Assembly: GCF_001424585.1 (NCBI RefSeq)
Contig: NZ_LMPJ01000001.1
Location: 278,442 to 342,441 of the forward strand
Direction of reading: 5' to 3'
Length of the DNA stretch: 64,000 nt
Source of the DNA: Chryseobacterium sp. Leaf180
GTDB taxonomy: Bacteria; Bacteroidota; Bacteroidia; Flavobacteriales; Weeksellaceae
The translations under genes were made by a program, and so were the position numbers. Each line of letters starts with the position of its first letter. Within the stretch, counting starts at the first letter, position 1. The notes beneath the pieces were generated by a model, which was given only the letters and a program-made list of their open reading frames with translations, made no database searches and was not told where the DNA came from. This document shows positions 1 through 64,000 of this stretch, piece by piece.

Positions 1-350
1 TCTGTCGGACGCTCGTGTGAAGGAAGCAAAACCGTTTTTGGCAAAGGAATCCCGAGTTTGCTCATTAGAGCATTATTAAAAAACTTTTCGTCAGCGCTCC
101 ACCAGAAAGGATTATTAATCACATACGTTCCGTTCAGCGCAGCATTCTTAAGATATGCTCTGTAGAAAGGAACATCCTGCGAAATTCTATCAATAATCAC
201 AGCATAGCCATAATCTGCACCTTGCTCAAGCTTGTCGATTGTCACCGGTTCAGCTATGATCTCACCTTTTCCCAATTCATTTACTTTATCGATAAAAGCC
301 CACGGAAACGTGTCTTCCATACCAAATAAAATACCTACTTTCTTTGCCAT
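1..350 (-). CDS. ATP-grasp-type protein, N-terminal part (runs off window)
   Basis: The first 116 codons of a minus-strand gene are visible; the rest lies beyond the left edge. The start is the ATG at 350-348 and the protein begins MAKKVGILFGMEDTFPW. It contains a segment VIIDRISQDVPFYRAYLK (about residues 51-68), then INNPFWWSADEKFF and LGIPLPKTVLLP. The last two look like the pre-ATP-grasp region of an ATP-dependent ligase, where a substrate domain leads into the nucleotide-binding fold. From memory this N-terminus belongs to a widespread, uncharacterised family whose C-terminal half is an ATP-grasp domain, but that half is not in the window. It follows the esterase gene by 31 nt on the same strand and looks like the last visible gene of a five-gene operon that also holds a second ATP-grasp enzyme. 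Confidence 0.6.
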   Translation of the reverse strand, partial: MAKKVGILFGMEDTFPWAFIDKVNELGKGEIIAEPVTIDKLEQGADYGYAVIIDRISQDVPFYRAYLKNAALNGTYVINNPFWWSADEKFFNNALMSKLGIPLPKTVLLPSHERPT

Positions 351-381
351 AATTTATTTTTATCAGTTGTTTAATATAGTT

Positions 382-1095
382 TTAAGAGAAAAATTCACCT
401 ATAAATTTCGGGAAAACCATACGCCAGAGAGGCCAGTCATGATTAATCCATTTCTGCTCGTCGTACCAGAAATTGATTCCTCTGGAAGTAAGAATCTGAG
501 CCATTTCAAGATTTTTGTCCCGGCAGATATCTTCATCTGAAGTGCTCAGAACGATGTGCATATGATTGTATTTCCAGGGAGCATCGTTTTTCACAAATTC
601 GCGCGGACAATTAAAATAAACCAGATCGTCACTGTAGCCATCCATAAAATTACGGATGCTGAACGCACCGGAAAGCGCAAAAAGATGCGAAACCACACCA
701 GGAAATCTAAAAGCAAAATTAGCTGCATGATAACCTCCAAAACTCGCTCCTGCTACGGCCACGCGCTCAGTCTGATGTATTTTCTGAATGTACGGAATAA
801 ACTCGCGAATGAGAAACTGTACATATTTCTCGTAATTTCTGATGCGCTGTTGAGGCGAAATACTATTATCGTAAAAACTCCAGCCATCTATCGTTTCGAT
901 ATTATAAAGTTTCACTTTTCCGCTATTTACAAACCAGTCGATGCTGCTGTTCAGGTGAAAATCGTGATTTTGAGTATACGATCCCTGCGAGGTCGGAAAC
1001 ATGATGATCGGATGACCGTAATGGCCGGTGATTTCCACTTTCAAACTCGTCTGTAAGATGTGCGAATAGTAATCTGTATGCTGAATCTGCGGCAT
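382..1095 (-). CDS. Alpha/beta-hydrolase esterase
   Basis: A 237-residue cytoplasmic protein with no signal peptide, related to the esterase D / enterochelin esterase-like group. The nucleophile elbow GASFGG places the catalytic serine at residue 118. The loop STSDEDIC (about 184-191) can supply the acid, and NHDWPLW supplies a histidine at 219, so the triad looks complete. The natural substrate cannot be read from sequence. It sits 21 nt downstream of an ATP-grasp gene and 31 nt upstream of another ATP-grasp-like gene, all on the minus strand, so it probably acts on the product or an intermediate of those ligases. It is much shorter than the second esterase of the operon and lacks its carbohydrate-binding-like N-terminus. 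Confidence 0.8.
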   Translation of the reverse strand: MPQIQHTDYYSHILQTSLKVEITGHYGHPIIMFPTSQGSYTQNHDFHLNSSIDWFVNSGKVKLYNIETIDGWSFYDNSISPQQRIRNYEKYVQFLIREFIPYIQKIHQTERVAVAGASFGGYHAANFAFRFPGVVSHLFALSGAFSIRNFMDGYSDDLVYFNCPREFVKNDAPWKYNHMHIVLSTSDEDICRDKNLEMAQILTSRGINFWYDEQKWINHDWPLWRMVFPKFIGEFFS

Positions 1096-1116
1096 ATTTT
1101 CGTTTTTAAAAGTGAT

Positions 1117-2328
1117 TTAGGATGTTGGTTTTTCTGTTGGCGGAATGATGCTTAACAGTTCATTCTGAATAATTTCTGCTGCTTCATTCAGCCGTTTTTC
1201 GACTATTTTTTCATCTTTGGATTTATAGACAATTCCTGCATGATAATCTATCGGAAGAAATTTGACGGCTTCCTCACATTCAAACAGACTGTTTTCTGGC
1301 GATTTATGTTTAATTAACGCAATGATCAACCCAGCAAAATAGGCCGTCGATTTTGGAATTTTATATGCAGTATTTCTTAGAATGGCATCTTCGATTTTAG
1401 CCCATTCGCGCCAGATATTAATGTTGCTGCTGGCCTCAATAAGGTCAGGAATATGAGCACCGCCAACACGCGAAGAAGTTTCAAGGAAATAAAATTTTCC
1501 GTCATCTTTACTTCGGATAAATTCGGTGTGTGTTGCGCCGTTTACAAGTTTAAATCTTTCGATCACCTGCTTATTGGCCTTGTCTAAAGCTTTGTATTCA
1601 TCAGAATTCCGGCTTAAAGTTTTTGTTCTGAAAACGCCACCTTCATGCGAAACCTGCATTGGCGGAGCCAGATATCTTGATGCAGAGGTGAAGACGATTT
1701 TTTCTCTAAAAGTGAGACTGTCTACATGATATACATCTCCTGGTTTGAAGCTTTCAAGAAGAAATAGATGTCTTTCCTCACCAAGTTTATGAATGGCTTC
1801 CCAAAGATGTTCTTTGTTAGTTAACTTTTTAATTCCTGAAGCAGAGGCTTCAGAACGCGGTTTTAAAACCCAGGGAGGAAAAATGCGTTCAGCAAAATCG
1901 TTAACAGCTTCATCATTAAATATCGCAGTAAATTCTGGAACGAGAATTCCTTCATCCAATGCTTTCTGACGCATCGCCAGTTTATCACGAAAATATCTGT
2001 GTGTTGTCTGTCCCATGCCGGGAATACGGAAAACCTCACGAATCATCGCTGCTTTTTCAACATCATAATCGTCGAGCGCAATGACTGCGTCAATTTTCTG
2101 TGACCTCATCAGGTGAGAAAATCCCTGCGTAAGATGATCGAGATTCCAGACCGAAGATTTTACTTCAGGCATGTAATATACTTCATCGATAGCGTGCCAA
2201 GGCCAGTTTTTATCTTTTAGATTTTCAGATGTGATGAGAATAATTCTGTTGCCCAGTTTTTTACTTTCATCCATAAAATCATAGCCTTTGAAGTAACATG
2301 ACAGGCAGACTAGCGTTTTCCCCTCCAT
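1117..2328 (-). CDS. ATP-grasp domain protein (putative carboxylate-amine ligase)
   Basis: A 403-residue ATP-grasp enzyme of the carbamoyl-phosphate synthase/biotin carboxylase-like type. The N-terminal domain (about 1-110) has a nucleotide-fold start TLVCLSCYF and an IDAVIALDDYDVE segment. The central ATP-binding lobe contains PWVLKPRSEASASG (about 152-165). The metal-binding motif is in THTEFIRS...YFLETSSRVGG, with the paired Glu residues expected for Mg-ATP. Such enzymes join a carboxylate to an amine through an acyl-phosphate; the substrate is unknown here. The gene lies 141 nt downstream of the M17 peptidase gene and 21 nt upstream of an esterase. No good promoter or terminator was found in the 141-nt gap, so co-transcription is likely. 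Confidence 0.8.
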   Translation of the reverse strand: MEGKTLVCLSCYFKGYDFMDESKKLGNRIILITSENLKDKNWPWHAIDEVYYMPEVKSSVWNLDHLTQGFSHLMRSQKIDAVIALDDYDVEKAAMIREVFRIPGMGQTTHRYFRDKLAMRQKALDEGILVPEFTAIFNDEAVNDFAERIFPPWVLKPRSEASASGIKKLTNKEHLWEAIHKLGEERHLFLLESFKPGDVYHVDSLTFREKIVFTSASRYLAPPMQVSHEGGVFRTKTLSRNSDEYKALDKANKQVIERFKLVNGATHTEFIRSKDDGKFYFLETSSRVGGAHIPDLIEASSNINIWREWAKIEDAILRNTAYKIPKSTAYFAGLIIALIKHKSPENSLFECEEAVKFLPIDYHAGIVYKSKDEKIVEKRLNEAAEIIQNELLSIIPPTEKPTS

Positions 2329-2469
2329 ACAATGATTTTTAGTTTTTGGTGGATTAGTCTTAAATGATAAACATTAAGATTAATAAATTCACATCAAATT
2401 GCATCCACATGGTTCATTAAATGAAATTGACTATCAATGATACAGAGAAATTTCGGAAAAAACTAATTT

Positions 2470-3882
2470 TTACAGATAATTTTGCATTAAATCAATCAAA
2501 AGCTGAACGCCATATCCGGTCGCCGCTTTTTCTTTTGAATAATCAACATTTCCGAAGGCTACACCAGCAATATCAAGGTGCGCCCAGTTTGGATGATCAC
2601 CGATAAACTGCTCTAAAAATTTCGCAGCCACGATGCAGTCGCCAATCGGTTTTGAAGAGATGTTTTTGAAGTCTGCAACATTAGAAGTAAAGTCTTCTTT
2701 CCAGATGTCCCATAGCGGTAAATTCCATACACGTTGCCCGGTCTTGTCACCGGAAAAAATAATAGAATCGCGCAAAGAACTGTTATTTGAAAACATGGCA
2801 GCACACGTGTCGCCAAACATCCGCACAGCGCTTCCTGTAAGCGTTGCAAGGTCGATTAAAACTTCAGTTTCATGATTTTTTGACAGATATGCAAGTGCAT
2901 CTGCCATCGTCATTCTGCCTTCGGCATCCGTATTTAAAACTTCAATCGTTTTGCCGTTGTATGCTTTTACTACATCGCTCGGCAGATACGATTTTTCTGA
3001 AACTGCATTGTCTGTAATAGGTAAAATCGCAACAATATTTACCGGAAATTTCATTTTTGAAGCATATGCAAGTGCACCCAAAACCGCTGTTGCACCGCCC
3101 ATGTCAGACTTCATATAATGCATATTTTCCGAACCTTTAATGGAAATCCCGCCGGTATCAAATGTCACGCATTTCCCGATAAGTCCAATGGTTTTTGCGT
3201 TTTTATTTTCAGAATTATATTCCAGAATCGTAAATGCCGCTTCATAATGACTACCCTGATTCACGGCGAGATAAGCGCTCAAACCAAGCTCTTCGCATTT
3301 CTGTCTGTTGAAAACTGTATGTTTTAAATTATTTTCCGCTGAAAAATCTTTCAGAAAGTTTGAAAGAATATCCGGGTTTTTAAAATTTGCAGGTTTGTTG
3401 AGCCATTCCTGGCAGAGCGACTGTGCATCGAGCAATGCAGAAGCTTCCTGATGAGTTGCTGTTTCCGAAATGTTCTCGGCTTTATAATAAAGTGAAAATT
3501 CGCTTTTTAAGACCGGATGATCTTTTTTAAAAGGATATTCATATGTTCCAAGAAATAATCCTTTATAGAAACTGCCAAACTGATTTTCGCTTAAATCTTC
3601 GGCATTAAAAACAGTTTTATCTGCAAGAATATTTTTTCGGTAGTGATGCGAAAACTTCATCGCGATGCGCTGCAGTTCATGATCAGGAATATTTTTTTTT
3701 CCGATTCCAATGAGAAAATTAACGCTTCCTTCTTTTATATCGACAAAAAATTCACTTTTCTTTCCGGAAAAGAAACCGCTTATTGGTTCACCGAATTTCT
3801 GTTTATTACTGTTCCAGCTTTCCTCAGAAAAAACATGGAAAGTCTGAGGAAACTGGCTGTATTGCGTTTCAGGTTGATTCAT
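2470..3882 (-). CDS. M17 family leucyl aminopeptidase
   Basis: A 470-residue M17 metallo-aminopeptidase that would remove N-terminal residues from peptides in the cytoplasm using two metal ions. The C-terminal catalytic half is well conserved. Residues K237, D242, K249, D260, D319, E321 and R323 sit in GKCVTFDTGG, MKSDMGG and NTDAEGR, and each aligns with the E. coli PepA metal or catalytic residues at a constant offset of 33. The N-terminal 160 residues are divergent, as usual for the family. It begins 6 nt after the stop of the upstream CBM-esterase gene, so the two are translated from one mRNA. Its presence between two ligase genes and two esterase genes suggests an amide-bonded substrate made or recycled by this operon; that is inference. 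Confidence 0.9.
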   Translation of the reverse strand: MNQPETQYSQFPQTFHVFSEESWNSNKQKFGEPISGFFSGKKSEFFVDIKEGSVNFLIGIGKKNIPDHELQRIAMKFSHHYRKNILADKTVFNAEDLSENQFGSFYKGLFLGTYEYPFKKDHPVLKSEFSLYYKAENISETATHQEASALLDAQSLCQEWLNKPANFKNPDILSNFLKDFSAENNLKHTVFNRQKCEELGLSAYLAVNQGSHYEAAFTILEYNSENKNAKTIGLIGKCVTFDTGGISIKGSENMHYMKSDMGGATAVLGALAYASKMKFPVNIVAILPITDNAVSEKSYLPSDVVKAYNGKTIEVLNTDAEGRMTMADALAYLSKNHETEVLIDLATLTGSAVRMFGDTCAAMFSNNSSLRDSIIFSGDKTGQRVWNLPLWDIWKEDFTSNVADFKNISSKPIGDCIVAAKFLEQFIGDHPNWAHLDIAGVAFGNVDYSKEKAATGYGVQLLIDLMQNYL

Positions 3883-3888
3883 ATATAT

Positions 3889-5031
3889 TTATTGATTGAT
3901 GGTTTGTGTTGGTTTTACTTCCACAGGATTTTCGGTGTTGTTGTAAAAAAGCCATTCGATCGCGCGCGGAAATTCCTGCGACCAGTAATGCTCATTGTGT
4001 GTACCGTCTGGGTTAATGTGCGTGCGAACTTCAAACGAAAACCTGTTCATGCGTTCCCATTCTTTCAGATAATTTTCAAAAACGCCGATTCTTTTAACCA
4101 TTTTTGCGCCTTCCTTTTCGCCTCCGTAGAGATATATTTTAGTTTTAAATGGATTTCGGAAACTCATCATTGGAAAATTATTATCCGGTTCGACCCAAAG
4201 TGATGGTGAGAAAATCAATAGTTTTGAATAAACTTCGGGATAAAGAAAACCGCTGTAAATGCTGATTAAAGCACCAAGCGAACTTCCGCCAATTCCTGTA
4301 TTTTCTCGGTCTTTTTTTGTTCTGAAATGAAGATCAACGTAAGGTTTGAGAGTGTCGGTTAGAAATCGGATGTATTTTTTACCTTCAGAACCGTTTGCTA
4401 CGTGATCATTGTCAAAAATGTACTCCCGGATTCGGTCTTCGCTGCCATGTTCCACTGCAATTACAATAATGTCGCCACGACCGTATTCTGCAAGAAGTGC
4501 CAGTTTCCGGTCAATTTCCCAGTTGCCAAAATCACTTCCGTCCTGAAAAAGATTTTGCGCATCGTGCAGATACAGCACAGGATATTTCTTGTCTGATGTA
4601 TGATAATCATAGGGTAGAAGTGCCCATATTTTTCGGTGCCTGTCAAGTTGTGGAATATAAAATTCTTCCGCAATAATCTCGGTAATCGGAAAAAATTCTT
4701 CTTTGAAAGGTCCCCAGTTCAGACGCCATCTTTCAACGAAATCAAAAATTGGTTCTGCATTTTTCTGCATTTTTCTGTTCGGGGTGATATTTCCTGCGAT
4801 GTCTAGTTCCACATTTTCCCAGCCGCCTTTCGTGAATTTGTATTCGATAAGATCTGGGAGAACTTCGTCGGCGATTTCTATTTGAAAAGTTTCTCCGTCG
4901 GTTTTTTCCAGCTGAAAATCAGCGTTTTTTGGATTCCAGGCATTAAAATTTCCCGTAATGTAGACAGGTCGTGCATCATCTTCAGCAGTTTTTACGGTAA
5001 ATTTCATATTGTTTGCTTGCCGTATAGGCAT
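3889..5031 (-). CDS. Esterase with N-terminal CBM48/E-set-like domain
   Basis: A 380-residue protein. Residues about 10-100 resemble an E-set glycogen-binding (CBM48/CBM20-like) domain, with VYITGNFNAWNP followed by a beta-rich stretch. Residues 115-370 form an enterochelin-esterase-like alpha/beta hydrolase with nucleophile motif GGSSLG (Ser251) and a catalytic His in GTHNEHYW (about H345). No signal peptide is seen. It is the first gene of the minus-strand operon and is read from a clear promoter at 5066-5095. ATG codons exist at 5031 and at 5007 (residue 9, which would give MKFTVK); both lie downstream of the predicted transcript start, so the choice stays open. The carbohydrate-binding-like domain and the divergent glgBAC operon suggest a link to glycogen or another glucan. 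Confidence 0.75.
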   Translation of the reverse strand: MPIRQANNMKFTVKTAEDDARPVYITGNFNAWNPKNADFQLEKTDGETFQIEIADEVLPDLIEYKFTKGGWENVELDIAGNITPNRKMQKNAEPIFDFVERWRLNWGPFKEEFFPITEIIAEEFYIPQLDRHRKIWALLPYDYHTSDKKYPVLYLHDAQNLFQDGSDFGNWEIDRKLALLAEYGRGDIIVIAVEHGSEDRIREYIFDNDHVANGSEGKKYIRFLTDTLKPYVDLHFRTKKDRENTGIGGSSLGALISIYSGFLYPEVYSKLLIFSPSLWVEPDNNFPMMSFRNPFKTKIYLYGGEKEGAKMVKRIGVFENYLKEWERMNRFSFEVRTHINPDGTHNEHYWSQEFPRAIEWLFYNNTENPVEVKPTQTINQ

Positions 5032-5065
5032 TAAAATTGGTAAAAATTTTTTGTTAAGTATTACG

Positions 5066-5095
5066 CAAAATTAACAAAAACCATGCGTTTTACAA
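5066..5095 (-). promoter_or_regulatory. Promoter of the esterase/M17/ATP-grasp operon
   Basis: On the minus strand TTG (5095-5093) is followed by a 19-nt spacer and TAATTTTG (5073-5066), an exact match to the Bacteroidota consensus TTG-N19-TAnnTTTG. The transcript would begin near 5060, about 28 nt before the ATG at 5031. Confidence 0.75.
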
Positions 5096-5197
5096 GTTAA
5101 TATTCATACATTTATAACCGTTGCGGGATTTTCACATTTATATCTGCGACAACTTATTTTTAAAACACAAAAAAATTCTGACCACTGGTCTGCACTT

Positions 5198-7171
5198 ATG
5201 AAAAATTTGGTTCAGCCGTTTTCGCTGCTTACAGAGCATGATGTTTACCTGTTTAGGGAAGGCAAACATTTTAAATTGTATGATAAGATGGGATCGCATG
5301 CTGCTGAAAATGGCAGTGAGAAGGGTTTTTCTTTTTCAGTCTGGGCGCCTCACGCGAAAAAAGTTTCGGTCATCGGAGATTTTAATGACTGGAAATCCTC
5401 GCAGTACGAATTGTTCCCAAGGTGGGACGGCTCTGGAATCTGGGAAGGCTTTATCCCGAATCTTCAGTGGGGAAATCTATACAAATATGAGATCGAAACA
5501 GCGGACGGAAAAGTTTTAGAAAAAAGCGATCCTTTTGCCGTAAGCTGGGAACAGAATCTTCAGGCGGCATCGCAGATTTCGACAACCTGGTATGAATGGA
5601 AAGACAAATCGTGGATGCAGAACCGCCAACAGAAAAACAGTCTTTCTGCACCGCTTTCAGTGTATGAGATTCATCTAGCTTCTTGGATTCGGGACGAAAA
5701 TAATCCTGAAAAGTTTTTAAATTATACAGAAATTGCCAAAAAACTGGTTCCCTATATTCTCGAAATGGGCTTTACACACGTCGAGTTTATGCCGGTGATG
5801 GAATATCCTTATGAGCCGAGTTGGGGTTATCAGATTACCGGATTCTTTGCTGCAACTTCTCGTTTCGGTTCGCCGCAGGATCTGATGTTTCTGATTGACG
5901 AACTGCACAGAAATAATATCGGTGTGATTCTCGATTGGGTTCCTTCGCATTTTCCGGGTGACGCCAACGGACTGCATCTTTTTGACGGAACAAGTCTTTA
6001 CGAACATCCCGATCCAAAGCGTGGTTTTCATCCGGAGTGGAAATCATACATTTTCGATTACGGAAAAAATGAAGTGCACTCTTTTTTGATTTCTAACGCG
6101 ATGTTTTGGCTCGAAAGATATCACGCAGACGGCCTTCGCGTAGATGCGGTGACATCGATGCTTCATCTCGATTATGCGAGAAACGAAGGCGAATGGGAAC
6201 CCAATATCTTTGGCGGAAACGTAAATCTTGAAGCAAAATCTTTCCTTCAGGAAATGAATACGGCCGTTTACGGAGAATTCGGCGACAGCATCATGACAAT
6301 TGCCGAAGAAAGTTCGGATTTTCCGATGCTGACAAAACCCGTTCACGACGGCGGAATCGGTTTTGGGATGAAATGGATGATGGGCTGGATGCACGATACG
6401 CTCAAATATTTTAAAACTGATTACTCTGACCGAAAAAACGTACATCACAAAATCACGTTTGCGTCGATGTATGTTAATAATGAAAACTACATGATGCCGC
6501 TTTCTCACGATGAAGTGGTGCACGGAAAAGCGAGTCTCATTTATAAAATGGTGGGCGACGAGTGGCAGAAATTTGCCAATCTGCGCACGTTGTTTGTCTA
6601 TATGTTTACGCATCCCGGTGCTAAACTTCTCTTCATGGGCGACGAAATCGGGCAGACTTCTGAATGGAATTTCAGGAAAAGTATTGACTGGAATCTTCTG
6701 GAACACAATGTTCACAGCGGTTTGCAGAATCTGGTAAAATCCTTAAACCGTTTATATAAAACAGAAACAGCGCTGTACGAAAATCAGTTTAATCCTTACG
6801 GATTTCAGTGGGTGGAAGCTGATGATGCTGAAAAATCAGTTTTCGTTTATTTAAGGAAAGGAATAGTGGCAGGCGATGTTTTAATGATCATATTAAATAT
6901 GAAACCGGAAGCTATCGATTATAAAATTGGGGTGAAAAGATCTTCGAAATGGAAGGTGATTTTTAATTCTGATGACAAAAAATTTGCCGGAGGCGGAGTC
7001 GTTCCGACGATTTTCAAAGAAGATAGTGAAAGCTGGATGGGATATTCAAAATCGATATCGGTTAATCTGCCGCCACTTTCCGGAATTGTTCTGAAGATGA
7101 AAACTTATTCGGCTTCAAAGAAAAAATCAGCCAAAAACAGAATATTTAAATTAAAGAAATTATATAAATGA
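5198..7171 (+). CDS. glgB: 1,4-alpha-glucan branching enzyme
   Basis: A 657-residue GH13 enzyme that cuts alpha-1,4 glucan chains and re-attaches them as alpha-1,6 branches during glycogen synthesis. An N-terminal CBM48-type domain is seen at about 45-110 (FSVWAPHAKKVSVIGDFNDW). The catalytic barrel has all four GH13 regions: DWVPSHF (about 246), GLRVDAV with nucleophile D316, AEES with the acid/base at E370 or E371, and LSHDE with D438. The C-terminal beta domain ends in a basic tail. Its stop overlaps the glgA start by 4 nt (ATGA), so glgBAC is an operon. No strong TAnnTTTG promoter is evident in the divergent gap, only a weak candidate near 5120-5150. Confidence 0.96.
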   Translation: MKNLVQPFSLLTEHDVYLFREGKHFKLYDKMGSHAAENGSEKGFSFSVWAPHAKKVSVIGDFNDWKSSQYELFPRWDGSGIWEGFIPNLQWGNLYKYEIETADGKVLEKSDPFAVSWEQNLQAASQISTTWYEWKDKSWMQNRQQKNSLSAPLSVYEIHLASWIRDENNPEKFLNYTEIAKKLVPYILEMGFTHVEFMPVMEYPYEPSWGYQITGFFAATSRFGSPQDLMFLIDELHRNNIGVILDWVPSHFPGDANGLHLFDGTSLYEHPDPKRGFHPEWKSYIFDYGKNEVHSFLISNAMFWLERYHADGLRVDAVTSMLHLDYARNEGEWEPNIFGGNVNLEAKSFLQEMNTAVYGEFGDSIMTIAEESSDFPMLTKPVHDGGIGFGMKWMMGWMHDTLKYFKTDYSDRKNVHHKITFASMYVNNENYMMPLSHDEVVHGKASLIYKMVGDEWQKFANLRTLFVYMFTHPGAKLLFMGDEIGQTSEWNFRKSIDWNLLEHNVHSGLQNLVKSLNRLYKTETALYENQFNPYGFQWVEADDAEKSVFVYLRKGIVAGDVLMIILNMKPEAIDYKIGVKRSSKWKVIFNSDDKKFAGGGVVPTIFKEDSESWMGYSKSISVNLPPLSGIVLKMKTYSASKKKSAKNRIFKLKKLYK

Positions 7172-8574
7172 CAATTTATCACCTCAGCACAGAATGTTAC
7201 CCTGTCGCCAAAGTGGGCGGACTTGCCGATGTTGTGGGCGCGCTGCCGAAATATCAGAATAAGATCGAGGGAATCTACGCAAAAGTCGTGATGCCTTGGT
7301 ACAACAAACCATTTGTGCACGAGCACGATTTTGATGTGGTTTTTGACGGATTTATTCATCAGGGTCAAAATATGCTGCAGGTTCAGGTTTTAAAAGAAAA
7401 ATCTAAAGAACTTGGTTTTGAACTTTTCCTGGTGAGAATTCCAGGGCTTTTAGATCGCGATAATCCTTACGGTTATCAGGACGAAAGTTATCAGTTCTTA
7501 GGTTTTCAGCATGGAATTTTACACTGGTTAAGCGCAATGCAGATTCGTCCAGACGTGCTTCACTGTCACGATTATCACACCGGATTGGTTCCGTTTATGG
7601 TCGAAAACTGTGCGGAATTTTCATTTTTAAAAGGCGTAAAAACCATCGGTACGATTCACAATGGCGAATATCAGGGAATGATGAGTTGGGAAATGGTACG
7701 TTATATGCCGGATTTTGATGGTTATAAATGGGGACTTCTCGACTGGAGCGGTCTTATCAATCCGCTGGCGTCGATGATTAAATGCTGTCATGCTTTCACG
7801 GCAGTTTCCGGTGGTTATCTGGATGAATTATTTACAAGCTTTCATGGTTTGGAAAATCTCGTCCGTCAGGAATTTTCAAAATCTTTCGGCATCATCAACG
7901 GCATAGACACTGAAGTCTGGAATCCGGAAACCGATCCGATGCTTGATTTTAATTTCAATAAAAAAAATGCAGTAAAAACTAAGAAGAAGAATAAGGAAAG
8001 TCTTTGTAAAGAGTATAATCTAAACCCAGATTTGCCGCTTTTTGCATTCATAGGAAGATTTGCCACCGAGAAAGGCGCAGATCTTCTACCAGACGTGGTT
8101 TGGAGGAGTATTACAGAAAGTTCAGGCTCTTTAAATATCATCATTTTAGGCTCAGGAAATCCACAGCTCGAAAACCGTCTGCGTGAACTCGATAATGTTT
8201 ATATTAATTTTGCGCTTGATTTGGGTTATAAAGAACATCTTTCCCATAAAATCTATGCTTCGGCAGATTTTTTGTTGATGCCATCACGGGTTGAACCTTG
8301 TGGTTTAAACCAGATGTATGCGATGCGCTACGGTACAATTCCTGTCGTGAGATATATCGGCGGACTGCGCGATACCGTTCAGGATATTTCGACTGGAGGA
8401 GCAGGGTTAAATTTCACAAATGCCGGAACGGATGACGTGATACATTCGATGGAAAGGGCGACAGCGATCTATGGAAACAAAACTCTTATGAAAAATCTGG
8501 TTTTGGCAAATATGAATTTTGATTTTGCCTGGGAAAAATCTGCGCAAATCTACATTGATTTATATAAAAACTAA
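7168..8574 (+). CDS. glgA: Glycogen synthase (GT5)
   Basis: A 468-residue GT5-family glucosyltransferase that adds glucose from ADP-glucose to the non-reducing end of glycogen. The N-terminal KVGGLADVVGALPK motif (about 15-28) is the ADP-glucose-binding signature. The C-terminal Rossmann domain has FIGRFATEKGADLL and the acceptor/donor motif SRVEPCGLNQMYAMRYG followed by GGLRDTV. The length is normal for the family. It is translationally coupled to glgB by a 4-nt overlap and is followed after 45 nt by glgC, which makes its substrate. Glycogen-degrading genes (glgP, glgX) are absent from this window. Confidence 0.96.
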   Translation: MTIYHLSTECYPVAKVGGLADVVGALPKYQNKIEGIYAKVVMPWYNKPFVHEHDFDVVFDGFIHQGQNMLQVQVLKEKSKELGFELFLVRIPGLLDRDNPYGYQDESYQFLGFQHGILHWLSAMQIRPDVLHCHDYHTGLVPFMVENCAEFSFLKGVKTIGTIHNGEYQGMMSWEMVRYMPDFDGYKWGLLDWSGLINPLASMIKCCHAFTAVSGGYLDELFTSFHGLENLVRQEFSKSFGIINGIDTEVWNPETDPMLDFNFNKKNAVKTKKKNKESLCKEYNLNPDLPLFAFIGRFATEKGADLLPDVVWRSITESSGSLNIIILGSGNPQLENRLRELDNVYINFALDLGYKEHLSHKIYASADFLLMPSRVEPCGLNQMYAMRYGTIPVVRYIGGLRDTVQDISTGGAGLNFTNAGTDDVIHSMERATAIYGNKTLMKNLVLANMNFDFAWEKSAQIYIDLYKN

Positions 8575-8619
8575 GCAGTTCGCAATGAATTACAAACTCA
8601 AAAATCATAAAATATAAAG

Positions 8620-9888
8620 ATGAATCGAAATGTTATCTCAATCGTTTTAGGCGGAGGCCGGGGTACAAGACTCTTTCCTTTAACGTATTCAAGATCAAAA
8701 CCTGCGGTACCGATCGCGGGAAAATACAGATTGGTAGATATTCCGATCTCAAACTGTCTGAATTCCGGACTTAATAAAATTCTTGTCCTCACGCAGTTTA
8801 ATTCTGCCTCATTAAATTCACATATAAAAAACTCTTTTCACTTTGATACGTTCAGCAAAGGCTTTGTAGATATTCTTGCGGCAGAGCAGAATGTAGACAG
8901 CGACAGCTGGTTTCAGGGAACTGCTGATGCCGTACGACAGTCGATGAAGCATCTTGAAAAGTATGATTATGAATATATTTTAATTCTTTCAGGAGATCAA
9001 TTGTATCAGATGGATTTTCAGGAAATGCTGCAGTTTCATATCGACCGGGGAGGTGATGTAACGATTGCGACAATTCCTGTAAATGCCAAAGACGCAACCG
9101 GTTTTGGTATTCTAAAATCCGATGACGAAGGAAATATTACTTCTTTCGTAGAAAAACCTGATTATGATTCTTTAAATGGATTACAGTCTGAAGTTTCTGA
9201 TGACAATAAATACAAAGGAAAAGAATATCTGGCATCTATGGGGATTTATATCTTCACAAAAAGCATTCTGAAAAAGATGTTTGAAGATGGCGCCGGCGAT
9301 GATTTCGGTAAAGATATTATTCCAAGTTCTATTGGTAAATACACCACTTTAAGCTATCAGTATGAAGGTTACTGGACAGATATCGGAACGATTGAATCTT
9401 TTTACGAAGCCAATCTTGATCTTTGCCAGGATTTCCCACAGTTTAATCTGTTTTCTTCGTCACCCATTTACACAAGAGCACGAATGCTTCCACCGTCGAA
9501 AATAAACGGTTCTTATGTTAGCAAAGCGGTTTTTGGTGACGGCTGTATTATTTTGGCTGATAAGGTTGAAAATTCAGTAATCGGAAACAGAACAAGAATC
9601 GATAAAGGAAGTACAGTGGTAAGTTCTTACGTAATGGGGTCTGATTTTTATCAGAAAACCACCGAGATTGTAGATAACGACAGCAAGGGAATTCCAAACA
9701 TGGGAATCGGGAAATACTGTTACATCGAACGTGCAATTTTGGATAAAAACTGCAGCATTGGTGATAATGTGCGTATCATTGGAGGAAGACATATTCCGGA
9801 TGGTGATTATGGAACGCATTCTGTACAGGATGGAATTGTTGTTGTGAAAAAAGGCTCAGTAATAATGGCCGGAACACACATCGGATAA
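8620..9888 (+). CDS. glgC: Glucose-1-phosphate adenylyltransferase
   Basis: A 422-residue ADP-glucose pyrophosphorylase that makes ADP-glucose from glucose-1-phosphate and ATP, the committed step of bacterial glycogen synthesis. The N-terminal nucleotidyltransferase domain opens with GGGRGTRLFPLT, continues with SKPAVPIAGKYRLVDIPIS and has a GTADAV loop. FVEKP (about 175) and the YWTDIGTIESFYEANLDL block are also family hallmarks. The last 120 residues form a left-handed beta-helix-like hexapeptide domain (NSVIGNRTRIDKGS, NCSIGDNVRIIGG). It is the third gene of glgBAC and ends at a strong terminator. The family is usually allosterically regulated; effectors cannot be read here. Confidence 0.96.
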   Translation: MNRNVISIVLGGGRGTRLFPLTYSRSKPAVPIAGKYRLVDIPISNCLNSGLNKILVLTQFNSASLNSHIKNSFHFDTFSKGFVDILAAEQNVDSDSWFQGTADAVRQSMKHLEKYDYEYILILSGDQLYQMDFQEMLQFHIDRGGDVTIATIPVNAKDATGFGILKSDDEGNITSFVEKPDYDSLNGLQSEVSDDNKYKGKEYLASMGIYIFTKSILKKMFEDGAGDDFGKDIIPSSIGKYTTLSYQYEGYWTDIGTIESFYEANLDLCQDFPQFNLFSSSPIYTRARMLPPSKINGSYVSKAVFGDGCIILADKVENSVIGNRTRIDKGSTVVSSYVMGSDFYQKTTEIVDNDSKGIPNMGIGKYCYIERAILDKNCSIGDNVRIIGGRHIPDGDYGTHSVQDGIVVVKKGSVIMAGTHIG

Positions 9889-9908
9889 GATTTTTAAACC
9901 TAATATAC

Positions 9909-9938
9909 AGTGACCAGTTATATTGGTCACTTTTTTTA
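9909..9938 (+). terminator. Rho-independent terminator after glgC
   Basis: AGTGACCA (9909-9916) pairs perfectly with TGGTCACT (9924-9931) across a 7-nt loop and is followed by a T run. The right arm also holds the TTG that serves as the -33 element of the next promoter. Confidence 0.85.
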
Positions 9939-9953
9939 TTTAGCTTAATTTTG
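9923..9953 (+). promoter_or_regulatory. Promoter of the SRPBCC gene, predicted leaderless
   Basis: TTG (9923-9925), a 20-nt spacer and TAATTTTG (9946-9953) match the Bacteroidota consensus exactly. The -7 element ends only 4 nt before the ATG at 9958, so transcription would begin at or inside the start codon. Confidence 0.75.
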
Positions 9954-9957
9954 CCGC

Positions 9958-10998
9958 ATGCGATTTTTTAAAATTACTGCTTTCATTGTGTTGATTCTGC
10001 TCGGTGCTTACGCTGCAGCGATGTACTATTTGGTTGAAGAAAGCAAAGAATTTACGGTAGAAAAAGAAATCGCTTACCCCGTTGATAAAGTATATAACCA
10101 GTTCAGTAATTTTCAGAATTTCACGCGGTGGAATAACTTTTTCAGCAGTTCGAAAACGGTTCTAATCGATTTTTACACGCCTTATGAAGGAAAAGGCAGC
10201 GCGATCAGTTACGCTGATCCTTTGAAGGATGAAAGCGGCGAAATGTACATAAGGTACGCGAATGAAAATAAAACATTACGATATCAGCTTTTCGAACACG
10301 AAAACGAAAATCCAACGCTTGTTGATGTTAAATTTATTCCCGTTTCAACCACGAAAACCAAGATACAATGGTTTATTCATACACCTAAATTATCGGTATG
10401 GGCGCGGGCAAAAAACTTCTGGACAGAAGACCGTTTTGCGGAAAATATCGATAAAAGCATGGGTAACCTGAGCAATGTTTTAGGTAATAAAGTACAGAAA
10501 GACAATCTTTTAGCGTCCATAAAATACGACAGCTTAATGGTCGAGAAGGAAGATGCGCAGATGATTTTAGGAATCAATGTCAGCACTTCAAACAAAAAAG
10601 ATGCGCTTTACAGAAACGTTCTCATCAATTACAATAAGGTTTACAATTTTACGACAATGGATCTTGGTAAGAAAAATGACGAAATCGGATATCCGGTTTT
10701 GATTACTGATCCTGATAATTTTAAAGACAGAGAAGTTTCTTACTTTCTGGGAATTCCGTTATCAAAAAAAATAGGAATTTCGGATAATAATTTCAGCTTC
10801 CGGTCGGTAAGTCCGACAGAAAATTACGTGATGTATTACAGAGGCAACTATTCCGGGCGATTAAAAGCGGTACAGCGTCTCATGGAAAAAGCGCGAAAAG
10901 AAGAAATGCGTTACGGCGACATCTATGAGACCTTTTTGGAGGCACCAACTGAAGCTGATCTCGTAAATCTAAAACTCTCATTATCAGTTTATCGCTAA
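9958..10998 (+). CDS. Membrane-anchored SRPBCC/polyketide cyclase-type protein
   Basis: A 346-residue protein with one N-terminal membrane segment (about residues 5-26) and short cytoplasmic start. Residues about 35-165 resemble an SRPBCC (START-like) ligand-binding domain, with EIAYPVDKVYNQFSNFQNFTRWNNF as the opening helix-strand pattern (given here only as a landmark; the key residues are the Trp/Asn pair). The second half (about 195-345) is reminiscent of a GyrI-like effector-binding fold but is not convincing. No catalytic residues can be assigned. It is monocistronic, with its own promoter nested in the glgC terminator, and is followed by a 125-nt gap before odhA. Function unknown; lipid or small-molecule binding is a guess from the fold. 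Confidence 0.65.
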   Translation: MRFFKITAFIVLILLGAYAAAMYYLVEESKEFTVEKEIAYPVDKVYNQFSNFQNFTRWNNFFSSSKTVLIDFYTPYEGKGSAISYADPLKDESGEMYIRYANENKTLRYQLFEHENENPTLVDVKFIPVSTTKTKIQWFIHTPKLSVWARAKNFWTEDRFAENIDKSMGNLSNVLGNKVQKDNLLASIKYDSLMVEKEDAQMILGINVSTSNKKDALYRNVLINYNKVYNFTTMDLGKKNDEIGYPVLITDPDNFKDREVSYFLGIPLSKKIGISDNNFSFRSVSPTENYVMYYRGNYSGRLKAVQRLMEKARKEEMRYGDIYETFLEAPTEADLVNLKLSLSVYR

Positions 10999-11069
10999 AC
11001 ATGAGATTCGTCATGCGGTCTTAATACTTTTTAACGATTATGCGGGCAGGCTACTCGGTTTTTTTTTAT

Positions 11070-11077
11070 TAAATTTG
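11070..11077 (+). promoter_or_regulatory. Probable -7 element of the odhAB operon
   Basis: TAAATTTG matches TAnnTTTG 46 nt before the odhA ATG. No well-placed TTG is seen upstream, so the assignment is moderate. Confidence 0.5.
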
Positions 11078-11123
11078 AGGATTCATTCGAATAATAATAT
11101 TAAATAAAAGATAAACTGTAATA

Positions 11124-13940
11124 ATGGACAGATTTTCATTCCTAAACGCAGCCCATTCTCAGTTAATTGAGGATTTATACCAACAATATTTAAAATATCC
11201 GGATTCACTGGAGCCTTCTTGGAAAGCATTTTTCCAGGGTTTTGATTTTGCCTTAGAGAATTATGGCGACGATGAGGATATTCAGATGGTAAAAGCGTCT
11301 GGAAACACTGCGCCGGCGGTACAGCAAATCTCGCAGGCAGTGGCCGGAGGTGAAGTTCCGGAGCACATCAAAAAAGAATTTAAAGTGGTAAATCTGATCG
11401 AGGCGTACAGAACACGCGGTCACTTATTCACAAAAACAAATCCGGTTCGTCAGAGAAGACATTATGAGCCGTCGCTAGATATCGAAAATTTCGGTCTTTC
11501 AAAAGAAGATCTGAATACGACTTTCAACAGCGCAGCAGAAACAGGGATGAAGGGTCCGGCTACGCTGAAAGATTTAATCACCCATTTAGAAAACATTTAC
11601 TGCGATTCTATTGGGGTTGAGTATATGTATATCACAAATATCAAGGAGAGAGAATTTATCAAACAGTGGATTCAGGTTAATGAAAACCATGCGATTCTTA
11701 AAACGGAAGAAAAGACAGAGATTTTACTTAAATTAAATCAAGCTGTTGCTTTCGAAAATTATCTTCACACGAAATTTGTTGGTCAGAAAAGATTCTCATT
11801 GGAAGGTGGTGAAACTTTAATTCCTGCGTTGGATCAATTGATCTCAAAATCTTCTCAGCTTGGCGTTGACGAAGTGGTTTTGGGAATGGCTCACCGTGGC
11901 CGACTGAATGTTTTATCAAATATTTTCGGGAAATCTTACAAGCAGATTTTCTCAGAGTTTGAAGGGAAAGAATTTGAAGAAGACGTATTTTCGGGTGACG
12001 TAAAATATCATTTAGGTTCTTCTAAAAAAGTGCAGACTGCCTCAGGTGAAGAAGTTTCGATCAATTTAACGCCAAATCCATCACACTTGGAAACAGTTGC
12101 CGCTTTGGTTGTCGGGATTTGCCGTGCGAAAGTGGATGACAAATACAAAGGTGAGTTCTCGAAAGTTTTACCGATTATTATTCATGGAGACGGCGCGATT
12201 GCAGGTCAGGGAATTGCCTATGAAGTCGCCCAGATGATGAATCTTGAAGGATATAAAACTGGTGGAACGGTACATATAGTTGTAAACAATCAAGTTTCTT
12301 TCACCACAAATTATGCTGATGCAAGATCATCAACCTACTGTACAGACATTGCTAAAGTGACTGAAAGTCCGGTTATGCATGTGAATGCAGATGATGTTGA
12401 AGCGGTTGTTCATGCGATTCATTTCGCGGCAGATTACCGTGCGAAATTTGGAAAAGATGTTTATATCGACCTTTTAGGTTACAGAAAATACGGTCACAAC
12501 GAAGGTGATGAACCGAGATTTACGCAGCCTAATTTATATAAAGCCATTTCAAAACATCCAAATCCGAGAGAGATTTACAAAGATAAATTGATCACAGAGG
12601 GCGTAATTTCTGATGATGTTTTGAAGAAAATGGAAACGGAATTTAAATCGCTTCTTGATAAAGATTTTGATGCTTCAAAAGAGATTGAAAAAAATGCGAT
12701 GGATCTGTTTATGTCTGATGACTGGACCGATTATCCGTTGGCAAAAAGAGGTGCCGTTCAGGATTCTGTTGATACAAAATTTGACCTTGAAAAACTGAAA
12801 AAGCTGGCGGTGGAAATGTCTACTTTGCCATCTGATAAAAAGTTCCTTAATAAAATAACAAGGTTGTTTGAAAACCGTGTGAAAGCGATTAATGCAAATG
12901 CTCTCGACTGGGCTTTGGGCGAATGGCTTGCGTATGCGACACTTTTAAATGAAGGTTACAACGTAAGAATTTCTGGTGAAGATGTTGAGCGTGGAACTTT
13001 TTCGCACAGACATGCAGTTGTAAAAACCGAAGATACAGAAGAAGAATATATTCCTTTAAGACATGTTTCAGAAAGTAGATTTGATGTGTATAATTCGCAT
13101 CTTTCTGAGTATGGTGTTTTAGGTTTCGATTATGGCTACGCAATGGCTTCACCGAATACTCTGACAATTTGGGAGGCGCAGTTTGGTGATTTCGTAAACG
13201 GCGCACAGATTATTGTTGACCAATACCTGGCAGCTGCAGAAGAGAAATGGAAAATTCAGGATGGTTTGGTAATGCTTTTACCACATGGTTCTGAAGGTCA
13301 GGGAGCAGAGCACTCGTCGGCAAGATTGGAGCGATTTTTAACGCTTTGTGCCAATGAAAATATGGTTGTGGCAAACATTACGTCACCTGCCAACTATTTC
13401 CATTTACTGAGAAGACAGCTTAAGTGGAATTTCAGAAAACCATTGATCGTGATGAGTCCGAAATCTCTTTTAAGAAGTCCTAAAGTCATTTCTCCTTTGG
13501 AAGATTTTTCAACAGGAACTTTCCAGCCGATTTTAGATGATCCGAATGCTGAAGCTTCAAAAATTGAGAAGTTGGTGATGTGTTCAGGTAAATTATATTT
13601 CGAGCTTTTGGCCAAGAAAGAAGAACTGAACTGCGATAACGTGGCTCTGGTGCGTTTCGAGCAGCTTTATCCTTTGCAGAAGGATGCGATAGAAAATATT
13701 TTCTCTAAATACGGCAATGTAAAATCGATTATCTGGGCTCAGGAAGAGCCGGAAAATATGGGTGCATGGTCTTATATTTTAAGAAACTTCAGAGAGACAG
13801 GAATTCAGGTAATTTCTCCAGTGGCGAGTGGTGCTCCGGCTCCGGGAAGTCACAAAATGTTTGAGAAAAACCAAAACTTAGTAATCAACAGAGTTTTTGA
13901 CAGAGATGATGCTCCGTCAAAAAGACCTGTTACAGCCTAA
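11124..13940 (+). CDS. sucA: 2-oxoglutarate dehydrogenase E1 component
   Basis: A 938-residue thiamine-diphosphate enzyme that decarboxylates 2-oxoglutarate in the TCA cycle and passes the succinyl group to E2. The N-terminal E2-interaction segment (SFLNAAHSQLIEDLYQQY) is present. Family motifs include VLGMAHRGRLNVL, NPSHLE, the ThDP/Mg motif IHGDGAIAGQG, NNQVSFTT and the C-terminal LPHGSEGQGAEHSSARLERF and AQEEPENMGAW. The length agrees with OdhA/SucA proteins. It is followed after 37 nt by the matching E2 gene. The shared E3 (lipoamide dehydrogenase) gene is not in the window. Confidence 0.97.
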   Translation: MDRFSFLNAAHSQLIEDLYQQYLKYPDSLEPSWKAFFQGFDFALENYGDDEDIQMVKASGNTAPAVQQISQAVAGGEVPEHIKKEFKVVNLIEAYRTRGHLFTKTNPVRQRRHYEPSLDIENFGLSKEDLNTTFNSAAETGMKGPATLKDLITHLENIYCDSIGVEYMYITNIKEREFIKQWIQVNENHAILKTEEKTEILLKLNQAVAFENYLHTKFVGQKRFSLEGGETLIPALDQLISKSSQLGVDEVVLGMAHRGRLNVLSNIFGKSYKQIFSEFEGKEFEEDVFSGDVKYHLGSSKKVQTASGEEVSINLTPNPSHLETVAALVVGICRAKVDDKYKGEFSKVLPIIIHGDGAIAGQGIAYEVAQMMNLEGYKTGGTVHIVVNNQVSFTTNYADARSSTYCTDIAKVTESPVMHVNADDVEAVVHAIHFAADYRAKFGKDVYIDLLGYRKYGHNEGDEPRFTQPNLYKAISKHPNPREIYKDKLITEGVISDDVLKKMETEFKSLLDKDFDASKEIEKNAMDLFMSDDWTDYPLAKRGAVQDSVDTKFDLEKLKKLAVEMSTLPSDKKFLNKITRLFENRVKAINANALDWALGEWLAYATLLNEGYNVRISGEDVERGTFSHRHAVVKTEDTEEEYIPLRHVSESRFDVYNSHLSEYGVLGFDYGYAMASPNTLTIWEAQFGDFVNGAQIIVDQYLAAAEEKWKIQDGLVMLLPHGSEGQGAEHSSARLERFLTLCANENMVVANITSPANYFHLLRRQLKWNFRKPLIVMSPKSLLRSPKVISPLEDFSTGTFQPILDDPNAEASKIEKLVMCSGKLYFELLAKKEELNCDNVALVRFEQLYPLQKDAIENIFSKYGNVKSIIWAQEEPENMGAWSYILRNFRETGIQVISPVASGAPAPGSHKMFEKNQNLVINRVFDRDDAPSKRPVTA

Positions 13941-13977
13941 TAAAATTAATTTCCAATAAAAAATAAAAAATACTCAT

Positions 13978-15231
13978 ATGTCAATTTTAGAAATGAAAGT
14001 TCCTTCGCCGGGCGAATCAATTACAGAAGTTGAAATTGCAACTTGGCTTGTAAAAGATGGTGATTACGTAGAAAAAGATCAGCCAATTGCTGAAGTAGAT
14101 TCAGACAAAGCGACGCTCGAACTGCCAGCTGAAGAAAGCGGTGTGATCACTTTAAAAGCTGAAGAAGGCGACGTGGTGCAGGTGGGCCAGGTTGTTTGTT
14201 TAATTGACAGAGATGCTGCAAAACCTTCGGGTGGCGAAGCTGCTGCACCTGCAGAGAAAAAAGAGGAAACTCCGAAAGCAGAAGACCCGAAAAAAGAGGA
14301 GCCTAAAAAAGAGGAAGCTCCAAAACCAGCTGCAACATCTTACGCGACTGGCGCTCCTTCTCCAGCAGCCAAGAAAATTCTTGATGAAAAAGGGATCGAA
14401 GCTTCACAGATTTTAGGTTCTGGCAGAGACGGCAGAATCTCTAAATCTGATGCTGAATTAGCAGCTAAGCCTGCAATGGGCGGAAGCTCTTTATCTGCAA
14501 CAGGTTCAAGATCTACAACGACTACAAAACTTTCTGTTTTAAGAAGAAAAATTGCACAGCGTTTGGTTTCTGTTAAAAACGAAACGGCGATGCTTACAAC
14601 TTTCAATGAAGTTGATATGTCTGAAATTTTCAGATTGAGAAAACAGTATAAAGACGAATTTGCACAGAAACACGGGGTTGGACTAGGTTTCATGTCGTTC
14701 TTTACAAAAGCGGTGACCAGAGCATTGCAGATGTATCCTGATGTGAACGCTTCTATCGACGGAGATTTCAAAGTTAATTATGATTTCTGCGATATTTCAG
14801 TTGCGGTTTCAGGACCAAAAGGATTGATGGTTCCGGTTTTAAGAAATGCTGAAAATATGTCTTTCAGAAGTATTGAAGCCAATATTAAAGATTTGGCTAC
14901 AAAAGTAAGAGACGGAAAAATTACGGTAGACGAAATGACTGGCGGAACTTTCACCATTACCAACGGCGGAACTTTCGGATCGATGCTCTCTACGCCGATT
15001 ATCAATCCCCCACAGTCTGCAATTTTAGGAATGCACAATATCATCCAGAGGCCGGTTGCCGTTGACGGACAGGTTGTTATCAGACCTATGATGTATGTAG
15101 CGATGTCTTACGACCATAGAATTATAGACGGAAAAGAGTCTGTAGGGTTTCTGGTTGCTGTAAAAGAAGGAATCGACAATCCCGTTGAATTCCTGATGGG
15201 CGGTGATGAAAAAAGAGGATTGGAGCTTTAA
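13978..15231 (+). CDS. sucB: 2-oxoglutarate dehydrogenase E2 (dihydrolipoyl succinyltransferase)
   Basis: A 417-residue E2 that carries the succinyl group on a lipoyl arm to coenzyme A. The lipoyl domain (1-75) has the modified lysine K44 in [11 protein letters not shown] charged linker rich in Lys, Glu and Pro (about 83-115) follows, then the peripheral subunit-binding domain ([18 protein letters not shown]). The catalytic acetyltransferase domain ends with [11 protein letters not shown], which holds the active-site His and Asp. It sits directly behind the E1 gene and ends at a strong terminator, so the two form one unit. The specific assignment to 2-oxoglutarate rather than pyruvate rests on the E1 neighbour. 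Confidence 0.95.
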
Positions 15232-15260
15232 GATTCTGACAAATATTTCATATTATATAA

Positions 15261-15288
15261 TCTCGCCTTTCAAAAGGCGAGATTTTTG
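15261..15288 (+). terminator. Rho-independent terminator after sucB
   Basis: TCTCGCCTTT (15261-15270) pairs with AAAGGCGAGA (15273-15282), followed by TTTTT. Confidence 0.88.
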
Positions 15289-15311
15289 TATTAAATCTAA
15301 AAATCAACGAC

Positions 15312-15698
15312 ATGTTTTCGAAAATCACTGAAAATATCAAAGTTTCCGTAGAACCTGAGTACGACGTAAAAAACAGCTTTCCTGCTGAAAACCGTCATGT
15401 ATTCAAGTATAATATTCTGATCGAAAACAACAGCATTTTTCCTATTAAAATTTTAAAGAGAAAGTGGCTGATTTTTGATGTTGGATTCGGATTTACAGAA
15501 GTGGTGGGCGATGGTATAATCGGTCTTACACCGGAAATTTTACCTGGCGAAAACTTTGCTTATTTTTCTAATGTGATGTTGCGATCTGGCGTAGGAAGTA
15601 TGAGCGGTAAATATCTGGTTGAAAACGAAGAAGATAAAAATTCGTTTGAAATAGATATTCCAAAATTTAATCTTTTATCTCAAGTTCTAAGTAACTGA
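15312..15698 (+). CDS. apaG: ApaG domain protein
   Basis: A 128-residue single-domain protein with the fibronectin-type fold of ApaG. Recognisable strands are VSVEPEYD, RHVFKYNILIENNS, LKRKWLIFDV and the glycine-rich GIIGLTPEILPGENFAYFS. ApaG proteins are linked to Co/Mg tolerance in enterobacteria, but the biochemical role is unresolved. The gene stands alone after the sucB terminator and runs convergently into the exonuclease gene, whose stop is only 3 nt away. No terminator hairpin is seen between the two, so their 3' ends may overlap. Confidence 0.85.
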   Translation: MFSKITENIKVSVEPEYDVKNSFPAENRHVFKYNILIENNSIFPIKILKRKWLIFDVGFGFTEVVGDGIIGLTPEILPGENFAYFSNVMLRSGVGSMSGKYLVENEEDKNSFEIDIPKFNLLSQVLSN

Positions 15699-15701
15699 TT
15701 T

Positions 15702-16256
15702 TTATAGTTTTTTAAGTTTAGAGGCAAAATTTAAAGAAATTTCATCATTCTCTGTGATTAATAATCTTTCAAAAGCTAATAAAGAGATCTTTGCACAAAC
15801 TTCTGCATCGTCGCCAGCAAGGTGATGATTAAATTTGATCTGATGATATTCTGCGAGATGCTTTAAGCCGTATCTTGGCAGATAATTCCAGGATTTTTTG
15901 GCCAGCTGAATACTGCACAGATAATTTAGTTTGGGTGTGAAAAGTCCGTAATAATCAAGACAGCTTCTCAAAACTCCCGCATCAAAACTAGCGTTATGCG
16001 CCATCATTAGCGAGCCGTACATCATTTCTTCAGCTTCGTACCATATGTCGTCAAATGTGGGCGCATCTTTCACGTCCTGAGGCAAAATACCGTGAACATC
16101 AATGTTTCGTGGATTGAAATAGGGGAAACTTGGTGGTTTAATCAACCAGGTTTTTGTTTTTATGACTTGCGAATTTTCTACGACACAGATTCCCAATTCA
16201 CATGCAGAATTACGTTCGTGTGTAGCCGTTTCAAAGTCGATTGCACAAAAATCCAT
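15702..16256 (-). CDS. DEDDh-type 3'-5' exonuclease
   Basis: A 184-residue protein of the DnaQ-like exonuclease superfamily. Exo I is FCAIDFETATHERNSACELG with acidic D7 and E9, Exo II is HNASFDAGVLRS, and Exo III is HHLAGDDAEVCA. Together they supply the four acidic metal ligands and the His of the DEDDh class. It has no polymerase or helicase domain attached, so it may act in DNA or RNA end trimming as a stand-alone nuclease. The gene follows the glycosyltransferase by 12 nt and is the last gene of a three-gene minus-strand unit. A specific name such as dnaQ is not justified. Confidence 0.85.
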   Translation of the reverse strand: MDFCAIDFETATHERNSACELGICVVENSQVIKTKTWLIKPPSFPYFNPRNIDVHGILPQDVKDAPTFDDIWYEAEEMMYGSLMMAHNASFDAGVLRSCLDYYGLFTPKLNYLCSIQLAKKSWNYLPRYGLKHLAEYHQIKFNHHLAGDDAEVCAKISLLAFERLLITENDEISLNFASKLKKL

Positions 16257-16268
16257 ACAAATCTCAGA

Positions 16269-17246
16269 TTATTTTTTATTTAAAAACTGTTTAAAAACCA
16301 GCCATCTATCAGCATAATAATCACTGATCTGATGCTTCTGTCTTCTTCTTACCGATTCCGGAATTTGCGAATAAAAAGAAAAATGTGCACTGATCACCGC
16401 TAAAAAGTGTGGAAATCCGTATTTGAAACCGAAAAAAACTGCTGCCGCACCGTCGAGAATCATTCTTAAAAATATAATGAAAATCATCATCGGGAATGGT
16501 AGATTCTTAACCATCATCGAGAGATTATTTCTGATGTTGAGAAATGTCTTTTTCGGATTTTGTTTATTTAAAGTACCACCACCAACGTGATAGACGGTCG
16601 ATTTTCCTGTGTAAAAAATCTTTTTTCCTACGTTGATCAACCTCCAGCAAAGATCAATTTCTTCCTGATGCGCAAAAAATCTTTCATCAAAACCTTTCTG
16701 ATTCCAAAAATCATTTGACTTGATAAAAAAACAACACCCGGAAGCCCAGAAAATCTCAATTTCATCGTTGTACTGTCCTGCATCTTTTTCTACATCATCG
16801 AAAATTCTGCCTCGGCAAAAAGGATAGCCAAGATTGTCGATTAAACCACCGGCAGCTCCTGCAAATTCAAAATAATCTCTGTTTTCGTAAGATAGAATTT
16901 TAGGCTGTACCGCTGCAATATTTTTATCGGAGTCGAGTAGTGCAATTACCGGTACAGTCCAGTTTTCAGTGACTTCCACATCAGAATTCAGTAGACAGTA
17001 AATTTCTGCGTGAATAGTCTTTAAACCGACGTTATAACCTTCTGCAAAGCCATAGTTTTTATCGTTCAGAATAACTTTTACAGAGGGAAACTTCTCATTT
17101 AAAAAAGCTACAGAACCATCAGTCGATGCGTTATCGATCACAAAAACAGAATGATCTTGTGATTTCATCAGAACATTTGGCAGAAACTTTTCGAGCCAGT
17201 TTTTACCGTTCCAGTTGAGAATTGCGATCGCGAGTTTTTCCTGCAT
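16269..17246 (-). CDS. Family 2 glycosyltransferase
   Basis: A 325-residue GT-A-fold inverting glycosyltransferase of the rhamnosyltransferase-like GT2 group. The nucleotide-binding start is AIAILNWNGKNWL, followed by VFVIDNASTDGS, NYGFAEGYNVG and the metal-binding LLNSDVEV. The acceptor half has the ASGCCFFIK and DERFFAHQEEIDLCWR motifs, and a hydrophobic segment (about 255-280) near the C-terminus. The start at 17246, one nt after the acyltransferase stop, gives MQEKLAIAILNW; a longer start would overlap that gene by up to 20 nt. Co-transcription with a lipid A-type acyltransferase suggests a role in surface glycolipid assembly. Confidence 0.88.
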   Translation of the reverse strand: MQEKLAIAILNWNGKNWLEKFLPNVLMKSQDHSVFVIDNASTDGSVAFLNEKFPSVKVILNDKNYGFAEGYNVGLKTIHAEIYCLLNSDVEVTENWTVPVIALLDSDKNIAAVQPKILSYENRDYFEFAGAAGGLIDNLGYPFCRGRIFDDVEKDAGQYNDEIEIFWASGCCFFIKSNDFWNQKGFDERFFAHQEEIDLCWRLINVGKKIFYTGKSTVYHVGGGTLNKQNPKKTFLNIRNNLSMMVKNLPFPMMIFIIFLRMILDGAAAVFFGFKYGFPHFLAVISAHFSFYSQIPESVRRRQKHQISDYYADRWLVFKQFLNKK

Positions 17247-17247
17247 A

Positions 17248-18132
17248 TCAGAGTTTCTGCGCATCAAAGTTTTTTATGGAATCCTGATATTTCCATTTTC
17301 TATGCGACCAAAGATAATTGTCAGGACGTTTATTGATGGTGTTTTCCAGTAATCTGTGGAATTTTTTCACGACTTCATTTTCAATAAATTTTTCTCCTTC
17401 AGGTACGATTCTGTGATAATTTATCTGATAAAATCCGCGTTTCACCTTTTTCATTTCACAGTAAATAAAAATCATATCCATCCGCGTTGCCAGTTTATCA
17501 TAACCGATAAAAGCCGGAGTTTTCTGATTTAAAAATTCCAAACCATAATTCACATGCGCGACGTGCGGCGTCTGATCTGCAACAAATAGATAAATCGAAT
17601 CACCGTTGTTTTTATTTCTGAAAATATTTAAAATAACTTCGTTTGCTTCCAGCGCTTCATTACCGAATTTACTGCGGATTTTCTTCATCTGATTTTCCCA
17701 GAAGCTGCTGTTCACTTTACGGTAAACGGGATGCGTATGATTTTGCGGAACAATTGTCGCCAGCGCATTCATCCATTCCCAGTTGAAAACGTGACCCGCG
17801 AGAAGAATGATGTTTTTGCCTTCAGACTTTGCATCGTGAAAGACTTTTTGGTTGATATGCTGAAAACGGAACTTCGTTTCATTTTCAGAGAGCGTGAAAG
17901 ATTTTACTGTTTCTGCCAGATAATCAGAAAAATTTAGATAAAACTTTTTCCGGATGGCATCGATTTCAGCATTGGACTTTTCGGGGAAAGAATTGCGGAG
18001 ATTCTGGGTAATGATTTTCTTCCGGTATCCTATAATATAATGATTCAGAAAAAATAGAACATCTGAAAAAATATAGAGTATGCTGAGCGGCAATCTCGAA
18101 ATAAGATAAAGTATTTTAATCAGAAAATTCAT
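17248..18132 (-). CDS. Lipid A biosynthesis acyltransferase (LpxL/HtrB family)
   Basis: A 294-residue inner-membrane acyltransferase that would add a secondary acyl chain to lipid A. It has an N-terminal membrane segment (about 4-30) and the HX4E-type catalytic motif in AGHVFNWEWMNA. A DQTPHVAHVNYG region and a C-terminal RPDNYLWSHRKWK motif are also typical of the family. The ATG at 18132 was chosen over an upstream TTG (18141) because that TTG is part of the promoter's TAnnTTTG box. The next gene, a GT2 glycosyltransferase, starts 1 nt after its stop. Confidence 0.9.
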   Translation of the reverse strand: MNFLIKILYLISRLPLSILYIFSDVLFFLNHYIIGYRKKIITQNLRNSFPEKSNAEIDAIRKKFYLNFSDYLAETVKSFTLSENETKFRFQHINQKVFHDAKSEGKNIILLAGHVFNWEWMNALATIVPQNHTHPVYRKVNSSFWENQMKKIRSKFGNEALEANEVILNIFRNKNNGDSIYLFVADQTPHVAHVNYGLEFLNQKTPAFIGYDKLATRMDMIFIYCEMKKVKRGFYQINYHRIVPEGEKFIENEVVKKFHRLLENTINKRPDNYLWSHRKWKYQDSIKNFDAQKL

Positions 18133-18138
18133 GAAGCA

Positions 18139-18146
18139 CAAATTTA
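18139..18146 (-). promoter_or_regulatory. -7 element of the acyltransferase operon
   Basis: TAAATTTG on the minus strand ends 6 nt before the ATG at 18132, predicting a very short or absent leader and excluding the upstream TTG as a start codon. Confidence 0.65.
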
Positions 18147-18210
18147 GTGATAAATAAATTAGGTATTAATTTTTGATGAAGAATAAAAGATTTTTTTATA
18201 CATTTATCTA

Positions 18211-18798
18211 ATGAAAAAGATTTCACAACAACTGGCGATCATAGGATTTGCGGTTTTGAGCACATTAGCATGCGCTCAAAAAACTGAGAATACCGTAGCC
18301 AAGACAGATTCACAAAAGTCAACTGCTGTAGCAGTAGACAGTAAAGCGACTGACGAACAGAAAAAAGCCGCTGCTGAAGAGAAAGCAAAGTTTGCCAAAC
18401 CTTATAATCCTAAAGCAAATGCTGAAAAAGACCTGGAAATGCTGATGGCAAAGGCTAAGAAAGAGAATAAGAACATTATGATTCAGGCGGGTGGAAACTG
18501 GTGTATCTGGTGTCTGCGTTTTAATAACTTCGTGATGAATGATCCTAAACTGAAAGCGATCGTTGATAAAAATTACGAATATTATCACCTGAATTATTCT
18601 CCGGAAAACAAGAACGAAAAAGTTTTCGCGAAATACGGAAATCCCGGTGAAAAATTTGGTTATCCGGTTTTCATTATTTTAGACAGCAAAGGGGAGATTC
18701 TTCACGTTCAGTCGAGCGAGATTTTAGAGGAAGGTAAAGGCTATAGCAAAGACCGCGTGAGTGAGTTTCTGACTAAATGGGGAACCGGCAAGTCTTAA
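18211..18798 (+). CDS. Secreted thioredoxin-fold protein
   Basis: A 195-residue exported protein. The N-terminus is a signal peptide ending near LSTLACAQK; the Cys might be lipidated, but the lipobox is not canonical. A charged Lys/Ala linker (about 35-70) precedes a thioredoxin-like domain with the redox motif GNWCIWCLRF (Cys pair separated by Ile-Trp) and a cis-Pro region GYPVFIILD. It probably acts as a periplasmic disulfide reductase or thiol protein of the thioredoxin_7 group. It is monocistronic and shares a bidirectional terminator with the convergent ribosomal-protein operon. Confidence 0.85.
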   Translation: MKKISQQLAIIGFAVLSTLACAQKTENTVAKTDSQKSTAVAVDSKATDEQKKAAAEEKAKFAKPYNPKANAEKDLEMLMAKAKKENKNIMIQAGGNWCIWCLRFNNFVMNDPKLKAIVDKNYEYYHLNYSPENKNEKVFAKYGNPGEKFGYPVFIILDSKGEILHVQSSEILEEGKGYSKDRVSEFLTKWGTGKS

Positions 18799-18816
18799 AA
18801 AATAACACGAGAAAAC

Positions 18817-18848
18817 AAAAAACCACTTCAGATTGAAGTGGTTTTTTA
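18817..18848. terminator. Bidirectional terminator
   Basis: AACCACTTCA (18821-18830) pairs with TGAAGTGGTT (18834-18843), flanked by A and T runs on both sides. It serves the thioredoxin-like gene and rplI, which converge here. Confidence 0.88.
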
Positions 18849-18862
18849 TTTAGCTGGAAAAA

Positions 18863-19390
18863 TTAAGCCTGCTCTTCAGAAGCAGTTTCAGTATCTTCTA
18901 CTTTAGCTTTCGGAGCTGCTTTTGGCGCCGGTGGTGCTGGCGGAGCTTCGTCTACGATATCAAAATCGAAGTTGTGCTCTACGTTTCTGTGAAGTCTGAT
19001 AATTGCTGATGCAGTACCAGTTCTCTTGATTGTATTACCAGGAATTTTGATGTATTTCTTGTCGATCTGTACACCTGCTTTAGATAAAGCTTCAGAAAGA
19101 TCTGCATTGTTGATAGATCCGAAAAGTCTGTCACCAGAACCTACTTTTGCAGGAATAGTGATTTTTGTTTTCTTCAACTGATCAACTTTACCGTTAGCGT
19201 CAGCTACCAATTTAGCTTCTTCTTCTTTTCTTGACTCTAAAGTAGCTTCAAGAGATGCTTTGTTTTTTGGTGTCGCAAGAAGCGCATAACCCTGTGGCAA
19301 CAAGAAGTTTCTTGCATAGCCTGGTTTTACGTTTACTGTGTCAAATTCAAGACCTAAATTTTCTACGTCTTTTTTTAGAATAATTTCCAT
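18863..19390 (-). CDS. rplI: 50S ribosomal protein L9
   Basis: A 175-residue L9. The N-terminal rRNA-binding domain starts MEIILKKDVENLG and includes VKPGYARNFLLPQGYA; a long connecting helix and a C-terminal domain follow. The core is about 148 residues, as usual. The remaining tail is an Ala/Pro/Glu-rich extension (PPAPPAPKAAPKAK) not found in E. coli L9. It is the third gene of rpsF-rpsR-rplI, separated from rpsR by a 156-nt spacer that holds simple-repeat sequence. The convergent terminator lies 15 nt past its stop. Confidence 0.96.
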   Translation of the reverse strand: MEIILKKDVENLGLEFDTVNVKPGYARNFLLPQGYALLATPKNKASLEATLESRKEEEAKLVADANGKVDQLKKTKITIPAKVGSGDRLFGSINNADLSEALSKAGVQIDKKYIKIPGNTIKRTGTASAIIRLHRNVEHNFDFDIVDEAPPAPPAPKAAPKAKVEDTETASEEQA

Positions 19391-19546
19391 TGTTGTTGTC
19401 CTTTTTTAGATATTTAGAAGGTAGAAATAAGATTAGACTGAAAAGCCTTGTGTCTGAAATCTGAAATCTAAAATCAAGTTAGAATTAAATAAGTATTCAG
19501 CAACAAAAAGCCAAAAGCCAAAAGCTAATGGCTAATTGCAATTTTT

Positions 19547-19849
19547 TTATTTCAATAAATCTGCTACGTAAGGCATCATTGCAAGGTGTCTTGCTCTTTT
19601 GATCGCCGCAGAAACTTTTCTCTGATATTTCAAAGATGTACCAGTATATCTTCTTGGTAAAATTTTACCCTGCTCGTTCACGAACTGTAGCAAGAAGTCT
19701 GCATCCTTATAATCTACATGCTTGATTCCGTATTTTTTGAATCTACAGTATTTTTTATCAGTTTTTGTATTAATATCAAGTGGAGTAAGAAATTTTACTT
19801 CAGATTCTCCGCCGGCTGAGGCTTGTTTAGCCATATCATCTATTGCCAT
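19547..19849 (-). CDS. rpsR: 30S ribosomal protein S18
   Basis: A 100-residue S18 that binds S6 on the small-subunit platform. The core contains [29 protein letters not shown] and [20 protein letters not shown], then MMPYV. It is about 25 residues longer than E. coli S18 because of an N-terminal extension ([11 protein letters not shown]). It sits 30 nt downstream of rpsF, the usual order. Its partner S6 is encoded next door. Confidence 0.96.
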
Positions 19850-19879
19850 GTCTTGTCTTTTTTAAAATTTGGGTTAGAA

Positions 19880-20221
19880 TTAAGCTCTTGAAGCTTTTAG
19901 TTTAGCTCTTCTAGTCACAGCGTAATCGATCGCATGCTTGTCTAGTTTTGTTGTAAGGTAACGGATTACTCTCTCGTCACGCTTGAAAGCCAATTCAAGA
20001 TCAGCTACCACAGTACCTTCACCTTGCCATTCGATTAAAGTGTAGAATCCGTTCTTTTTCAACTGAATCGGATAAGCTAGTTTTTTTAATCCCCAATTTT
20101 CTCTAGTGACAATTTCACAGTTCTTTTCTTTCAAAAGATCTACATACTTGTTCACTGCTTCCTCCACCTGAGATTCAGATAGAACGGGAGTTAAAATGAA
20201 AACAGTTTCGTAATTGTTCAT
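19880..20221 (-). CDS. rpsF: 30S ribosomal protein S6
   Basis: A 113-residue S6. It starts [17 protein letters not shown], contains [15 protein letters not shown] and [10 protein letters not shown], and ends in the ferredoxin-like fold typical of the family. The ATG at 20221 is chosen. A longer frame begins at a TTG (20257), but this TTG is the last part of the promoter's TACTTTTG and cannot be translated from that promoter. First gene of rpsF-rpsR-rplI. Confidence 0.96.
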
Positions 20222-20254
20222 AATGTAAATGAATTTATTAATTATTTCGAGGTG

Positions 20255-20285
20255 CAAAAGTATTGATTATTATTCTAATATACAA
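20255..20285 (-). promoter_or_regulatory. Promoter of rpsF-rpsR-rplI
   Basis: On the minus strand TTG (20285-20283), a 20-nt spacer and TACTTTTG (20262-20255). The transcript would start about 30 nt before the rpsF ATG. Confidence 0.8.
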
Positions 20286-20321
20286 TATATATACACATAT
20301 TGTCTTAAATTTAAATCAAAT

Positions 20322-20350
20322 AAAAACCTCCGAAAAATGTCGGAGGTTTT
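20322..20350 (-). terminator. Terminator after the E2 gene
   Basis: Minus-strand hairpin with arms AAAACCTCCGA and TCGGAGGTTTT (20323-20333 and 20340-20350). It lies 22 nt past the stop of the minus-strand E2 gene. Confidence 0.85.
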
Positions 20351-20371
20351 AGATATTAAAACTTATTGATC

Positions 20372-21688
20372 TTAAATCTCAGTATTCAAATCCCAATTTT
20401 GCAAATAATCGTGGATATGTTTAAGCATCATTCCGCCCAAAGAACCGTCTACAACTCTGTGATCGTAAGAGTGAGACATGAACATCAGGTTTCTGATCGC
20501 GATCACATCGCCGTCTTTCGTTTCTAAAACAGCAGGTTTTTTCACAATCGCTCCAATTGCCAGAATAGCAACCTGAGGCTGTGGAATAATTGGTGTTCCC
20601 ATCAGGTTTCCAAAACTTCCAACATTAGAAATCGTGTATGTTGCGCCCTGTGTATCTTCAGGTCTGAGTTTTTTATTTCTTGCACGGAAAGCCAAATCGT
20701 TGATCGCTTTTGCCAAACCTGAAAGTGATAACTGATCTGCATTTTTGATCACCGGTACGATCAGATTTCCATCAGGTAAAGCTGTTGCCATACCAATGTT
20801 GATATTTTTCTTTTTGATAATGTTATCTCCGCTAAGCGAAACATTAATCATCGGATAATCCTGAATTGCTTTTACAACAGCTTTCACGAAGATCGGCATG
20901 AAAGTAAGTTTTTCACCTTCTCTCTTTTCGAAAATATCTTTGTGCTTGTTTCTCCATTTTACTACGTTCGTCACATCAGTTTCAATGAAAGAAGTTACGT
21001 GTGGAGCAGTCTGCTTGGCTTTCACCATATTTTCCGCAATGATTTTTCTCATTCGGTCCATTGGGATTATTTCTTCGCCTTTTCCTGCAGTAACCGTTGT
21101 TGCCGGAGCAGAAACTGAAGCAGAAGTTGATGGTGCAGCAGGCTGGCTTTCTTTTTGTGGCTGCGCCTGAGCTTGTGGATGAGATCCTCTGTTTGAAACA
21201 TGAGCCAGAATATCTTCTTTCGTAATTCGGCCTTCCATACCGCTGCCTTTGATGGTTTTCAACTCAGATTCTGAGATGTTTTCCTGCTGGGCAATAGATT
21301 TCACAAGCGGCGAAAGATAAAGATCTCCAGAGAATTCCTGTTGAGTATTTTCCGTTTTTAAAGGTTGCTCAAGAGTCTGAACTGTTTCCGCATCCGGCGC
21401 TGAAGTTTCGGTTTTGGTTTCTTCGGCAGGAGCAGATTCTCCTTCGCCTGCAACTTCCAGAATAGCAATCGCTTCACCTACTTTCGCAACTTCGTCTTTT
21501 TGCTTTAAGATTTTTACAATTTTCCCTGAAACCGGCGTCGGTACATCAGAATCTACTTTATCGGTGGCGATTTCCACTACCGAGTCGTCTTCATTCACGC
21601 TGTCACCTTCATTGTACAACCAAGTGATCACTGTAGCTTCCATCACGCCTTCACCCATCGAAGGAAGCAATAATTTATATTCTGCCAT
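20372..21688 (-). CDS. 2-oxoacid dehydrogenase E2 (probably branched-chain or pyruvate-type)
   Basis: A 438-residue dihydrolipoamide acyltransferase. The lipoyl domain (1-78) has K44 in IATDKVDSDV. A Thr/Gln/Pro-rich linker precedes a peripheral subunit-binding domain (YLSPLVKSIAQQENISESEL). A Ser/Ala-rich linker leads to the catalytic domain, which ends in SHSYDHRVVDGS with the active-site His/Asp. The VDSDV sequence around the lipoyl lysine and the single lipoyl domain fit branched-chain 2-oxoacid dehydrogenase E2 of Bacteroidota. No E1 or E3 gene is adjacent, so the substrate is inferred only. It is distinct from the odhAB-linked E2 at 13978-15231 and is monocistronic. Confidence 0.88.
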   Translation of the reverse strand: MAEYKLLLPSMGEGVMEATVITWLYNEGDSVNEDDSVVEIATDKVDSDVPTPVSGKIVKILKQKDEVAKVGEAIAILEVAGEGESAPAEETKTETSAPDAETVQTLEQPLKTENTQQEFSGDLYLSPLVKSIAQQENISESELKTIKGSGMEGRITKEDILAHVSNRGSHPQAQAQPQKESQPAAPSTSASVSAPATTVTAGKGEEIIPMDRMRKIIAENMVKAKQTAPHVTSFIETDVTNVVKWRNKHKDIFEKREGEKLTFMPIFVKAVVKAIQDYPMINVSLSGDNIIKKKNINIGMATALPDGNLIVPVIKNADQLSLSGLAKAINDLAFRARNKKLRPEDTQGATYTISNVGSFGNLMGTPIIPQPQVAILAIGAIVKKPAVLETKDGDVIAIRNLMFMSHSYDHRVVDGSLGGMMLKHIHDYLQNWDLNTEI

Positions 21689-21708
21689 TGTCGAAAATTA
21701 GATTTTGA

Positions 21709-21716
21709 CAAATATA
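21709..21716 (-). promoter_or_regulatory. -7 element of the E2 gene
   Basis: TATATTTG on the minus strand, 20 nt before the ATG at 21688. Confidence 0.6.
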
Positions 21717-21749
21717 TAAAAAAAAACGGTTTTTTTACGGAATAGATAA

Positions 21750-22577
21750 TCAGTGAAATTCAACATAGATATTTTCGCCCACATTCATCCCAAAAAGGGT
21801 ATTGGCACCGTTGGTCTTACTTCCTTTATAGATCGTGAGTTCGAGAAGATTGCTGTCATTAAAAATGGCTGCAGACTGGCCGTGGTATTCGGTTTCGCGG
21901 CTCCAATTTTCTACCACTTCGGTATGACTTGAATAAATTTTAGATAGACTTAAATTCCGGAATTTGATGGTGAACTTCTCGAAACCTTTACCACAATTTT
22001 CTATAAAATCCCTGCTGATATTCGAAATAATATTGCCGTAATTGTCGATATACATTACTTCTCCTATAATCATTTTTTCATTTTCATTAAAAACTGACTT
22101 GGGAAAAAGAAGTTCTTTTACGGTGTCTATTTTTCTGCCGATTACCTCCGGCAATCCGCCATTCGCCAAATGTACTGCAACCGGCACAAAAACATCAGTT
22201 GAAGTAAATGCTACAACATCATCAAAACGGTTGTTGAGCGTGATTTCATAAATGGCTTCCGGTTTAATATCAAAAAAAATCAGACTTAAAATGCCGTTAT
22301 CAGCCGCGATAAAGTACGATCCGTCAGCTTTATACAATATATTTTTTCTTGATTTATGAAAAAAACTATCGACAGAAATAATGTGAATCGTGCCTTTCGG
22401 GAAATATCTGTAAGCATTCCGCACAATGTATGATGCCTGTATGAGATTAAATGCCTGTACATCGTGGGTGATATCTACACTGTTCAGATCTGGGTTGAGA
22501 GAAATTACTTTACCCTTCATCGCCGCGACACGGTAGTCTAGGTTTCCAAAATCTGAGGTGAGCGTTATTACTGGCAT
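21750..22577 (-). CDS. DUF62 SAM hydroxide adenosyltransferase
   Basis: A 275-residue member of the family (DUF62) that includes fluorinase and chlorinase but whose common bacterial members hydrolyse S-adenosylmethionine to adenosine and methionine. It begins MPVITLTSDFGNLD and contains DITHDVQAFNLIQASYIV, GTIHIISVDSFF and a YFIAADNGILSL segment; the C-terminal half is a beta-barrel. The ATG at 22577 was chosen because an upstream TTG (22598) lies within the -7 box TAAATTTG. It is divergent from phoH and has no co-transcribed partner. Residues typical of halide binding cannot be judged by eye. Confidence 0.85.
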   Translation of the reverse strand: MPVITLTSDFGNLDYRVAAMKGKVISLNPDLNSVDITHDVQAFNLIQASYIVRNAYRYFPKGTIHIISVDSFFHKSRKNILYKADGSYFIAADNGILSLIFFDIKPEAIYEITLNNRFDDVVAFTSTDVFVPVAVHLANGGLPEVIGRKIDTVKELLFPKSVFNENEKMIIGEVMYIDNYGNIISNISRDFIENCGKGFEKFTIKFRNLSLSKIYSSHTEVVENWSRETEYHGQSAAIFNDSNLLELTIYKGSKTNGANTLFGMNVGENIYVEFH

Positions 22578-22595
22578 TTGTGTTGAGAATCGCTG

Positions 22596-22603
22596 CAAAT
22601 TTA
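22596..22603 (-). promoter_or_regulatory. -7 element of the DUF62 gene
   Basis: TAAATTTG on the minus strand, 18 nt before the ATG at 22577; it contains the TTG that would otherwise be read as a start. Confidence 0.65.
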
Positions 22604-22704
22604 TTTAAAATAAAAATAAGAGACTTCACAGTTTTGGTGAAGAATTTGACATGTATTTGAAAAAAAACATCTACATTTAAAATCTAAATAATAAACTATT
22701 TTGC

Positions 22705-23670
22705 ATGTTCGAATTGACATATGATCTTGGGCACATCGATGCCAAAAGCTTTTACGGCGTAAATAATCAGTTTTTCAATCTCATAAAATCCAGCTTTCCA
22801 ACATTAAAAATCACAGGTAGAGATCATTATATTTTTGCCATGGGAAATCAGGAAGCTCTCGATATTTTTAAAGCAAAACTCGAAGATATTACCAGTTTTA
22901 TTTCTAAAAATAACGCTATCAGTCTTAAAGACGTAGAAAATATTCTGAATTTAAAAGACGAAAACGAGAAGCAGCTTGTTTTCGATCAGGATATCATCGT
23001 AAAAGGCGTTAACGGAAAAATAATAAAAGCCAAAACCACCAATCTGAAAAAACTGGTGAAAGAAAGCGAGAAAAAAGATATGGTTTTTGCCATTGGCCCA
23101 GCCGGAACGGGAAAGACGTACACCAGTGTTGCTCTTGCTGCACGTGCTTTGCGTGATAAAGAAGTGAAGAGAATTGTACTGACCAGACCTGCAGTAGAAG
23201 CAGGAGAGAGCCTTGGTTTCTTACCCGGAGACCTTAAAGAAAAACTCGATCCTTATCTGCAGCCTTTGTATGATGCGCTGCGCGATATGATTCCGCATGA
23301 GAAGCTGGAAGGTTTTATCGAGAAAAAAGTGATTGAAGTGGCGCCTTTGGCTTTTATGCGTGGCCGAACGTTAGATGACGCTTTTGTAATTCTTGATGAA
23401 GCTCAAAACACAACACATGCGCAAATGAAAATGTTTTTAACCCGAATGGGAATGAATGCAAAATTCATTATCACAGGCGATCCTACACAGATTGATCTTC
23501 CGCCAAAACAGCATTCAGGTTTGAAAGAAGCGATGCGTATTTTGAAAGGTGTGAACGAAATTGGTTTTGTGTATCTAACGGAAGAAGATGTAGTGAGACA
23601 TCCGGTTGTGAAAAAAATTATTCTCGCTTATAACGAAGAAGATAAACGCACCCGGGAAACAAATTCATAA
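22705..23670 (+). CDS. PhoH-family ATPase
   Basis: A 321-residue PhoH/YbeZ-type P-loop protein. The N-terminal 100 residues form a KH-like region. The ATPase domain has Walker A GPAGTGKTYTS, a GESLGFLPGDLKEK loop typical of PhoH, Walker B AFVILDEAQN and the sensor FIITGDPTQIDLP. PhoH proteins act in RNA metabolism, often with YbeY, which is not in this window. A near-consensus box TATTTTG ends 3 nt before the ATG, one base short of TAnnTTTG, so the leader is probably very short. Monocistronic. Confidence 0.92.
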   Translation: MFELTYDLGHIDAKSFYGVNNQFFNLIKSSFPTLKITGRDHYIFAMGNQEALDIFKAKLEDITSFISKNNAISLKDVENILNLKDENEKQLVFDQDIIVKGVNGKIIKAKTTNLKKLVKESEKKDMVFAIGPAGTGKTYTSVALAARALRDKEVKRIVLTRPAVEAGESLGFLPGDLKEKLDPYLQPLYDALRDMIPHEKLEGFIEKKVIEVAPLAFMRGRTLDDAFVILDEAQNTTHAQMKMFLTRMGMNAKFIITGDPTQIDLPPKQHSGLKEAMRILKGVNEIGFVYLTEEDVVRHPVVKKIILAYNEEDKRTRETNS

Positions 23671-23697
23671 AGATTTTAAGTTTTTTTTAGAAATAAT

Positions 23698-23727
23698 TTG
23701 GTTAATCCAGAAAAAGTGATATTTTTG
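23698..23727 (+). promoter_or_regulatory. Promoter of the first OMP gene
   Basis: TTG (23698-23700), 19-nt spacer and TATTTTTG (23720-23727) match the consensus exactly. The gene starts at 23760. Confidence 0.8.
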
Positions 23728-23759
23728 GAGTCTTAAAATTTGTTAAAAAAACTTTTACT

Positions 23760-24434
23760 ATGAAAAAATTATTATTGGTTGGAGCCTTGGCATTGTCTGG
23801 TTTTTCAGCTTTAAACGCTCAGGAATTTAGATTTGGTCCTAAAGCAGGTTATTCATTATCGATGCTTAAAGCAGAGACTGATGGAATGAAAATGAACTTA
23901 GATCCTAAATCATCTTTCTATGCAGGAGGTTTTGTTGAATATAAATTCAGCGATAAAGTAGGGATCATGGCTGAAGTACTTTATTCTCAACTTGGTGGTA
24001 AGCAGGATGAAACTTTCACTACTGTTATAAACGGTGCGGTTGTTACTGCAAGTGCAAAAACTGAATATACATTCGGTACAGTACAGATTCCCGTAGGTGC
24101 TAAATATTTTGCAACTGAAAACTTCGCTTTGGCATTGGGTTTAAATGTTGGAATCATTGCAACTGCAGAAGGTGAATTTGATGTATCCGGAAGTGTTTCC
24201 GACGGAAGCGGACAAAACGTAAGCGGTTCTCAGGCTGGTAAAGTAGACATTAAAGATGAGATTAATTCTTTAAATCTTGCGCCTTTTATCGGAGCAGAGT
24301 ATACTCTGGAAAACGGACTTTTCTTCGACGCGAGATACAATCTTGGGGTTTCTAATCTTAGCAAAACAAGCAACGAAACTGTAAAGAACAGTTTTGTACA
24401 GGTTGGTATCGGATTTAAGTTTGGTGGAAACTAG
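23760..24434 (+). CDS. Outer-membrane beta-barrel protein
   Basis: A 224-residue porin-family protein. The signal peptide ends at ALNAQ (Q after Ala, as common in Flavobacteriia). The mature part alternates aromatic and small residues in eight-or-so strands, e.g. FYAGGFVEYKFSDKVGIMAEVLY, given here as a landmark of the alternating pattern, and ends in phenylalanine-containing GIGFKFGG, as OMPs do. It resembles the outer_membrane_beta-barrel (porin_b-brl_2) family. Substrate unknown. It is the first of three tandem barrel genes, each with its own signals. Confidence 0.85.
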   Translation: MKKLLLVGALALSGFSALNAQEFRFGPKAGYSLSMLKAETDGMKMNLDPKSSFYAGGFVEYKFSDKVGIMAEVLYSQLGGKQDETFTTVINGAVVTASAKTEYTFGTVQIPVGAKYFATENFALALGLNVGIIATAEGEFDVSGSVSDGSGQNVSGSQAGKVDIKDEINSLNLAPFIGAEYTLENGLFFDARYNLGVSNLSKTSNETVKNSFVQVGIGFKFGGN

Positions 24435-24457
24435 AAATTGGAACTTTCAAAAACATT

Positions 24458-24487
24458 AAAGCAGGAATTTTTCCTGCTTTTTTTTAT
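24458..24487 (+). terminator. Terminator after the first OMP gene
   Basis: AAAGCAGGAA (24458-24467) pairs with TTCCTGCTTT (24471-24480), followed by a T run. Confidence 0.88.
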
Positions 24488-24554
24488 ACGCGAAATTCTG
24501 ATGGCATTTTATTTGTTACTTAAAGGCAATTCTAATTTTTAAAAAAAATAAACT

Positions 24555-25055
24555 ATGAGAAATTTACTTTTTGCATGTGCATTTACATTATTTGGAGTTT
24601 TTTCCAATGCACAACAGGGATTGAAAATTGGCGGACATATCGGTGCACCGCTGGGTGATGCCAGCGATTATTCATCTTTCACATTAGGCATTGATGGAGC
24701 TTACATGTGGAATATCATAAAAGGTCTTGATGTTGGTGTGGCTACAGGTTACTCACATTTTATCGGTAAAGACCGTTTTAATGATTTTGGATTTATTCCT
24801 GTGGCGGCTTCTGCTAAATACAAATTTGCTACAGTGCCATTGTTTGTAGGTTTAGATTTGGGTGGCGCGATCTCAACAAGTAACGGATTGGACAGCGGTC
24901 TATATGCTTATCCAAAAGTGGGCTATCAGGCTTCTAAAGCAGAGATTTTCTTGGGAATCCAGAACATTGGAAGCAGACGAGATTTTGGAAGAGAAAGAAT
25001 CAGAAATAATTTTGGCGCTGTGAATCTGGGTGTGAATTTTTTCTTAGGTAAATAA
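24555..25055 (+). CDS. Small outer-membrane beta-barrel protein
   Basis: A 166-residue protein with a signal peptide ending at FSNAQQG. The mature part reads as beta-strands with a glycine-rich start (KIGGHIGAPLGDAS) and ends in GVNFFLGK, consistent with an eight-stranded barrel. It is related in layout, but not closely in sequence, to the genes on either side. A near-consensus promoter box (TAATTTTT) precedes it. No function can be assigned. Confidence 0.8.
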   Translation: MRNLLFACAFTLFGVFSNAQQGLKIGGHIGAPLGDASDYSSFTLGIDGAYMWNIIKGLDVGVATGYSHFIGKDRFNDFGFIPVAASAKYKFATVPLFVGLDLGGAISTSNGLDSGLYAYPKVGYQASKAEIFLGIQNIGSRRDFGRERIRNNFGAVNLGVNFFLGK

Positions 25056-25098
25056 TAATCCAGATTAAAAAGCTTTATATTACATTTTTAAATTTAAG

Positions 25099-25125
25099 AG
25101 TGATTCGAAAGAGTCACTTTTTTCT
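25099..25125 (+). terminator. Terminator after the second OMP gene
   Basis: AGTGA (25099-25103) pairs with TCACT (25114-25118), followed by TTTTTT. Confidence 0.7.
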
Positions 25126-25367
25126 TTTAATCAAATAAAGACTTAATCTATTTAAAAATTTTAAAAAAATAGACTTTTCACCTCTAATAATTGTGATTAA
25201 TCCGAATTTTAAAGATATAATTATAGGAGTTTTTCATTCCTGCGAAGTGCGATGTATATATATAAAATCCTAATGTTTACCGCTGATATTAATCACCAAC
25301 AGAAATTTCCAGCAATGATTTCACTGTGTTATTTTTGCCGCTGATAAAGTAAAAAAAATTATTATTC
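25126..25367. other. Gene-free spacer between OMP genes
   Basis: AT-rich spacer without an ORF of note. The 9-mer CCGCTGATA occurs twice (25280-25288 and 25338-25346), and a promoter box lies at 25330-25337. Nothing else is recognised. Confidence 0.5.
25330..25337 (+). promoter_or_regulatory. -7 element of the third OMP gene
   Basis: TATTTTTG matches TAnnTTTG 30 nt before the ATG at 25368; no clear TTG partner is seen. Confidence 0.55.
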
Positions 25368-25991
25368 ATGAAAAAATTATTAGCAGCAGGTGCAATTGCG
25401 CTTTTCGGACTTTCAAATGCACAAATGACAAAAGGTGACTGGGTAATCAGTGGAAATACCGGTTTGGGTTTTAACAGTGTACAGACAAAATATAAAGCTG
25501 AGGGTCAATCATTTGAAGGTGCGAAGATCAGTACTTTTTCTGTGACGCCTTCTGTAGGTTATTTTGTGATTGATAAATTAGCTGTAGGTATTGATTTAGG
25601 ATTTACAAGCATCACGACGAAAGAAGAAGGTGATAAGTCAACTCTTTCAAATTTCTCTGTAATGCCAACTGCAACTTATTATTTTGCTAACAGCAGTAAA
25701 CTTGTTCCTTATTTGGGTGCTGGTATTGGTTATGCTTCAATCACTACAAAAGAAACTTTTAACAATATTTCTCAATCTTTTACAACAGACGGTCTTGCAT
25801 GGAAAGTGAAAGGAGGTGTAACATACATGGCTACAACTTCTTTAGGAATTAATCTTGGCGTTTCTTACGATCAGTTTGCTAACAAAGAAACATATTTCGG
25901 AACTGAAGTGAAAACCAATGTAAATACTTTCGGTGTAAATGCAGGTATTTCTTATTTCATCAAAGGAAAAAGCCAGAAATCAGATAAATAG
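25368..25991 (+). CDS. Outer-membrane beta-barrel protein
   Basis: A 207-residue barrel protein. The signal peptide is MKKLLAAGAIALFGLSNAQ, cut before the Gln or just after it. Strands such as VTPSVGYFVIDKLAVG and LVPYLGAGIGYASI show the alternating pattern. The C-terminus is lysine-rich after FGVNAGISYFIKG. It belongs to the same general family as the first gene of the trio. It ends at a bidirectional terminator shared with ffh. Function unknown. Confidence 0.83.
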   Translation: MKKLLAAGAIALFGLSNAQMTKGDWVISGNTGLGFNSVQTKYKAEGQSFEGAKISTFSVTPSVGYFVIDKLAVGIDLGFTSITTKEEGDKSTLSNFSVMPTATYYFANSSKLVPYLGAGIGYASITTKETFNNISQSFTTDGLAWKVKGGVTYMATTSLGINLGVSYDQFANKETYFGTEVKTNVNTFGVNAGISYFIKGKSQKSDK

Positions 25992-26016
25992 TTTTTGCTA
26001 AAATTATTTTATATAA

Positions 26017-26048
26017 AAAATCCGACTCAAAATTTTGAGTCGGATTTT
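26017..26048. terminator. Bidirectional terminator between OMP and ffh genes
   Basis: A 32-bp perfect palindrome whose halves are AAAATCCGACTCAAAA (26017-26032) and its complement (26033-26048). A-rich on one side and T-rich on the other, it can stop transcription from both directions. Confidence 0.85.
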
Positions 26049-26066
26049 ATTTTATCGGTTTCTAAA

Positions 26067-27428
26067 TTATTTACCAAACATTCCGCCCATTCCCGGCATA
26101 TTTGGCATTTTGCTCATCATCTGCATCATCTGTTTTCCTTGAGGTCCCTGCATCATTTTCATCATTTTTCCCATTTGGTCAAACTGTTTCATCAGAGCAT
26201 TTACATCTTCAATTTTTCTTCCGGCACCTTTCGCAATTCTGTTTTTTCTCTGCGTATTGATAATGGATGGTGTTCTCCTTTCTTCTGGTGTCATCGAATG
26301 AATAATCGCTTCAATATGTTTAAAGGCATCATCACTGATCTCAACATCTTTAATGGCTTTTCCAACGCCAGGGATCATACCCATAAGGTCTTTCATGTTA
26401 CCCATTTTTTTGATCTGGTTGATCTGCTTTAAGAAATCATCAAAACCAAATTCGTTTTTAGCAATTTTTTTGTGAAGTTTTTTTGCTTCCTCTTCATCAA
26501 ATTGCTCCTGAGCTCTTTCTACTAAGGAAACAACGTCACCCATTCCAAGAATTCTGTCGGCCATCCTTTCCGGGTAGAAAAGATCTAAAGCTTCCATTTT
26601 TTCTCCAGTTGAGATAAATTTGATAGGCTTTTCAACTACCGAACGAATAGTTAAAGCAGCTCCACCACGGGTATCACCGTCTAATTTAGTTAAAACAACT
26701 CCGTCAAAATTCAAAGTATCATTAAATACTTTCGCCGTATTCACAGCATCCTGACCTGTCATTGAATCTACAACGAACAAAGTTTCATTTGGTTTGATGG
26801 TCGCATGAACGTTTTTAATCTCGTTCATCATCTGTTCGTCGATTGCCAAACGACCTGCTGTATCCACAATAACCACATCATGCCCATTAGCTTTTGCAAA
26901 TTCAATAGCTTTCTGCGCAATGCTGACAGGGTCTAATGAACCGTCTTCTGTAAAAACTGGAACACCGATTTGTCCGCCAAGAACTTTAAGCTGATCAATA
27001 GCCGCCGGACGGTAAACGTCACAGGCTACTAATAAAGGTTTTTTTGTTTTTTTTGTTTTAAGATAATTCGCAAGTTTCCCGGAGAATGTTGTTTTACCGG
27101 ATCCCTGAAGTCCGGCAATCAGAATCACAGAAGGTTTACCTGAAAGATTAATGCCTTCCTGAGAACCGCCCATCAAATCCACCAACTCGTCGTGAACAAT
27201 CTTAGTCATCAATTGTCCCGGAGTAAGTGAAGTAAGAACATTTTCACCTAAAGCTTTGTCCTGAACTCTTTTTGTAAGATCTTTTGCAACTTTATAATTC
27301 ACATCGGCATCTACCAATGCTCTGCGGATCTCTTTTACGGTTTCCGCCACGTTGATTTCGGTGATCTTTCCTCTGCCGGAAAGATTGTGAAGTGCTTTGT
27401 CTAATTTATCCTGTAAACTGTTGAACAT
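26067..27428 (-). CDS. ffh: Signal recognition particle protein
   Basis: A 453-residue SRP54 GTPase that binds signal sequences and 4.5S RNA and targets nascent membrane proteins to FtsY. The N domain (1-85) is followed by G-domain motifs GLQGSGKTTFSGKLA, DTAGRLAIDEQMM and TKLDGDTRGG. The methionine-rich M domain starts at about 320 and ends in a run of Met residues (MMKMMQGPQGKQMMQMM). Length is normal. It stands alone, with its own promoter and a shared terminator. The 4.5S RNA gene is not in the window. Confidence 0.97.
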   Translation of the reverse strand: MFNSLQDKLDKALHNLSGRGKITEINVAETVKEIRRALVDADVNYKVAKDLTKRVQDKALGENVLTSLTPGQLMTKIVHDELVDLMGGSQEGINLSGKPSVILIAGLQGSGKTTFSGKLANYLKTKKTKKPLLVACDVYRPAAIDQLKVLGGQIGVPVFTEDGSLDPVSIAQKAIEFAKANGHDVVIVDTAGRLAIDEQMMNEIKNVHATIKPNETLFVVDSMTGQDAVNTAKVFNDTLNFDGVVLTKLDGDTRGGAALTIRSVVEKPIKFISTGEKMEALDLFYPERMADRILGMGDVVSLVERAQEQFDEEEAKKLHKKIAKNEFGFDDFLKQINQIKKMGNMKDLMGMIPGVGKAIKDVEISDDAFKHIEAIIHSMTPEERRTPSIINTQRKNRIAKGAGRKIEDVNALMKQFDQMGKMMKMMQGPQGKQMMQMMSKMPNMPGMGGMFGK

Positions 27429-27450
27429 AGTATTTGTAAATTATAATGTG

Positions 27451-27458
27451 CAAAAATA
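27451..27458 (-). promoter_or_regulatory. -7 element of ffh
   Basis: TATTTTTG on the minus strand, 22 nt before the ATG at 27428. Confidence 0.6.
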
Positions 27459-27499
27459 AGGATTTTTTAGTAATAAGGAAACGCGAGATAGCGGTAGTT

Positions 27500-27529
27500 T
27501 TGTTTTGTCTGCATATTAATATACTTTTG
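27500..27529 (+). promoter_or_regulatory. Promoter upstream of the small membrane gene, predicted leaderless
   Basis: TTG (27500-27502), 19-nt spacer and TACTTTTG (27522-27529). The -7 box ends 4 nt before the ATG at 27534. Confidence 0.75.
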
Positions 27530-27533
27530 CATA

Positions 27534-27803
27534 ATGAATGCAGCAGCGTTTTTCAGTATTATCGCAGGTGTAGCCATTCTCAATGTGGTGACGTTTTATA
27601 TATTTAAAAGGTTTTTGCTTGGCAAATCCGAGGCAGCGATGAAGTTTCTCGTCGTGAATATTTTTAAAGATTTGGTATGGATTGTAGCATCCATATTAAT
27701 TTTAGAAAAAACAAAACTTCACTTTTTCCTGCTGGTTTTACTGTTTATAATTTCTTCTTTGGCCATCTATTTTCCGGTCATCCGAAGAATTAATAAATCA
27801 TGA
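27534..27803 (+). CDS. Small membrane protein upstream of the ATP synthase operon
   Basis: An 89-residue protein with three predicted membrane segments (about residues 3-24, 38-57 and 62-81), each rich in Ile, Leu, Phe and Val. It starts 83 nt before atpB and is probably transcribed through to the atp genes, in addition to the separate atpB promoter. Position and topology fit the small AtpI-like proteins that help assemble the c-ring in many bacteria, but I do not see diagnostic residues and the identity is inferred. No other domain is visible. Confidence 0.5.
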   Translation: MNAAAFFSIIAGVAILNVVTFYIFKRFLLGKSEAAMKFLVVNIFKDLVWIVASILILEKTKLHFFLLVLLFIISSLAIYFPVIRRINKS

Positions 27804-27834
27804 TTTATTTGATGATAAATATCAATTTTTAATA

Positions 27835-27865
27835 TTGGTGGGATTTAATAAAATCAATATATTTG
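27835..27865 (+). promoter_or_regulatory. Promoter of atpB and the ATP synthase operon
   Basis: TTG (27835-27837), 20-nt spacer and TATATTTG (27858-27865), 20 nt before the atpB ATG. Confidence 0.75.
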
Positions 27866-27885
27866 CACACGGTTAAAAAAGAGAT

Positions 27886-29037
27886 ATGAACAGAAAATTT
27901 TCTTCGTTATTTTTCGCGTTTTTATTTGTGTTTACGAGTGCTATGGCATTTGCTCAGCACGAATCTGAAGGCGTGAAAACTGCAGAAGCGGTAGAAAAGT
28001 TGGAGGATGGTAAAAAATTCAACGCTACCAAAATGATTATGGAGCACATCGGCGATTCTAACGAATGGCATTTGTGGACTACCAAAGATGAAAATGGAGA
28101 AGAGCATCACACGTCTATCCCGTTGCCGATTATTATTAAAGATAATACAGGCTGGCATACTTTCCTTTCTAAAGATATCGCTCACGGTCACGAGCACGAC
28201 GGCTACACATTGCACGACGGACAGTTGGTTTCTACAAAAGGTGTAGAAAAAGCAACGCTTTTCGCGATGATCGCAGGAAAACAAAAAGCAGATCAGGTTT
28301 TCTTTGATCTATCAATTACAAAAAATGCCGCTTCAATGTTAATCTCTGTGGTTTTTATGTTGGTGATTTTCCTGGGAATGGCAAGGAATTATAAAAAATC
28401 TCAGCTGCCAAAAGGTGTTGGGAAATTTATGGAGCCGGTTATTGTCTTCATCAGAGACGAAGTGGCGATCCCAAATATCGGATCAGTAAAATATAAAAGA
28501 TATATGCCGTATTTATTAACAGCATTTTTCTTTATCTGGATTAATAACCTTTTCGGGTTGGTTCCATTCTTTCCTTTTGGAGCAAACCTAACAGGAAACA
28601 TCGCGATCACAGCAGTTTTAGCGATCATTACTTTATTGATTACCATTTTCAGTGCAAACAAAGATTACTGGAAACATATTTTCATGCCGCCGGTTCCGAT
28701 CTTGCTGTATCCGATTATGGTTCCGATTGAGATTATTGGAATCTTCACCAAGCCTTTTGCGTTGATGATGCGACTTTTTGCAAACGTTACAGCAGGTCAC
28801 ATTATGATCCTGGCAATTATCTCATTGATTTTTATTTTCAAATCACCTTTTTTAGGTTTTGCATCTGTACCACTGGCTTTATTTGTTTCAGTACTGGAGC
28901 TTTTGGTAGCGGCTTTACAGGCGTATATTTTCACCGTACTTTCTGCATTATTTATCGGAATTGCGGTTGCTGATCACGATCACGATCATGCACACAACGA
29001 TGACGACAGCGTAGGACATGATACGGTTGTTATCTAA
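27886..29037 (+). CDS. atpB: ATP synthase subunit a
   Basis: A 383-residue Fo subunit a that forms the proton channel beside the c-ring. It starts with a signal-peptide-like segment (MNRKFSSLFFAFLF to AFAQ) and about 130 residues of periplasmic domain before the first conserved helix, a layout seen in Bacteroidota. The essential Arg is in KPFALMMRLFANVTAGH. The C-terminus is an Asp/His tail (DHDHDHAHNDDD), possibly metal-binding, unusual outside this phylum. First gene of atpBEFH-x-AG. Confidence 0.95.
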   Translation: MNRKFSSLFFAFLFVFTSAMAFAQHESEGVKTAEAVEKLEDGKKFNATKMIMEHIGDSNEWHLWTTKDENGEEHHTSIPLPIIIKDNTGWHTFLSKDIAHGHEHDGYTLHDGQLVSTKGVEKATLFAMIAGKQKADQVFFDLSITKNAASMLISVVFMLVIFLGMARNYKKSQLPKGVGKFMEPVIVFIRDEVAIPNIGSVKYKRYMPYLLTAFFFIWINNLFGLVPFFPFGANLTGNIAITAVLAIITLLITIFSANKDYWKHIFMPPVPILLYPIMVPIEIIGIFTKPFALMMRLFANVTAGHIMILAIISLIFIFKSPFLGFASVPLALFVSVLELLVAALQAYIFTVLSALFIGIAVADHDHDHAHNDDDSVGHDTVVI

Positions 29038-29076
29038 TCAAACAAAAAAATTATTTTAACTAAATATTTAATTATT

Positions 29077-29295
29077 ATGGACATCACAACTGGAGCAGGA
29101 TTAATTTACGTAGGAATCGGTTTGGCAGTACTTGGCGTAGGTATGGGTATTGGTAAAATCGGTGGTCACGCTATGGATGCGATCGCTAGACAACCTGAGC
29201 AAGCTGGTAAGATTCAGGGAGCAATGCTTATTGCTGCTGGTCTTATTGAAGGTGCTGGTCTTATCGCGATTATCTTTGGTGCTTTCATCAAGTAA
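29077..29295 (+). CDS. atpE: ATP synthase subunit c
   Basis: A 72-residue hairpin of two helices that makes the rotating c-ring. The loop is ARQPEQAGKIQ and the ion-carrying carboxylate is E58 in LLIEGAGL. The first helix lacks the Gln that marks Na+-coupled rings, and Gly rather than Ser/Thr follows E58, so proton coupling is inferred. It lies 39 nt after atpB and is followed by a hairpin with a T run. Confidence 0.96.
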   Translation: MDITTGAGLIYVGIGLAVLGVGMGIGKIGGHAMDAIARQPEQAGKIQGAMLIAAGLIEGAGLIAIIFGAFIK

Positions 29296-29298
29296 TCT

Positions 29299-29359
29299 AT
29301 CCTCAGAAGAGAACTATTCTCAGCAGTGAAGCGGTTGGCTGCTGCTGAGGATTTTTTTA
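29299..29359 (+). terminator. Terminator-like hairpin between atpE and atpF
   Basis: ATCCTCAG (29299-29306) pairs with CTGAGGAT (29345-29352), with an inner CAGCAG/CTGCTG stem, and is followed by a run of T. It lies inside the operon, so partial termination or 3'-end processing is likely. Confidence 0.7.
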
Positions 29360-29402
29360 AAACTTATCCATAATATTACATTTAAAAAAAAGAATTACAG
29401 AT

Positions 29403-29897
29403 ATGGGAATTATAGAACCTGGAATTGGCCTTTTGTTTTGGATGACACTTACTTTTGTGATCCTGTTGTTTATCCTTGCTAAATTTGCCTGGAAACCAAT
29501 TGTAAACGCAGTGAATGACAGAGAAGCTTCTATTGTCGACGCTTTGAATCAGGCAAAACTGGCTAAAAAAGAAATGGAAGACCTTAAATCTGATAACGAA
29601 AGAATCATCCGCGAAGCCAAAATTGAAAGAGATGCAATCTTGAAAGAAGCAAGAGAGATTAAAGACAGAATCGTAGGTGAAGCGAAAGATGCTGCAAAAG
29701 CGGAAGGCGACAAAATGATTGAATCTGCTAAACAGACGATTCAAACTGAAAAAAATGCGGCAATGTCTGATATCAGAACGCAGATCGGAGCGCTTTCTGT
29801 AAATATCGCAGAATCTATCCTTCAGAAAAATCTTGATAACTCTGAGGCTCAGAACGAACTGGTTCAAAATTATTTAAACAAATCAAATCTTAACTAA
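29403..29897 (+). CDS. atpF: ATP synthase subunit b
   Basis: A 164-residue stator subunit. One N-terminal membrane helix (about 9-28, LLFWMTLTFVILLFILAKF) carries the FAWKPI motif. A long charged coiled coil fills the rest, holding F1 against Fo. Start at 29403 follows the hairpin and is 107 nt past atpE. Two nucleotides separate its stop from atpH. Confidence 0.95.
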   Translation: MGIIEPGIGLLFWMTLTFVILLFILAKFAWKPIVNAVNDREASIVDALNQAKLAKKEMEDLKSDNERIIREAKIERDAILKEAREIKDRIVGEAKDAAKAEGDKMIESAKQTIQTEKNAAMSDIRTQIGALSVNIAESILQKNLDNSEAQNELVQNYLNKSNLN

Positions 29898-29899
29898 GA

Positions 29900-30439
29900 A
29901 TGCTTACCTCCAAAGTAGCTAAAAGATACGCACAGGGTTTACTGGATTTCACAAACGAATCCGGGCAAACCAATGCTGTGTTTTCTGAAATGAAAGATGT
30001 GGCAAAGCTGATGTCTGAGTCTCAGGATTTGAATAAATTCTTCGCGACGCCGTATATCGATGCCAAGAAGAAAGAAGAAGTTGCCGTGATGATTTTTAAA
30101 AGTCTATCACCGGTTTCTCAAAATCTGATCAGACTCGTGATCAAGCAAGGTCGTGAAGCTCATTTGAAGAACATTGCACAGGAATTCATCAAGAAAGTTG
30201 AAGATATCAACGGTATTCAGAGAATCACGCTTACAACTGCGACAGAGATTTCAGACAGCAATATTGATCAGATTTTAAAGTCTACCAATCTTGTTAATCA
30301 CAATTCAAAATTTGATTTGAAAAGAAACATCAACCCGGATCTTTTGGGCGGATATATCTTGAGAGTAGGTGATCAGCAGATCGATGCATCAGTAAAATCG
30401 AAGCTGAATAACATTAAGAAAGATTTTCATTTAAACTGA
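29900..30439 (+). CDS. atpH: ATP synthase subunit delta
   Basis: A 179-residue stator subunit that sits on top of F1 and joins subunit b. It shows the family pattern: KRYAQGLLDFT at the start, ALKNI-type helices in the N-domain, and the C-terminal block NPDLLGGYILRVGDQQIDASVKSKL. It follows atpF by 2 nt and precedes a gene of unknown function that separates it from atpA. Confidence 0.94.
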   Translation: MLTSKVAKRYAQGLLDFTNESGQTNAVFSEMKDVAKLMSESQDLNKFFATPYIDAKKKEEVAVMIFKSLSPVSQNLIRLVIKQGREAHLKNIAQEFIKKVEDINGIQRITLTTATEISDSNIDQILKSTNLVNHNSKFDLKRNINPDLLGGYILRVGDQQIDASVKSKLNNIKKDFHLN

Positions 30440-30454
30440 TTTAAGACAAATTAG

Positions 30455-30937
30455 ATGAATAAAATATATTTGCTTTTAATCGTTTTGATCTCTTTTTCTG
30501 CTACATGTCAGAAAATAAAGCTTAAAGGTGATTATGTAATGGTTGATGATACTAAATGCATGAAGTTTACTTCCAAAAATCTTAGCTCGAGCAATACTTT
30601 TTATAATTTGGAAGATAAAAAAATGTTTTATTTGGATGCTCTTACTGATGACAGTTCAGATGCGCATTTCAAACTGCAGTTTGTTGGAAGTGAAGATGTG
30701 ATCAGATTAAATTCTACATCGATGAATTTCAGGGCAGGAATTATAAAAGATTTGATTACCGAAGAAGTTTTGAATCCAAAAAATTGTGAAGTTAACTTTG
30801 AAAAGATTTCAGAATTTAAATCCCGTTATCATATTGAGCCAAAACCTGTAAATACTACAGTTATAGTAAATCAAAATCAGACGGCTCCGGCTACCCCGAG
30901 GAGAGGAATTAATGTCGGTGTAGGTTTCGGAAGATAA
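30455..30937 (+). CDS. Unknown exported protein inserted between atpH and atpA
   Basis: A 160-residue protein with a cleavable-looking signal peptide (MNKIYLLLIVLISFSA, cut near TCQ). The mature part is polar with no recognised domain; it ends in a Gln/Thr/Pro-rich segment and GINVGVGFGR. It starts 16 nt after atpH and ends 33 nt before atpA, on the same strand, so it must be co-transcribed. This position normally joins atpH directly to atpA. I do not recognise the family. It could be a passenger gene or an accessory of the membrane complex; there is no direct evidence for either. Confidence 0.75.
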   Translation: MNKIYLLLIVLISFSATCQKIKLKGDYVMVDDTKCMKFTSKNLSSSNTFYNLEDKKMFYLDALTDDSSDAHFKLQFVGSEDVIRLNSTSMNFRAGIIKDLITEEVLNPKNCEVNFEKISEFKSRYHIEPKPVNTTVIVNQNQTAPATPRRGINVGVGFGR

Positions 30938-30970
30938 AAATTATTTAATTAAGAAAAAAACATCCATATA

Positions 30971-32548
30971 ATGGCAGAAATAAATCCGGCAGAAGTATCT
31001 GCGATCTTAAAACAACAGTTGGCCAATTTCGACACGCAGTCAAACGTGGAAGAAGTAGGTACGGTTTTAACCATCGGTGATGGTATTGCCCGTGTTTACG
31101 GGTTAGAAAATGTACAGTACGGTGAGTTGGTAAAATTTGCCAGCGATGTTGAAGGTATCGTACTCAACTTGGAAGAAGACAACGTAGGTGTGGCTCTTTT
31201 GGGGGAAAGTAAACTGGTAAGAGAAGGAGATACTGTAAGAAGAACCAATAGAATTTCGTCTATTAAAGTAGGAGAAGGTATGTTGGGTAGAGTAGTTGAT
31301 ACTCTTGGAAATCCTATCGATGGTAAAGGACCGATTGAAGGTGAATTGTACGAAATGCCATTGGAAAGAAAAGCTCCAGGCGTAATCTACAGACAGCCGG
31401 TAACTGAACCTTTACAAACGGGTATCGTTGCAATTGATTCAATGATTCCTGTAGGAAGAGGCCAGAGAGAGTTGATCATTGGTGACAGACAGACCGGTAA
31501 AACGACTGTTGCTATTGATACAATCATCAACCAGAGAGAATTTTATGATGCTGGTCAGCCAGTATATTGTATATATGTAGCGATCGGGCAGAAAGCTTCT
31601 ACAGTTGCTCAGATTGTAAAAACTTTATCAGATAAAGGGGCGCTAGCTTACACCGTAATTGTTGCTGCGAACGCTTCAGATCCGGTTCCAATGCAGGTGT
31701 ATTCTGCAATGGCAGGTGCTTCTATTGGTGAGTTCTTCAGAGACACTGGTAGACCGGCTCTGATCATTTATGATGATTTATCTAAACAGGCTGTTGCTTA
31801 CCGTGAGCTTTCTCTGCTTTTGAGAAGACCACCGGGCCGTGAAGCTTATCCTGGAGACGTTTTTTATCTGCACTCAAGATTATTGGAAAGAGCGGCAAAA
31901 GTAATTGCTGACGATACAATCGCTTCTCAGATGAATGATTTACCAGAATCACTTAGACCAATTGTAAAAGGTGGAGGATCTTTAACTGCACTTCCGATTA
32001 TCGAAACGCAGGCAGGTGACGTTTCTGCGTATATTCCAACGAACGTAATTTCAATTACTGACGGACAGATCTTCCTTGAATCTGATTTATTTAATTCTGG
32101 TGTACGTCCGGCAATCAACGTAGGTATTTCTGTGTCGCGTGTTGGAGGTAATGCTCAGATCAAATCGATGAAAAAAGTTTCCGGTACACTTAAATTAGAC
32201 CAGGCTCAGTATAAAGAACTGGAAGCGTTTGCTAAATTCGGTTCTGATCTCGATGCTTCTACCGTTGCTGTTATCTCTAAAGGTGAAAGAAACGTAGAAT
32301 TGCTTAAGCAGCCGGTAAATTCTCCACTTCCTGTAGACAGTCAGGTAGCGATGATATATGCTGGTACTGAAAACTTAATGAGAAATGTTCCTTTAAATAA
32401 GGTTAAAGAATTTCAGGTAGAATATATTTCATTCCTAAGATCAAAACATCCTGAAACCATGGCTGCTTTGAAAAGCGGTAAAATCGATGACTCTATCACT
32501 GGCGTATTGAAGCAGGCTGCGAATGATTTGGCTTCTAAATATAACTAA
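30971..32548 (+). CDS. atpA: ATP synthase subunit alpha
   Basis: A 525-residue non-catalytic F1 subunit. Key features are the N-terminal beta-barrel with [17 protein letters not shown], the P-loop GDRQTGKT (about 169-176), the [13 protein letters not shown] Walker B region, and the arginine-finger block [32 protein letters not shown], cited for its Arg. Length is normal. It is preceded by the unknown gene and followed by an 84-nt gap with a long imperfect hairpin, then atpG. atpD and atpC must lie elsewhere, as is typical of the phylum. Confidence 0.97.
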
Positions 32549-32553
32549 AAATT

Positions 32554-32625
32554 AGTTGATGATTGTTGGTTGATAGTTGACAGAATTTTCTAAAACTAGC
32601 AACCAACAACCGACAACCAACAACT
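32554..32625 (+). repeat. Long imperfect inverted repeat between atpA and atpG
   Basis: Left arm 32554-32579 and right arm 32600-32625 can pair at 21 of 26 positions, including GTTGGTTG/CAACCAAC blocks built from a short repeated unit. It begins 5 nt after atpA and ends 7 nt before atpG and has no T run, so it is not a simple terminator. Confidence 0.75.
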
Positions 32626-32632
32626 AAAGCAT

Positions 32633-33502
32633 ATGGCAAACTTAAAAGAAATACGAGGAAGAATCACTTCAATATCATCTACGATGCAGATCACGCGTGC
32701 GATGAAAATGGTTTCTGCTGCAAAACTTAAAAAAGCACAGGATGCCATCGTAATGCTGAGACCATACTCTGAAAAGCTTCAGGAGATTATTGAAAATGTA
32801 AACTCCAGCTCAGATCCGGATCAGGTTTCGATCTACGCGCAGAAGAGAGAGGTGAAAAAAATACTTTTCATCGCCGTAACTTCAAACAGAGGTTTGGCCG
32901 GTGCTTTCAACTCAAACGTTGCAAAAGAACTGAATCTGCAGTTTCAAAAAAACGCTCAGTATCAGATCGAAGTCCTTACAATTGGTAAAAAAGCCTATGA
33001 CGCTGTAAGAAGATCACGCAAAGTGTTTTCTAACGAGAGCGGAATTTTTGATAAACTCAGCTTTGAAGCAGTTGCCAATGTTGCAGAAACGGTAATGACT
33101 GGTTTCCGTGAAGGCGATTTTGACGAAGTGTATGTTATTTATAACAAATTTATCAACGCTGCCACGCAGGAAGTAATGGCAGAAAAAGTCTTGCCGATAT
33201 CTATGGCTCAAACTGAGACTAAAGAAAAACCTGTAGAAACCGATTATATTTTTGAACCAAACAGAGCAGAGATTCTGGATAATTTAATTCCAAAATCAAT
33301 TAAAACTCAGGTTTTCAAGGCGGTTTTAGATTCTGTAGCATCAGAGCATGGCGCGAGAATGACGGCGATGCATAAAGCAACAGATAACGCTCAGGCACTT
33401 AAAAATGATTTGGTTATTTTCTACAACAAAGCCCGACAGGCAGCGATTACCAATGAGATTTTGGAGATCGTTTCCGGTGCTGAGGCATTGAAAGGTTCGT
33501 AA
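32633..33502 (+). CDS. atpG: ATP synthase subunit gamma
   Basis: A 289-residue central shaft of F1. It starts MANLKEIRGRITSISSTMQITRAMKMVSAAKLKKAQ, the long N-terminal helix that inserts in the alpha/beta ring, quoted as landmark positions 1-35. It contains TSNRGLAGAFN and ends in ASEHGARMTAMHKATDNA and NKARQAAITNEILEIVSGAEAL. It is the last gene of the operon and ends at a strong terminator. Confidence 0.96.
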   Translation: MANLKEIRGRITSISSTMQITRAMKMVSAAKLKKAQDAIVMLRPYSEKLQEIIENVNSSSDPDQVSIYAQKREVKKILFIAVTSNRGLAGAFNSNVAKELNLQFQKNAQYQIEVLTIGKKAYDAVRRSRKVFSNESGIFDKLSFEAVANVAETVMTGFREGDFDEVYVIYNKFINAATQEVMAEKVLPISMAQTETKEKPVETDYIFEPNRAEILDNLIPKSIKTQVFKAVLDSVASEHGARMTAMHKATDNAQALKNDLVIFYNKARQAAITNEILEIVSGAEALKGS

Positions 33503-33522
33503 AAAATCAAACATAAATATTG

Positions 33523-33550
33523 AAGCATCGTTTACCACGATGCTTTTTTT
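33523..33550 (+). terminator. Terminator after atpG
   Basis: AAGCATCG (33523-33530) pairs with CGATGCTT (33538-33545), followed by a T run. Confidence 0.88.
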
Positions 33551-33567
33551 GTTCTTTTTATTTTAGC

Positions 33568-33575
33568 TATCTTTG
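33568..33575 (+). promoter_or_regulatory. -7 element of the CNNM/CorC-type gene
   Basis: TATCTTTG, 23 nt before the ATG at 33599; a TTG 16 nt upstream (33549-33551) may be the -33 element. Confidence 0.6.
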
Positions 33576-33598
33576 TACGACAAATTATATTATATTAA

Positions 33599-34957
33599 AT
33601 GGACTCGGACATAGTCAGGTTACTTTTAGCCTTGGTACTTGTATTATTAAATGGCTTTTTCGTAGCCGCAGAATTTTCAATTGTTAAAGTTCGTTATTCT
33701 CAAATTCAGCTAAAAGCTGCCGATGGCCACGCCATGGCAAAGCAGGCAGAGCACATTATCAAACACTTAGACGAATATCTTTCAGCTACACAGTTGGGGA
33801 TTACATTAGCCTCACTTGCTTTAGGTTGGGTTGGTGAAAGTGCGATGCATCATGTAATTGATAATCTGTTTAAATCTTTAAGCATCGATTTTAGTGAAGC
33901 AACTGTCACTACCATTTCTGTAGTCATCAGTTTCTTGATAATTACCGTGATGCACATCGTTTTTGGTGAATTGATTCCAAAATCAATTGCCATCAGGAAA
34001 TCTGAAGCTACTACAATGGCTACAGCAGTGCCTTTACGCGTATTTTACACCGTTTTCAAACCATTTATCTGGTTGATGAATTTAATGTCTAACGGTTTTT
34101 TAAGATTAATAAAAATTCACCCGGCTTCAGAGCAGGAAATTCATTCAACTGAAGAACTGCAGCTTTTGGTGAAACAATCTGCCGACAGCGGAGAAATTGA
34201 AGAAGAGAATTACGAGATCATTAAAAATGCTTTCGATTTTACAGACCATTCTGCAAAACAGATTATGGTTCCGAGACAGAATATTACATCGATCGATTTT
34301 GCTGAAGATTTAAATGAAATCATCAATAAAATCATGGAAAGCGGCTATTCGCGTATTCCGGTTTACGAAAATTCAATCGACAATATTATCGGTGTTTTTT
34401 ATACCAAGGAAATCATCCGTGAGTTTGTGAAGAGAAAAGGCGTTTTGAGTCATGAAGATCTTCGTGAATTGATGCGTGAATCTTTCTTCGTGGTCGGAAG
34501 CAAGAAAATTTCAGATTTACTGAAAATTTTCCAGCAGAAAAAGCAACATTTAGCGATCGTAATCGACGAATTTGGCGGGACTGAAGGAATTATTACTCTA
34601 GAAGATATTTTAGAAGAACTTGTAGGAGAAATTCAGGATGAAGAAGATGATGAAGAGAAGCTTGTAGATAAAATCGCAGATAATATTTTTTGGGTGAAGG
34701 CTACGCAGCCTTTGGATGAAATCAATGATTCTCTACCTAAAAAGCTTACACTTTCTGAGGAAAGTGAATACAACACACTTGCTGGATTTATTTTACATGC
34801 TTTAGAAGATATTCCGGAGGAAAACCAGGAATTTGACCTTGAAAATTATCATTTTAAGATTTTAAAAATGAATAATAAAAGCGTTGAACTTGTCGAGCTT
34901 ACGTACAAAGGTCCAAGCATTGTCGACGATCTTTTAGATAAATTCACTGACGATTAA
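33599..34957 (+). CDS. CNNM/CorC-family membrane protein (hemolysin-like)
   Basis: A 452-residue inner-membrane protein. Four membrane segments of the DUF21 domain (about 5-25, 60-80, 100-125 and 130-150) are followed by paired CBS domains (about 210-340; IPVYENSIDNIIG and IVIDEFGGTEGIITLEDILEELVGEI) and a C-terminal CorC_HlyC domain. Relatives transport or regulate Mg2+ and other divalent cations; the old name hemolysin is misleading. Its stop overlaps the clpS start by 1 nt (TAATG), so the two are co-translated. No gene-specific symbol is justified. Confidence 0.9.
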   Translation: MDSDIVRLLLALVLVLLNGFFVAAEFSIVKVRYSQIQLKAADGHAMAKQAEHIIKHLDEYLSATQLGITLASLALGWVGESAMHHVIDNLFKSLSIDFSEATVTTISVVISFLIITVMHIVFGELIPKSIAIRKSEATTMATAVPLRVFYTVFKPFIWLMNLMSNGFLRLIKIHPASEQEIHSTEELQLLVKQSADSGEIEEENYEIIKNAFDFTDHSAKQIMVPRQNITSIDFAEDLNEIINKIMESGYSRIPVYENSIDNIIGVFYTKEIIREFVKRKGVLSHEDLRELMRESFFVVGSKKISDLLKIFQQKKQHLAIVIDEFGGTEGIITLEDILEELVGEIQDEEDDEEKLVDKIADNIFWVKATQPLDEINDSLPKKLTLSEESEYNTLAGFILHALEDIPEENQEFDLENYHFKILKMNNKSVELVELTYKGPSIVDDLLDKFTDD

Positions 34958-35268
34958 TGGCGACTTTTATTCAAAATTCCATCAGAGATTACGAAGATCC
35001 GAAAAGAAAGTATGAAGAAGATGTTCTTGTTTTGGATGAAGTGGATGATGTCTATAAACTCATTCTTCACAACGACGATATTCATACGTTTGACGAAGTG
35101 ATCAATGCGCTCATTGAGATCTGTAATCATGATCTTCTGCAGGCCGAGCAATGTACGATGCTGGTACATTACAAGGGAAAATGTACGGTGAAAACCGGTT
35201 CGATGGATCTTCTGAAACCTATGCACGAAAAATTGATTGCGCGAAGTCTAACCAGCGAAATCGTTTAA
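34957..35268 (+). CDS. clpS: ATP-dependent Clp protease adaptor ClpS
   Basis: A 103-residue adaptor that brings N-end-rule substrates to ClpAP. The core has LHNDDIHTFDEVINAL (the HNDD pocket motif), then a HDLLQAEQCTMLVHYKGKCTVKTG helix-strand region, quoted to about residue 80. It is coupled to the preceding gene by a 1-nt overlap, a conserved pairing of unknown meaning. A GC-rich terminator follows its stop. Confidence 0.93.
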   Translation: MATFIQNSIRDYEDPKRKYEEDVLVLDEVDDVYKLILHNDDIHTFDEVINALIEICNHDLLQAEQCTMLVHYKGKCTVKTGSMDLLKPMHEKLIARSLTSEIV

Positions 35269-35272
35269 ATAT

Positions 35273-35297
35273 AATCCGGCCGGCGCCGGATTTTTTA
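35273..35297 (+). terminator. Terminator after clpS
   Basis: AATCCGGC (35273-35280) pairs with GCCGGATT (35285-35292), then TTTTTT. The stem is unusually GC-rich for this genome. Confidence 0.88.
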
Positions 35298-35344
35298 TGA
35301 AAAGTCAGCATAATTTTCTGCTTAAATGTTGCGTCAAAAACCTT

Positions 35345-35352
35345 TATATTTG
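35345..35352 (+). promoter_or_regulatory. -7 element of udk
   Basis: TATATTTG lies inside the longest udk frame, upstream of codon 15. It marks the transcript start at about 35358 and supports the ATG at 35368 as the real start. Confidence 0.65.
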
Positions 35353-35367
35353 CAGAAAACTTTTCAG

Positions 35368-35982
35368 ATGCTCGTAATAGGAATTGCCGGTGGCACAGGC
35401 TCAGGCAAAACTACGGTTGTTGATAAAATTATTCAGCAGCTTGATATTGAAGGAATGAACATTCTTTCGCAGGACAATTATTATCATGACAATCACAATC
35501 TTACGCTTACAGAACGTGAAGCTTTAAACTACGATCATCCGAAATCGATCGATTTTGAACTGATGCTGAAGCACGTCAAAGCGCTGAAAAATAATGAATC
35601 GATTGATCAGCCTGTTTATAGTTTTGTGACGCATTCGCGAACTGGAGATCACGTGATTGTGGAGCCGAAAAATGTGCTTGTCGTAGAAGGGATTCTTGTG
35701 CTGACCAATAAAGAACTGTTGAAAGAGTTTGACCTGAAAGTCTTTGTTCATGCAGATTCAGACGAAAGACTGATCAGAAGAATCCGTCGAGATACACAGG
35801 AAAGAGGCCGTGATTTGGATGAAGTTCTTCACAGATATCAGACCACGTTGAAACCAATGCATCAGGAGTTTATTGAGCCTTCAAAAAATGAAGCAGACCT
35901 GATTATTCCAAATATGAGACAGAATTCTGTTGCCATTGATTTCCTTACCACGGTGATCCGGAATTCTTTAAAAAAGCATTAA
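35368..35982 (+). CDS. udk: Uridine kinase
   Basis: A 204-residue pyrimidine-salvage kinase that phosphorylates uridine and cytidine. It starts MLVIGIAGGTGSGKTT, with the P-loop at residues 7-15, and has QDNYYHD, NYDHPKSIDFELM and PVYSFVTHSRT substrate motifs, then RIRRDTQERGRDL. A longer frame starting at 35326 would add 14 residues, but it spans the promoter box at 35345-35352. The FtsB-like gene follows after 3 nt. Confidence 0.93.
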   Translation: MLVIGIAGGTGSGKTTVVDKIIQQLDIEGMNILSQDNYYHDNHNLTLTEREALNYDHPKSIDFELMLKHVKALKNNESIDQPVYSFVTHSRTGDHVIVEPKNVLVVEGILVLTNKELLKEFDLKVFVHADSDERLIRRIRRDTQERGRDLDEVLHRYQTTLKPMHQEFIEPSKNEADLIIPNMRQNSVAIDFLTTVIRNSLKKH

Positions 35983-35985
35983 AAG

Positions 35986-36342
35986 ATGGAAGAAAAAAAT
36001 TTAATCAAAAACATTCAGCCCAAATCTGAAACCGTAAAGTTTCTGCAGAAATATGTGCTGAATAAATATACCGTGACGATCTTTTTGTTTTTGGTGTGGA
36101 TGATTTTTTTCGACAAAACATCGTTTCTTGTCATTCATGAACTGAACGGAGAAATCAATAAATACGAAGAACAGCTCGGGTATTACAAAGCCGAGTACGA
36201 GAAAAATGATGCTTTCTATAAAAAGCTGATGAATAATAAATCGGAGAAAGAAAAATATGCGCGCGAAAATTATTTTATGAAGAAACCGAATGAAGAAATT
36301 TTTATCTTGGTTGTAGACAGCAGTAATATCGCAAAAAAGTAA
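35986..36342 (+). CDS. FtsB/DivIC-like septum formation protein
   Basis: A 118-residue single-pass membrane protein. The membrane helix is at about 27-45 (TVTIFLFLVWMIFF), followed by a coiled coil (EINKYEEQLGYYKAEYEKN) and the KYARENYFMKKPNEEIFIL motif typical of FtsB/DivIC. It would help hold the divisome together at the septum. It is 3 nt after udk and 27 nt before the mutase gene, so the three are one transcript. Confidence 0.88.
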   Translation: MEEKNLIKNIQPKSETVKFLQKYVLNKYTVTIFLFLVWMIFFDKTSFLVIHELNGEINKYEEQLGYYKAEYEKNDAFYKKLMNNKSEKEKYARENYFMKKPNEEIFILVVDSSNIAKK

Positions 36343-36369
36343 AACAGATTTTCAAAAATAAACTGATGT

Positions 36370-37521
36370 ATGGCAATTGAAACGTGGGAAAATTTAGTTA
36401 AAAAACAGCTGAAAACTGATGATATTTATTCAGTTTTAAGCAAGCCAAATCTGGAAGGAATTAAGGTAAAACCTTTCTACGATTCTTTAAAGAAAAAACT
36501 TCCCGTTTTGCCAAGATCTGAGGAAAGTACACATTTGGTTTCTCATTATCACGAAAGTCTTGAGGACGATGTTTATGCTTTTTTGCTGACAGAAAATGTT
36601 GAAAATCTCAGTGAAAAATCAATTTTTGTCGATGATCTGAAGTTGGCAGAACATATTTCACTTGAAGATACCAACCGTTATTTTTCTCTCATCGATGTTT
36701 TTTCTGCGGATGAATCTCAGATTGAGGATCAGTTGGTAAAAGAATTACAGGCAAAAAACTTTGAGAAATCGATCTGTGTAAATATTTCTTTACATCAAAA
36801 CGCCGGCGCGTCTATCATCCAGCAGATGGCTTTTGCTCTGGCAAAAACCAAGGAATTGTGTGAAATTTACGGCGGGGAGATTTTAGATAAACTTATTTTT
36901 CGTGTGGCAATAGGAGCAAATTATTTCTTTGAAATCGCGAAAATCCGCGCTCTGAAAATTTTGTTTAATCAGCTGTCAAAAGAATATCATTTAGATCTTG
37001 TTCCATATATTTTTGCTGAAACTTCATTCAGAAATAAGTCTGTAAACGACAGCGAAAATAATCTTATCCGGTCAACACTTGAGCTTGCGGCAGCCATGAT
37101 TGGTGGTGCAGATGCTGTTTTTAGTAATGATTATTCGATTGGCATAACTTCTGCGAATACAGCTGAAATCTCTTTTAAACAGCAGATCGTTCTCGCCTAT
37201 GAAAGCATCATTAACGTTTTTGAAGATGCGGCCAATGGAAGTTATTTTGTGGAGGACATTACCGAACAGATCGCACAAAAATCTTGGCAGGAATTTCTAA
37301 AGATTGAAGAAAATGGAGGTTATCTGAAAAATATTGAGAATGGAAACATTCAAAAGATGATTTATAATCACGCAACTGAGGAACAGAGGTGGGTTGAAGA
37401 GGGAAAGATCAAACTTATTGGCGTCAATCTATATCCTAAACTGGATGTGAAAAAAAATATTTCAGAGCTTTATGATGAGAAAATAATCAAAGCGGTGCAT
37501 TGGGCAGAAATGTTTGAATAA
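36370..37521 (+). CDS. mutA: Methylmalonyl-CoA mutase small (beta) subunit
   Basis: A 383-residue subunit that pairs with the catalytic large subunit to interconvert methylmalonyl-CoA and succinyl-CoA. It starts MAIETWENLVKKQL and contains VNISLHQNAGASIIQQMAFALA, quoted for the SLHQNAGA motif, and a TIM-barrel pattern. The C-terminal cobalamin-binding domain is absent, as expected for this subunit. The large subunit is usually next door; here the next gene is a methyltransferase that starts immediately after the stop codon, so the partner must be elsewhere. Confidence 0.9.
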   Translation: MAIETWENLVKKQLKTDDIYSVLSKPNLEGIKVKPFYDSLKKKLPVLPRSEESTHLVSHYHESLEDDVYAFLLTENVENLSEKSIFVDDLKLAEHISLEDTNRYFSLIDVFSADESQIEDQLVKELQAKNFEKSICVNISLHQNAGASIIQQMAFALAKTKELCEIYGGEILDKLIFRVAIGANYFFEIAKIRALKILFNQLSKEYHLDLVPYIFAETSFRNKSVNDSENNLIRSTLELAAAMIGGADAVFSNDYSIGITSANTAEISFKQQIVLAYESIINVFEDAANGSYFVEDITEQIAQKSWQEFLKIEENGGYLKNIENGNIQKMIYNHATEEQRWVEEGKIKLIGVNLYPKLDVKKNISELYDEKIIKAVHWAEMFE

Positions 37522-38670
37522 GTGAATCAATATATTTTAAATCCTGTAGTAAAAAATTTTATCAATGCAAATCTTCATGCAGATTTGCATTCTTTATTAT
37601 TAAAAAAATCGCCGTTTCCAAATGTTTCTATACAGGAAATTGCGCAGCAAATTAAAGGAAAACAGGTCGCCCAGAGAAAGTTTCCGTTTTTGCTGAAAGA
37701 AGGCATTGTTTTTCCGCCACAGCTGAATCTCGAACAGTCTTCTTCAGAAAAAACGGCAGCTTACAAAGCTCAGAATCTTTCTGGAGAAAAGTTTTTGGAT
37801 CTGACTTGTGGCTTCGGAATTGACGCTTTTTACTTATCCCAGAACTTTGAAAAAGCTGTTTTAGTTGAGAAAAACAGCGATCTTATAGAAACTGTAGGGC
37901 ACAACTGGAATGTTTTAGAAAGAAAAGCAACGTTCGTCAATAAAAGGCTTGAAAATTTTTTGGAAGAAAATAAAGAAACTTTTGATGTCATTTATCTCGA
38001 TCCGGCGCGGCGAGATGAAAGCAAAAACAAAGTTTTTCTACTGGAAGATCTGTCACCGAATATTCTTGAAATACAAAAAAAGCTTTTAGATATTTCTGAA
38101 CAGGTAATTATTAAACTTTCGCCTCTTATCGACCTAACATATCTTGTTTCTGAAATAAAGAATATTTTTAAAATTGAAATTATTGCGGTAAAAAACGATG
38201 TAAAAGAAGTCGTGATTTATTTAAATAAGATCAAAAGCGGTAAAATTATCTGCAACTGCATTAATCTCGAAAGTGAAGAAGATGATTTTTCTTTTACATC
38301 GGGTGAAGAAAAAAACGCAGAAGCAGAATATGGTGAACCGGATGAATATATTTATCTTCCCAATAATTCAATATTAAAAGCAGGAATTTTTAATCTGATC
38401 TCTGAAAAATTTAAGCTGAAGAAACTGCATCCAAATACGCATATTTACACTTCAAAGAATCGCATTGATCATTTCCCGGGAAGGATTTTGCATATGAAAA
38501 CGGTTTCGGCAAAAGAGATTTTAAAAAAAGAAAAATACAATGTCATCTCAAAAAATTATCCTTTGAAACCGGAAGAAATCAGGAAAAAATACGGCATTTT
38601 GGATGGAGGAGAAGCGTATTTAATTTTCACACAGTCTAAAAAGGGAAAAATCATACTAAAATCTATGTAA
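37522..38670 (+). CDS. SAM-dependent methyltransferase with THUMP-like region
   Basis: A 382-residue protein starting with GTG directly behind the mutA stop (no gap). The N-terminal ~85 residues include a FPFLLKEGIVFPPQLNLEQSSSE segment, and residues about 90-215 form a class I methyltransferase fold: FLDLTCGFGIDAFYL (motif I), VEKN and a YLDPARRDES catalytic loop. The C-terminal THUMP-like region fits a rRNA or tRNA methyltransferase found in Bacteroidota, but the target is not known. Immediate translational coupling to mutA may be accidental. Confidence 0.82.
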   Translation: MNQYILNPVVKNFINANLHADLHSLLLKKSPFPNVSIQEIAQQIKGKQVAQRKFPFLLKEGIVFPPQLNLEQSSSEKTAAYKAQNLSGEKFLDLTCGFGIDAFYLSQNFEKAVLVEKNSDLIETVGHNWNVLERKATFVNKRLENFLEENKETFDVIYLDPARRDESKNKVFLLEDLSPNILEIQKKLLDISEQVIIKLSPLIDLTYLVSEIKNIFKIEIIAVKNDVKEVVIYLNKIKSGKIICNCINLESEEDDFSFTSGEEKNAEAEYGEPDEYIYLPNNSILKAGIFNLISEKFKLKKLHPNTHIYTSKNRIDHFPGRILHMKTVSAKEILKKEKYNVISKNYPLKPEEIRKKYGILDGGEAYLIFTQSKKGKIILKSM

Positions 38671-38674
38671 AATG

Positions 38675-38705
38675 TTGCTGAAAAATGCAGGATTTCTTAC
38701 TTTTG
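38675..38705 (+). promoter_or_regulatory. Promoter of the small lipoprotein gene
   Basis: TTG (38675-38677), 20-nt spacer and TACTTTTG (38698-38705), 19 nt before the ATG at 38725. Confidence 0.75.
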
Positions 38706-38724
38706 GACAATCAAAAATTTAGGA

Positions 38725-39003
38725 ATGAAAAAATTAATTATATGTTTAGCCATCGCTGCTGTTGCGGTAAGCTGCAAAAAGATTCAGGCGGGTGGAAACC
38801 ATGGTGTGATCAAGCTTGAGGAGGGTGTGGAAAGGTATTCTGACGATGAGCAGACCAGCGGCCACGCAGAAGATCTGAATGCTGCGACGCACAAAATGGA
38901 AGTTCAAACTGCAGATTCTGCAAAAGCAGTTGCGCCAAGAACTGACACAGCAGCTGTAAAACCTGCTTCTGATCAGAAGAAGCCAACGACGCCGGCTCAT
39001 TAA
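38725..39003 (+). CDS. Small putative lipoprotein
   Basis: A 92-residue protein with a short signal peptide and Cys in AVAVSCKK (Cys17), which fits a lipobox. The mature part is polar and low-complexity, rich in Ala, Thr, Asp and Lys, with no recognised domain. It is monocistronic, with its own promoter and terminator. Family unknown. Confidence 0.75.
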   Translation: MKKLIICLAIAAVAVSCKKIQAGGNHGVIKLEEGVERYSDDEQTSGHAEDLNAATHKMEVQTADSAKAVAPRTDTAAVKPASDQKKPTTPAH

Positions 39004-39021
39004 TTAATAAAAAGATATTTT

Positions 39022-39047
39022 AAATCCTGCCTCGAGCGGGATTTTTT
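39022..39047 (+). terminator. Terminator after the lipoprotein gene
   Basis: AATCCTGC (39023-39030) pairs with GCGGGATT (39036-39043) with one G-T wobble, followed by a T run. Confidence 0.75.
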
Positions 39048-39122
39048 GTTGAGACTTTTTGCTGCTTTTAAATATTTGGAGTAATTTGTCTTACTTTTTC
39101 AAGCTAAAAATAAATAAAGAAC

Positions 39123-40511
39123 ATGCAAGACACATTACAATACATCTCGGAAAACAAACAGCGTTTTGTAGATGAACTTTTTGAACTTTTAAAAATAGCG
39201 TCGATCTCAGCAGATCCTGCGTACAAAAATGAGGTGCTTACTTGCGCTGATAAAGTTGCTGATTTTCTTCAGAAAGCAGGCGCAGATCAGGTAGAAGTTT
39301 GCCAGACAAAAGGCTATCCGATCGTTTATGGTGAAAAGATAATTGGCAAAGATCTTCCGACGGTTTTGGTATACGGACATTATGATGTGCAGCCGCCAGA
39401 CCCTTTAGAGCTTTGGAAGAAGCCACCTTTTGAGCCATATATCGAAAAGACTGAGATTCACCCAGAAGGCGCAATCTTCGCAAGAGGTTCGGCAGATGAT
39501 AAAGGCCAGTTTTTTATGCAGATTAAAGCTTTTGAAGCGATGATGCAGACGAATTCTTTGCCTTGTAATATTAAATTTATTTTTGAAGGCGAAGAGGAAG
39601 TTGGATCGGTAAGCCTTGGAGATTGGGTGAAAGAAAATACTGAAAAACTGAAATGTGACTGCATTTTGATTTCTGATACACATATTTACAGCAATGAGCA
39701 GCCGACGGTTACTACAGGTTTACGTGGTTTAAGCTATGTGGAAGTTGAAGTAGAAGGTCCGAACAGAGATTTACATTCCGGTTTATACGGTGGAGCGGTT
39801 CCAAATCCGATTCATGTTTTGAGCCGAATGATCGCGAAACTGATCGATGATGACGGAAGAATCACAATTGACGGTTTTTATGATAATGTCGAAGCTGTTT
39901 CTACAGAAGAACGTGCAGAGATGAATAAGCTGAAAGATAATCCTGAAGAGTTTAAAAAATCAATTGGTTTAAATGATGTCGAAGGTGAAAAAGGTTTTAC
40001 GACTTTGGAAAGAACTTCGATCAGACCAACGCTTGACTGCAACGGAATTTGGGGTGGTTACACAGGCGAAGGTGCGAAAACTGTGATTCCATCTAAAGCT
40101 TTTGCTAAGATCTCGATGCGTTTGGTTCCATATCAGACTCCGGAACAAATTACAGAAAAATTCACTACATATTTTGAAAAAATTGCTCCGGATAATGTAA
40201 AAGTGAAGATTACGCCACATCACGGCGGAATGCCTTACGTTCTTCCAACGGATACAAAAGAATTTTCTGCCGCCAAGAATGCGATGGAAAGTGCTTTTGG
40301 AAAAGAAGTTTTACCTTATCGAGGTGGAGGCAGTATTCCGATCACTGCGATGTTTGAACAGGTTTTGGGAGCAAAATCAGTTTTAATGGGATTTGGTCTT
40401 GATTCTGATGCGATTCATTCACCAAACGAGCATTATGGTTTATTTAATTTCTATAAAGGAATTGAAAGTATTCCACAGTTTTTTGAAAACTATGCTAGAA
40501 ATAATCATTAG
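39123..40511 (+). CDS. M20-family dipeptidase
   Basis: A 462-residue zinc peptidase of the M20 family. The metal motif VYGHYDVQPPDPL is seen at about 82-94, ARGSADDKGQFFMQ next, then the catalytic EGEEEVGS (about 157-164). The bacterial dimerisation domain lies between about 190 and 350, and the C-terminus carries the SPNEHY His motif. Substrates are probably dipeptides in the cytoplasm; there is no signal peptide. Monocistronic. Confidence 0.9.
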   Translation: MQDTLQYISENKQRFVDELFELLKIASISADPAYKNEVLTCADKVADFLQKAGADQVEVCQTKGYPIVYGEKIIGKDLPTVLVYGHYDVQPPDPLELWKKPPFEPYIEKTEIHPEGAIFARGSADDKGQFFMQIKAFEAMMQTNSLPCNIKFIFEGEEEVGSVSLGDWVKENTEKLKCDCILISDTHIYSNEQPTVTTGLRGLSYVEVEVEGPNRDLHSGLYGGAVPNPIHVLSRMIAKLIDDDGRITIDGFYDNVEAVSTEERAEMNKLKDNPEEFKKSIGLNDVEGEKGFTTLERTSIRPTLDCNGIWGGYTGEGAKTVIPSKAFAKISMRLVPYQTPEQITEKFTTYFEKIAPDNVKVKITPHHGGMPYVLPTDTKEFSAAKNAMESAFGKEVLPYRGGGSIPITAMFEQVLGAKSVLMGFGLDSDAIHSPNEHYGLFNFYKGIESIPQFFENYARNNH

Positions 40512-40603
40512 ATTAGTGTTAAAAAACACTTTTGAAATACCTCATAGCTAGATTGTTAAATATTAATTTATTATTTTTACTAAAATTATTTAAATTAAAT
40601 ATT

Positions 40604-41548
40604 ATGAAAAAAATTCTATTGTCTTTAGCAGTCTTAAGTTCATTAAGTGTGATAAATTCACAAGTAATAACTCAAAATTCAGTACCTAATACTGTTGTTG
40701 CTACTGGTTCAGTTGCATGTGCAAGTTCTTCTACTAGTACTGATTATTATACAGGAGATAACTCATATATGAGATTATTTAAATTGTCAGATTACGGAAT
40801 TACTTATAATTACAAAATAACCAACATAGCTTTCGGTGTACAATTAGCAGCCAGAACTATATCGGGGTCAAGTACGGATATTGGTGGTACTTTTCCTGTA
40901 GAAGTTTGGGTTTATACGACAGCAAGTACAACACCGACTGCGTTGATCTCAGTTTCAGGAACAAATCCTTTGACAACTGTAAATGTCTCTTCAGCTAATA
41001 ATGCTGCAATGGTTAATACAGGTACTTCTGTTAATCAAGTTATTCCAGCTGGATCCAATTTTGTTGTTGAAGTCTTTCATGATGGAAATACAGGTAAAGC
41101 TGGTACGACAGCATCTCCATTCGAAAGATTTTATATGGGTACTCAACCAGGAACTCAGACAGGTCTATCTTACTTATCTTCAGAGACATGCCAGATTCTG
41201 ACTCCAATTGCAACGGGAACAGGTGCTTTAGCTGGGTTTCCTTCTGCTAAATGGGTAATGACTATAACTGGGCAAAATGCAACACTTGGTGTAACTGAGG
41301 TTATCAATTCACGAGATGTGCAGATTTATCCAAATCCTGTGAAGGATGTTCTAAAATTTAAGTTAGGAAGCAATTTGAAATCAGAAAGCATCGAAATTTT
41401 TGATATGGCTGGAAGAATAGTAACCAGTGTCAGCAATTCAAAAAATGTAAATGAAGTGAATGTATCAGATTTCACTAAAGGAACATATATTCTTAAGATT
41501 AAAGCTAACGATGGTAAGCTTTATACGCAAAAGATTATTAAGGATTAA
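40604..41548 (+). CDS. Secreted protein with T9SS type A sorting domain
   Basis: A 314-residue secreted protein. The ATG at 40604 gives a proper signal peptide (MKKILLSLAVLSSLSVINSQ); an upstream in-frame start would put a 24-residue non-signal extension in front of it. The middle is Thr/Ser/Gly-rich and strand-like, with no catalytic motif. The C-terminal ~75 residues are a Por secretion-system sorting domain: VQIYPNPVKDVLKFKL, DMAGRIV, GTYILKIKANDGK. Type IX secretion machinery is not in the window. Codon third positions are more AT-rich than in neighbouring genes. Surface or extracellular; substrate unknown. Confidence 0.85.
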   Translation: MKKILLSLAVLSSLSVINSQVITQNSVPNTVVATGSVACASSSTSTDYYTGDNSYMRLFKLSDYGITYNYKITNIAFGVQLAARTISGSSTDIGGTFPVEVWVYTTASTTPTALISVSGTNPLTTVNVSSANNAAMVNTGTSVNQVIPAGSNFVVEVFHDGNTGKAGTTASPFERFYMGTQPGTQTGLSYLSSETCQILTPIATGTGALAGFPSAKWVMTITGQNATLGVTEVINSRDVQIYPNPVKDVLKFKLGSNLKSESIEIFDMAGRIVTSVSNSKNVNEVNVSDFTKGTYILKIKANDGKLYTQKIIKD

Positions 41549-41567
41549 TTTCAGCATATATTTAATT

Positions 41568-41596
41568 TAAAAACGCTCTCTTTCGGAGCGTTTTTT
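41568..41596 (+). terminator. Terminator after the T9SS cargo gene
   Basis: AAACGCTC (41571-41578) pairs with GAGCGTTT (41586-41593), followed by a T run. Confidence 0.88.
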
Positions 41597-41624
41597 GCTT
41601 TTTAGCCAAAAAAAATATTCTATT

Positions 41625-42329
41625 ATGTTTGAAAATAAAGTTGCCTACATTACAGGCGGAACCAAAGGAATTGGTTTTGGCACTGCTAAAATTTTACTTG
41701 AAAATGGAATTTCTGTCGCATTTTCTGGTCGCAAAGAAGAAGATGTTAGAAATGCAGAAAATGATTTGAAAAAAATCAGTGAAAATGTTTTGGGAATCGT
41801 TTCTGACGTCCGAAAATTTGAAGACGAGGAAAACGCGGTTAAGCAGATTGTAGACAAATTCGGAAGATTAGATTATATTATTGCAAATGCCGGTTTAGGA
41901 CACTTCAAACCGATTGATCAAATGTCGGTTGAAGAGTGGAACTCAATGATTGAAACCAATCTGACTGGCGTTTTCTATACTCTTAAGGCATCAGTTGAAG
42001 AATTAAAAAAATCAGAAGGTTATTATATTACCGTTGCAAGTCTTGCGGGAGCGAATTTCTTTGAGAACGGAGCCGGCTACAACGCGTCGAAATTCGGAGT
42101 TGTAGGTTTTACACAGGCTGCTATGATCGATTTAAGAAAATACAACATTAAATCTACTGTTATCATGCCTGGATCTGTGGCAACAAATTTTAACGATCAT
42201 GTTCCGAATGACAAAGACAGCTGGAAAATTCAGCCGGAAGATATGGGAAATCTGATACTCGATCTTTTAAAAACCAATCCGCGTGTTTTGCCAAGTAAAA
42301 TAGAGTTTCGGGCATCGCAACCTAAGTAA
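41625..42329 (+). CDS. Short-chain dehydrogenase/reductase
   Basis: A 234-residue NAD(P)-dependent SDR. It has the cofactor motif TGGTKGIGFG (about 9-18), ANAG (about 86), a catalytic Ser in TVASLAGA, and YxxxK in YNASKFG, so the Ser-Tyr-Lys set is complete. The ATG at 41625 is used; a longer frame would start at a TTG in the T run of the preceding terminator. Substrate unknown. Confidence 0.88.
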   Translation: MFENKVAYITGGTKGIGFGTAKILLENGISVAFSGRKEEDVRNAENDLKKISENVLGIVSDVRKFEDEENAVKQIVDKFGRLDYIIANAGLGHFKPIDQMSVEEWNSMIETNLTGVFYTLKASVEELKKSEGYYITVASLAGANFFENGAGYNASKFGVVGFTQAAMIDLRKYNIKSTVIMPGSVATNFNDHVPNDKDSWKIQPEDMGNLILDLLKTNPRVLPSKIEFRASQPK

Positions 42330-42358
42330 TTTCAGATATAATGTTCTGAATAATAATT

Positions 42359-42396
42359 AAATATATATTATGCATGCATAATATATATTTTTTTTA
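42359..42396. promoter_or_regulatory. Large perfect palindrome upstream of etfBA
   Basis: A 32-bp perfect palindrome (42359-42390), each arm 16 nt, with TGCATGCA at its centre, followed by a run of T. It could be a terminator after the SDR gene or an operator ahead of etfB; both fit. Confidence 0.6.
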
Positions 42397-42424
42397 TATT
42401 TACATCACATTAAAATAACATTTA

Positions 42425-42441
42425 CCGGTTGCAGGGACCGG
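42425..42441 (+). promoter_or_regulatory. Small stem-loop in the etfB leader
   Basis: CCGGT (42425-42429) and ACCGG (42437-42441) form a 5-bp stem with a 7-nt loop, 26 nt before the etfB start. Role unknown. Confidence 0.35.
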
Positions 42442-42467
42442 ATGATTGTCTAAAATATACTTAAAAA

Positions 42468-43214
42468 ATGAAAATATTAGTTTGTATCAGTAGTGTTCCG
42501 GATACTACTTCGAAAATTAATTTTACAGCAGACAAATCTGCTTTCGACAAAAACGGAATTCAGTGGGTAATTAATCCGCTGGATGAATTTGCCTTAACTA
42601 AGGCAATTCAGCTTCAGACTTCACAAGGCGCAACTGTTACGGTTCTGAATGTGGGTGATGCAATTACAGAACCGGTAGTGAGAAAAGCTTTGGCAATCGG
42701 TGCGAACGATGCCATCAGAGTAAATCTTGATCCAAAAGACAGTTTTTCTACGGCCAAAGAAATTGCAGAAGTTGCTAAAAACGGTGGATATGATTTGATT
42801 CTTTGTGGAAAAGAATCTATCGATTACAATGGCGGTTCTGTTCCCGGAATGGTAGCGCAGCTTCTTGATCTTCCTTTCGTAAACGCAGCGGTTGGTTTGG
42901 ATATTAACGGAAGCGAAGCAACAGCGATACGCGAGATTGAAGGTGGAAAAGAGACAATCTCCGTGAAAATTCCTGCGGTAATTGCCGGACAAAAAGGTTT
43001 AGTAGACGAAAAAGATTTGATTATTCCAAATATGCGTGGTATCATGTCTGCCCGTACAAAGCCATTGCAGGTTTCTGAACCCACTTCTTCTGAAGTAAAA
43101 GTTGAGGGCGTTTCTTATGACAGTGTTCCACCTAGAGCGGCTGTAAAAATGGTTTCTCCGGATAATTTAGATGAGCTTGTAAGATTGCTTCATGAAGAAG
43201 CGAAAGTAATCTAA
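42468..43214 (+). CDS. etfB: Electron transfer flavoprotein beta subunit
   Basis: A 248-residue subunit that binds AMP and helps carry electrons from acyl-CoA and other dehydrogenases to the quinone pool. It starts MKILVCISSVPDTTSKI and has DEFALTKAIQLQ, KESIDYNGGSVPGMVAQLLDLPF and a VDEKDLIIPNMRGIMSARTKPL segment, quoted as landmarks of the family. It is 38 nt upstream of etfA. Confidence 0.95.
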   Translation: MKILVCISSVPDTTSKINFTADKSAFDKNGIQWVINPLDEFALTKAIQLQTSQGATVTVLNVGDAITEPVVRKALAIGANDAIRVNLDPKDSFSTAKEIAEVAKNGGYDLILCGKESIDYNGGSVPGMVAQLLDLPFVNAAVGLDINGSEATAIREIEGGKETISVKIPAVIAGQKGLVDEKDLIIPNMRGIMSARTKPLQVSEPTSSEVKVEGVSYDSVPPRAAVKMVSPDNLDELVRLLHEEAKVI

Positions 43215-43252
43215 TTTTAAATCGCAAATATTAAATTTTAAATTTTTAAATC

Positions 43253-44200
43253 ATGGCAGTATTCGTATACGCAGAAAATATAAATGGAGTGTACAAGAAA
43301 GCAGCTTTCGAAGCAGTTTCTTATGCGAAAGCAGTTGCAGATCAAAACGGTGACACCGTAACGGCAATTTCCATAAATCCTACAGATGCTTCTGATGCTC
43401 TTTACAAATATGGTGCGTCGAAAGTGATCAACATCAAAGATGGTGGTTTAAAGAATTTCTCCGCTAAAGCTTATGCACAGGCTTTGAGCGAAGTTATTGA
43501 TGGTAAAATTATCGTTTTTCCTCACACAACTGACGCTTCTTCTGTAGCACCAATGTTGGCAGTGATGAAGAATTTTTCTTTGATCACTAATGTTTTGGAG
43601 GCTCCAGAAAGCCAGTCTCCTTTGCAGGTTAAAAGAAGAGCTTTTTCAGGAAAAGGTTTTATGCATGCTAAAGCTGAAGGCGAAGGTGTGATCATCACAG
43701 TTTCTCAGAATGCTTTTGGTGTGAAGGAAAATGCCGCTTCAGGTACTGAAGAAGTAAAAGAGCTGACAATCTCTAATGAAGACACGAAAGTGATTTCGCA
43801 CGAACAGAGTTCAGGAAAATTAGATTTAAAAGAAGCTGAAATAGTAGTTTCTGCAGGTCGTGGGATGAAAGGTCCTGAAAACTGGGGAATGATTGAAGAT
43901 CTTGCCGGGGTTTTGGGTGCAGCAACAGCTTGTTCAAAACCGGTTTCGGATATCGGCTGGAGACCTCACACAGAGCACGTTGGACAGACAGGAAAAGCAA
44001 TTTCACCAAATTTGTACATCGCTGTCGGGATTTCAGGAGCAATTCAGCATTTGGCAGGTGTGAATTCATCTAAAACAATTGTGGTTGTAAACAGCGATCC
44101 GGAATCTCCTTTTTTCAAATCGGCAGATTATGGTGTTGTAGGTGATGCTTTTCAGATTATTCCTGCTTTAACCGAAAAAATCAAAGCCTTAAAAGGATAA
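43253..44200 (+). CDS. etfA: Electron transfer flavoprotein alpha subunit
   Basis: A 315-residue FAD-binding partner of EtfB. The C-terminal FAD motif is clear: RPVSDIGWRPHTEHVGQTG (about 243-261), AVGISGAIQHLAG and NSDPESPFFKSADYGVVGD. The N-terminal domain matches the EtfA fold. The two genes form an operon that ends at a strong terminator. Confidence 0.95.
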   Translation: MAVFVYAENINGVYKKAAFEAVSYAKAVADQNGDTVTAISINPTDASDALYKYGASKVINIKDGGLKNFSAKAYAQALSEVIDGKIIVFPHTTDASSVAPMLAVMKNFSLITNVLEAPESQSPLQVKRRAFSGKGFMHAKAEGEGVIITVSQNAFGVKENAASGTEEVKELTISNEDTKVISHEQSSGKLDLKEAEIVVSAGRGMKGPENWGMIEDLAGVLGAATACSKPVSDIGWRPHTEHVGQTGKAISPNLYIAVGISGAIQHLAGVNSSKTIVVVNSDPESPFFKSADYGVVGDAFQIIPALTEKIKALKG

Positions 44201-44300
44201 TATAGTAAATAGTAAGTTTTCTCTGTCAGTAAATTTTTAAGATAATTAAATTAATTTTAGAGAAAATTAGCTTTTCACTTTTGAAAACTAACGATAAATA

Positions 44301-44331
44301 ATAAAAGCTCGGCATCCGGGCTTTTATTTTG
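44301..44331 (+). terminator. Terminator after etfA
   Basis: ATAAAAGCTCGG (44301-44312) pairs with CCGGGCTTTTAT (44316-44327), followed by T. Confidence 0.85.
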
Positions 44332-44365
44332 TTTAAAAAATTGAAACCTGAAAAAAAAATTCAAT

Positions 44366-44373
44366 TATATTTG
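44366..44373 (+). promoter_or_regulatory. -7 element of the DUF151 gene, predicted leaderless
   Basis: TATATTTG ends 5 nt before the ATG at 44379. A TTG at 44341-44343 is 22 nt upstream. Confidence 0.65.
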
Positions 44374-44378
44374 TAGCT

Positions 44379-44981
44379 ATGGATTACAGACAGCTTATCA
44401 TACGCGGAATATCGTACAGCCAGACCCAATCTGGAGCTTATGCATTACTTTTGGAACATGAAGAAACGCATATAAAACTACCGGTAGTGATAGGAAATTT
44501 TGAAGCGCAATCGATCTCTTTAGGTCTCGAAAAGGATATTCATCCGCCAAGACCGCTCACGCACGATCTTTTCAGTAAATTTATTACCTCCGCCAATTTC
44601 GAATTGATTTCGGTGGTAATTTATCAGATCGTAGACGGTGTTTTCTTTTCTAACATCAATTTAAAAAATAAAATTTCGCAGGAAGAAATTATTCTTGATG
44701 CGCGTACTTCAGATGCTGTGGCGATGGCAGTTCGTTTCGATGCACCAATTTATACGACACAACAGGTTTTGAATGAAGCAGGAATTTTGCTCGAAATCGA
44801 CGACAATTCAAAAGAAGAGGACGATGTTTTCTCGGAAACAGAATCTGGTTCCGAAAATCTGCATCACGTTTCTACCGAAGAATTGCAGAAATTTCTTGAG
44901 AATGCAGTAAAGGAAGAAGATTTTGATACCGCGCTGGAAATTCAGGAAGAGCTGAAAAAGCGTAAAAAAAATATTGATTAA
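44379..44981 (+). CDS. Bifunctional nuclease domain protein (DUF151)
   Basis: A 200-residue protein. The N-terminal DUF151 domain (about 1-135) has LPVVIGNFEAQSISLGLE and DARTSDAVAMAVRF, the latter a family hallmark. The C-terminal ~40 residues resemble a UVR motif (LEIQEELKKRKK) as in UvrB/UvrC. DUF151 proteins have reported DNase/RNase activity in plants and Mycobacterium; here the role is inferred. The start is predicted to be leaderless. Confidence 0.85.
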   Translation: MDYRQLIIRGISYSQTQSGAYALLLEHEETHIKLPVVIGNFEAQSISLGLEKDIHPPRPLTHDLFSKFITSANFELISVVIYQIVDGVFFSNINLKNKISQEEIILDARTSDAVAMAVRFDAPIYTTQQVLNEAGILLEIDDNSKEEDDVFSETESGSENLHHVSTEELQKFLENAVKEEDFDTALEIQEELKKRKKNID

Positions 44982-44997
44982 TTACCACTGATATTTG

Positions 44998-46320
44998 ATG
45001 AATTTAAAACTTCGCCTTACACTGCTCAGTTTTCTCCAGTTTTTTGTTTGGGGAGCTTGGCTTACAACATTAGGAACGTACGGTTTTGCCTATAAACAGT
45101 GGAGTGGTGCCGAGTTTGGTGCTGTATTTTCCACATTAGGATTGGCTTCGATCTTTATGCCAGCTCTGATGGGAATCATTGCTGATAAGTGGATCAATGC
45201 CGAAAAACTCTACGGAAGCCTTCATATTCTATACGGAATCAGCCTTTTTTTATTGGCTAAAACCAACGACCCGACCGATTTTTTCTGGATTTTACTGGTT
45301 GGAATGTGTTTTTACATGCCGACTTTATCACTTTCAAACTCGATTTCGTATAAACTTTTGAATGACAGCAAATATGATGTTGTGAAAGTTTTTCCGCCGA
45401 TCAGAGTTTGGGGAACGATTGGTTTTATCGTCGCCATGTGGTGTACCAATATTTTCAGTGATGAACAGACTTTTTCAGAATTTGGTGAAAAAGTAGGCCG
45501 GCAAATCGCCGGTATTTTTGGAAATTCGGTTAATGCTAACCAGTTTTATCTGGCTGGAGCTGTAGCTATTTTCCTCGGTATTTATTCTTTCTTTTTGCCT
45601 AAATGTCCGCCGCCAAGATTGATCAGCAAAGATGCAACTTTGGTTCAGAAGCTTGGTTTGGATGCTTTCAAACTCTTCGCGGAAAAGAAAATGGCTTTAT
45701 TTTTCGTTTTTTCTATGTTCTTGGGAGCGGCACTTCAGTTGACCAATATGTACGGAGACGCTTTTTTAAAAGATTTTGGAAACTTTGCGCAGTATAAAGA
45801 TTCTGCGGTGGTGCAGTATTCTACGATGATTATTTCCATTTCCCAGATTTCTGAAACCTTATTTATTCTTGCCATTCCCTTCTTTTTACGCCGTTACGGA
45901 ATCAAAAATGTAATGCTCATCAGCATGTTTGCCTGGGTTCTCCGGTTCGGATTTTTCTCTTTTGGAGCTCCTGAAGGTTTAGGGTTGATTTTGATTATCT
46001 TCTCAAATATTATTTACGGAATGGCTTTCGATTTCTTCAATATTTCAGGATCACTTTTTGTGGAAACAACTACAGACAATAAGATACGTTCATCCGCTCA
46101 AGGCGTTTTCATGATGATGACAAACGGTTTTGGAGCCATCTTAGGAAGTTCGGTAAGCGGATGGATGATTTCACAATATTTTACCGATGCTTCCGGAAAC
46201 AAAATGTGGCACGAGATCTGGCTGTATTTTGCTTTATATGCTTTGGTGATTACGGTTCTTTTCGCTATCTTTTTCAAACACAAACATGATCCAAAGAAAA
46301 TCGTAACAGTCACTCATTAA
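44998..46320 (+). CDS. Nucleoside permease (NupG-like MFS)
   Basis: A 440-residue major-facilitator protein with about 12 membrane segments. It starts MNLKLRLTLLSFLQFFVWGAWL, which is the typical NupG/XapB opening, given as residues 1-22. It has the SFLQFFVWGAW helix and FVETTTDNKIRSSAQGVFMMMTNGFGA, cited for the intracellular loop. It probably imports nucleosides with protons. The ATG at 44998 is used rather than the TTG at 44995. It follows the nuclease gene by 16 nt, so salvage of nucleic-acid breakdown products would be coherent but is speculative. Confidence 0.88.
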   Translation: MNLKLRLTLLSFLQFFVWGAWLTTLGTYGFAYKQWSGAEFGAVFSTLGLASIFMPALMGIIADKWINAEKLYGSLHILYGISLFLLAKTNDPTDFFWILLVGMCFYMPTLSLSNSISYKLLNDSKYDVVKVFPPIRVWGTIGFIVAMWCTNIFSDEQTFSEFGEKVGRQIAGIFGNSVNANQFYLAGAVAIFLGIYSFFLPKCPPPRLISKDATLVQKLGLDAFKLFAEKKMALFFVFSMFLGAALQLTNMYGDAFLKDFGNFAQYKDSAVVQYSTMIISISQISETLFILAIPFFLRRYGIKNVMLISMFAWVLRFGFFSFGAPEGLGLILIIFSNIIYGMAFDFFNISGSLFVETTTDNKIRSSAQGVFMMMTNGFGAILGSSVSGWMISQYFTDASGNKMWHEIWLYFALYALVITVLFAIFFKHKHDPKKIVTVTH

Positions 46321-46339
46321 AATATTTTAAACTCATTTA

Positions 46340-46374
46340 AAATTGCATCGCACCAAAGCATGCAATTTTTTTTT
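46340..46374 (+). terminator. Terminator after the nucleoside permease gene
   Basis: AAATTGCAT (46340-46348) pairs with ATGCAATTT (46360-46368), followed by a T run. Confidence 0.8.
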
Positions 46375-46655
46375 AAAAATTATCAATAATCTACAGCATA
46401 TCTGGTTATGTATAACAATACTTGTGATTCAGTTTTTCAAAATTCTATTTTGTACGTTATTAATTTGGTTTGTAATTGATATTATAATTTTCGATTATTT
46501 ATTTTTATTTTTTAAAACAATTGCGATTTAATTTAATAATTTACAGTGAATACAACACGGTATTAATAATTATTGATATTTCAATGATTATTATTTCGAA
46601 TGAAACATACTGATACTAAGTGTGTTTTTTTTTGTAATTTGGTACTTTAAGAATT
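46375..46655. other. Gene-free AT-rich spacer
   Basis: Very AT-rich, no supported ORF and no clear promoter box beyond weak TAATTTGG-like matches. A 62-codon frame here is AT noise. Nothing recognised. Confidence 0.5.
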
Positions 46656-47036
46656 ATGAAAGATCTTCAGCTTTTAGGTATAGCCATTGTGCTTCTCGGA
46701 AGTTTTCTGCCGCTGGTACATGTGCCTGTAATCGGTAACTGGAATTACTGGAAACTCAATAATTATCTCGCAGTTTTCTGCTGGATGCTTTGTCTGGTGG
46801 CTGTTTATGGTATTTTTGGAGATCATTCTGCGCTTGTAAAATCTCTTGGATTTGTACTCATCTTTTTTTTCCTGTTTACCATGGCTGCCGTGAAATACCA
46901 GACGAGCAGTTATTTCAGTTTTCTTCCTTCTAAATCCTGGACGAAAGCTATGGCGGGAACGGTGAAATTCCAGTGGGGATGGATTGTCGAATTTGCAGGC
47001 ACCATTATTTTATTAATAGCCAGTTTTAAGAAATGA
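46656..47036 (+). CDS. Small integral membrane protein
   Basis: A 126-residue protein with about four membrane segments (near 5-26, 38-57, 62-82 and 104-122). No charged catalytic motif is visible. It is coupled to the next gene by a 4-nt ATGA overlap, which makes the pair an operon. The family is not recognised. Confidence 0.7.
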   Translation: MKDLQLLGIAIVLLGSFLPLVHVPVIGNWNYWKLNNYLAVFCWMLCLVAVYGIFGDHSALVKSLGFVLIFFFLFTMAAVKYQTSSYFSFLPSKSWTKAMAGTVKFQWGWIVEFAGTIILLIASFKK

Positions 47037-47434
47037 TTAGAAAACTTTTTACATTTTATTGTTTGATTTTCTACGTTGGTATTAATGCGCAGGAAGGTTT
47101 TCTCTTACCTGACAATCCACCGAAGTGCTATAAAATAAAAGAAGGTAAATTTGTAAAGCAGGATATTCCGGGTAGAGTTTGGAATATGCTGATCTCTAAA
47201 GATTTGCTGAAAGAATATTTAAATAACAGCAAAACGTATATAAAATACAAGCTGAAATTTGAGGATGACTGTCATTTTACAGCGACTGTCACATCTAAAT
47301 CGGACAGCAAAAATATGTTGAGGATCGGCGATGTTGTTAGATACAGTATTATAGAAACCGATCACGACCTCATTCGGGTAAAAACTGATCTCTATAATAA
47401 ATCTGAAGATTTTGTGCTTCAGAAAACAGAATAA
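47033..47434 (+). CDS. Small exported protein of unknown function
   Basis: A 133-residue protein with a signal peptide ending near GINAQ. The mature part has a beta-rich pattern (YIKYKLKFEDDCHFTATVTS) with one Cys pair (Cys in PPKCYK and DDCHF). It is translated from the same mRNA as the preceding membrane protein (4-nt overlap). No domain recognised. Confidence 0.7.
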   Translation: MIRKLFTFYCLIFYVGINAQEGFLLPDNPPKCYKIKEGKFVKQDIPGRVWNMLISKDLLKEYLNNSKTYIKYKLKFEDDCHFTATVTSKSDSKNMLRIGDVVRYSIIETDHDLIRVKTDLYNKSEDFVLQKTE

Positions 47435-47471
47435 AATTTAGAATTTAAGATAAAAATAATAGTTAATTGAT

Positions 47472-48653
47472 ATGAAAGAAGTATTCATTGTCTCCGCAGT
47501 ACGTACGCCAATCGGCAGTTTTATGGGAAGTCTGGCAACGGTTCCCGCAACACAGCTTGGAGCAGCAGCAGTCAAAGGAGCATTAGAAAAAATAAATTTA
47601 GACCCAAATAAGGTTGAGGAAATCTACATGGGAAATGTTTTGCAGGCTGGCGAAGGTCAGGCGCCTGCAAGACAGGTGGCTATCGCTGCCGGACTTTCAA
47701 ACGAGACTCCAGCGACAACGATAAATAAAGTCTGCGCTTCCGGAATGAAGGCGGTGAGCATGGCTGCACAGGCAATCAAGGCTGGTGATGCAGACATCAT
47801 TGTCGCAGGCGGAATGGAAAACATGTCGATGGTTCCGCATTATTACAATGCAAGAAATGCGGCTAAATTGGGTGACGTAAAAATGCAGGACGGAATGATT
47901 CTCGACGGTTTGACAGACGTTTACAATAAAGTTCATATGGGAGTTTGCGCAGAAAAGTGTGCTGTAGCTTACGATTTTTCCCGAGAAGATCAGGATGCAT
48001 TCGCAATTCAGTCATACGAAAGATCTGCAAAAGCTTGGAGCGACGGTAAATTTGCTGACGAAGTAGTTCCGGTAAATATTCCTCAGAGAAAGGGCGAGCC
48101 TGTAGTTTTTGGTGAAGATGAAGAATATAAAGCGGTGAAATTTGATAAAATTCCTACGCTTCCGACAGTATTTAAAAAAGAGCAAGGAACTGTAACTGCG
48201 GCGAATGCTTCAACGTTAAATGACGGTGCTTCTGCTTTGATTTTGGTTTCAAAAGAAAAAATGGAAGAATTGGGTTTAAAACCTTTAGCGAAAATTATTT
48301 CTTATGCAGATGCTGCTCAGGAGCCTGAAAACTTTACAACAGCGCCGTCAAAAGCACTTCCAATAGCTTTGAAAAAAGCAGGTTTGCAGACTTCTGATAT
48401 CGATTTCTTCGAATTTAACGAAGCTTTTTCTGTCGTAGGTCTGGCAAATAATAAAATTTTAGGTTTAGATTCTTCAAAAGTGAATGTGAATGGTGGAGCA
48501 GTGGCGCTTGGTCATCCGCTGGGAAGTTCAGGATCGAGAATTATCGTGACTTTGATTAATGTTTTAAAACAAAATAATGCCAAATACGGTGCTGCAGCGA
48601 TCTGCAATGGCGGTGGCGGTGCTTCGGCGATTGTAATTGAAAACATGCAGTAA
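47472..48653 (+). CDS. Acetyl-CoA C-acetyltransferase (thiolase)
   Basis: A 393-residue thiolase that makes or splits acetoacetyl-CoA. The acyl-enzyme Cys is C88 in NKVCASGMKA; the C-terminal motifs GGAVALGHPLGSSG (His) and AAICNGGGGAS (second Cys) complete the active site. It is probably a biosynthetic-type thiolase of the AtoB/PhaA group, feeding mevalonate or fatty-acid metabolism; mevalonate kinase lies 1.9 kb downstream. The next small membrane gene begins 7 nt after its stop. Confidence 0.93.
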   Translation: MKEVFIVSAVRTPIGSFMGSLATVPATQLGAAAVKGALEKINLDPNKVEEIYMGNVLQAGEGQAPARQVAIAAGLSNETPATTINKVCASGMKAVSMAAQAIKAGDADIIVAGGMENMSMVPHYYNARNAAKLGDVKMQDGMILDGLTDVYNKVHMGVCAEKCAVAYDFSREDQDAFAIQSYERSAKAWSDGKFADEVVPVNIPQRKGEPVVFGEDEEYKAVKFDKIPTLPTVFKKEQGTVTAANASTLNDGASALILVSKEKMEELGLKPLAKIISYADAAQEPENFTTAPSKALPIALKKAGLQTSDIDFFEFNEAFSVVGLANNKILGLDSSKVNVNGGAVALGHPLGSSGSRIIVTLINVLKQNNAKYGAAAICNGGGGASAIVIENMQ

Positions 48654-48660
48654 TTAAAAT

Positions 48661-48870
48661 ATGAAAGCAAAATACGGATTGATTCTTTTTCTTGCAGGTT
48701 TCGTGATTGATATTTTTGGTGCTTGGCTGAAAATCACTCACATCACCTTTGGAACAGTGAACGCCAATATAGTTTTTACTCTTGGAAGTTTTCTGCAGAT
48801 TTTGGCAATCCTGTTTATCATTTATAAAATTTTTAAATTCAAAAAGTTTAAAGAATTTTTAAATCAGTAA
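48661..48870 (+). CDS. Small membrane protein with GldL-like N-terminus
   Basis: A 69-residue protein with two membrane helices (about 7-25 and 37-58). The first helix carries GAWLKITH, a motif shared with the start of the gliding/T9SS motor protein GldL. The rest of GldL is absent and there is no GldM partner nearby. It is 7 nt downstream of the thiolase gene, hence co-transcribed. Function unknown. Confidence 0.65.
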   Translation: MKAKYGLILFLAGFVIDIFGAWLKITHITFGTVNANIVFTLGSFLQILAILFIIYKIFKFKKFKEFLNQ

Positions 48871-48943
48871 AGAAGCTTTCTATCAATACATTTCAAAACC
48901 ATTAAGAATTATACTTTTTTTAGTTTAATCTTAATGGTTTTTC

Positions 48944-48951
48944 TATTTTTG
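48944..48951 (+). promoter_or_regulatory. -7 element of the Atg22-like MFS gene
   Basis: TATTTTTG, ending at 48951. The longest frame's GTG start overlaps its last base, so the ATG at 48972 is the real start. Confidence 0.65.
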
Positions 48952-48971
48952 TGCAACTAATAGCTTTAAGA

Positions 48972-50450
48972 ATGTCTCAAACCGAAACACCACAGCCAGC
49001 GATCATAAAAAATAATCCGAAAATCATGAAAGCCTGGGCCGTTTACGACTGGGCAAATTCTGTATATTCTCTGGTTATCACTTCAGCGATTTTCCCGATT
49101 TATTATACGATTCTCACAACTGCTTTTAATAAAAAGGAGTACGTGGCTTCTGCGGGGGAAGTGCAGGAAATTCCGGTACGGCATTTAATCAGAATTTTTG
49201 GCGAAACCTACGAGCCGGATGCTATTCTTAGTGCATCGTATGCGATTTCATTTTTTCTTGTCGTTTTGCTTTCTCCGTTTTTATCATCTCTGGCTGATAC
49301 CATAGGAAACAAAAAATCATTTCTGCAGTTTTTCTGCTATCTTGGCGCAACTTCATGTATGGGATTGGCGATGTTTACAGGAATGAACAATGTTTTCCTC
49401 GGGCTTCTTTTCAGCATTACGGCGAGTGTCGGTTTCTGGGGAAGTTTGGTTTTTTACAATTCGTTTTTGCCTGATATTGCGACTCCTGATAAACAGGATG
49501 CGCTCTCTGCAAAAGGATTTATCTACGGTTATTTAGGATCAGTTGTTCTGTTAATTATCTGTCTGATTTTGGTGCAGGTTGTGGCAAAAGGCGCATATCA
49601 GCAGAATATTTACATAAGAATCAGTTTCCTTCTCACAGGTGCCTGGTGGTTTGGTTTCTCGCAATATACATTTAAACATTTACCTCAATTCGGCGATGTG
49701 AAAGATAAATTACCGAAAGATCTTGTCCTTTTAAATTATAAAAATATCTTTAAACCTCACGAAGAGCAAGGTGGTTTTTTTGAAGTTTTAAAAGATAACA
49801 TCAGTTTTTATACAGATATTTTAAAGGAAAGTTTCAGAGAACTTTTCAGCGTGGGTAAGAAACTTTTTGCTGACCGCAGTCTTAAATTTTTCCTGTCAAG
49901 TTTTTTCTTTTACAGTGTAGGCATGCAGACGATTTTCCTGATGGCAACACCTTTTGGTAGCACAGTCGTTTTCCCTAAAAGTGATGAAAAATATAAATTA
50001 ATAGTTACAATTTTAATTATTCAGCTGATTGCGGTCGTCGGTGCATTTATTTTTTCGAGATTATCAAAAAAAATTGGTAACAGAAATGTTATTACGATTG
50101 CTGTTGTAATCTGGATAGGATGCTGTTTGTGTGCGTTTCTGCTTAATAAAGAAAATCCATATATTCAAGAATTGTTCTATGGTTTGGCGGCGATGATTGG
50201 TTTGGTAATGGGCGGTCTGCAGGCAATGTCAAGATCAACCTACTCAAAACTTTTACCTGAAAACTCGATGGAGAATACGACGTTCTTCAGTTTTTATGAT
50301 GTTTTAGAGAAACTCGCGATCATTTGCGGTATGGTGATATTCAGTATTTTCATTCAGAAATTCGGTAATATGCAGTACGCATTTATCGCAATGTCTGGTT
50401 TTTTCACAATAGGAGCGATTTTAATTCGTTTTTTACGCACAAAAATTTGA
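48972..50450 (+). CDS. Atg22/UMF1-type MFS transporter
   Basis: A 492-residue major-facilitator protein of the Atg22-like (UMF1) group. The hallmark is KAWAVYDWANSVYSL in the first helix; further helices follow in a 12-segment pattern. Yeast members export amino acids from vacuoles; bacterial substrates are unknown. The ATG at 48972 is chosen because the upstream GTG at 48951 overlaps the promoter box. Confidence 0.85.
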   Translation: MSQTETPQPAIIKNNPKIMKAWAVYDWANSVYSLVITSAIFPIYYTILTTAFNKKEYVASAGEVQEIPVRHLIRIFGETYEPDAILSASYAISFFLVVLLSPFLSSLADTIGNKKSFLQFFCYLGATSCMGLAMFTGMNNVFLGLLFSITASVGFWGSLVFYNSFLPDIATPDKQDALSAKGFIYGYLGSVVLLIICLILVQVVAKGAYQQNIYIRISFLLTGAWWFGFSQYTFKHLPQFGDVKDKLPKDLVLLNYKNIFKPHEEQGGFFEVLKDNISFYTDILKESFRELFSVGKKLFADRSLKFFLSSFFFYSVGMQTIFLMATPFGSTVVFPKSDEKYKLIVTILIIQLIAVVGAFIFSRLSKKIGNRNVITIAVVIWIGCCLCAFLLNKENPYIQELFYGLAAMIGLVMGGLQAMSRSTYSKLLPENSMENTTFFSFYDVLEKLAIICGMVIFSIFIQKFGNMQYAFIAMSGFFTIGAILIRFLRTKI

Positions 50451-50499
50451 TTTAAATCATGCTTAGGCGCAGCATTTGCTAATGTTGATGCGAATAGTT

Positions 50500-50507
50500 T
50501 ATCTTTG
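50500..50507 (+). promoter_or_regulatory. -7 element of the mevalonate kinase gene
   Basis: TATCTTTG, 20 nt before the ATG at 50528; a TTG at 50476-50478 lies 21 nt upstream. Confidence 0.65.
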
Positions 50508-50527
50508 CAGAACACAATACATCACAA

Positions 50528-51454
50528 ATGACGAATCCTTTATTTTATGCTAAAATTTTGCTGTTTGGCGAATATGGAATCATTGAGGATTCTCAGGGTT
50601 TGACGTTGCCGTACAGTTTCTATAAAGGAACCTTAAAATTCTCTGATCTTGTTTCTGATTTTGAGAAAAAATCCAATCAGCATCTGATTAATTATTCCGA
50701 TTATCTTAAAAATTTACAACTTCCTGAAGGTTTCAAAATTGATGTTAACGCTTTTAAGATGGATATTTCTGAAGGTTTATTTTTCGACAGTAATATACCG
50801 CAAGGTTATGGCGTAGGAAGTTCCGGCGCATTGGTTGCAGCAATATTTGAAAAATATTCGGTATCAAAAAGAAATCCTGAAACCATTTCTAAAGATGAAT
50901 TAAAAAATCTCAGATCAGTTTTTGGGAGCATGGAAAGTTATTTTCACGGAAAAAGTTCAGGTATTGATCCTTTGATCTGCTACATGAATCTACCAATTTT
51001 GATTGAAAACCGTGAAAGCGTAGATAAAGTTTCAATTCCTATAAGTGTTGCCGGAAAAGGGGCGATCTTTTTGATAGATTCCGGAATGACGGGAGAAACA
51101 GGACCGATGGTGCAGATTTTTTTCGAAAAAATGAAGACTGAGGGTTTTAGAAAAACTTTAAAAGAAGAATTTATCCGTTACAATAATGCTTGTATTGAAG
51201 CCTTCTTAAAAAAGGATATGAATCCGTTTTTCAAAAATCTGAAAAAACTTTCAAACTGGGCATTCGAACATTTCCGTCCGATGATTCCGGAAAGTATTTT
51301 TAATGTCTGGAAAAAAGGTCTCGATTCTAATGCTTATTATCTGAAACTTTGCGGAAGCGGAGGCGGAGGCTACATTCTGGGCTTTACAAAAGATTACGAC
51401 AAAGCAGAGGAAATGCTCAAAGGTTTTCACAAAGAAGTCATTTACCGTTTCTAA
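50528..51454 (+). CDS. Mevalonate kinase (GHMP family)
   Basis: A 308-residue GHMP-fold kinase that phosphorylates mevalonate in isoprenoid synthesis. The N-terminus has YAKILLFGEYGIIED, close to the family KxxxxGEHxV pattern. The ATP-binding motif IPQGYGVGSSGALVAA is at about 90-105 and the SGIDPLICY substrate motif follows. Bacteroidota use the mevalonate pathway, which fits, but other GHMP kinases cannot be excluded. A UbiA prenyltransferase follows after 5 nt. Confidence 0.85.
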   Translation: MTNPLFYAKILLFGEYGIIEDSQGLTLPYSFYKGTLKFSDLVSDFEKKSNQHLINYSDYLKNLQLPEGFKIDVNAFKMDISEGLFFDSNIPQGYGVGSSGALVAAIFEKYSVSKRNPETISKDELKNLRSVFGSMESYFHGKSSGIDPLICYMNLPILIENRESVDKVSIPISVAGKGAIFLIDSGMTGETGPMVQIFFEKMKTEGFRKTLKEEFIRYNNACIEAFLKKDMNPFFKNLKKLSNWAFEHFRPMIPESIFNVWKKGLDSNAYYLKLCGSGGGGYILGFTKDYDKAEEMLKGFHKEVIYRF

Positions 51455-51459
51455 ATTTT

Positions 51460-52395
51460 ATGATCGAATTTCCTGACAAAGAAACTTTTGGTGAGAACAA
51501 AACTGCGCCGAAATCTTTCTTTTACAGGATTTTTCAGCTGATAGGTTTTTTATTGGGAGCGCGCTTTTTCGTTGCCATTCTTCTTGTTTTTGCATTATAC
51601 GTATCTACTTTTTTTCTTTTTAACAAAGAGGAAAACTTAAGAAATTTCGTTTTCGATTTTAAAGTTCACGGTATTATTTTATGCACCATTCTCACTATTT
51701 TTGCGGGTGGCATCATCAATCATTTCTATGATTTTGAAAAAGATCATCTTGTAAAACCCTTCCGCACCCGGTTTCAGCGGTTCATTAAACAAAAATATTA
51801 TCTCTACGCATATCTTGCACTAACTATTTTAAGCTTGGGAATTGCGAGTTTAATTTCCTATCGCGTAATAATATTCTTTCTGATTTATCAGTTTATCATG
51901 TGGTTTTACAGCCATAAACTGAGCCGTATTTTCATCATTAATAATCTCACGTTTGTCAGTCTTACGCTTTATCCGTTTTTTGGCATGCTGGTTTATTATC
52001 AGACTTTTTCCGAAAAAATTTTTTTGCTTGCTGTTTTTCTTTTCTTAAATCTGCTGGCAATTGATATCACAAAAGACACGCTCACCCGAAAAATAGACAA
52101 AACCTTTGGCTACAATACAATTCCAAATACTTTAAATGCAGCAAAATCTCAGTCGATTTTAATAACGATTATAGTTTTAACAATTTTAATCTCGGTAAGA
52201 ATTATTTTAAAAACTGAAATTTCCGGCGTGATGTTTTACTATTTTGTTATAGGAATCGCGATGCTATTGCTGAGTATTTATTTTATTTTCAAATATACTA
52301 GAAACTCGAAATTTGCGGTTTTAAATATTTTAAGACTCTGGATTTTTGTCGGAATTATCTCTATGCTTCTCAGCGGAATTGAAGGAAATTTATAG
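51460..52395 (+). CDS. UbiA-family prenyltransferase
   Basis: A 311-residue membrane protein with about eight helices. The first metal/pyrophosphate motif is NHFYDFEKD (NxxxDxxxD) at about 84-92, and a second is DITKDTLTRKIDK. It would attach a prenyl chain to an aromatic or other acceptor. The frame could extend upstream into the mevalonate kinase gene, but the ATG at 51460 (5 nt after the kinase stop) gives a normal UbiA start. The pairing with mevalonate kinase links prenyl supply and use; the acceptor is unknown. Confidence 0.85.
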   Translation: MIEFPDKETFGENKTAPKSFFYRIFQLIGFLLGARFFVAILLVFALYVSTFFLFNKEENLRNFVFDFKVHGIILCTILTIFAGGIINHFYDFEKDHLVKPFRTRFQRFIKQKYYLYAYLALTILSLGIASLISYRVIIFFLIYQFIMWFYSHKLSRIFIINNLTFVSLTLYPFFGMLVYYQTFSEKIFLLAVFLFLNLLAIDITKDTLTRKIDKTFGYNTIPNTLNAAKSQSILITIIVLTILISVRIILKTEISGVMFYYFVIGIAMLLLSIYFIFKYTRNSKFAVLNILRLWIFVGIISMLLSGIEGNL

Positions 52396-52458
52396 AAAAT
52401 AAATACTCCCGAAAAGCGTTCTAAATTGTAACTTTACACTTTAAATTTATTACTGAAA

Positions 52459-53628
52459 ATGTCCATTTTTAATGATACAAAAGTCGCATTTGCCGACAAA
52501 ACCGATGCGCAGCTGAAGAAAGCGTTTTGGATGTTTAAAATGATTGAACAGCCCGCCCTTACAAATATTGGAACGTCTGTTCTTAATTTTTCTGTTCATA
52601 ACAATTTTCCGTTTGTCAATACCATAGTCAAAAAAACACTTTTTGAACAGTTTGTGGGTGGCGAAACACGTGAAGAAAGCCTAAAAGTTGTCACACAGCT
52701 TTACAAAAGAGGCGTAGGAAGTATTTTTGATTATTCAATTGAAGGCAAAGAAGATGAAGCTACGTTTGATGCAGTTTGCCACGAAATTCAGGATATTGTG
52801 CAGTTTTCTGTTGGAAATCCGGCGCTTCCTTTTATTGTTTTTAAACCTACAGCTTTTGGACGAATCGATTTGTATGAAGCGGTAGGAAAGGGCAGCGAGT
52901 TGACGACAAGCCAAAAAGAAGAATGGAAAAGGGTAGTGCAAAGATTTGAAGACGTTTGCAAAATGTGTTTTGATCATGACAAAAAAGTAATGATTGACGC
53001 CGAAGAAACCTGGATGCAGGATGCAGCAGATCATCTTTGCGAAACGATGATGGAAAAATACAACCGTGAAAAACCTATCGTTTGGAATACCATTCAAATG
53101 TACAGAACAGGAAGATTGGAATATATGGAAGCTCATGCTGCCCGTGCAAAAGAAAAGGGATATTTTATCGGTTATAAAATCGTGCGTGGAGCGTATATGG
53201 AAAAAGAGCGTGCGCGCGCTTCTGCGAAAGGTTATGCAGATCCTATTCAGCCAACAAAAGATGCGACTGATAATAATTACAATGCAGGTATTGATTTCAT
53301 TATGAATCATCTTAATATTGTCAGTGGATATTTCGGAACACACAATGAGATTTCTTCTGAACTCGTGATGGATAAAATGAAGCAGAGATCTTTAGAGAAC
53401 AATTCTGAACACGTATTTTTTGGCCAGTTGTATGGTATGAGTGATAATATAACATTTTATCTGAGCGACAAAGGCTACAATGCCACGAAATATCTTCCTT
53501 ATGGACCCGTAAAAGATGTTGTTCCGTACCTTACCAGGAGAGCTCGTGAAAATACTTCGGTCGCAGGACAAACCGGGCGGGAATTAAGATTGATTCAGAA
53601 AGAACTGGACCGTCGGAAAAATAAATAA
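52459..53628 (+). CDS. Proline dehydrogenase
   Basis: A 389-residue FAD enzyme that oxidises proline to pyrroline-5-carboxylate. The family motifs are the RGAYMEKERARA block (about 258-269), PLIVFK-like PFIVFKPTAFGR and the C-terminal YLPYGPVKDVVPYLTRRARENTS, quoted for the substrate-binding Arg. Length fits the stand-alone PRODH of Bacteroidota. Monocistronic, ending at a strong terminator. Confidence 0.93.
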   Translation: MSIFNDTKVAFADKTDAQLKKAFWMFKMIEQPALTNIGTSVLNFSVHNNFPFVNTIVKKTLFEQFVGGETREESLKVVTQLYKRGVGSIFDYSIEGKEDEATFDAVCHEIQDIVQFSVGNPALPFIVFKPTAFGRIDLYEAVGKGSELTTSQKEEWKRVVQRFEDVCKMCFDHDKKVMIDAEETWMQDAADHLCETMMEKYNREKPIVWNTIQMYRTGRLEYMEAHAARAKEKGYFIGYKIVRGAYMEKERARASAKGYADPIQPTKDATDNNYNAGIDFIMNHLNIVSGYFGTHNEISSELVMDKMKQRSLENNSEHVFFGQLYGMSDNITFYLSDKGYNATKYLPYGPVKDVVPYLTRRARENTSVAGQTGRELRLIQKELDRRKNK

Positions 53629-53640
53629 ATCTAAAAAAAG

Positions 53641-53671
53641 AGATCTGACTAAATCATAGTCAGATCTTTTT
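53641..53671 (+). terminator. Terminator after the proline dehydrogenase gene
   Basis: AGATCTGACT (53641-53650) pairs with AGTCAGATCT (53658-53667), followed by T. Confidence 0.9.
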
Positions 53672-53715
53672 ACTTAAAAATTATTCGATCAACAAGGTTT
53701 TTTCGGTTTTGGTAT

Positions 53716-53742
53716 TTGATATAATAAAATTGCGTATATTTA
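53716..53742 (+). promoter_or_regulatory. Near-consensus promoter of the second T9SS gene
   Basis: TTG (53716-53718), 16-nt spacer and TATATTTA (53735-53742), which differs from TAnnTTTG only at the last base; 24 nt before the ATG at 53767. Confidence 0.45.
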
Positions 53743-53766
53743 TTATCTAATCAATACATCAATATT

Positions 53767-54780
53767 ATGAAAAAACTTTTACTTACTGCAGCTGTTACCT
53801 TATCTTTAGTAGCAGCCGCCCAAACGTACAATAACGGTGGATTAAGTACCGGGACGACGGCAAAAGTCGGTACTGTCGCGCCTTCAGGTTACACCTGGTC
53901 TGAACTTCAAAATGATACTGGAAATACGGCTGAATCTAATACGAATGCAGGATATGGTGGCATGAGCAGTTCAGCAACAGCTAATTTTTTTTTAGCTGAT
54001 AATTTTGTCGTACCGGCAGGTCAAACCTGGCAGATTACCTCAATTGATTTTTTTTCCTATCAAACCGGATATACAGGAACAACTTCACCTTTTACTACGG
54101 TTCGCGTAAATATTTTTAGTTCAGATCCATCAGTTTCCGGTGCGACAAGCGTTTTTGGAAATGACACAACGAACAGATTCAGTGCCAGCGTTGATGCTTT
54201 AATGTACAGAATTTTTAACAGTCAGGTGCCTACTACTGCCAATGTTCCAGGTACAACCAGAAGAATTTGGAAAACTACGGCTTCGACACCGGTAACATTG
54301 ACTTCAGGAACATATTGGATTAAATATCAACTTCAAAATGTTGTCCAGGCAAATGCGGGCTTTTTACCTGCAGTTACCATACCGGGAAGCAGAGGATTAG
54401 CCGCATTTAATGCTAAACAAAATGATGCGGTAGCAGGAACATGGATACCTTTGGTTGACCTGGGAACGTCGGGCGCTTCGCCCGTTAATATGGATATGCC
54501 TTTTATAATTACGTATACATCCAACTTATCAACTGGTGAAGTGCAACAGTATGATAATAGAGTACAGGTTTATCCGAATCCGGTACAAGATTACTTCCAG
54601 ATCAGTAATGTCGAAAATTTAAAGATTAGCACGGTTGAGATTATGGATGTTTCCGGAAAGTTAGTCCGAAGTATGAAGCCTGCTGATAGATACAATGTGA
54701 GCGATCTTCCTTCAGGTAATTATTATCTGCTCATTAAGAATAGTGAAGTCACAAAAATGACTAAACTGCTTAAAAAATAG
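53767..54780 (+). CDS. Secreted protein with T9SS type A sorting domain
   Basis: A 337-residue secreted protein with a signal peptide ending near VAAAQT. The middle 220 residues are Thr/Ser/Gly-rich and strand-like, without a known domain. The C-terminal 70 residues form a type A sorting domain (VQVYPNPVQDYFQIS, DVSGKLV, SGNYYLLIK). It has the same plan as the protein at 40604-41548. Surface localisation is expected, but no substrate is known. Confidence 0.85.
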   Translation: MKKLLLTAAVTLSLVAAAQTYNNGGLSTGTTAKVGTVAPSGYTWSELQNDTGNTAESNTNAGYGGMSSSATANFFLADNFVVPAGQTWQITSIDFFSYQTGYTGTTSPFTTVRVNIFSSDPSVSGATSVFGNDTTNRFSASVDALMYRIFNSQVPTTANVPGTTRRIWKTTASTPVTLTSGTYWIKYQLQNVVQANAGFLPAVTIPGSRGLAAFNAKQNDAVAGTWIPLVDLGTSGASPVNMDMPFIITYTSNLSTGEVQQYDNRVQVYPNPVQDYFQISNVENLKISTVEIMDVSGKLVRSMKPADRYNVSDLPSGNYYLLIKNSEVTKMTKLLKK

Positions 54781-54799
54781 TTTTAAATCATTTAATGGT

Positions 54800-54834
54800 A
54801 AATCCCAAAAGTTTTAAACTTTTGGGATTTTTTT
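54800..54834 (+). terminator. Terminator after the second T9SS gene
   Basis: AAATCCCAAAAGTTT (54800-54814) pairs perfectly with the complementary arm 54816-54830, followed by T. Confidence 0.9.
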
Positions 54835-54938
54835 ATTAGGAGTGTATGATAGTATAATTCTCACGACAGATCCATTTGATAATTTAATAAAATCAAATAT
54901 CAGTCCGAGAAAACTATGAATAATCTGTGAAACATTTT

Positions 54939-55430
54939 TTATGGTTCAAAACTTTCAAATTTTCCGTCGTTATAAAAGATAACAATTCTTTTGATATTGG
55001 ATTTTGCCCCGACAATATTTTCAATTTGTGTAGCTTCTGAGATTCCCATATTTTCTTTCTTGATTTCTTTTTTTTCCTCAGGACGATTTTCAGAAACACT
55101 CTCAGCGATTGTAGGAATTTCGTGCTCAATTTCTTCATTGATAATACTAAAGAGATCGGGTAGTGATGTAGGCTTTTGAACTTCTTCAGTAATTTCATCA
55201 GCAGACAACTTCTTAGTTATCAGCATTTCACCAATTCCTGTAATTAACCAATCCCATTCAATCTCGGGAAACCGAGATTTTATTTTTGTAATAAATTCTA
55301 ACGACGGTTTATTTCGCCCTGATGTAATATGTGAAACAGACGAGCGCTGTACATCAATCTCATCAGCAAATTCCGAAGATGTGAATGTCGAATACTGGAT
55401 TACTTTTGTAATTCTCTCGTTGATATTCAT
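54939..55430 (-). CDS. XRE-family HTH transcriptional regulator
   Basis: A 163-residue regulator. The N-terminal helix-turn-helix (about 1-65) includes TSSEFADEIDVQRSSVSHITSGRNKPSLEFI, quoted for the recognition helix SSVSHITSGRNKPS. A long charged linker (about 90-135) follows, and a short C-terminal piece ends in KRIVIFYNDGKFESF, a motif I recall from other flavobacterial XRE proteins. There is no S24 peptidase domain. The ATG at 55430 is chosen; the TTG at 55439 lies in the -7 box. Operator-like inverted repeats upstream suggest it represses itself. Confidence 0.85.
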   Translation of the reverse strand: MNINERITKVIQYSTFTSSEFADEIDVQRSSVSHITSGRNKPSLEFITKIKSRFPEIEWDWLITGIGEMLITKKLSADEITEEVQKPTSLPDLFSIINEEIEHEIPTIAESVSENRPEEKKEIKKENMGISEATQIENIVGAKSNIKRIVIFYNDGKFESFEP

Positions 55431-55434
55431 AATG

Positions 55435-55597
55435 AACAAATGTAATTAATCTCCACATTATAACAATACACAATTGTAAAAATACTAGAATAATGTCAAT
55501 TACAAATGTATCTGTACTAGTAACATATTGCTAAACATATTATTATAAACATATAGTAATTAATTTTAAAAATTATTAGTTCTATTACATTTGTAAT
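55435..55597. promoter_or_regulatory. Candidate operator array upstream of the XRE regulator
   Basis: Four ACA-N2-TGT inverted repeats are centred near 55439.5, 55473.5, 55505.5 and 55590.5. The last, ATTACATTTGTAAT (55584-55597), is perfect with 6-bp arms; the others match in 3-4 of 6 arm positions. The first overlaps the -7 box and the second lies just past the -33 TTG of the regulator's promoter. The first three centres are 34 and 32 bp apart, about three helical turns each. Confidence 0.55.
55437..55466 (-). promoter_or_regulatory. Promoter of the XRE regulator
   Basis: On the minus strand TTG (55466-55464), 19-nt spacer and TACATTTG (55444-55437). The -7 box ends 6 nt before the ATG at 55430. 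Confidence 0.7.
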
Positions 55598-55878
55598 CTA
55601 TTCTATACATCACCTTTATACGAATATAATGGCGTTATATTTCTAATAAAGATAAATTGACGTCATTTTCTCAAAAAAATAACACAGTGATCTATATTTC
55701 TCTTTCAAAATTTGTTTATAGTAAATGCTCATAGATAGACAATTCTTTAAAATATTTACTTAAACTAAATTTAATTAACTACTTTATATAAATTATATAT
55801 ATTGCTCAATTATAGTTATTTAGATATATTTAATTAAATTATATGCAATCCACAATTTTTTCAACAGACAAAACGTCA
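55598..55878. other. Gene-free AT-rich region
   Basis: About 280 nt of very AT-rich sequence without an ORF over 30 codons. Nothing recognised except the operator palindrome just before it. Confidence 0.5.
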
Positions 55879-55949
55879 TTGTAAGTTGTTTGATAGATTT
55901 ACTTTTGTAAACAGTTAAATTGTAAGTGTTTTGGAGTATTTTTGTAAAC
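55879..55949 (+). promoter_or_regulatory. Tandem promoters of the M14 carboxypeptidase gene
   Basis: TTG (55879-55881), 18-nt spacer and TACTTTTG (55900-55907) form one promoter. A second box, TATTTTTG (55937-55944), lies closer to the ATG at 55968. The 10-mer TTTTGTAAAC overlaps each box (55903-55912 and 55940-55949), a 37-nt direct repeat that may be a regulator site. Confidence 0.6.
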
Positions 55950-55967
55950 TATAATTTGATGAAATAG

Positions 55968-57071
55968 ATGATGGAACATTTGTATACACATAATCCTGTA
56001 TTTGAAAACCGATATATTTGGCCGGTGGAGCTTTTTGAATATTTAGAAGCGGAATTTGCTGACCAACTTTTAGAAATAGGGAAATCTTTTTTGGGACAAC
56101 CTATTTATCGATTTAAATTGGGAATGGGAAACACTAAGATTATAGCTTGGTCACAAATGCATGGTAATGAATCGAACGCGACACACGCAATGCTCGATTT
56201 TCTCCATACGTCGAAACGCTATCCAGAATTATCAAAAGATCTAAGTCAAAAAATTACCCTTGATTTTATTTTTATGCTAAATCCTGACGGTTCTGAAAAA
56301 TGGACACGTTTGAATGCTCAGTATTTAGATTTAAACAGGGATTTCCATGCAGAAGCTGGCGCAGAGTTGAAATTTCTAAAAAAAATGGTAAAGGAAAACA
56401 ATTATCATTATGCACTAAATCTTCATGAGCAGCGGACTATTTTCACGACAGACGGCACCCACCCCGCTACTCTATCTTTCCTTGCACCGTCTGAAAGTGT
56501 TGAAAGATCGGTTACAGATAACCGCAAACAAAGTATGGCGGTGATTTCTTCTGTTTTTGATAACATGAAAGATATTCTGCCAAATCGTATCGCACGATAC
56601 ACCGATGAATTTTATCCTAATGCTACGGGCGACAATTTTATCAGGGAAGGTTTGCCGACGATACTGTTTGAAGGTGGACATTTTGAAAACGATTATTTAA
56701 GAAGAGAAACTCGCAAGTTTTATACAATTGCATTCTACTATGCATTAAAAGCAATTGCAGATTTAAATACCAGCACAGAAGGGTGGGAAAAGTATTTTGA
56801 AATTCCGGAAAATAGAGAAACACACTATGACATTATATATAGGAATGTAAAACTCAACACAAATCATCACTGCGTGTTGGATATCGCGGTTCAGTTTAAA
56901 GAAGAAATAAAACCGGGCGACGAGGAAATTTCATTTATCCCTTTCGTTGTCGAAGTCGGCAATGTGAAAAATAAAAAAGGATGGGAGGAAATAGACTGTA
57001 TAGGAAAAAAATTTATTTGTGAAACCAAATATCCGAAGCTCGACCAACCAGTCTCATTTAAAATAGAATAA
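55968..57071 (+). CDS. M14-family zinc carboxypeptidase
   Basis: A 367-residue cytoplasmic M14 peptidase without a signal peptide. The zinc ligands are in SQMHGNESNATHA (HxxE, about 62-65) and in ALNLHEQRTIF (His). An LNPDGSEKW and LDLNRDF block is also typical, and the catalytic Glu lies in ILFEGGHFEND. The last ~100 residues form a separate beta domain. Substrate unknown. It reads divergently from the XRE regulator across a 0.5-kb AT-rich region. Confidence 0.85.
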   Translation: MMEHLYTHNPVFENRYIWPVELFEYLEAEFADQLLEIGKSFLGQPIYRFKLGMGNTKIIAWSQMHGNESNATHAMLDFLHTSKRYPELSKDLSQKITLDFIFMLNPDGSEKWTRLNAQYLDLNRDFHAEAGAELKFLKKMVKENNYHYALNLHEQRTIFTTDGTHPATLSFLAPSESVERSVTDNRKQSMAVISSVFDNMKDILPNRIARYTDEFYPNATGDNFIREGLPTILFEGGHFENDYLRRETRKFYTIAFYYALKAIADLNTSTEGWEKYFEIPENRETHYDIIYRNVKLNTNHHCVLDIAVQFKEEIKPGDEEISFIPFVVEVGNVKNKKGWEEIDCIGKKFICETKYPKLDQPVSFKIE

Positions 57072-57098
57072 AAAAAAGCGAAACTCTCGTTTCGCTTT
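57071..57098 (-). terminator. Terminator after the DUF4920 gene
   Basis: AAAGCGAAAC (57075-57084) pairs with GTTTCGCTTT (57089-57098). The A run at 57071-57077 gives a T run on the minus strand, so it mainly serves the minus-strand gene. Confidence 0.8.
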
Positions 57099-57116
57099 CC
57101 GTTATAACAATTAAAA

Positions 57117-57623
57117 CTATTTTACCACTTTTATACCATCGGCAAAAAATCGTATTTCTTCCTGTGGTTTGGTGATCGCTGCAATTTCCTGAGCAGATTT
57201 CTTAGCATCTTCTGCGTAATGTTTCTGTTCATCTACAGAAATCACTTTTCGCTCGGCAGTTCCTTCCAAAACTACATTTTTACCTTTCAGAGCAGTCGGA
57301 ACAAAAAACCCATAATCTTTCATTTTCACGAAAAATTTAGACTGATCTTCGGTTTCTATTGTTAGCCAGCAACCTTTTTTGTCGCAAACATCGGTCACTT
57401 TTCCGGTGATGGCCACGTTCTCCACTTTTTTATTGTCTTTCTTTAATTTTTTTGAAAGCTTCTCTACAGAGATTGCCTTTGATTCCGGCGTTGTTACAAC
57501 AGCTCCGTATGTGTCGCCAACCAGCGCATTTCCTTCCGGAGGACCCATTTTTTTACCTTCCTGCGCAGAAATTAAACTTGCAGTTGCCAGAGCGGCAGTG
57601 AAAAAGAATGCTTTAAAATTCAT
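57117..57623 (-). CDS. DUF4920 exported protein
   Basis: A 168-residue protein with a signal peptide ending at LISAQ. The mature part has an OB-like region with VTDVCDKKGCWLTIETEDQ, in which the KKGCW motif is a hallmark of DUF4920, and a C-terminal helix. Family members are periplasmic proteins of unknown function. It is monocistronic with its own promoter and terminator. Confidence 0.85.
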   Translation of the reverse strand: MNFKAFFFTAALATASLISAQEGKKMGPPEGNALVGDTYGAVVTTPESKAISVEKLSKKLKKDNKKVENVAITGKVTDVCDKKGCWLTIETEDQSKFFVKMKDYGFFVPTALKGKNVVLEGTAERKVISVDEQKHYAEDAKKSAQEIAAITKPQEEIRFFADGIKVVK

Positions 57624-57639
57624 TTGAAATAATTTTTAT

Positions 57640-57668
57640 CAAAATTAAACATTTATTCGGAATGGCAA
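57640..57668 (-). promoter_or_regulatory. Promoter of the DUF4920 gene
   Basis: On the minus strand TTG (57668-57666), 18-nt spacer and TAATTTTG (57647-57640), 17 nt before the ATG at 57623. Confidence 0.7.
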
Positions 57669-57727
57669 AATGATCATAAAAACTTCGCAAGAATCATCTT
57701 TAAATACGATTACTCTGCATTATTTTC

Positions 57728-57735
57728 TATATTTG
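57728..57735 (+). promoter_or_regulatory. -7 element of the amino-acid permease gene
   Basis: TATATTTG, 16 nt before the ATG at 57752. Confidence 0.6.
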
Positions 57736-57751
57736 AAAGCAATAACTGAAT

Positions 57752-59161
57752 ATGCAGAAAAAACTAAAACTTTGGGATGCGACCATGCTCGTAATGGGCT
57801 CAATGATCGGCAGCGGAATTTTTATCGTGAGCGCAGACATGATGCGGAATCTTGGCTCCGGTTATTGGATGATTGTTGTTTGGATCATCACAGGAATTAT
57901 GACTGTTTCTGCCGCGATCAGTTATGGCGAACTTTCAGCGCTCTTCCCAAAAGCAGGCGGACAATACACCTATCTCACTGAAATTTTCGGTAAAAAAATG
58001 GGTTTTCTCTACGGTTGGGGATTGTTCACCGTCATTCAAACCGGGACAATTGCCGCAGTTGCCATGGCTTTTGGAAAATTTACAGCGTATTTGGTTCCTT
58101 CGTTAAATAATGCCGAACCTATTTTTCAAAGCGGAGAATTTCAGATCACGTGGATTCAGATGCTCGCGATTATTATCATTCTTTTGCTGACTTATATAAA
58201 TACGCGTGGCGTAGAAAGCGGGAAGTTATTACAGAACCTTTTTACGGGTTCAAAAATTCTTGCGTTGCTTGGATTGATCGCGGCAGGTTTTATTTTAGTT
58301 GATGTTTCTCATCTGGCAGAAAATTTTAGTTTCGGTCAGGAAGCTTTTAATAATTTAGATAAAGATTCTGCAGGAAATCTTTTAAAAACAGGTTGGGAAC
58401 CTATCGGCGGCATGACACTCTTGGGCGGAATCGCTGCGGCAATGGTCGGGTCAGTTTTCAGTTCAGTCGCCTGGGAAAGTGTAACCTTCGTATCCGGTGA
58501 AATTGAAAATCCAAAAAAAAACGTTGTAAAATCAATGATTCTTGGCACTTCTGCTGTGATGATTATATACATCGCAGTCAATTTTGTCTACCTTAATGCT
58601 ATTGACAGAGATGCTATCGCTTTTGCTGCAAACGATCGGGTAGCAGTCGCCGCTTCACAGAATATTTTCGGGAATGCCGGAACTGTAATTATCGCCGTTC
58701 TCGTCATGGTTTCCACATTTGGCTGCAATAATGGTCTCATCCTCGCCGGTGCGCGCGTTTTCCAGACGATGGCAAAAGACGGTTTGTTCTTCAAATCTGC
58801 AAGTGAAAATAACAAAAACAGTGTTCCTTCCAACGCACTTTGGATGCAGGGAATCTGGGCCTCACTGCTTTGCCTGAGCGGGCAGTACGGCAATCTGCTT
58901 GATATGATTTCATTCGTCATCGTATTGTTTTACATGATTACTGTTTTCGGCGTCATTTATCTGCGCATCAAACAGCCAAAACTCGAAAGACCATACAAAA
59001 CCTGGCTTTATCCTGTTACGCCAATTATTTATTTGGTCATCGGTGCCGCATTCTGTATTTTGCTGCTCATCTACAAACAACAGTACACATGGCCGGGCTT
59101 CATTATCGTATTGCTGGGACTTCCCGTGTATTATTTTATCAACAGAAAAAAATCTGCATAA
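57752..59161 (+). CDS. APC-family amino-acid permease
   Basis: A 469-residue transporter with about 12 membrane segments. It starts KLWDATMLVMGSMIGSGIFIVS, the GSGIF motif that binds the amino-acid carboxylate, quoted as landmarks at about residues 6-26. SGEIENPKKNVVKSM and the YLRIKQPKLERPYKTW loop are also APC features. Probably an importer or antiporter of amino acids. Monocistronic. Confidence 0.9.
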   Translation: MQKKLKLWDATMLVMGSMIGSGIFIVSADMMRNLGSGYWMIVVWIITGIMTVSAAISYGELSALFPKAGGQYTYLTEIFGKKMGFLYGWGLFTVIQTGTIAAVAMAFGKFTAYLVPSLNNAEPIFQSGEFQITWIQMLAIIIILLLTYINTRGVESGKLLQNLFTGSKILALLGLIAAGFILVDVSHLAENFSFGQEAFNNLDKDSAGNLLKTGWEPIGGMTLLGGIAAAMVGSVFSSVAWESVTFVSGEIENPKKNVVKSMILGTSAVMIIYIAVNFVYLNAIDRDAIAFAANDRVAVAASQNIFGNAGTVIIAVLVMVSTFGCNNGLILAGARVFQTMAKDGLFFKSASENNKNSVPSNALWMQGIWASLLCLSGQYGNLLDMISFVIVLFYMITVFGVIYLRIKQPKLERPYKTWLYPVTPIIYLVIGAAFCILLLIYKQQYTWPGFIIVLLGLPVYYFINRKKSA

Positions 59162-59265
59162 TTTTTTTAGGAGCAATTCCCGCTTTCCACTGTATCTTTT
59201 TCTTCCTTAGCTTTCTCAATGCAAGAAAAAGGATGCCGTTGCAATCGGGGCTATCAGATCAGGTA
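59160..59265. repeat. Candidate dispersed intergenic repeat upstream of uvrA
   Basis: The spacer starts TTTAGGAGCAATTCCCGC and ends GCAATCGGGGCTATC. Between them ATCTTTTTCTT (59194-59204) pairs imperfectly with AAGAAAAAGGAT (59223-59234). Its layout resembles a short repeat I recall from many Chryseobacterium and Flavobacterium spacers; only one copy is present in this window, so copy number is unverified. Confidence 0.45.
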
Positions 59266-59326
59266 AAATTTAAGAAAATTCCGTATTTTTACAGAATGCA
59301 ATTTCGTCATAGAATTGCTTTAAAAT

Positions 59327-62155
59327 ATGAGTAAATCCACAGAATATATAGAAGTTTACGGTGCCCGCGAGCACAACCTGAAAGATATTAATGTCAAAAT
59401 TCCGCGCAACGAGCTCGTTGTCATCACCGGACTTTCCGGAAGCGGAAAATCATCCCTCGCATTCGATACTATTTTTGCTGAAGGCCAGCGCCGCTATATC
59501 GAAACTTTTTCTGCGTATGCGCGTCAGTTTCTTGGCGGACTTGAGCGTCCCGATGTTGATAAAATTGAGGGTCTGTCACCAGTAATTGCCATTGAGCAGA
59601 AAACTACAAACAAAAATCCGCGTTCAACTGTAGGAACAGTTACCGAATTATACGATTATCTGCGGCTTCTTTTTGCGCGCGTGAGTGATGCGTATTCACT
59701 TACGACCGGACGAAAACTGGTCAGCTACACAGAAGAGCAGATTTTAGAAGCGATCAAAAAAAATTACGGCGGCGAAAAAATAATGCTTACTGCGCCGGTT
59801 ATCAGATCAAGAAAAGGTCATTATCATGAGCTTTTTGTGCAGATGGCGAAAAAAGGTTACGGACAGGCGAGAATAGACGGCGAGCTGACGGATATCGAAT
59901 ACGATCTGAAACTCGACCGATACAAAACCCACGATATCGACATCGTTATCGACCGCTGGATCATCGGAGAATCTGCCTCAGAAAACCGCATGGAAAAATC
60001 TTTGAAAACCGCCATGGAAATGGGCGAGGGTACAATCGGAATTCAGCAACTCGGCGGAACTGAAATTGAATATTTCTCCAAAAATTTGATGGATGCCGAA
60101 ACCGGACACTCGTTGGCGCTTCCGGAACCAAATACGTTTTCATTCAACTCACCAAAGGGAAGTTGCCCCAGCTGTAAAGGTTTAGGAACCATTAAAAAAA
60201 TCAACACCGATTATTTTGTTGAAAACCCGAAACTGTCGATTAACCAAGGTGGTTTGCTGCCTTTGGAAGATCTGAAATCAAATAAATGGATTCTTACACA
60301 GATCAAAAATATTTTGGAGATTTTCGGGCTTGGCCTGGCAACACCGATGAAAGATGTGCCGGCAGAAGCGCTCGATTATATGTACAACGGCTGCAATAAA
60401 GAATTTAATAAAGACCTGAAATACGCCGGAATTTCAAAGAAAATAAAAATAAGTTTCGACGGTTTAATTCCTTTCATGGAAGAAATTATTGAAGACAAAG
60501 ATTCTTATGAAAGTGTTCTTCTGGAAAGACATTTTACGACGGAAGAAACCTGTCCCGATTGTAAAGGTGCACGTCTTCAGCCTGGAAGTTTGAGTTTTAA
60601 AATCGACGGAAAAAACATTGCTGAAGTAAACGGCCTGAGCCTTTCAGATTTTAAAGAATGGCTTGTTGAAGTTCGCGGTACATTTTCAGAGAAAAAAGCA
60701 ATTATTGCACACGAAATTTTAAAGGAAATCGAAACCAGACTTCAGTTTTTATTGGATGTCGGTTTAGAATATTTAAGTTTAAGCAGAAGTTCAAAAACAC
60801 TTTCGGGTGGAGAATCGCAGCGAATTCGTCTCGCCACTCAGATTGGTTCTCAGTTGGTGAATGTTCTTTATATTCTTGATGAACCAAGTATCGGTTTGCA
60901 CCAAAGAGACAACGAAAGACTGATAAAATCATTAAAGAATCTTCGCGACATCGGAAATTCTGTGCTGGTGGTAGAGCATGACAAAGATATGATCATGGAG
61001 GCCGACGAGGTTTTGGACATCGGTCCGCGCGCGGGAAAATTTGGCGGAGAGATTCTGTGGCAGGGAAAACCGAAAGATCTTCTGAAAGCTGACACCATTA
61101 CCGCAGATTATATTAACGGAAAAAGAAAAATTGAAATTCCGGCCGAGCGTAGAAAAGGAAACGGAAAAAATATTATCCTGAAAGGCGCGACAGGAAATAA
61201 TCTTAAAAATGTCACGCTGGATATTCCGCTGGGAAAACTCGTCGTGGTGACCGGAATTTCAGGAAGCGGGAAATCTTCACTCATCAACGGAACATTATAT
61301 CCGATTCTCAATAAACATTTTTACCGCGCGGTGCAGGAACCTTTGCCTTTCAAAAAAATTGAAGGTCTGGAGCATATTGATAAAATCGTGGATGTTGATC
61401 AAACGCCGATCGGAAGAACGCCGCGTTCAAATCCCGCGACTTATACGGGAATGTTTACCGACATCAGAAATCTGTTTTCAGAATTACCAGAAAGTAAAAT
61501 TCGCGGTTACAAACCTGGAAGATTTTCTTTTAATGTAAAGGGAGGACGATGCGAAACATGCCAAGGTGGCGGTTTAAAAGTGATAGAAATGAATTTTTTA
61601 CCAGACGTTTATGTTCACTGCGAAACATGCAACGGAAAACGATTCAACAGAGAAACGCTGGAAGTTCGCTATAAAGGAAAATCGATTTCTGATGTTTTGG
61701 AAATGACGATTGATGAAGCTGTGGATTTCTTCCAGCCGATTCCGAAGATTTTTTCACGTGTGAAAACTTTACAGGATGTTGGATTGGGTTATATCACGAT
61801 GGGACAGCAGTCGACTACGCTTTCTGGCGGTGAAGCGCAGCGTATAAAACTCGCTACCGAACTGGCAAAAAGGCAAACCGGAAATACACTCTATATTCTC
61901 GATGAACCTACAACTGGACTGCACTTTGAAGACGTAAAAGTCTTAATGGATGCAATAAATAAACTGGTTGAACTGGGTAATTCATTCATTATTATTGAGC
62001 ACAATATGGATGTCATAAAACTTGCTGACCACATCATCGACGTCGGTCCGGAAGGCGGAAAACATGGTGGAGAAATCATCGCCAAAGGAACACCTGAGGA
62101 AATTATTAAATCTAAAAAATCTCTGACAGGAAAGTATCTGAAAAAAGAGATGTAA
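59327..62155 (+). CDS. uvrA: Excinuclease ABC subunit A
   Basis: A 942-residue UvrA, the damage sensor of nucleotide-excision repair, which loads UvrB on lesions. Two ABC ATPase modules are present: Walker [13 protein letters not shown] and [12 protein letters not shown], signatures [12 protein letters not shown] and [12 protein letters not shown]. Two Cys-rich zinc modules occur, CPSCKG...CPDCKG and CETCQG...CETCNG. Length is normal. It stands alone and ends at a strong terminator. uvrB is not in the window. Confidence 0.97.
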
Positions 62156-62165
62156 ACGAAAGTAT

Positions 62166-62194
62166 AGAATCTGTAAAAGCAGATTCTTTTTTTT
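62166..62194 (+). terminator. Terminator after uvrA
   Basis: AGAATCTG (62166-62173) pairs with CAGATTCT (62180-62187), followed by a run of T. Confidence 0.88.
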
Positions 62195-62355
62195 GCAAAA
62201 ATTTTCGGGAAAAGATTTATAAAAGTTCTCCTTTTAGATAAATATATACTTTTAGAACTACTGTTAATGAAATTTAATATATTATAAATCAATAAGATAT
62301 ATTTTAATGTTAACCAAATGTTAACTGAATATGAACTTTGTATGAAGTAAATTCG

Positions 62356-62363
62356 TATATTTG
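62356..62363 (+). promoter_or_regulatory. -7 element of the small secreted-protein gene
   Basis: TATATTTG, 45 nt before the ATG at 62409. Confidence 0.55.
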
Positions 62364-62408
62364 ATTTAGAAACATTTACACAGCGTAAATACTTAAAAAT
62401 CAAATGTT

Positions 62409-62813
62409 ATGAAACACAGAATACAAATCTTATCCGCTTCTTTATTTCTTTTTGCCGCAGCGGCCTTTTTCGGAAATGTAAATGCACAGACTTCACAGAG
62501 CAATGTGATTCCCGAAGTTCAGTTAAATAAAAAGGATGCTTTCACAGAGATCAGAAATCTTTTAATTGATAATTTTGATTTTACCAATTCAGATTATACA
62601 CCTGGAATTATTAATTCTGAAGTAAAATTCGATATATCAGAAAAAGGTAAAATCGTGAATGTGCGCTCAAAAGGCGACTGCAAGGTGGTGAGCAAAGAAA
62701 TTGAAAACGTACTTTCTCATTTACAGTATAGATTAGACAAAGAAAAACTCAGCAGCAATTTGCTGGCTTCATCGTACGTGATGCCTGTAACTGTTGCGAT
62801 TACCGACAGGTAA
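62409..62813 (+). CDS. Small secreted protein
   Basis: A 134-residue protein with a signal peptide ending near NVNAQ. The mature part, with VKFDISEKGKIVNVRSKGD, resembles the TonB C-terminal-like domain in which an energy-transducing repeat is followed by a beta hairpin, but the similarity is weak. No catalytic residues. It has its own promoter and terminator. Function unknown. Confidence 0.7.
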   Translation: MKHRIQILSASLFLFAAAAFFGNVNAQTSQSNVIPEVQLNKKDAFTEIRNLLIDNFDFTNSDYTPGIINSEVKFDISEKGKIVNVRSKGDCKVVSKEIENVLSHLQYRLDKEKLSSNLLASSYVMPVTVAITDR

Positions 62814-62837
62814 ATGCTTTTAGCCATATTTATACAG

Positions 62838-62863
62838 AAACTGCTTGCAAAAGCAGTTTTTTT
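62838..62863 (+). terminator. Terminator after the small secreted-protein gene
   Basis: AAACTGCTT (62838-62846) pairs with AAGCAGTTT (62851-62859), followed by T. It lies directly ahead of the DUF421 promoter. Confidence 0.85.
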
Positions 62864-62879
62864 GTTGCCATTATTTAAT

Positions 62880-62887
62880 TACTTTTG
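62880..62887 (+). promoter_or_regulatory. -7 element of the DUF421 gene
   Basis: TACTTTTG; its TTG is the longest frame's start codon (62885), so translation must start further downstream, at GTG 62906. Confidence 0.65.
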
Positions 62888-62905
62888 ATCATTAATTTCG
62901 AGCTT

Positions 62906-63418
62906 GTGAATGCTATTTTAGATGTTGTTTTGCGGTCGGTCTGCGTTTATCTATTTATGATTGTTGCGATACGGCTTTTCGGCAAAAATCAGCTTTCACA
63001 GCTCAATGCAGGCGATGTTGTTTTGTTGCTGCTGATTTCAAATGCAGTGCAGAATGCAATGGTTGGACAAAATACTTCTCTCGAGGGCGGAATTGTAGCA
63101 GCGCTCGTACTTTTCGTGGCCAATTTTACACTCAAAAGGTTTATGTTTCGATACAAGCGGTTTGGCAAATTTATGGAAGAAGATCCGGTGATTCTTGTGA
63201 AAGACGGTGTTGTTGATCATGCTGCACTGAACCGTGTGAAAATTAGTACCGATGAACTCGATGAATCAGTACGTGAGCACGGTTTGGAAACCTGCAAAGA
63301 TGTAAAATTAGCCATTTTGGAAGTAGATGGAAATATCAGCGTGGTTTCTCAGGATCATGACAGCGGACAGACCCAATATTCGAGAATTAAAAGAAAAAAT
63401 AAAAGAAAATATCATTAA
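62906..63418 (+). CDS. YetF/DUF421 membrane protein
   Basis: A 170-residue protein from the GTG at 62906. Three membrane helices (about 4-24, 32-55 and 58-78) precede a soluble domain with EEDPVILVKDGVVDHAALNRVKIS and DVKLAILEVDGNISVV, the family hallmark of an alpha/beta domain with a conserved ILVKDG stretch. YetF-type proteins are poorly characterised. It shares 2 nt of spacing with the acetyltransferase gene that follows, so they form an operon. Confidence 0.85.
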   Translation: MNAILDVVLRSVCVYLFMIVAIRLFGKNQLSQLNAGDVVLLLLISNAVQNAMVGQNTSLEGGIVAALVLFVANFTLKRFMFRYKRFGKFMEEDPVILVKDGVVDHAALNRVKISTDELDESVREHGLETCKDVKLAILEVDGNISVVSQDHDSGQTQYSRIKRKNKRKYH

Positions 63419-63420
63419 AA

Positions 63421-63915
63421 ATGAATTACGAAATCCGGGAAATGCGGCCAGAAGACGAAACTCGTGTTCTGGAAATTTTTCAGCAGGGAATAGACAGCGG
63501 AATCGCGACTTTCGATACCATTCTACCGCCAAAAGAAGTCTGGGAAACATCTTTTATAAATGACTGCCGCTGGGTTTTGGAAGATGGAAACAATAATGTA
63601 ATTGGCTGGTGCGCATTAAAACCTGTCAGCAAAAGAGAATGTTTCAGCGGCGTTGCCGAAGTAAGCATCTATCTTGATAAACAGTTTTTAAATAAAGGCC
63701 TCGGAAATATGCTGATGAAAAAATTGATTGCTGACAGCGAAAATCATGGTTTCTGGACGTTGCAGTCCAATATTTTTCCGGAAAATGAATCATCTGTAAA
63801 ATTTCATTTAAAAAACGGATTTCGGCAGGTTGGTATAAGAGAAAAGGTTGGTAAACTGCACGGCGAATGGAAAGATTTGGTAATGCTCGAAAGACGAAGT
63901 CCTAATATTATTTAA
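63421..63915 (+). CDS. GNAT-family N-acetyltransferase (phosphinothricin acetyltransferase-like)
   Basis: A 164-residue GNAT enzyme that transfers acetyl from acetyl-CoA to an amine. It starts MNYEIREMRPEDETRVLEIF and has GIDSGIATFDT, a Pat-family motif; VAEVSIYLDKQFLNKGLGNMLM includes the acetyl-CoA pyrophosphate-binding loop (NKGLG); NIFPENESSVKFHLKNGF completes motif B. The substrate could be an amino acid analogue; resistance cannot be claimed. It starts 2 nt after the DUF421 stop. Confidence 0.85.
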   Translation: MNYEIREMRPEDETRVLEIFQQGIDSGIATFDTILPPKEVWETSFINDCRWVLEDGNNNVIGWCALKPVSKRECFSGVAEVSIYLDKQFLNKGLGNMLMKKLIADSENHGFWTLQSNIFPENESSVKFHLKNGFRQVGIREKVGKLHGEWKDLVMLERRSPNII

Positions 63916-64000
63916 ATTTTTAGATTATAATTTTTTCCAGGAACTCAATGGCATTAGGATTGTTGCTCTTGAATTATTAAAATTTAAAAAAACTTGTATG

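Follow-up and report, generated by a model that had tools for sequence, protein, structure and literature searches.

Several described ligases frame the gene run analysed here. E. coli YgiC and YjfC are peptide-spermidine ligases (Pederick 2023, cited in PMC12568646), and the same source places the fungal ligase Cp1B in the E-64 pathway, a small-molecule pathway. Cyanophycin gene clusters are the subject of PMC10206079, whose main text does not contain the word 'ligase' and hence describes no such operon under that name. The run shares with the glutathionylspermidine synthetase (GspS) and trypanothione synthetase pathways a gamma-glutamyl ligase, an ATP-grasp step and a capping ligase of GspS fold, and its Cys-nucleophile hydrolase (GAT) is a possible counterpart of the GspS amidase. 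It differs from them in that this hydrolase has a class-I GATase fold, which we take to be distinct from that of the GspS amidase domain, in its RimK-like (AG319) and YbdK-type (GCS2) ligases, and in its additional esterases, M17 peptidase and AG403 ligase. A literature search returned no description of the eight-gene cluster. In 2009 Iyer and others reportedly surveyed the neighbourhoods of amidoligase genes and may have predicted something similar.

The run lies at the edge of the window (the whole 64,000-nucleotide stretch analysed), which cuts it. The sequence-only reading had proposed an operon of five minus-strand genes behind a strong promoter. These five genes are present, but the run extends to eight minus-strand genes in the host genome, listed here in window positions or in L002 positions (window position = L002 position - 10000):

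5066-5095, minus strand: putative promoter, an exact fit to TTG-N19-TANNTTTG ahead of Est380 that relatives do not conserve
3889-5031, minus strand: Est380, first gene of the run, a PF00756 esterase-fold protein of 380 aa, GxSxG present
2470-3882, minus strand: M17, a leucyl-aminopeptidase-type protein of 470 aa (Pfam Peptidase_M17)
1117-2328, minus strand: AG403, 403 aa, an ATP-grasp protein of the type of L-amino-acid ligases (top PDB match 4wd3)
382-1095, minus strand: Est237, a small alpha/beta-hydrolase (PF00756, Pfam Esterase), core gene
L002:9391-10350, minus strand, of which the N-terminal part is in the window from 350 to its edge (1-350): AG319, a 319-aa RimK-like ATP-grasp protein by the predicted model of a relative
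L002:8254-9372, minus strand, left of the window: GCS2, a YbdK-type carboxylate-amine ligase (NF010039, TIGR02050)
L002:7396-8223, minus strand, left of the window: GAT, a class-I GATase-fold enzyme (PF00117)
L002:6195-7376, minus strand, left of the window: X393, with a YgiC/YjfC/glutathionylspermidine synthetase-like fold by the predicted model of a relative

Counted from the Est380 side, the intergenic gaps are 6, 141, 21, 31, 18, 30 and 19 bp, and this spacing suggests a single transcript. The grouping exceeds chance because the gene order recurs in other genomes. The putative promoter matches a Bacteroidetes-type consensus exactly, yet TTG-N17to23-TANNTTTG occurs 21 times in the 64-kb window (both strands counted), and a scan of 16 relatives found no such match ahead of Est380 in 15 of them. 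An Rfam scan of L002 gave no match at the gathering threshold.

Once the sequence left of the window is added, AG319 is a complete protein of 319 aa. Pfam yields nothing for it at E<=0.01. A relative that is 91% identical (L093) has a predicted model (pLDDT 86.6) with a structural likeness of Z about 20-21 to its best matches, RimK (20.9) and LysX/ArgX (about 20). Conserved Lys, Glu/Asp and Asn are functional residues of ATP-grasp ligases, and K146, E251, D263 and N266 are invariant in all 35 aligned sequences. The full sequence and the relative's model thus bear out the earlier guess that the left-hand protein is an ATP-grasp enzyme. Membership of the RimK family itself is not supported: against TIGR00768 (rimK_fam) AG319 scores 33.9 bits (E 2.1e-8), far below the cut-off of 143.4. 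GCS2 belongs to the YbdK-type family (NF010039, 536.3 bits for a cut-off of 371; TIGR02050, 309.7 for 176.4). GAT has the class-I glutamine amidotransferase fold (PF00117, 34.1 bits for a cut-off of 22.8), and its triad, C104, H207 and E209, is invariant in 17/17 aligned sequences, as are S118 and H219 of Est237 in 15/15.

The predicted model of an X393 relative (L096, pLDDT 90.5) is closest to YgiC (Z 25.2 over 339 aligned residues, at 3.5 A), followed by YjfC (24.6), GspS (24.5) and homoglutathione synthetase (24.1), which puts the overall fold in the GspS/eukaryotic glutathione synthetase superfamily. Trypanothione synthetase (Z 21.3) and Cp1B (Z 21.8) are more distant; the latter has the same fold but is fungal and acts in another pathway. 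By sequence, X393 scores 18.7 bits against the Glutathionylspermidine synthase profile PF03738 (GSP_synth; cut-off 29.3), matches YgiC weakly (E 0.0043), and is 10-14% identical to YgiC, YjfC and GspS (14% for the first two, about 10% for the GspS pathways). X393 appears to have the fold common to YgiC, YjfC and GspS, although sharing it is no proof of function.

The three remaining genes lie outside the recurrent core. Est380 matches Pfam Esterase, and its N-terminus had been read as CBM48-like. These ~110 residues have no Pfam match at E<=0.01 and the PDB matches begin at residue 120 or later, but two of the latter bear the name 'Isoamylase N-terminal domain protein', which keeps the guess plausible. 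The M17 protein, with homologues in 17 of 20 relatives, carries what are presumably the usual M17 metal and catalytic motifs, readable in its sequence. AG403 just passes the cut-off for ATP-grasp_4 (27.5 bits for 27) and is homologous to a solved L-amino acid ligase (4wd3, profile match with E 5.4e-24), presumably the arginine-specific RizA. It has the same E..RxGG region as 4wd3, BL00235 and BacD, with E283, R287, G289 and G290 invariant in 21/21 aligned sequences, although the relation is distant. AG319 and AG403 align only weakly with each other (profile probability 11%).

We analysed gene order in the best 80 of at least 578 relatives (named loci) and in 60 loci drawn across the phylum, counting a partner if it was on the same strand and within 6 kb of AG319. 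Presence and absence were scored in 198 Bacteroidota genomes; the P values assume independence even between related genomes. Across much of the Bacteroidota the same core recurs, Est237-AG319-GCS2-GAT-X393. Near AG319, the named loci hold Est237 in 77 cases, GCS2 in 77, GAT in 73 and X393 in 72; the respective figures in the phylum-wide draw are 29, 31, 30 and 28, so that in about half of these loci the partners are not close by. AG319 itself is carried by 72 genomes, about a third, and is found in 58/60 genomes with X393, 49/50 with GAT, 43/43 with AG403 and 70/81 with Est237. Some lineages deviate from this pattern. GCS2 is not an obligatory member: it was not detected (E<=1e-30) in 10 of 20 chosen AG319 genomes, among them all four AG319-bearing f5 genomes, which keep X393. 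GAT was not detected (E<=1e-40) in 23 of the 72 AG319 genomes, and sits apart from the AG319 locus in L055-L057, L062 and L065. In two loci (G093 and G055) GCS2 and X393 flank an M29 peptidase, and genome-wide searches gave no GAT for them. Further recurrent neighbours, among them sigma factors and ABC ATPases as judged by eye, seemed unspecific.

Est380, M17 and AG403 are contiguous with the core in 17 of the 80 named loci, every one from a close relative, as well as in the host and in two loci of its own genus (L033, L034); M17 and AG403 adjoin or face the core in a few others. The M17-AG403 pair is an add-on. The five genes of the sequence-only reading are not the conserved unit: of them, Est237 and AG319 alone are core genes, and the other core members (GCS2, GAT, X393) are found left of the window.

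X393 is missing from 14 AG319 genomes, and in 11 of these a circularly permuted ATP-grasp protein adjoins AG319. This protein matches PDB 3n6x, a putative glutathionylspermidine synthase (E 1.5e-7), and occurs in 12 of the 198 genomes, all with AG319 and 11 without X393. Direct profile alignment shows no clear relation to X393 (probability 2%), and so the link between the two lies in their separate GspS-superfamily matches.

Given the gene order, the conservation, the catalytic-type residues, the predicted folds of the AG319 and X393 relatives and the co-occurrence, we lean towards a non-ribosomal multi-ligase pathway for a small peptide, with its own hydrolases. The idea of amide ligases and hydrolases acting together, already raised for the five genes, is strengthened by the additional ligases left of the window (GCS2, X393). 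We infer substrates, reaction order, product and the direction of the hydrolases as follows. GCS2 would first link glutamate, by its gamma-carboxyl, with either an amine or an amino acid. The RimK/LysX-like ATP-grasp enzyme AG319 would then extend this by one more residue, and X393 would put an amine or amino acid on the peptide as its cap. Gamma-glutamyl groups would be taken off by the Cys-His-Glu enzyme GAT, and alpha-peptides trimmed by M17. AG403 is predicted to make an alpha-dipeptide building block, and Est380 and Est237 to take off a group that protects or blocks. The product would most likely be a short gamma-glutamyl-type peptide or peptide-amine, built and trimmed in a manner akin to the making of glutathione and glutathionylspermidine; that the system makes and recycles it is our interpretation. 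A polyamine as the cap is doubtful. We propose, tentatively, that much of the Bacteroidota has a dedicated pathway for an undescribed soluble amine-capped gamma-glutamyl-type peptide, analogous to glutathionylspermidine, with two GspS-superfamily ligases interchanged between lineages and hydrolases that recycle the product. If true, about one in three of the Bacteroidota genomes sampled encodes a pathway to a small molecule that we did not find named, using several ligases of known fold in a new combination. It would lead directly to a new cell metabolite of a kind with glutathione conjugates, and also to new enzymes that form amides.

Other readings of the locus are less well supported. In the host, the end of X393 and a convergent cphA (1261 bits for a cut-off of 850) are 48 bp apart; cphB (225 for 126.6) and an Asparaginase_2/isoaspartyl-peptidase homologue come next. 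Cyanophycin genes adjoin the run in Chryseobacterium-type genomes. The run could be a cyanophycin accessory operon, its ligases either modifying cyanophycin or supplying a primer for it and its hydrolases assisting its degradation. The CphB and IaaA homologues flanking four Hymenobacter loci (L156, L159, L163, L168) and the presumed arginine specificity of the closest solved relative of AG403 are consistent with this. So is a CphA no more than 9 kb from AG319 in 10 of the 80 named loci (nine from Chryseobacterium, one from Halpernia humi) and in two of the 60 phylum-wide loci (both of the host's genus). However, cphA is transcribed in the opposite direction, and no CphA was found at this distance in the other 70 and 58 loci, some of them on short contigs. 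Across the panel, 10 of the 23 genomes with CphA carry AG319 when 8.4 are expected (P 0.30). On this chance-level co-occurrence we reject cyanophycin as the phylum-wide function; we retain it as an unlikely explanation at the level of lineages, where the adjoining genes are the one pointer towards the polymer suggested earlier.

It is equally improbable that the target is a protein or carrier, to which AG319 would add glutamate or another residue as RimK and LysX do, with GAT and M17 as erasers. The best structural matches of AG319 point that way, but X393 resembles enzymes acting on small peptides, and among the neighbours in the loci compared (ORFs of at least 90 aa, a minority of them family-scanned) no gene for a carrier or ribosomal protein stood out as recurrent. 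We give still less credence to a chance grouping of unrelated housekeeping genes behind one promoter: the ties of Est380, M17 and the Cph genes to the core are confined to some lineages and partners often lie apart from AG319, but the core order repeats, X393, GAT and AG403 co-occur almost completely with AG319, and another ligase takes the place of X393 in most AG319 genomes that lack it.

A role on glycogen or a derivative, suggested by the glgB, glgA and glgC-like genes (named by eye) divergent from Est380 in the host, is very unlikely, since 14 of the 80 named loci have a GlgB match no more than 9 kb from AG319 (13 of them close relatives, the fourteenth, L161, at only 25% identity), but the other 66 and 58 of the 60 phylum-wide loci have none, and Pfam and PDB matches reveal no carbohydrate-binding module in Est380. 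The gap sizes (6-31 bp, one of 141 bp) make a graspetide (RiPP) cluster unlikely. We also rejected a replacement for missing bacillithiol, because bshC is present in 196 of the 198 genomes, including the host, and there is no thiol gap to fill. The host has no glutathione synthetase above the TIGR01380 cut-off, and the sole match (E 8.3e-4) falls within cphA. Five proteins compared with PHROGs had no match at E<=1e-5, and a viral_contigs scan with the AG319 protein alone gave two pattern matches, neither confirmed.

X393 also occurs apart from the core. Beside it, amidohydrolase-like proteins were recognised by eye in 5 of 20 loci fetched, and a transporter-like in-frame extension in one.

The five minus-strand genes that the sequence-only reading had grouped as an operon are all present, and three further genes extend the run leftward in the 20 kb reaching left of the window (L002, where position minus 10,000 gives the window position; the window is G000:C1:278442-342441).

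Window 3889-5031, minus: Est380, esterase-fold protein
Window 2470-3882, minus: M17, leucyl-aminopeptidase-type protein
Window 1117-2328, minus: AG403, ATP-grasp protein
Window 382-1095, minus: Est237, esterase-fold protein
Window edge to 350, minus: AG319, ATP-grasp protein
L002:8254-9372, minus, left of the window: GCS2, YbdK-type carboxylate-amine ligase
L002:7396-8223, minus, left of the window: GAT, class-I GATase-fold protein
L002:6195-7376, minus, left of the window: X393, last gene of the run
L002:3516-6146, plus, convergent with the run: cphA, cyanophycin synthetase
L002:2435-3328, minus: cphB, cyanophycinase
L002:1571-2413, minus: isoaspartyl-peptidase homologue (Asparaginase_2)

The spacing of the eight genes (gaps of 6, 141, 21, 31, 18, 30 and 19 bp) suggests that they are likely one transcript. 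A search for the promoter motif previously placed upstream of Est380 (5066-5095) gave no match in 15 of the 16 relatives scanned. The divergent genes on the other side look, by eye, like glgB, glgA and glgC. Elsewhere in the window (36370-37521) lies a short methylmalonyl-CoA mutase-family protein (383 aa) covering only part of the Pfam domain.

All parts of the run are members of known superfamilies. Both esterases belong to PF00756, GCS2 passes the cut-off of carboxylate-amine ligase family NF010039 (536 versus 371 bits), and GAT has C104, H207 and E209 invariant in 17/17 aligned sequences. AG403 is matched by solved L-amino acid ligases (best 4wd3, E 5.4e-24). AG319 has no Pfam match at E ≤ 1e-2; the predicted model of a relative with 91% identity (L093, pLDDT 86.6) is RimK-like (Z 20.9 over 264 residues at 3.0 Å; Z about 20 for LysX/ArgX). 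Sequence matches of X393 are sub-threshold (PF03738, 18.7 bits for a cut-off of 29.3; YgiC, E 0.0043), and the predicted model of its relative in L096 (pLDDT 90.5) resembles YgiC (Z 25.2), YjfC (24.6), glutathionylspermidine synthetase, GspS (24.5), and homoglutathione synthetase (24.1). YgiC and YjfC are termed bacterial peptidylpolyamine synthetases in excerpts of PMC12568646, which cites Pederick 2023.

AG319 (E ≤ 1e-10) occurs in 72 of 198 Bacteroidota genomes. Sixty of its surroundings besides our own locus form the phylum-draw set, which leaves out the remaining 11 genomes. Within 6 kb and on the same strand, these 60 loci carry GCS2 (31), GAT (30), Est237 (29), X393 (28), a circularly permuted (CP-)ATP-grasp (10), AG403 (5), M17 (2) and Est380 (2). 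The top-scoring named relatives of AG319 fall in Chryseobacterium, Kaistella, Elizabethkingia, Epilithonimonas and comparable genera, with which the host probably groups. Among the best 80 of at least 578 named loci, which are biased toward close relatives and include some short contigs, the counts are Est237 77, GCS2 77, GAT 73, X393 72, AG403 23, M17 21 and Est380 17. Seventeen of these 80 hold Est380-M17-AG403 and the core (Est237-AG319-GCS2-GAT-X393) in a single run, in Chryseobacterium records, Elizabethkingia, Epilithonimonas, Soonwooa, Halpernia, Cruoricaptor and one record titled Flavobacteriaceae; three Kaistella loci and a short Chryseobacterium contig (L100) have all but Est380. M17 and AG403 adjoin or face the core in Flavobacterium (L153 and L169, with Est380), Winogradskyella (L152), Subsaximicrobium (L161) and two Saprospiraceae MAGs (L145, L155). 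By eye, five loci in which X393 stands apart from the core (L182:7942-9411, L175, L180, L183, L184) carry amidohydrolase-like proteins next to it, and another such protein lies between GCS2 and GAT at L054:6733-8562. At L173:7996-10599, X393 and an N-terminal sodium-symporter-like transporter (by eye) share one open frame of 867 aa, which may be a fusion or merely a shared frame.

In co-occurrence tests over the 198 genomes, which count related genomes as independent, AG319 accompanies X393 (E ≤ 1e-20) in 58/60 genomes, AG403 in 43/43, GAT in 49/50 and Est237 in 70/81 (all three E ≤ 1e-40). X393 is missing from 14 AG319 genomes. In 11 of these, AG319 is adjoined by a CP-ATP-grasp whose profile matches PDB 3n6x (putative glutathionylspermidine synthase, E 1.5e-7), so one ligase of the GspS superfamily seems to substitute for another; the other three (G007, G087, G160) have AG319 matches at only 33-40% identity. 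A single genome (G137) has both ligases, its CP-ATP-grasp being more distant (E 6.6e-105). Likewise, two genomes from separate families carry an M29-type metallopeptidase between GCS2 and X393 (L058:11665-12693 in G093, the protein scanned against Pfam, and L070:7306-8325 in G055), and no GAT match was found anywhere in either genome.

Stepwise ligation is the best model for this gene content and these predicted folds. GCS2 would form a gamma-glutamyl link, AG319 would extend it, X393 or the CP-ATP-grasp would add a cap, and GAT (or M29), M17 and the esterases may trim or recycle; the substrates, the sequence and direction of the reactions and the product are all inferred. GCS2 (E ≤ 1e-30) was not found in 10 of 20 chosen AG319 genomes (4/4 f5 genomes bearing AG319, 6/10 chosen CP-ATP-grasp genomes, 0/6 others), nor GAT (E ≤ 1e-40) in 23 of the 72, and five loci without GAT (L055-L057, L062, L065) have it elsewhere in the genome. 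These absences and displacements count against a simple linear pathway. With bshC present in 196/198 genomes, nothing requires the product to be a thiol. Amidoligases were reportedly surveyed in 2009, and that survey may already contain a comparable prediction. The portion of the literature searched yielded no description of the gene combination, its spread or the ligase replacement.

The cyanophycin link is local, not general, since CphA (E ≤ 1e-100; 23/198 genomes) occurs together with AG319 in 10 genomes against 8.4 expected (P 0.30). CphA lies within 9 kb of AG319 in 10 of the best 80 named loci and 2/60 phylum-draw loci. The Asparaginase_2 homologue follows cyanophycinase in eight of the best 80 (L093, L094, L096, L098, L099, L110, L111, L120) and in L002, L033 and L034. 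According to excerpts of PMC10206079, 22.1% of CphA-bearing Bacteroidota have IadA and/or IaaA, and the isoaspartyl dipeptidase(s) of this phylum are still undiscovered; the homologue is a candidate. CphB and IaaA homologues also lie near the core in five fetched stretches lacking CphA (L045, L156, L159, L163, L168); for L045, CphA is present on a different contig of its genome (G072).
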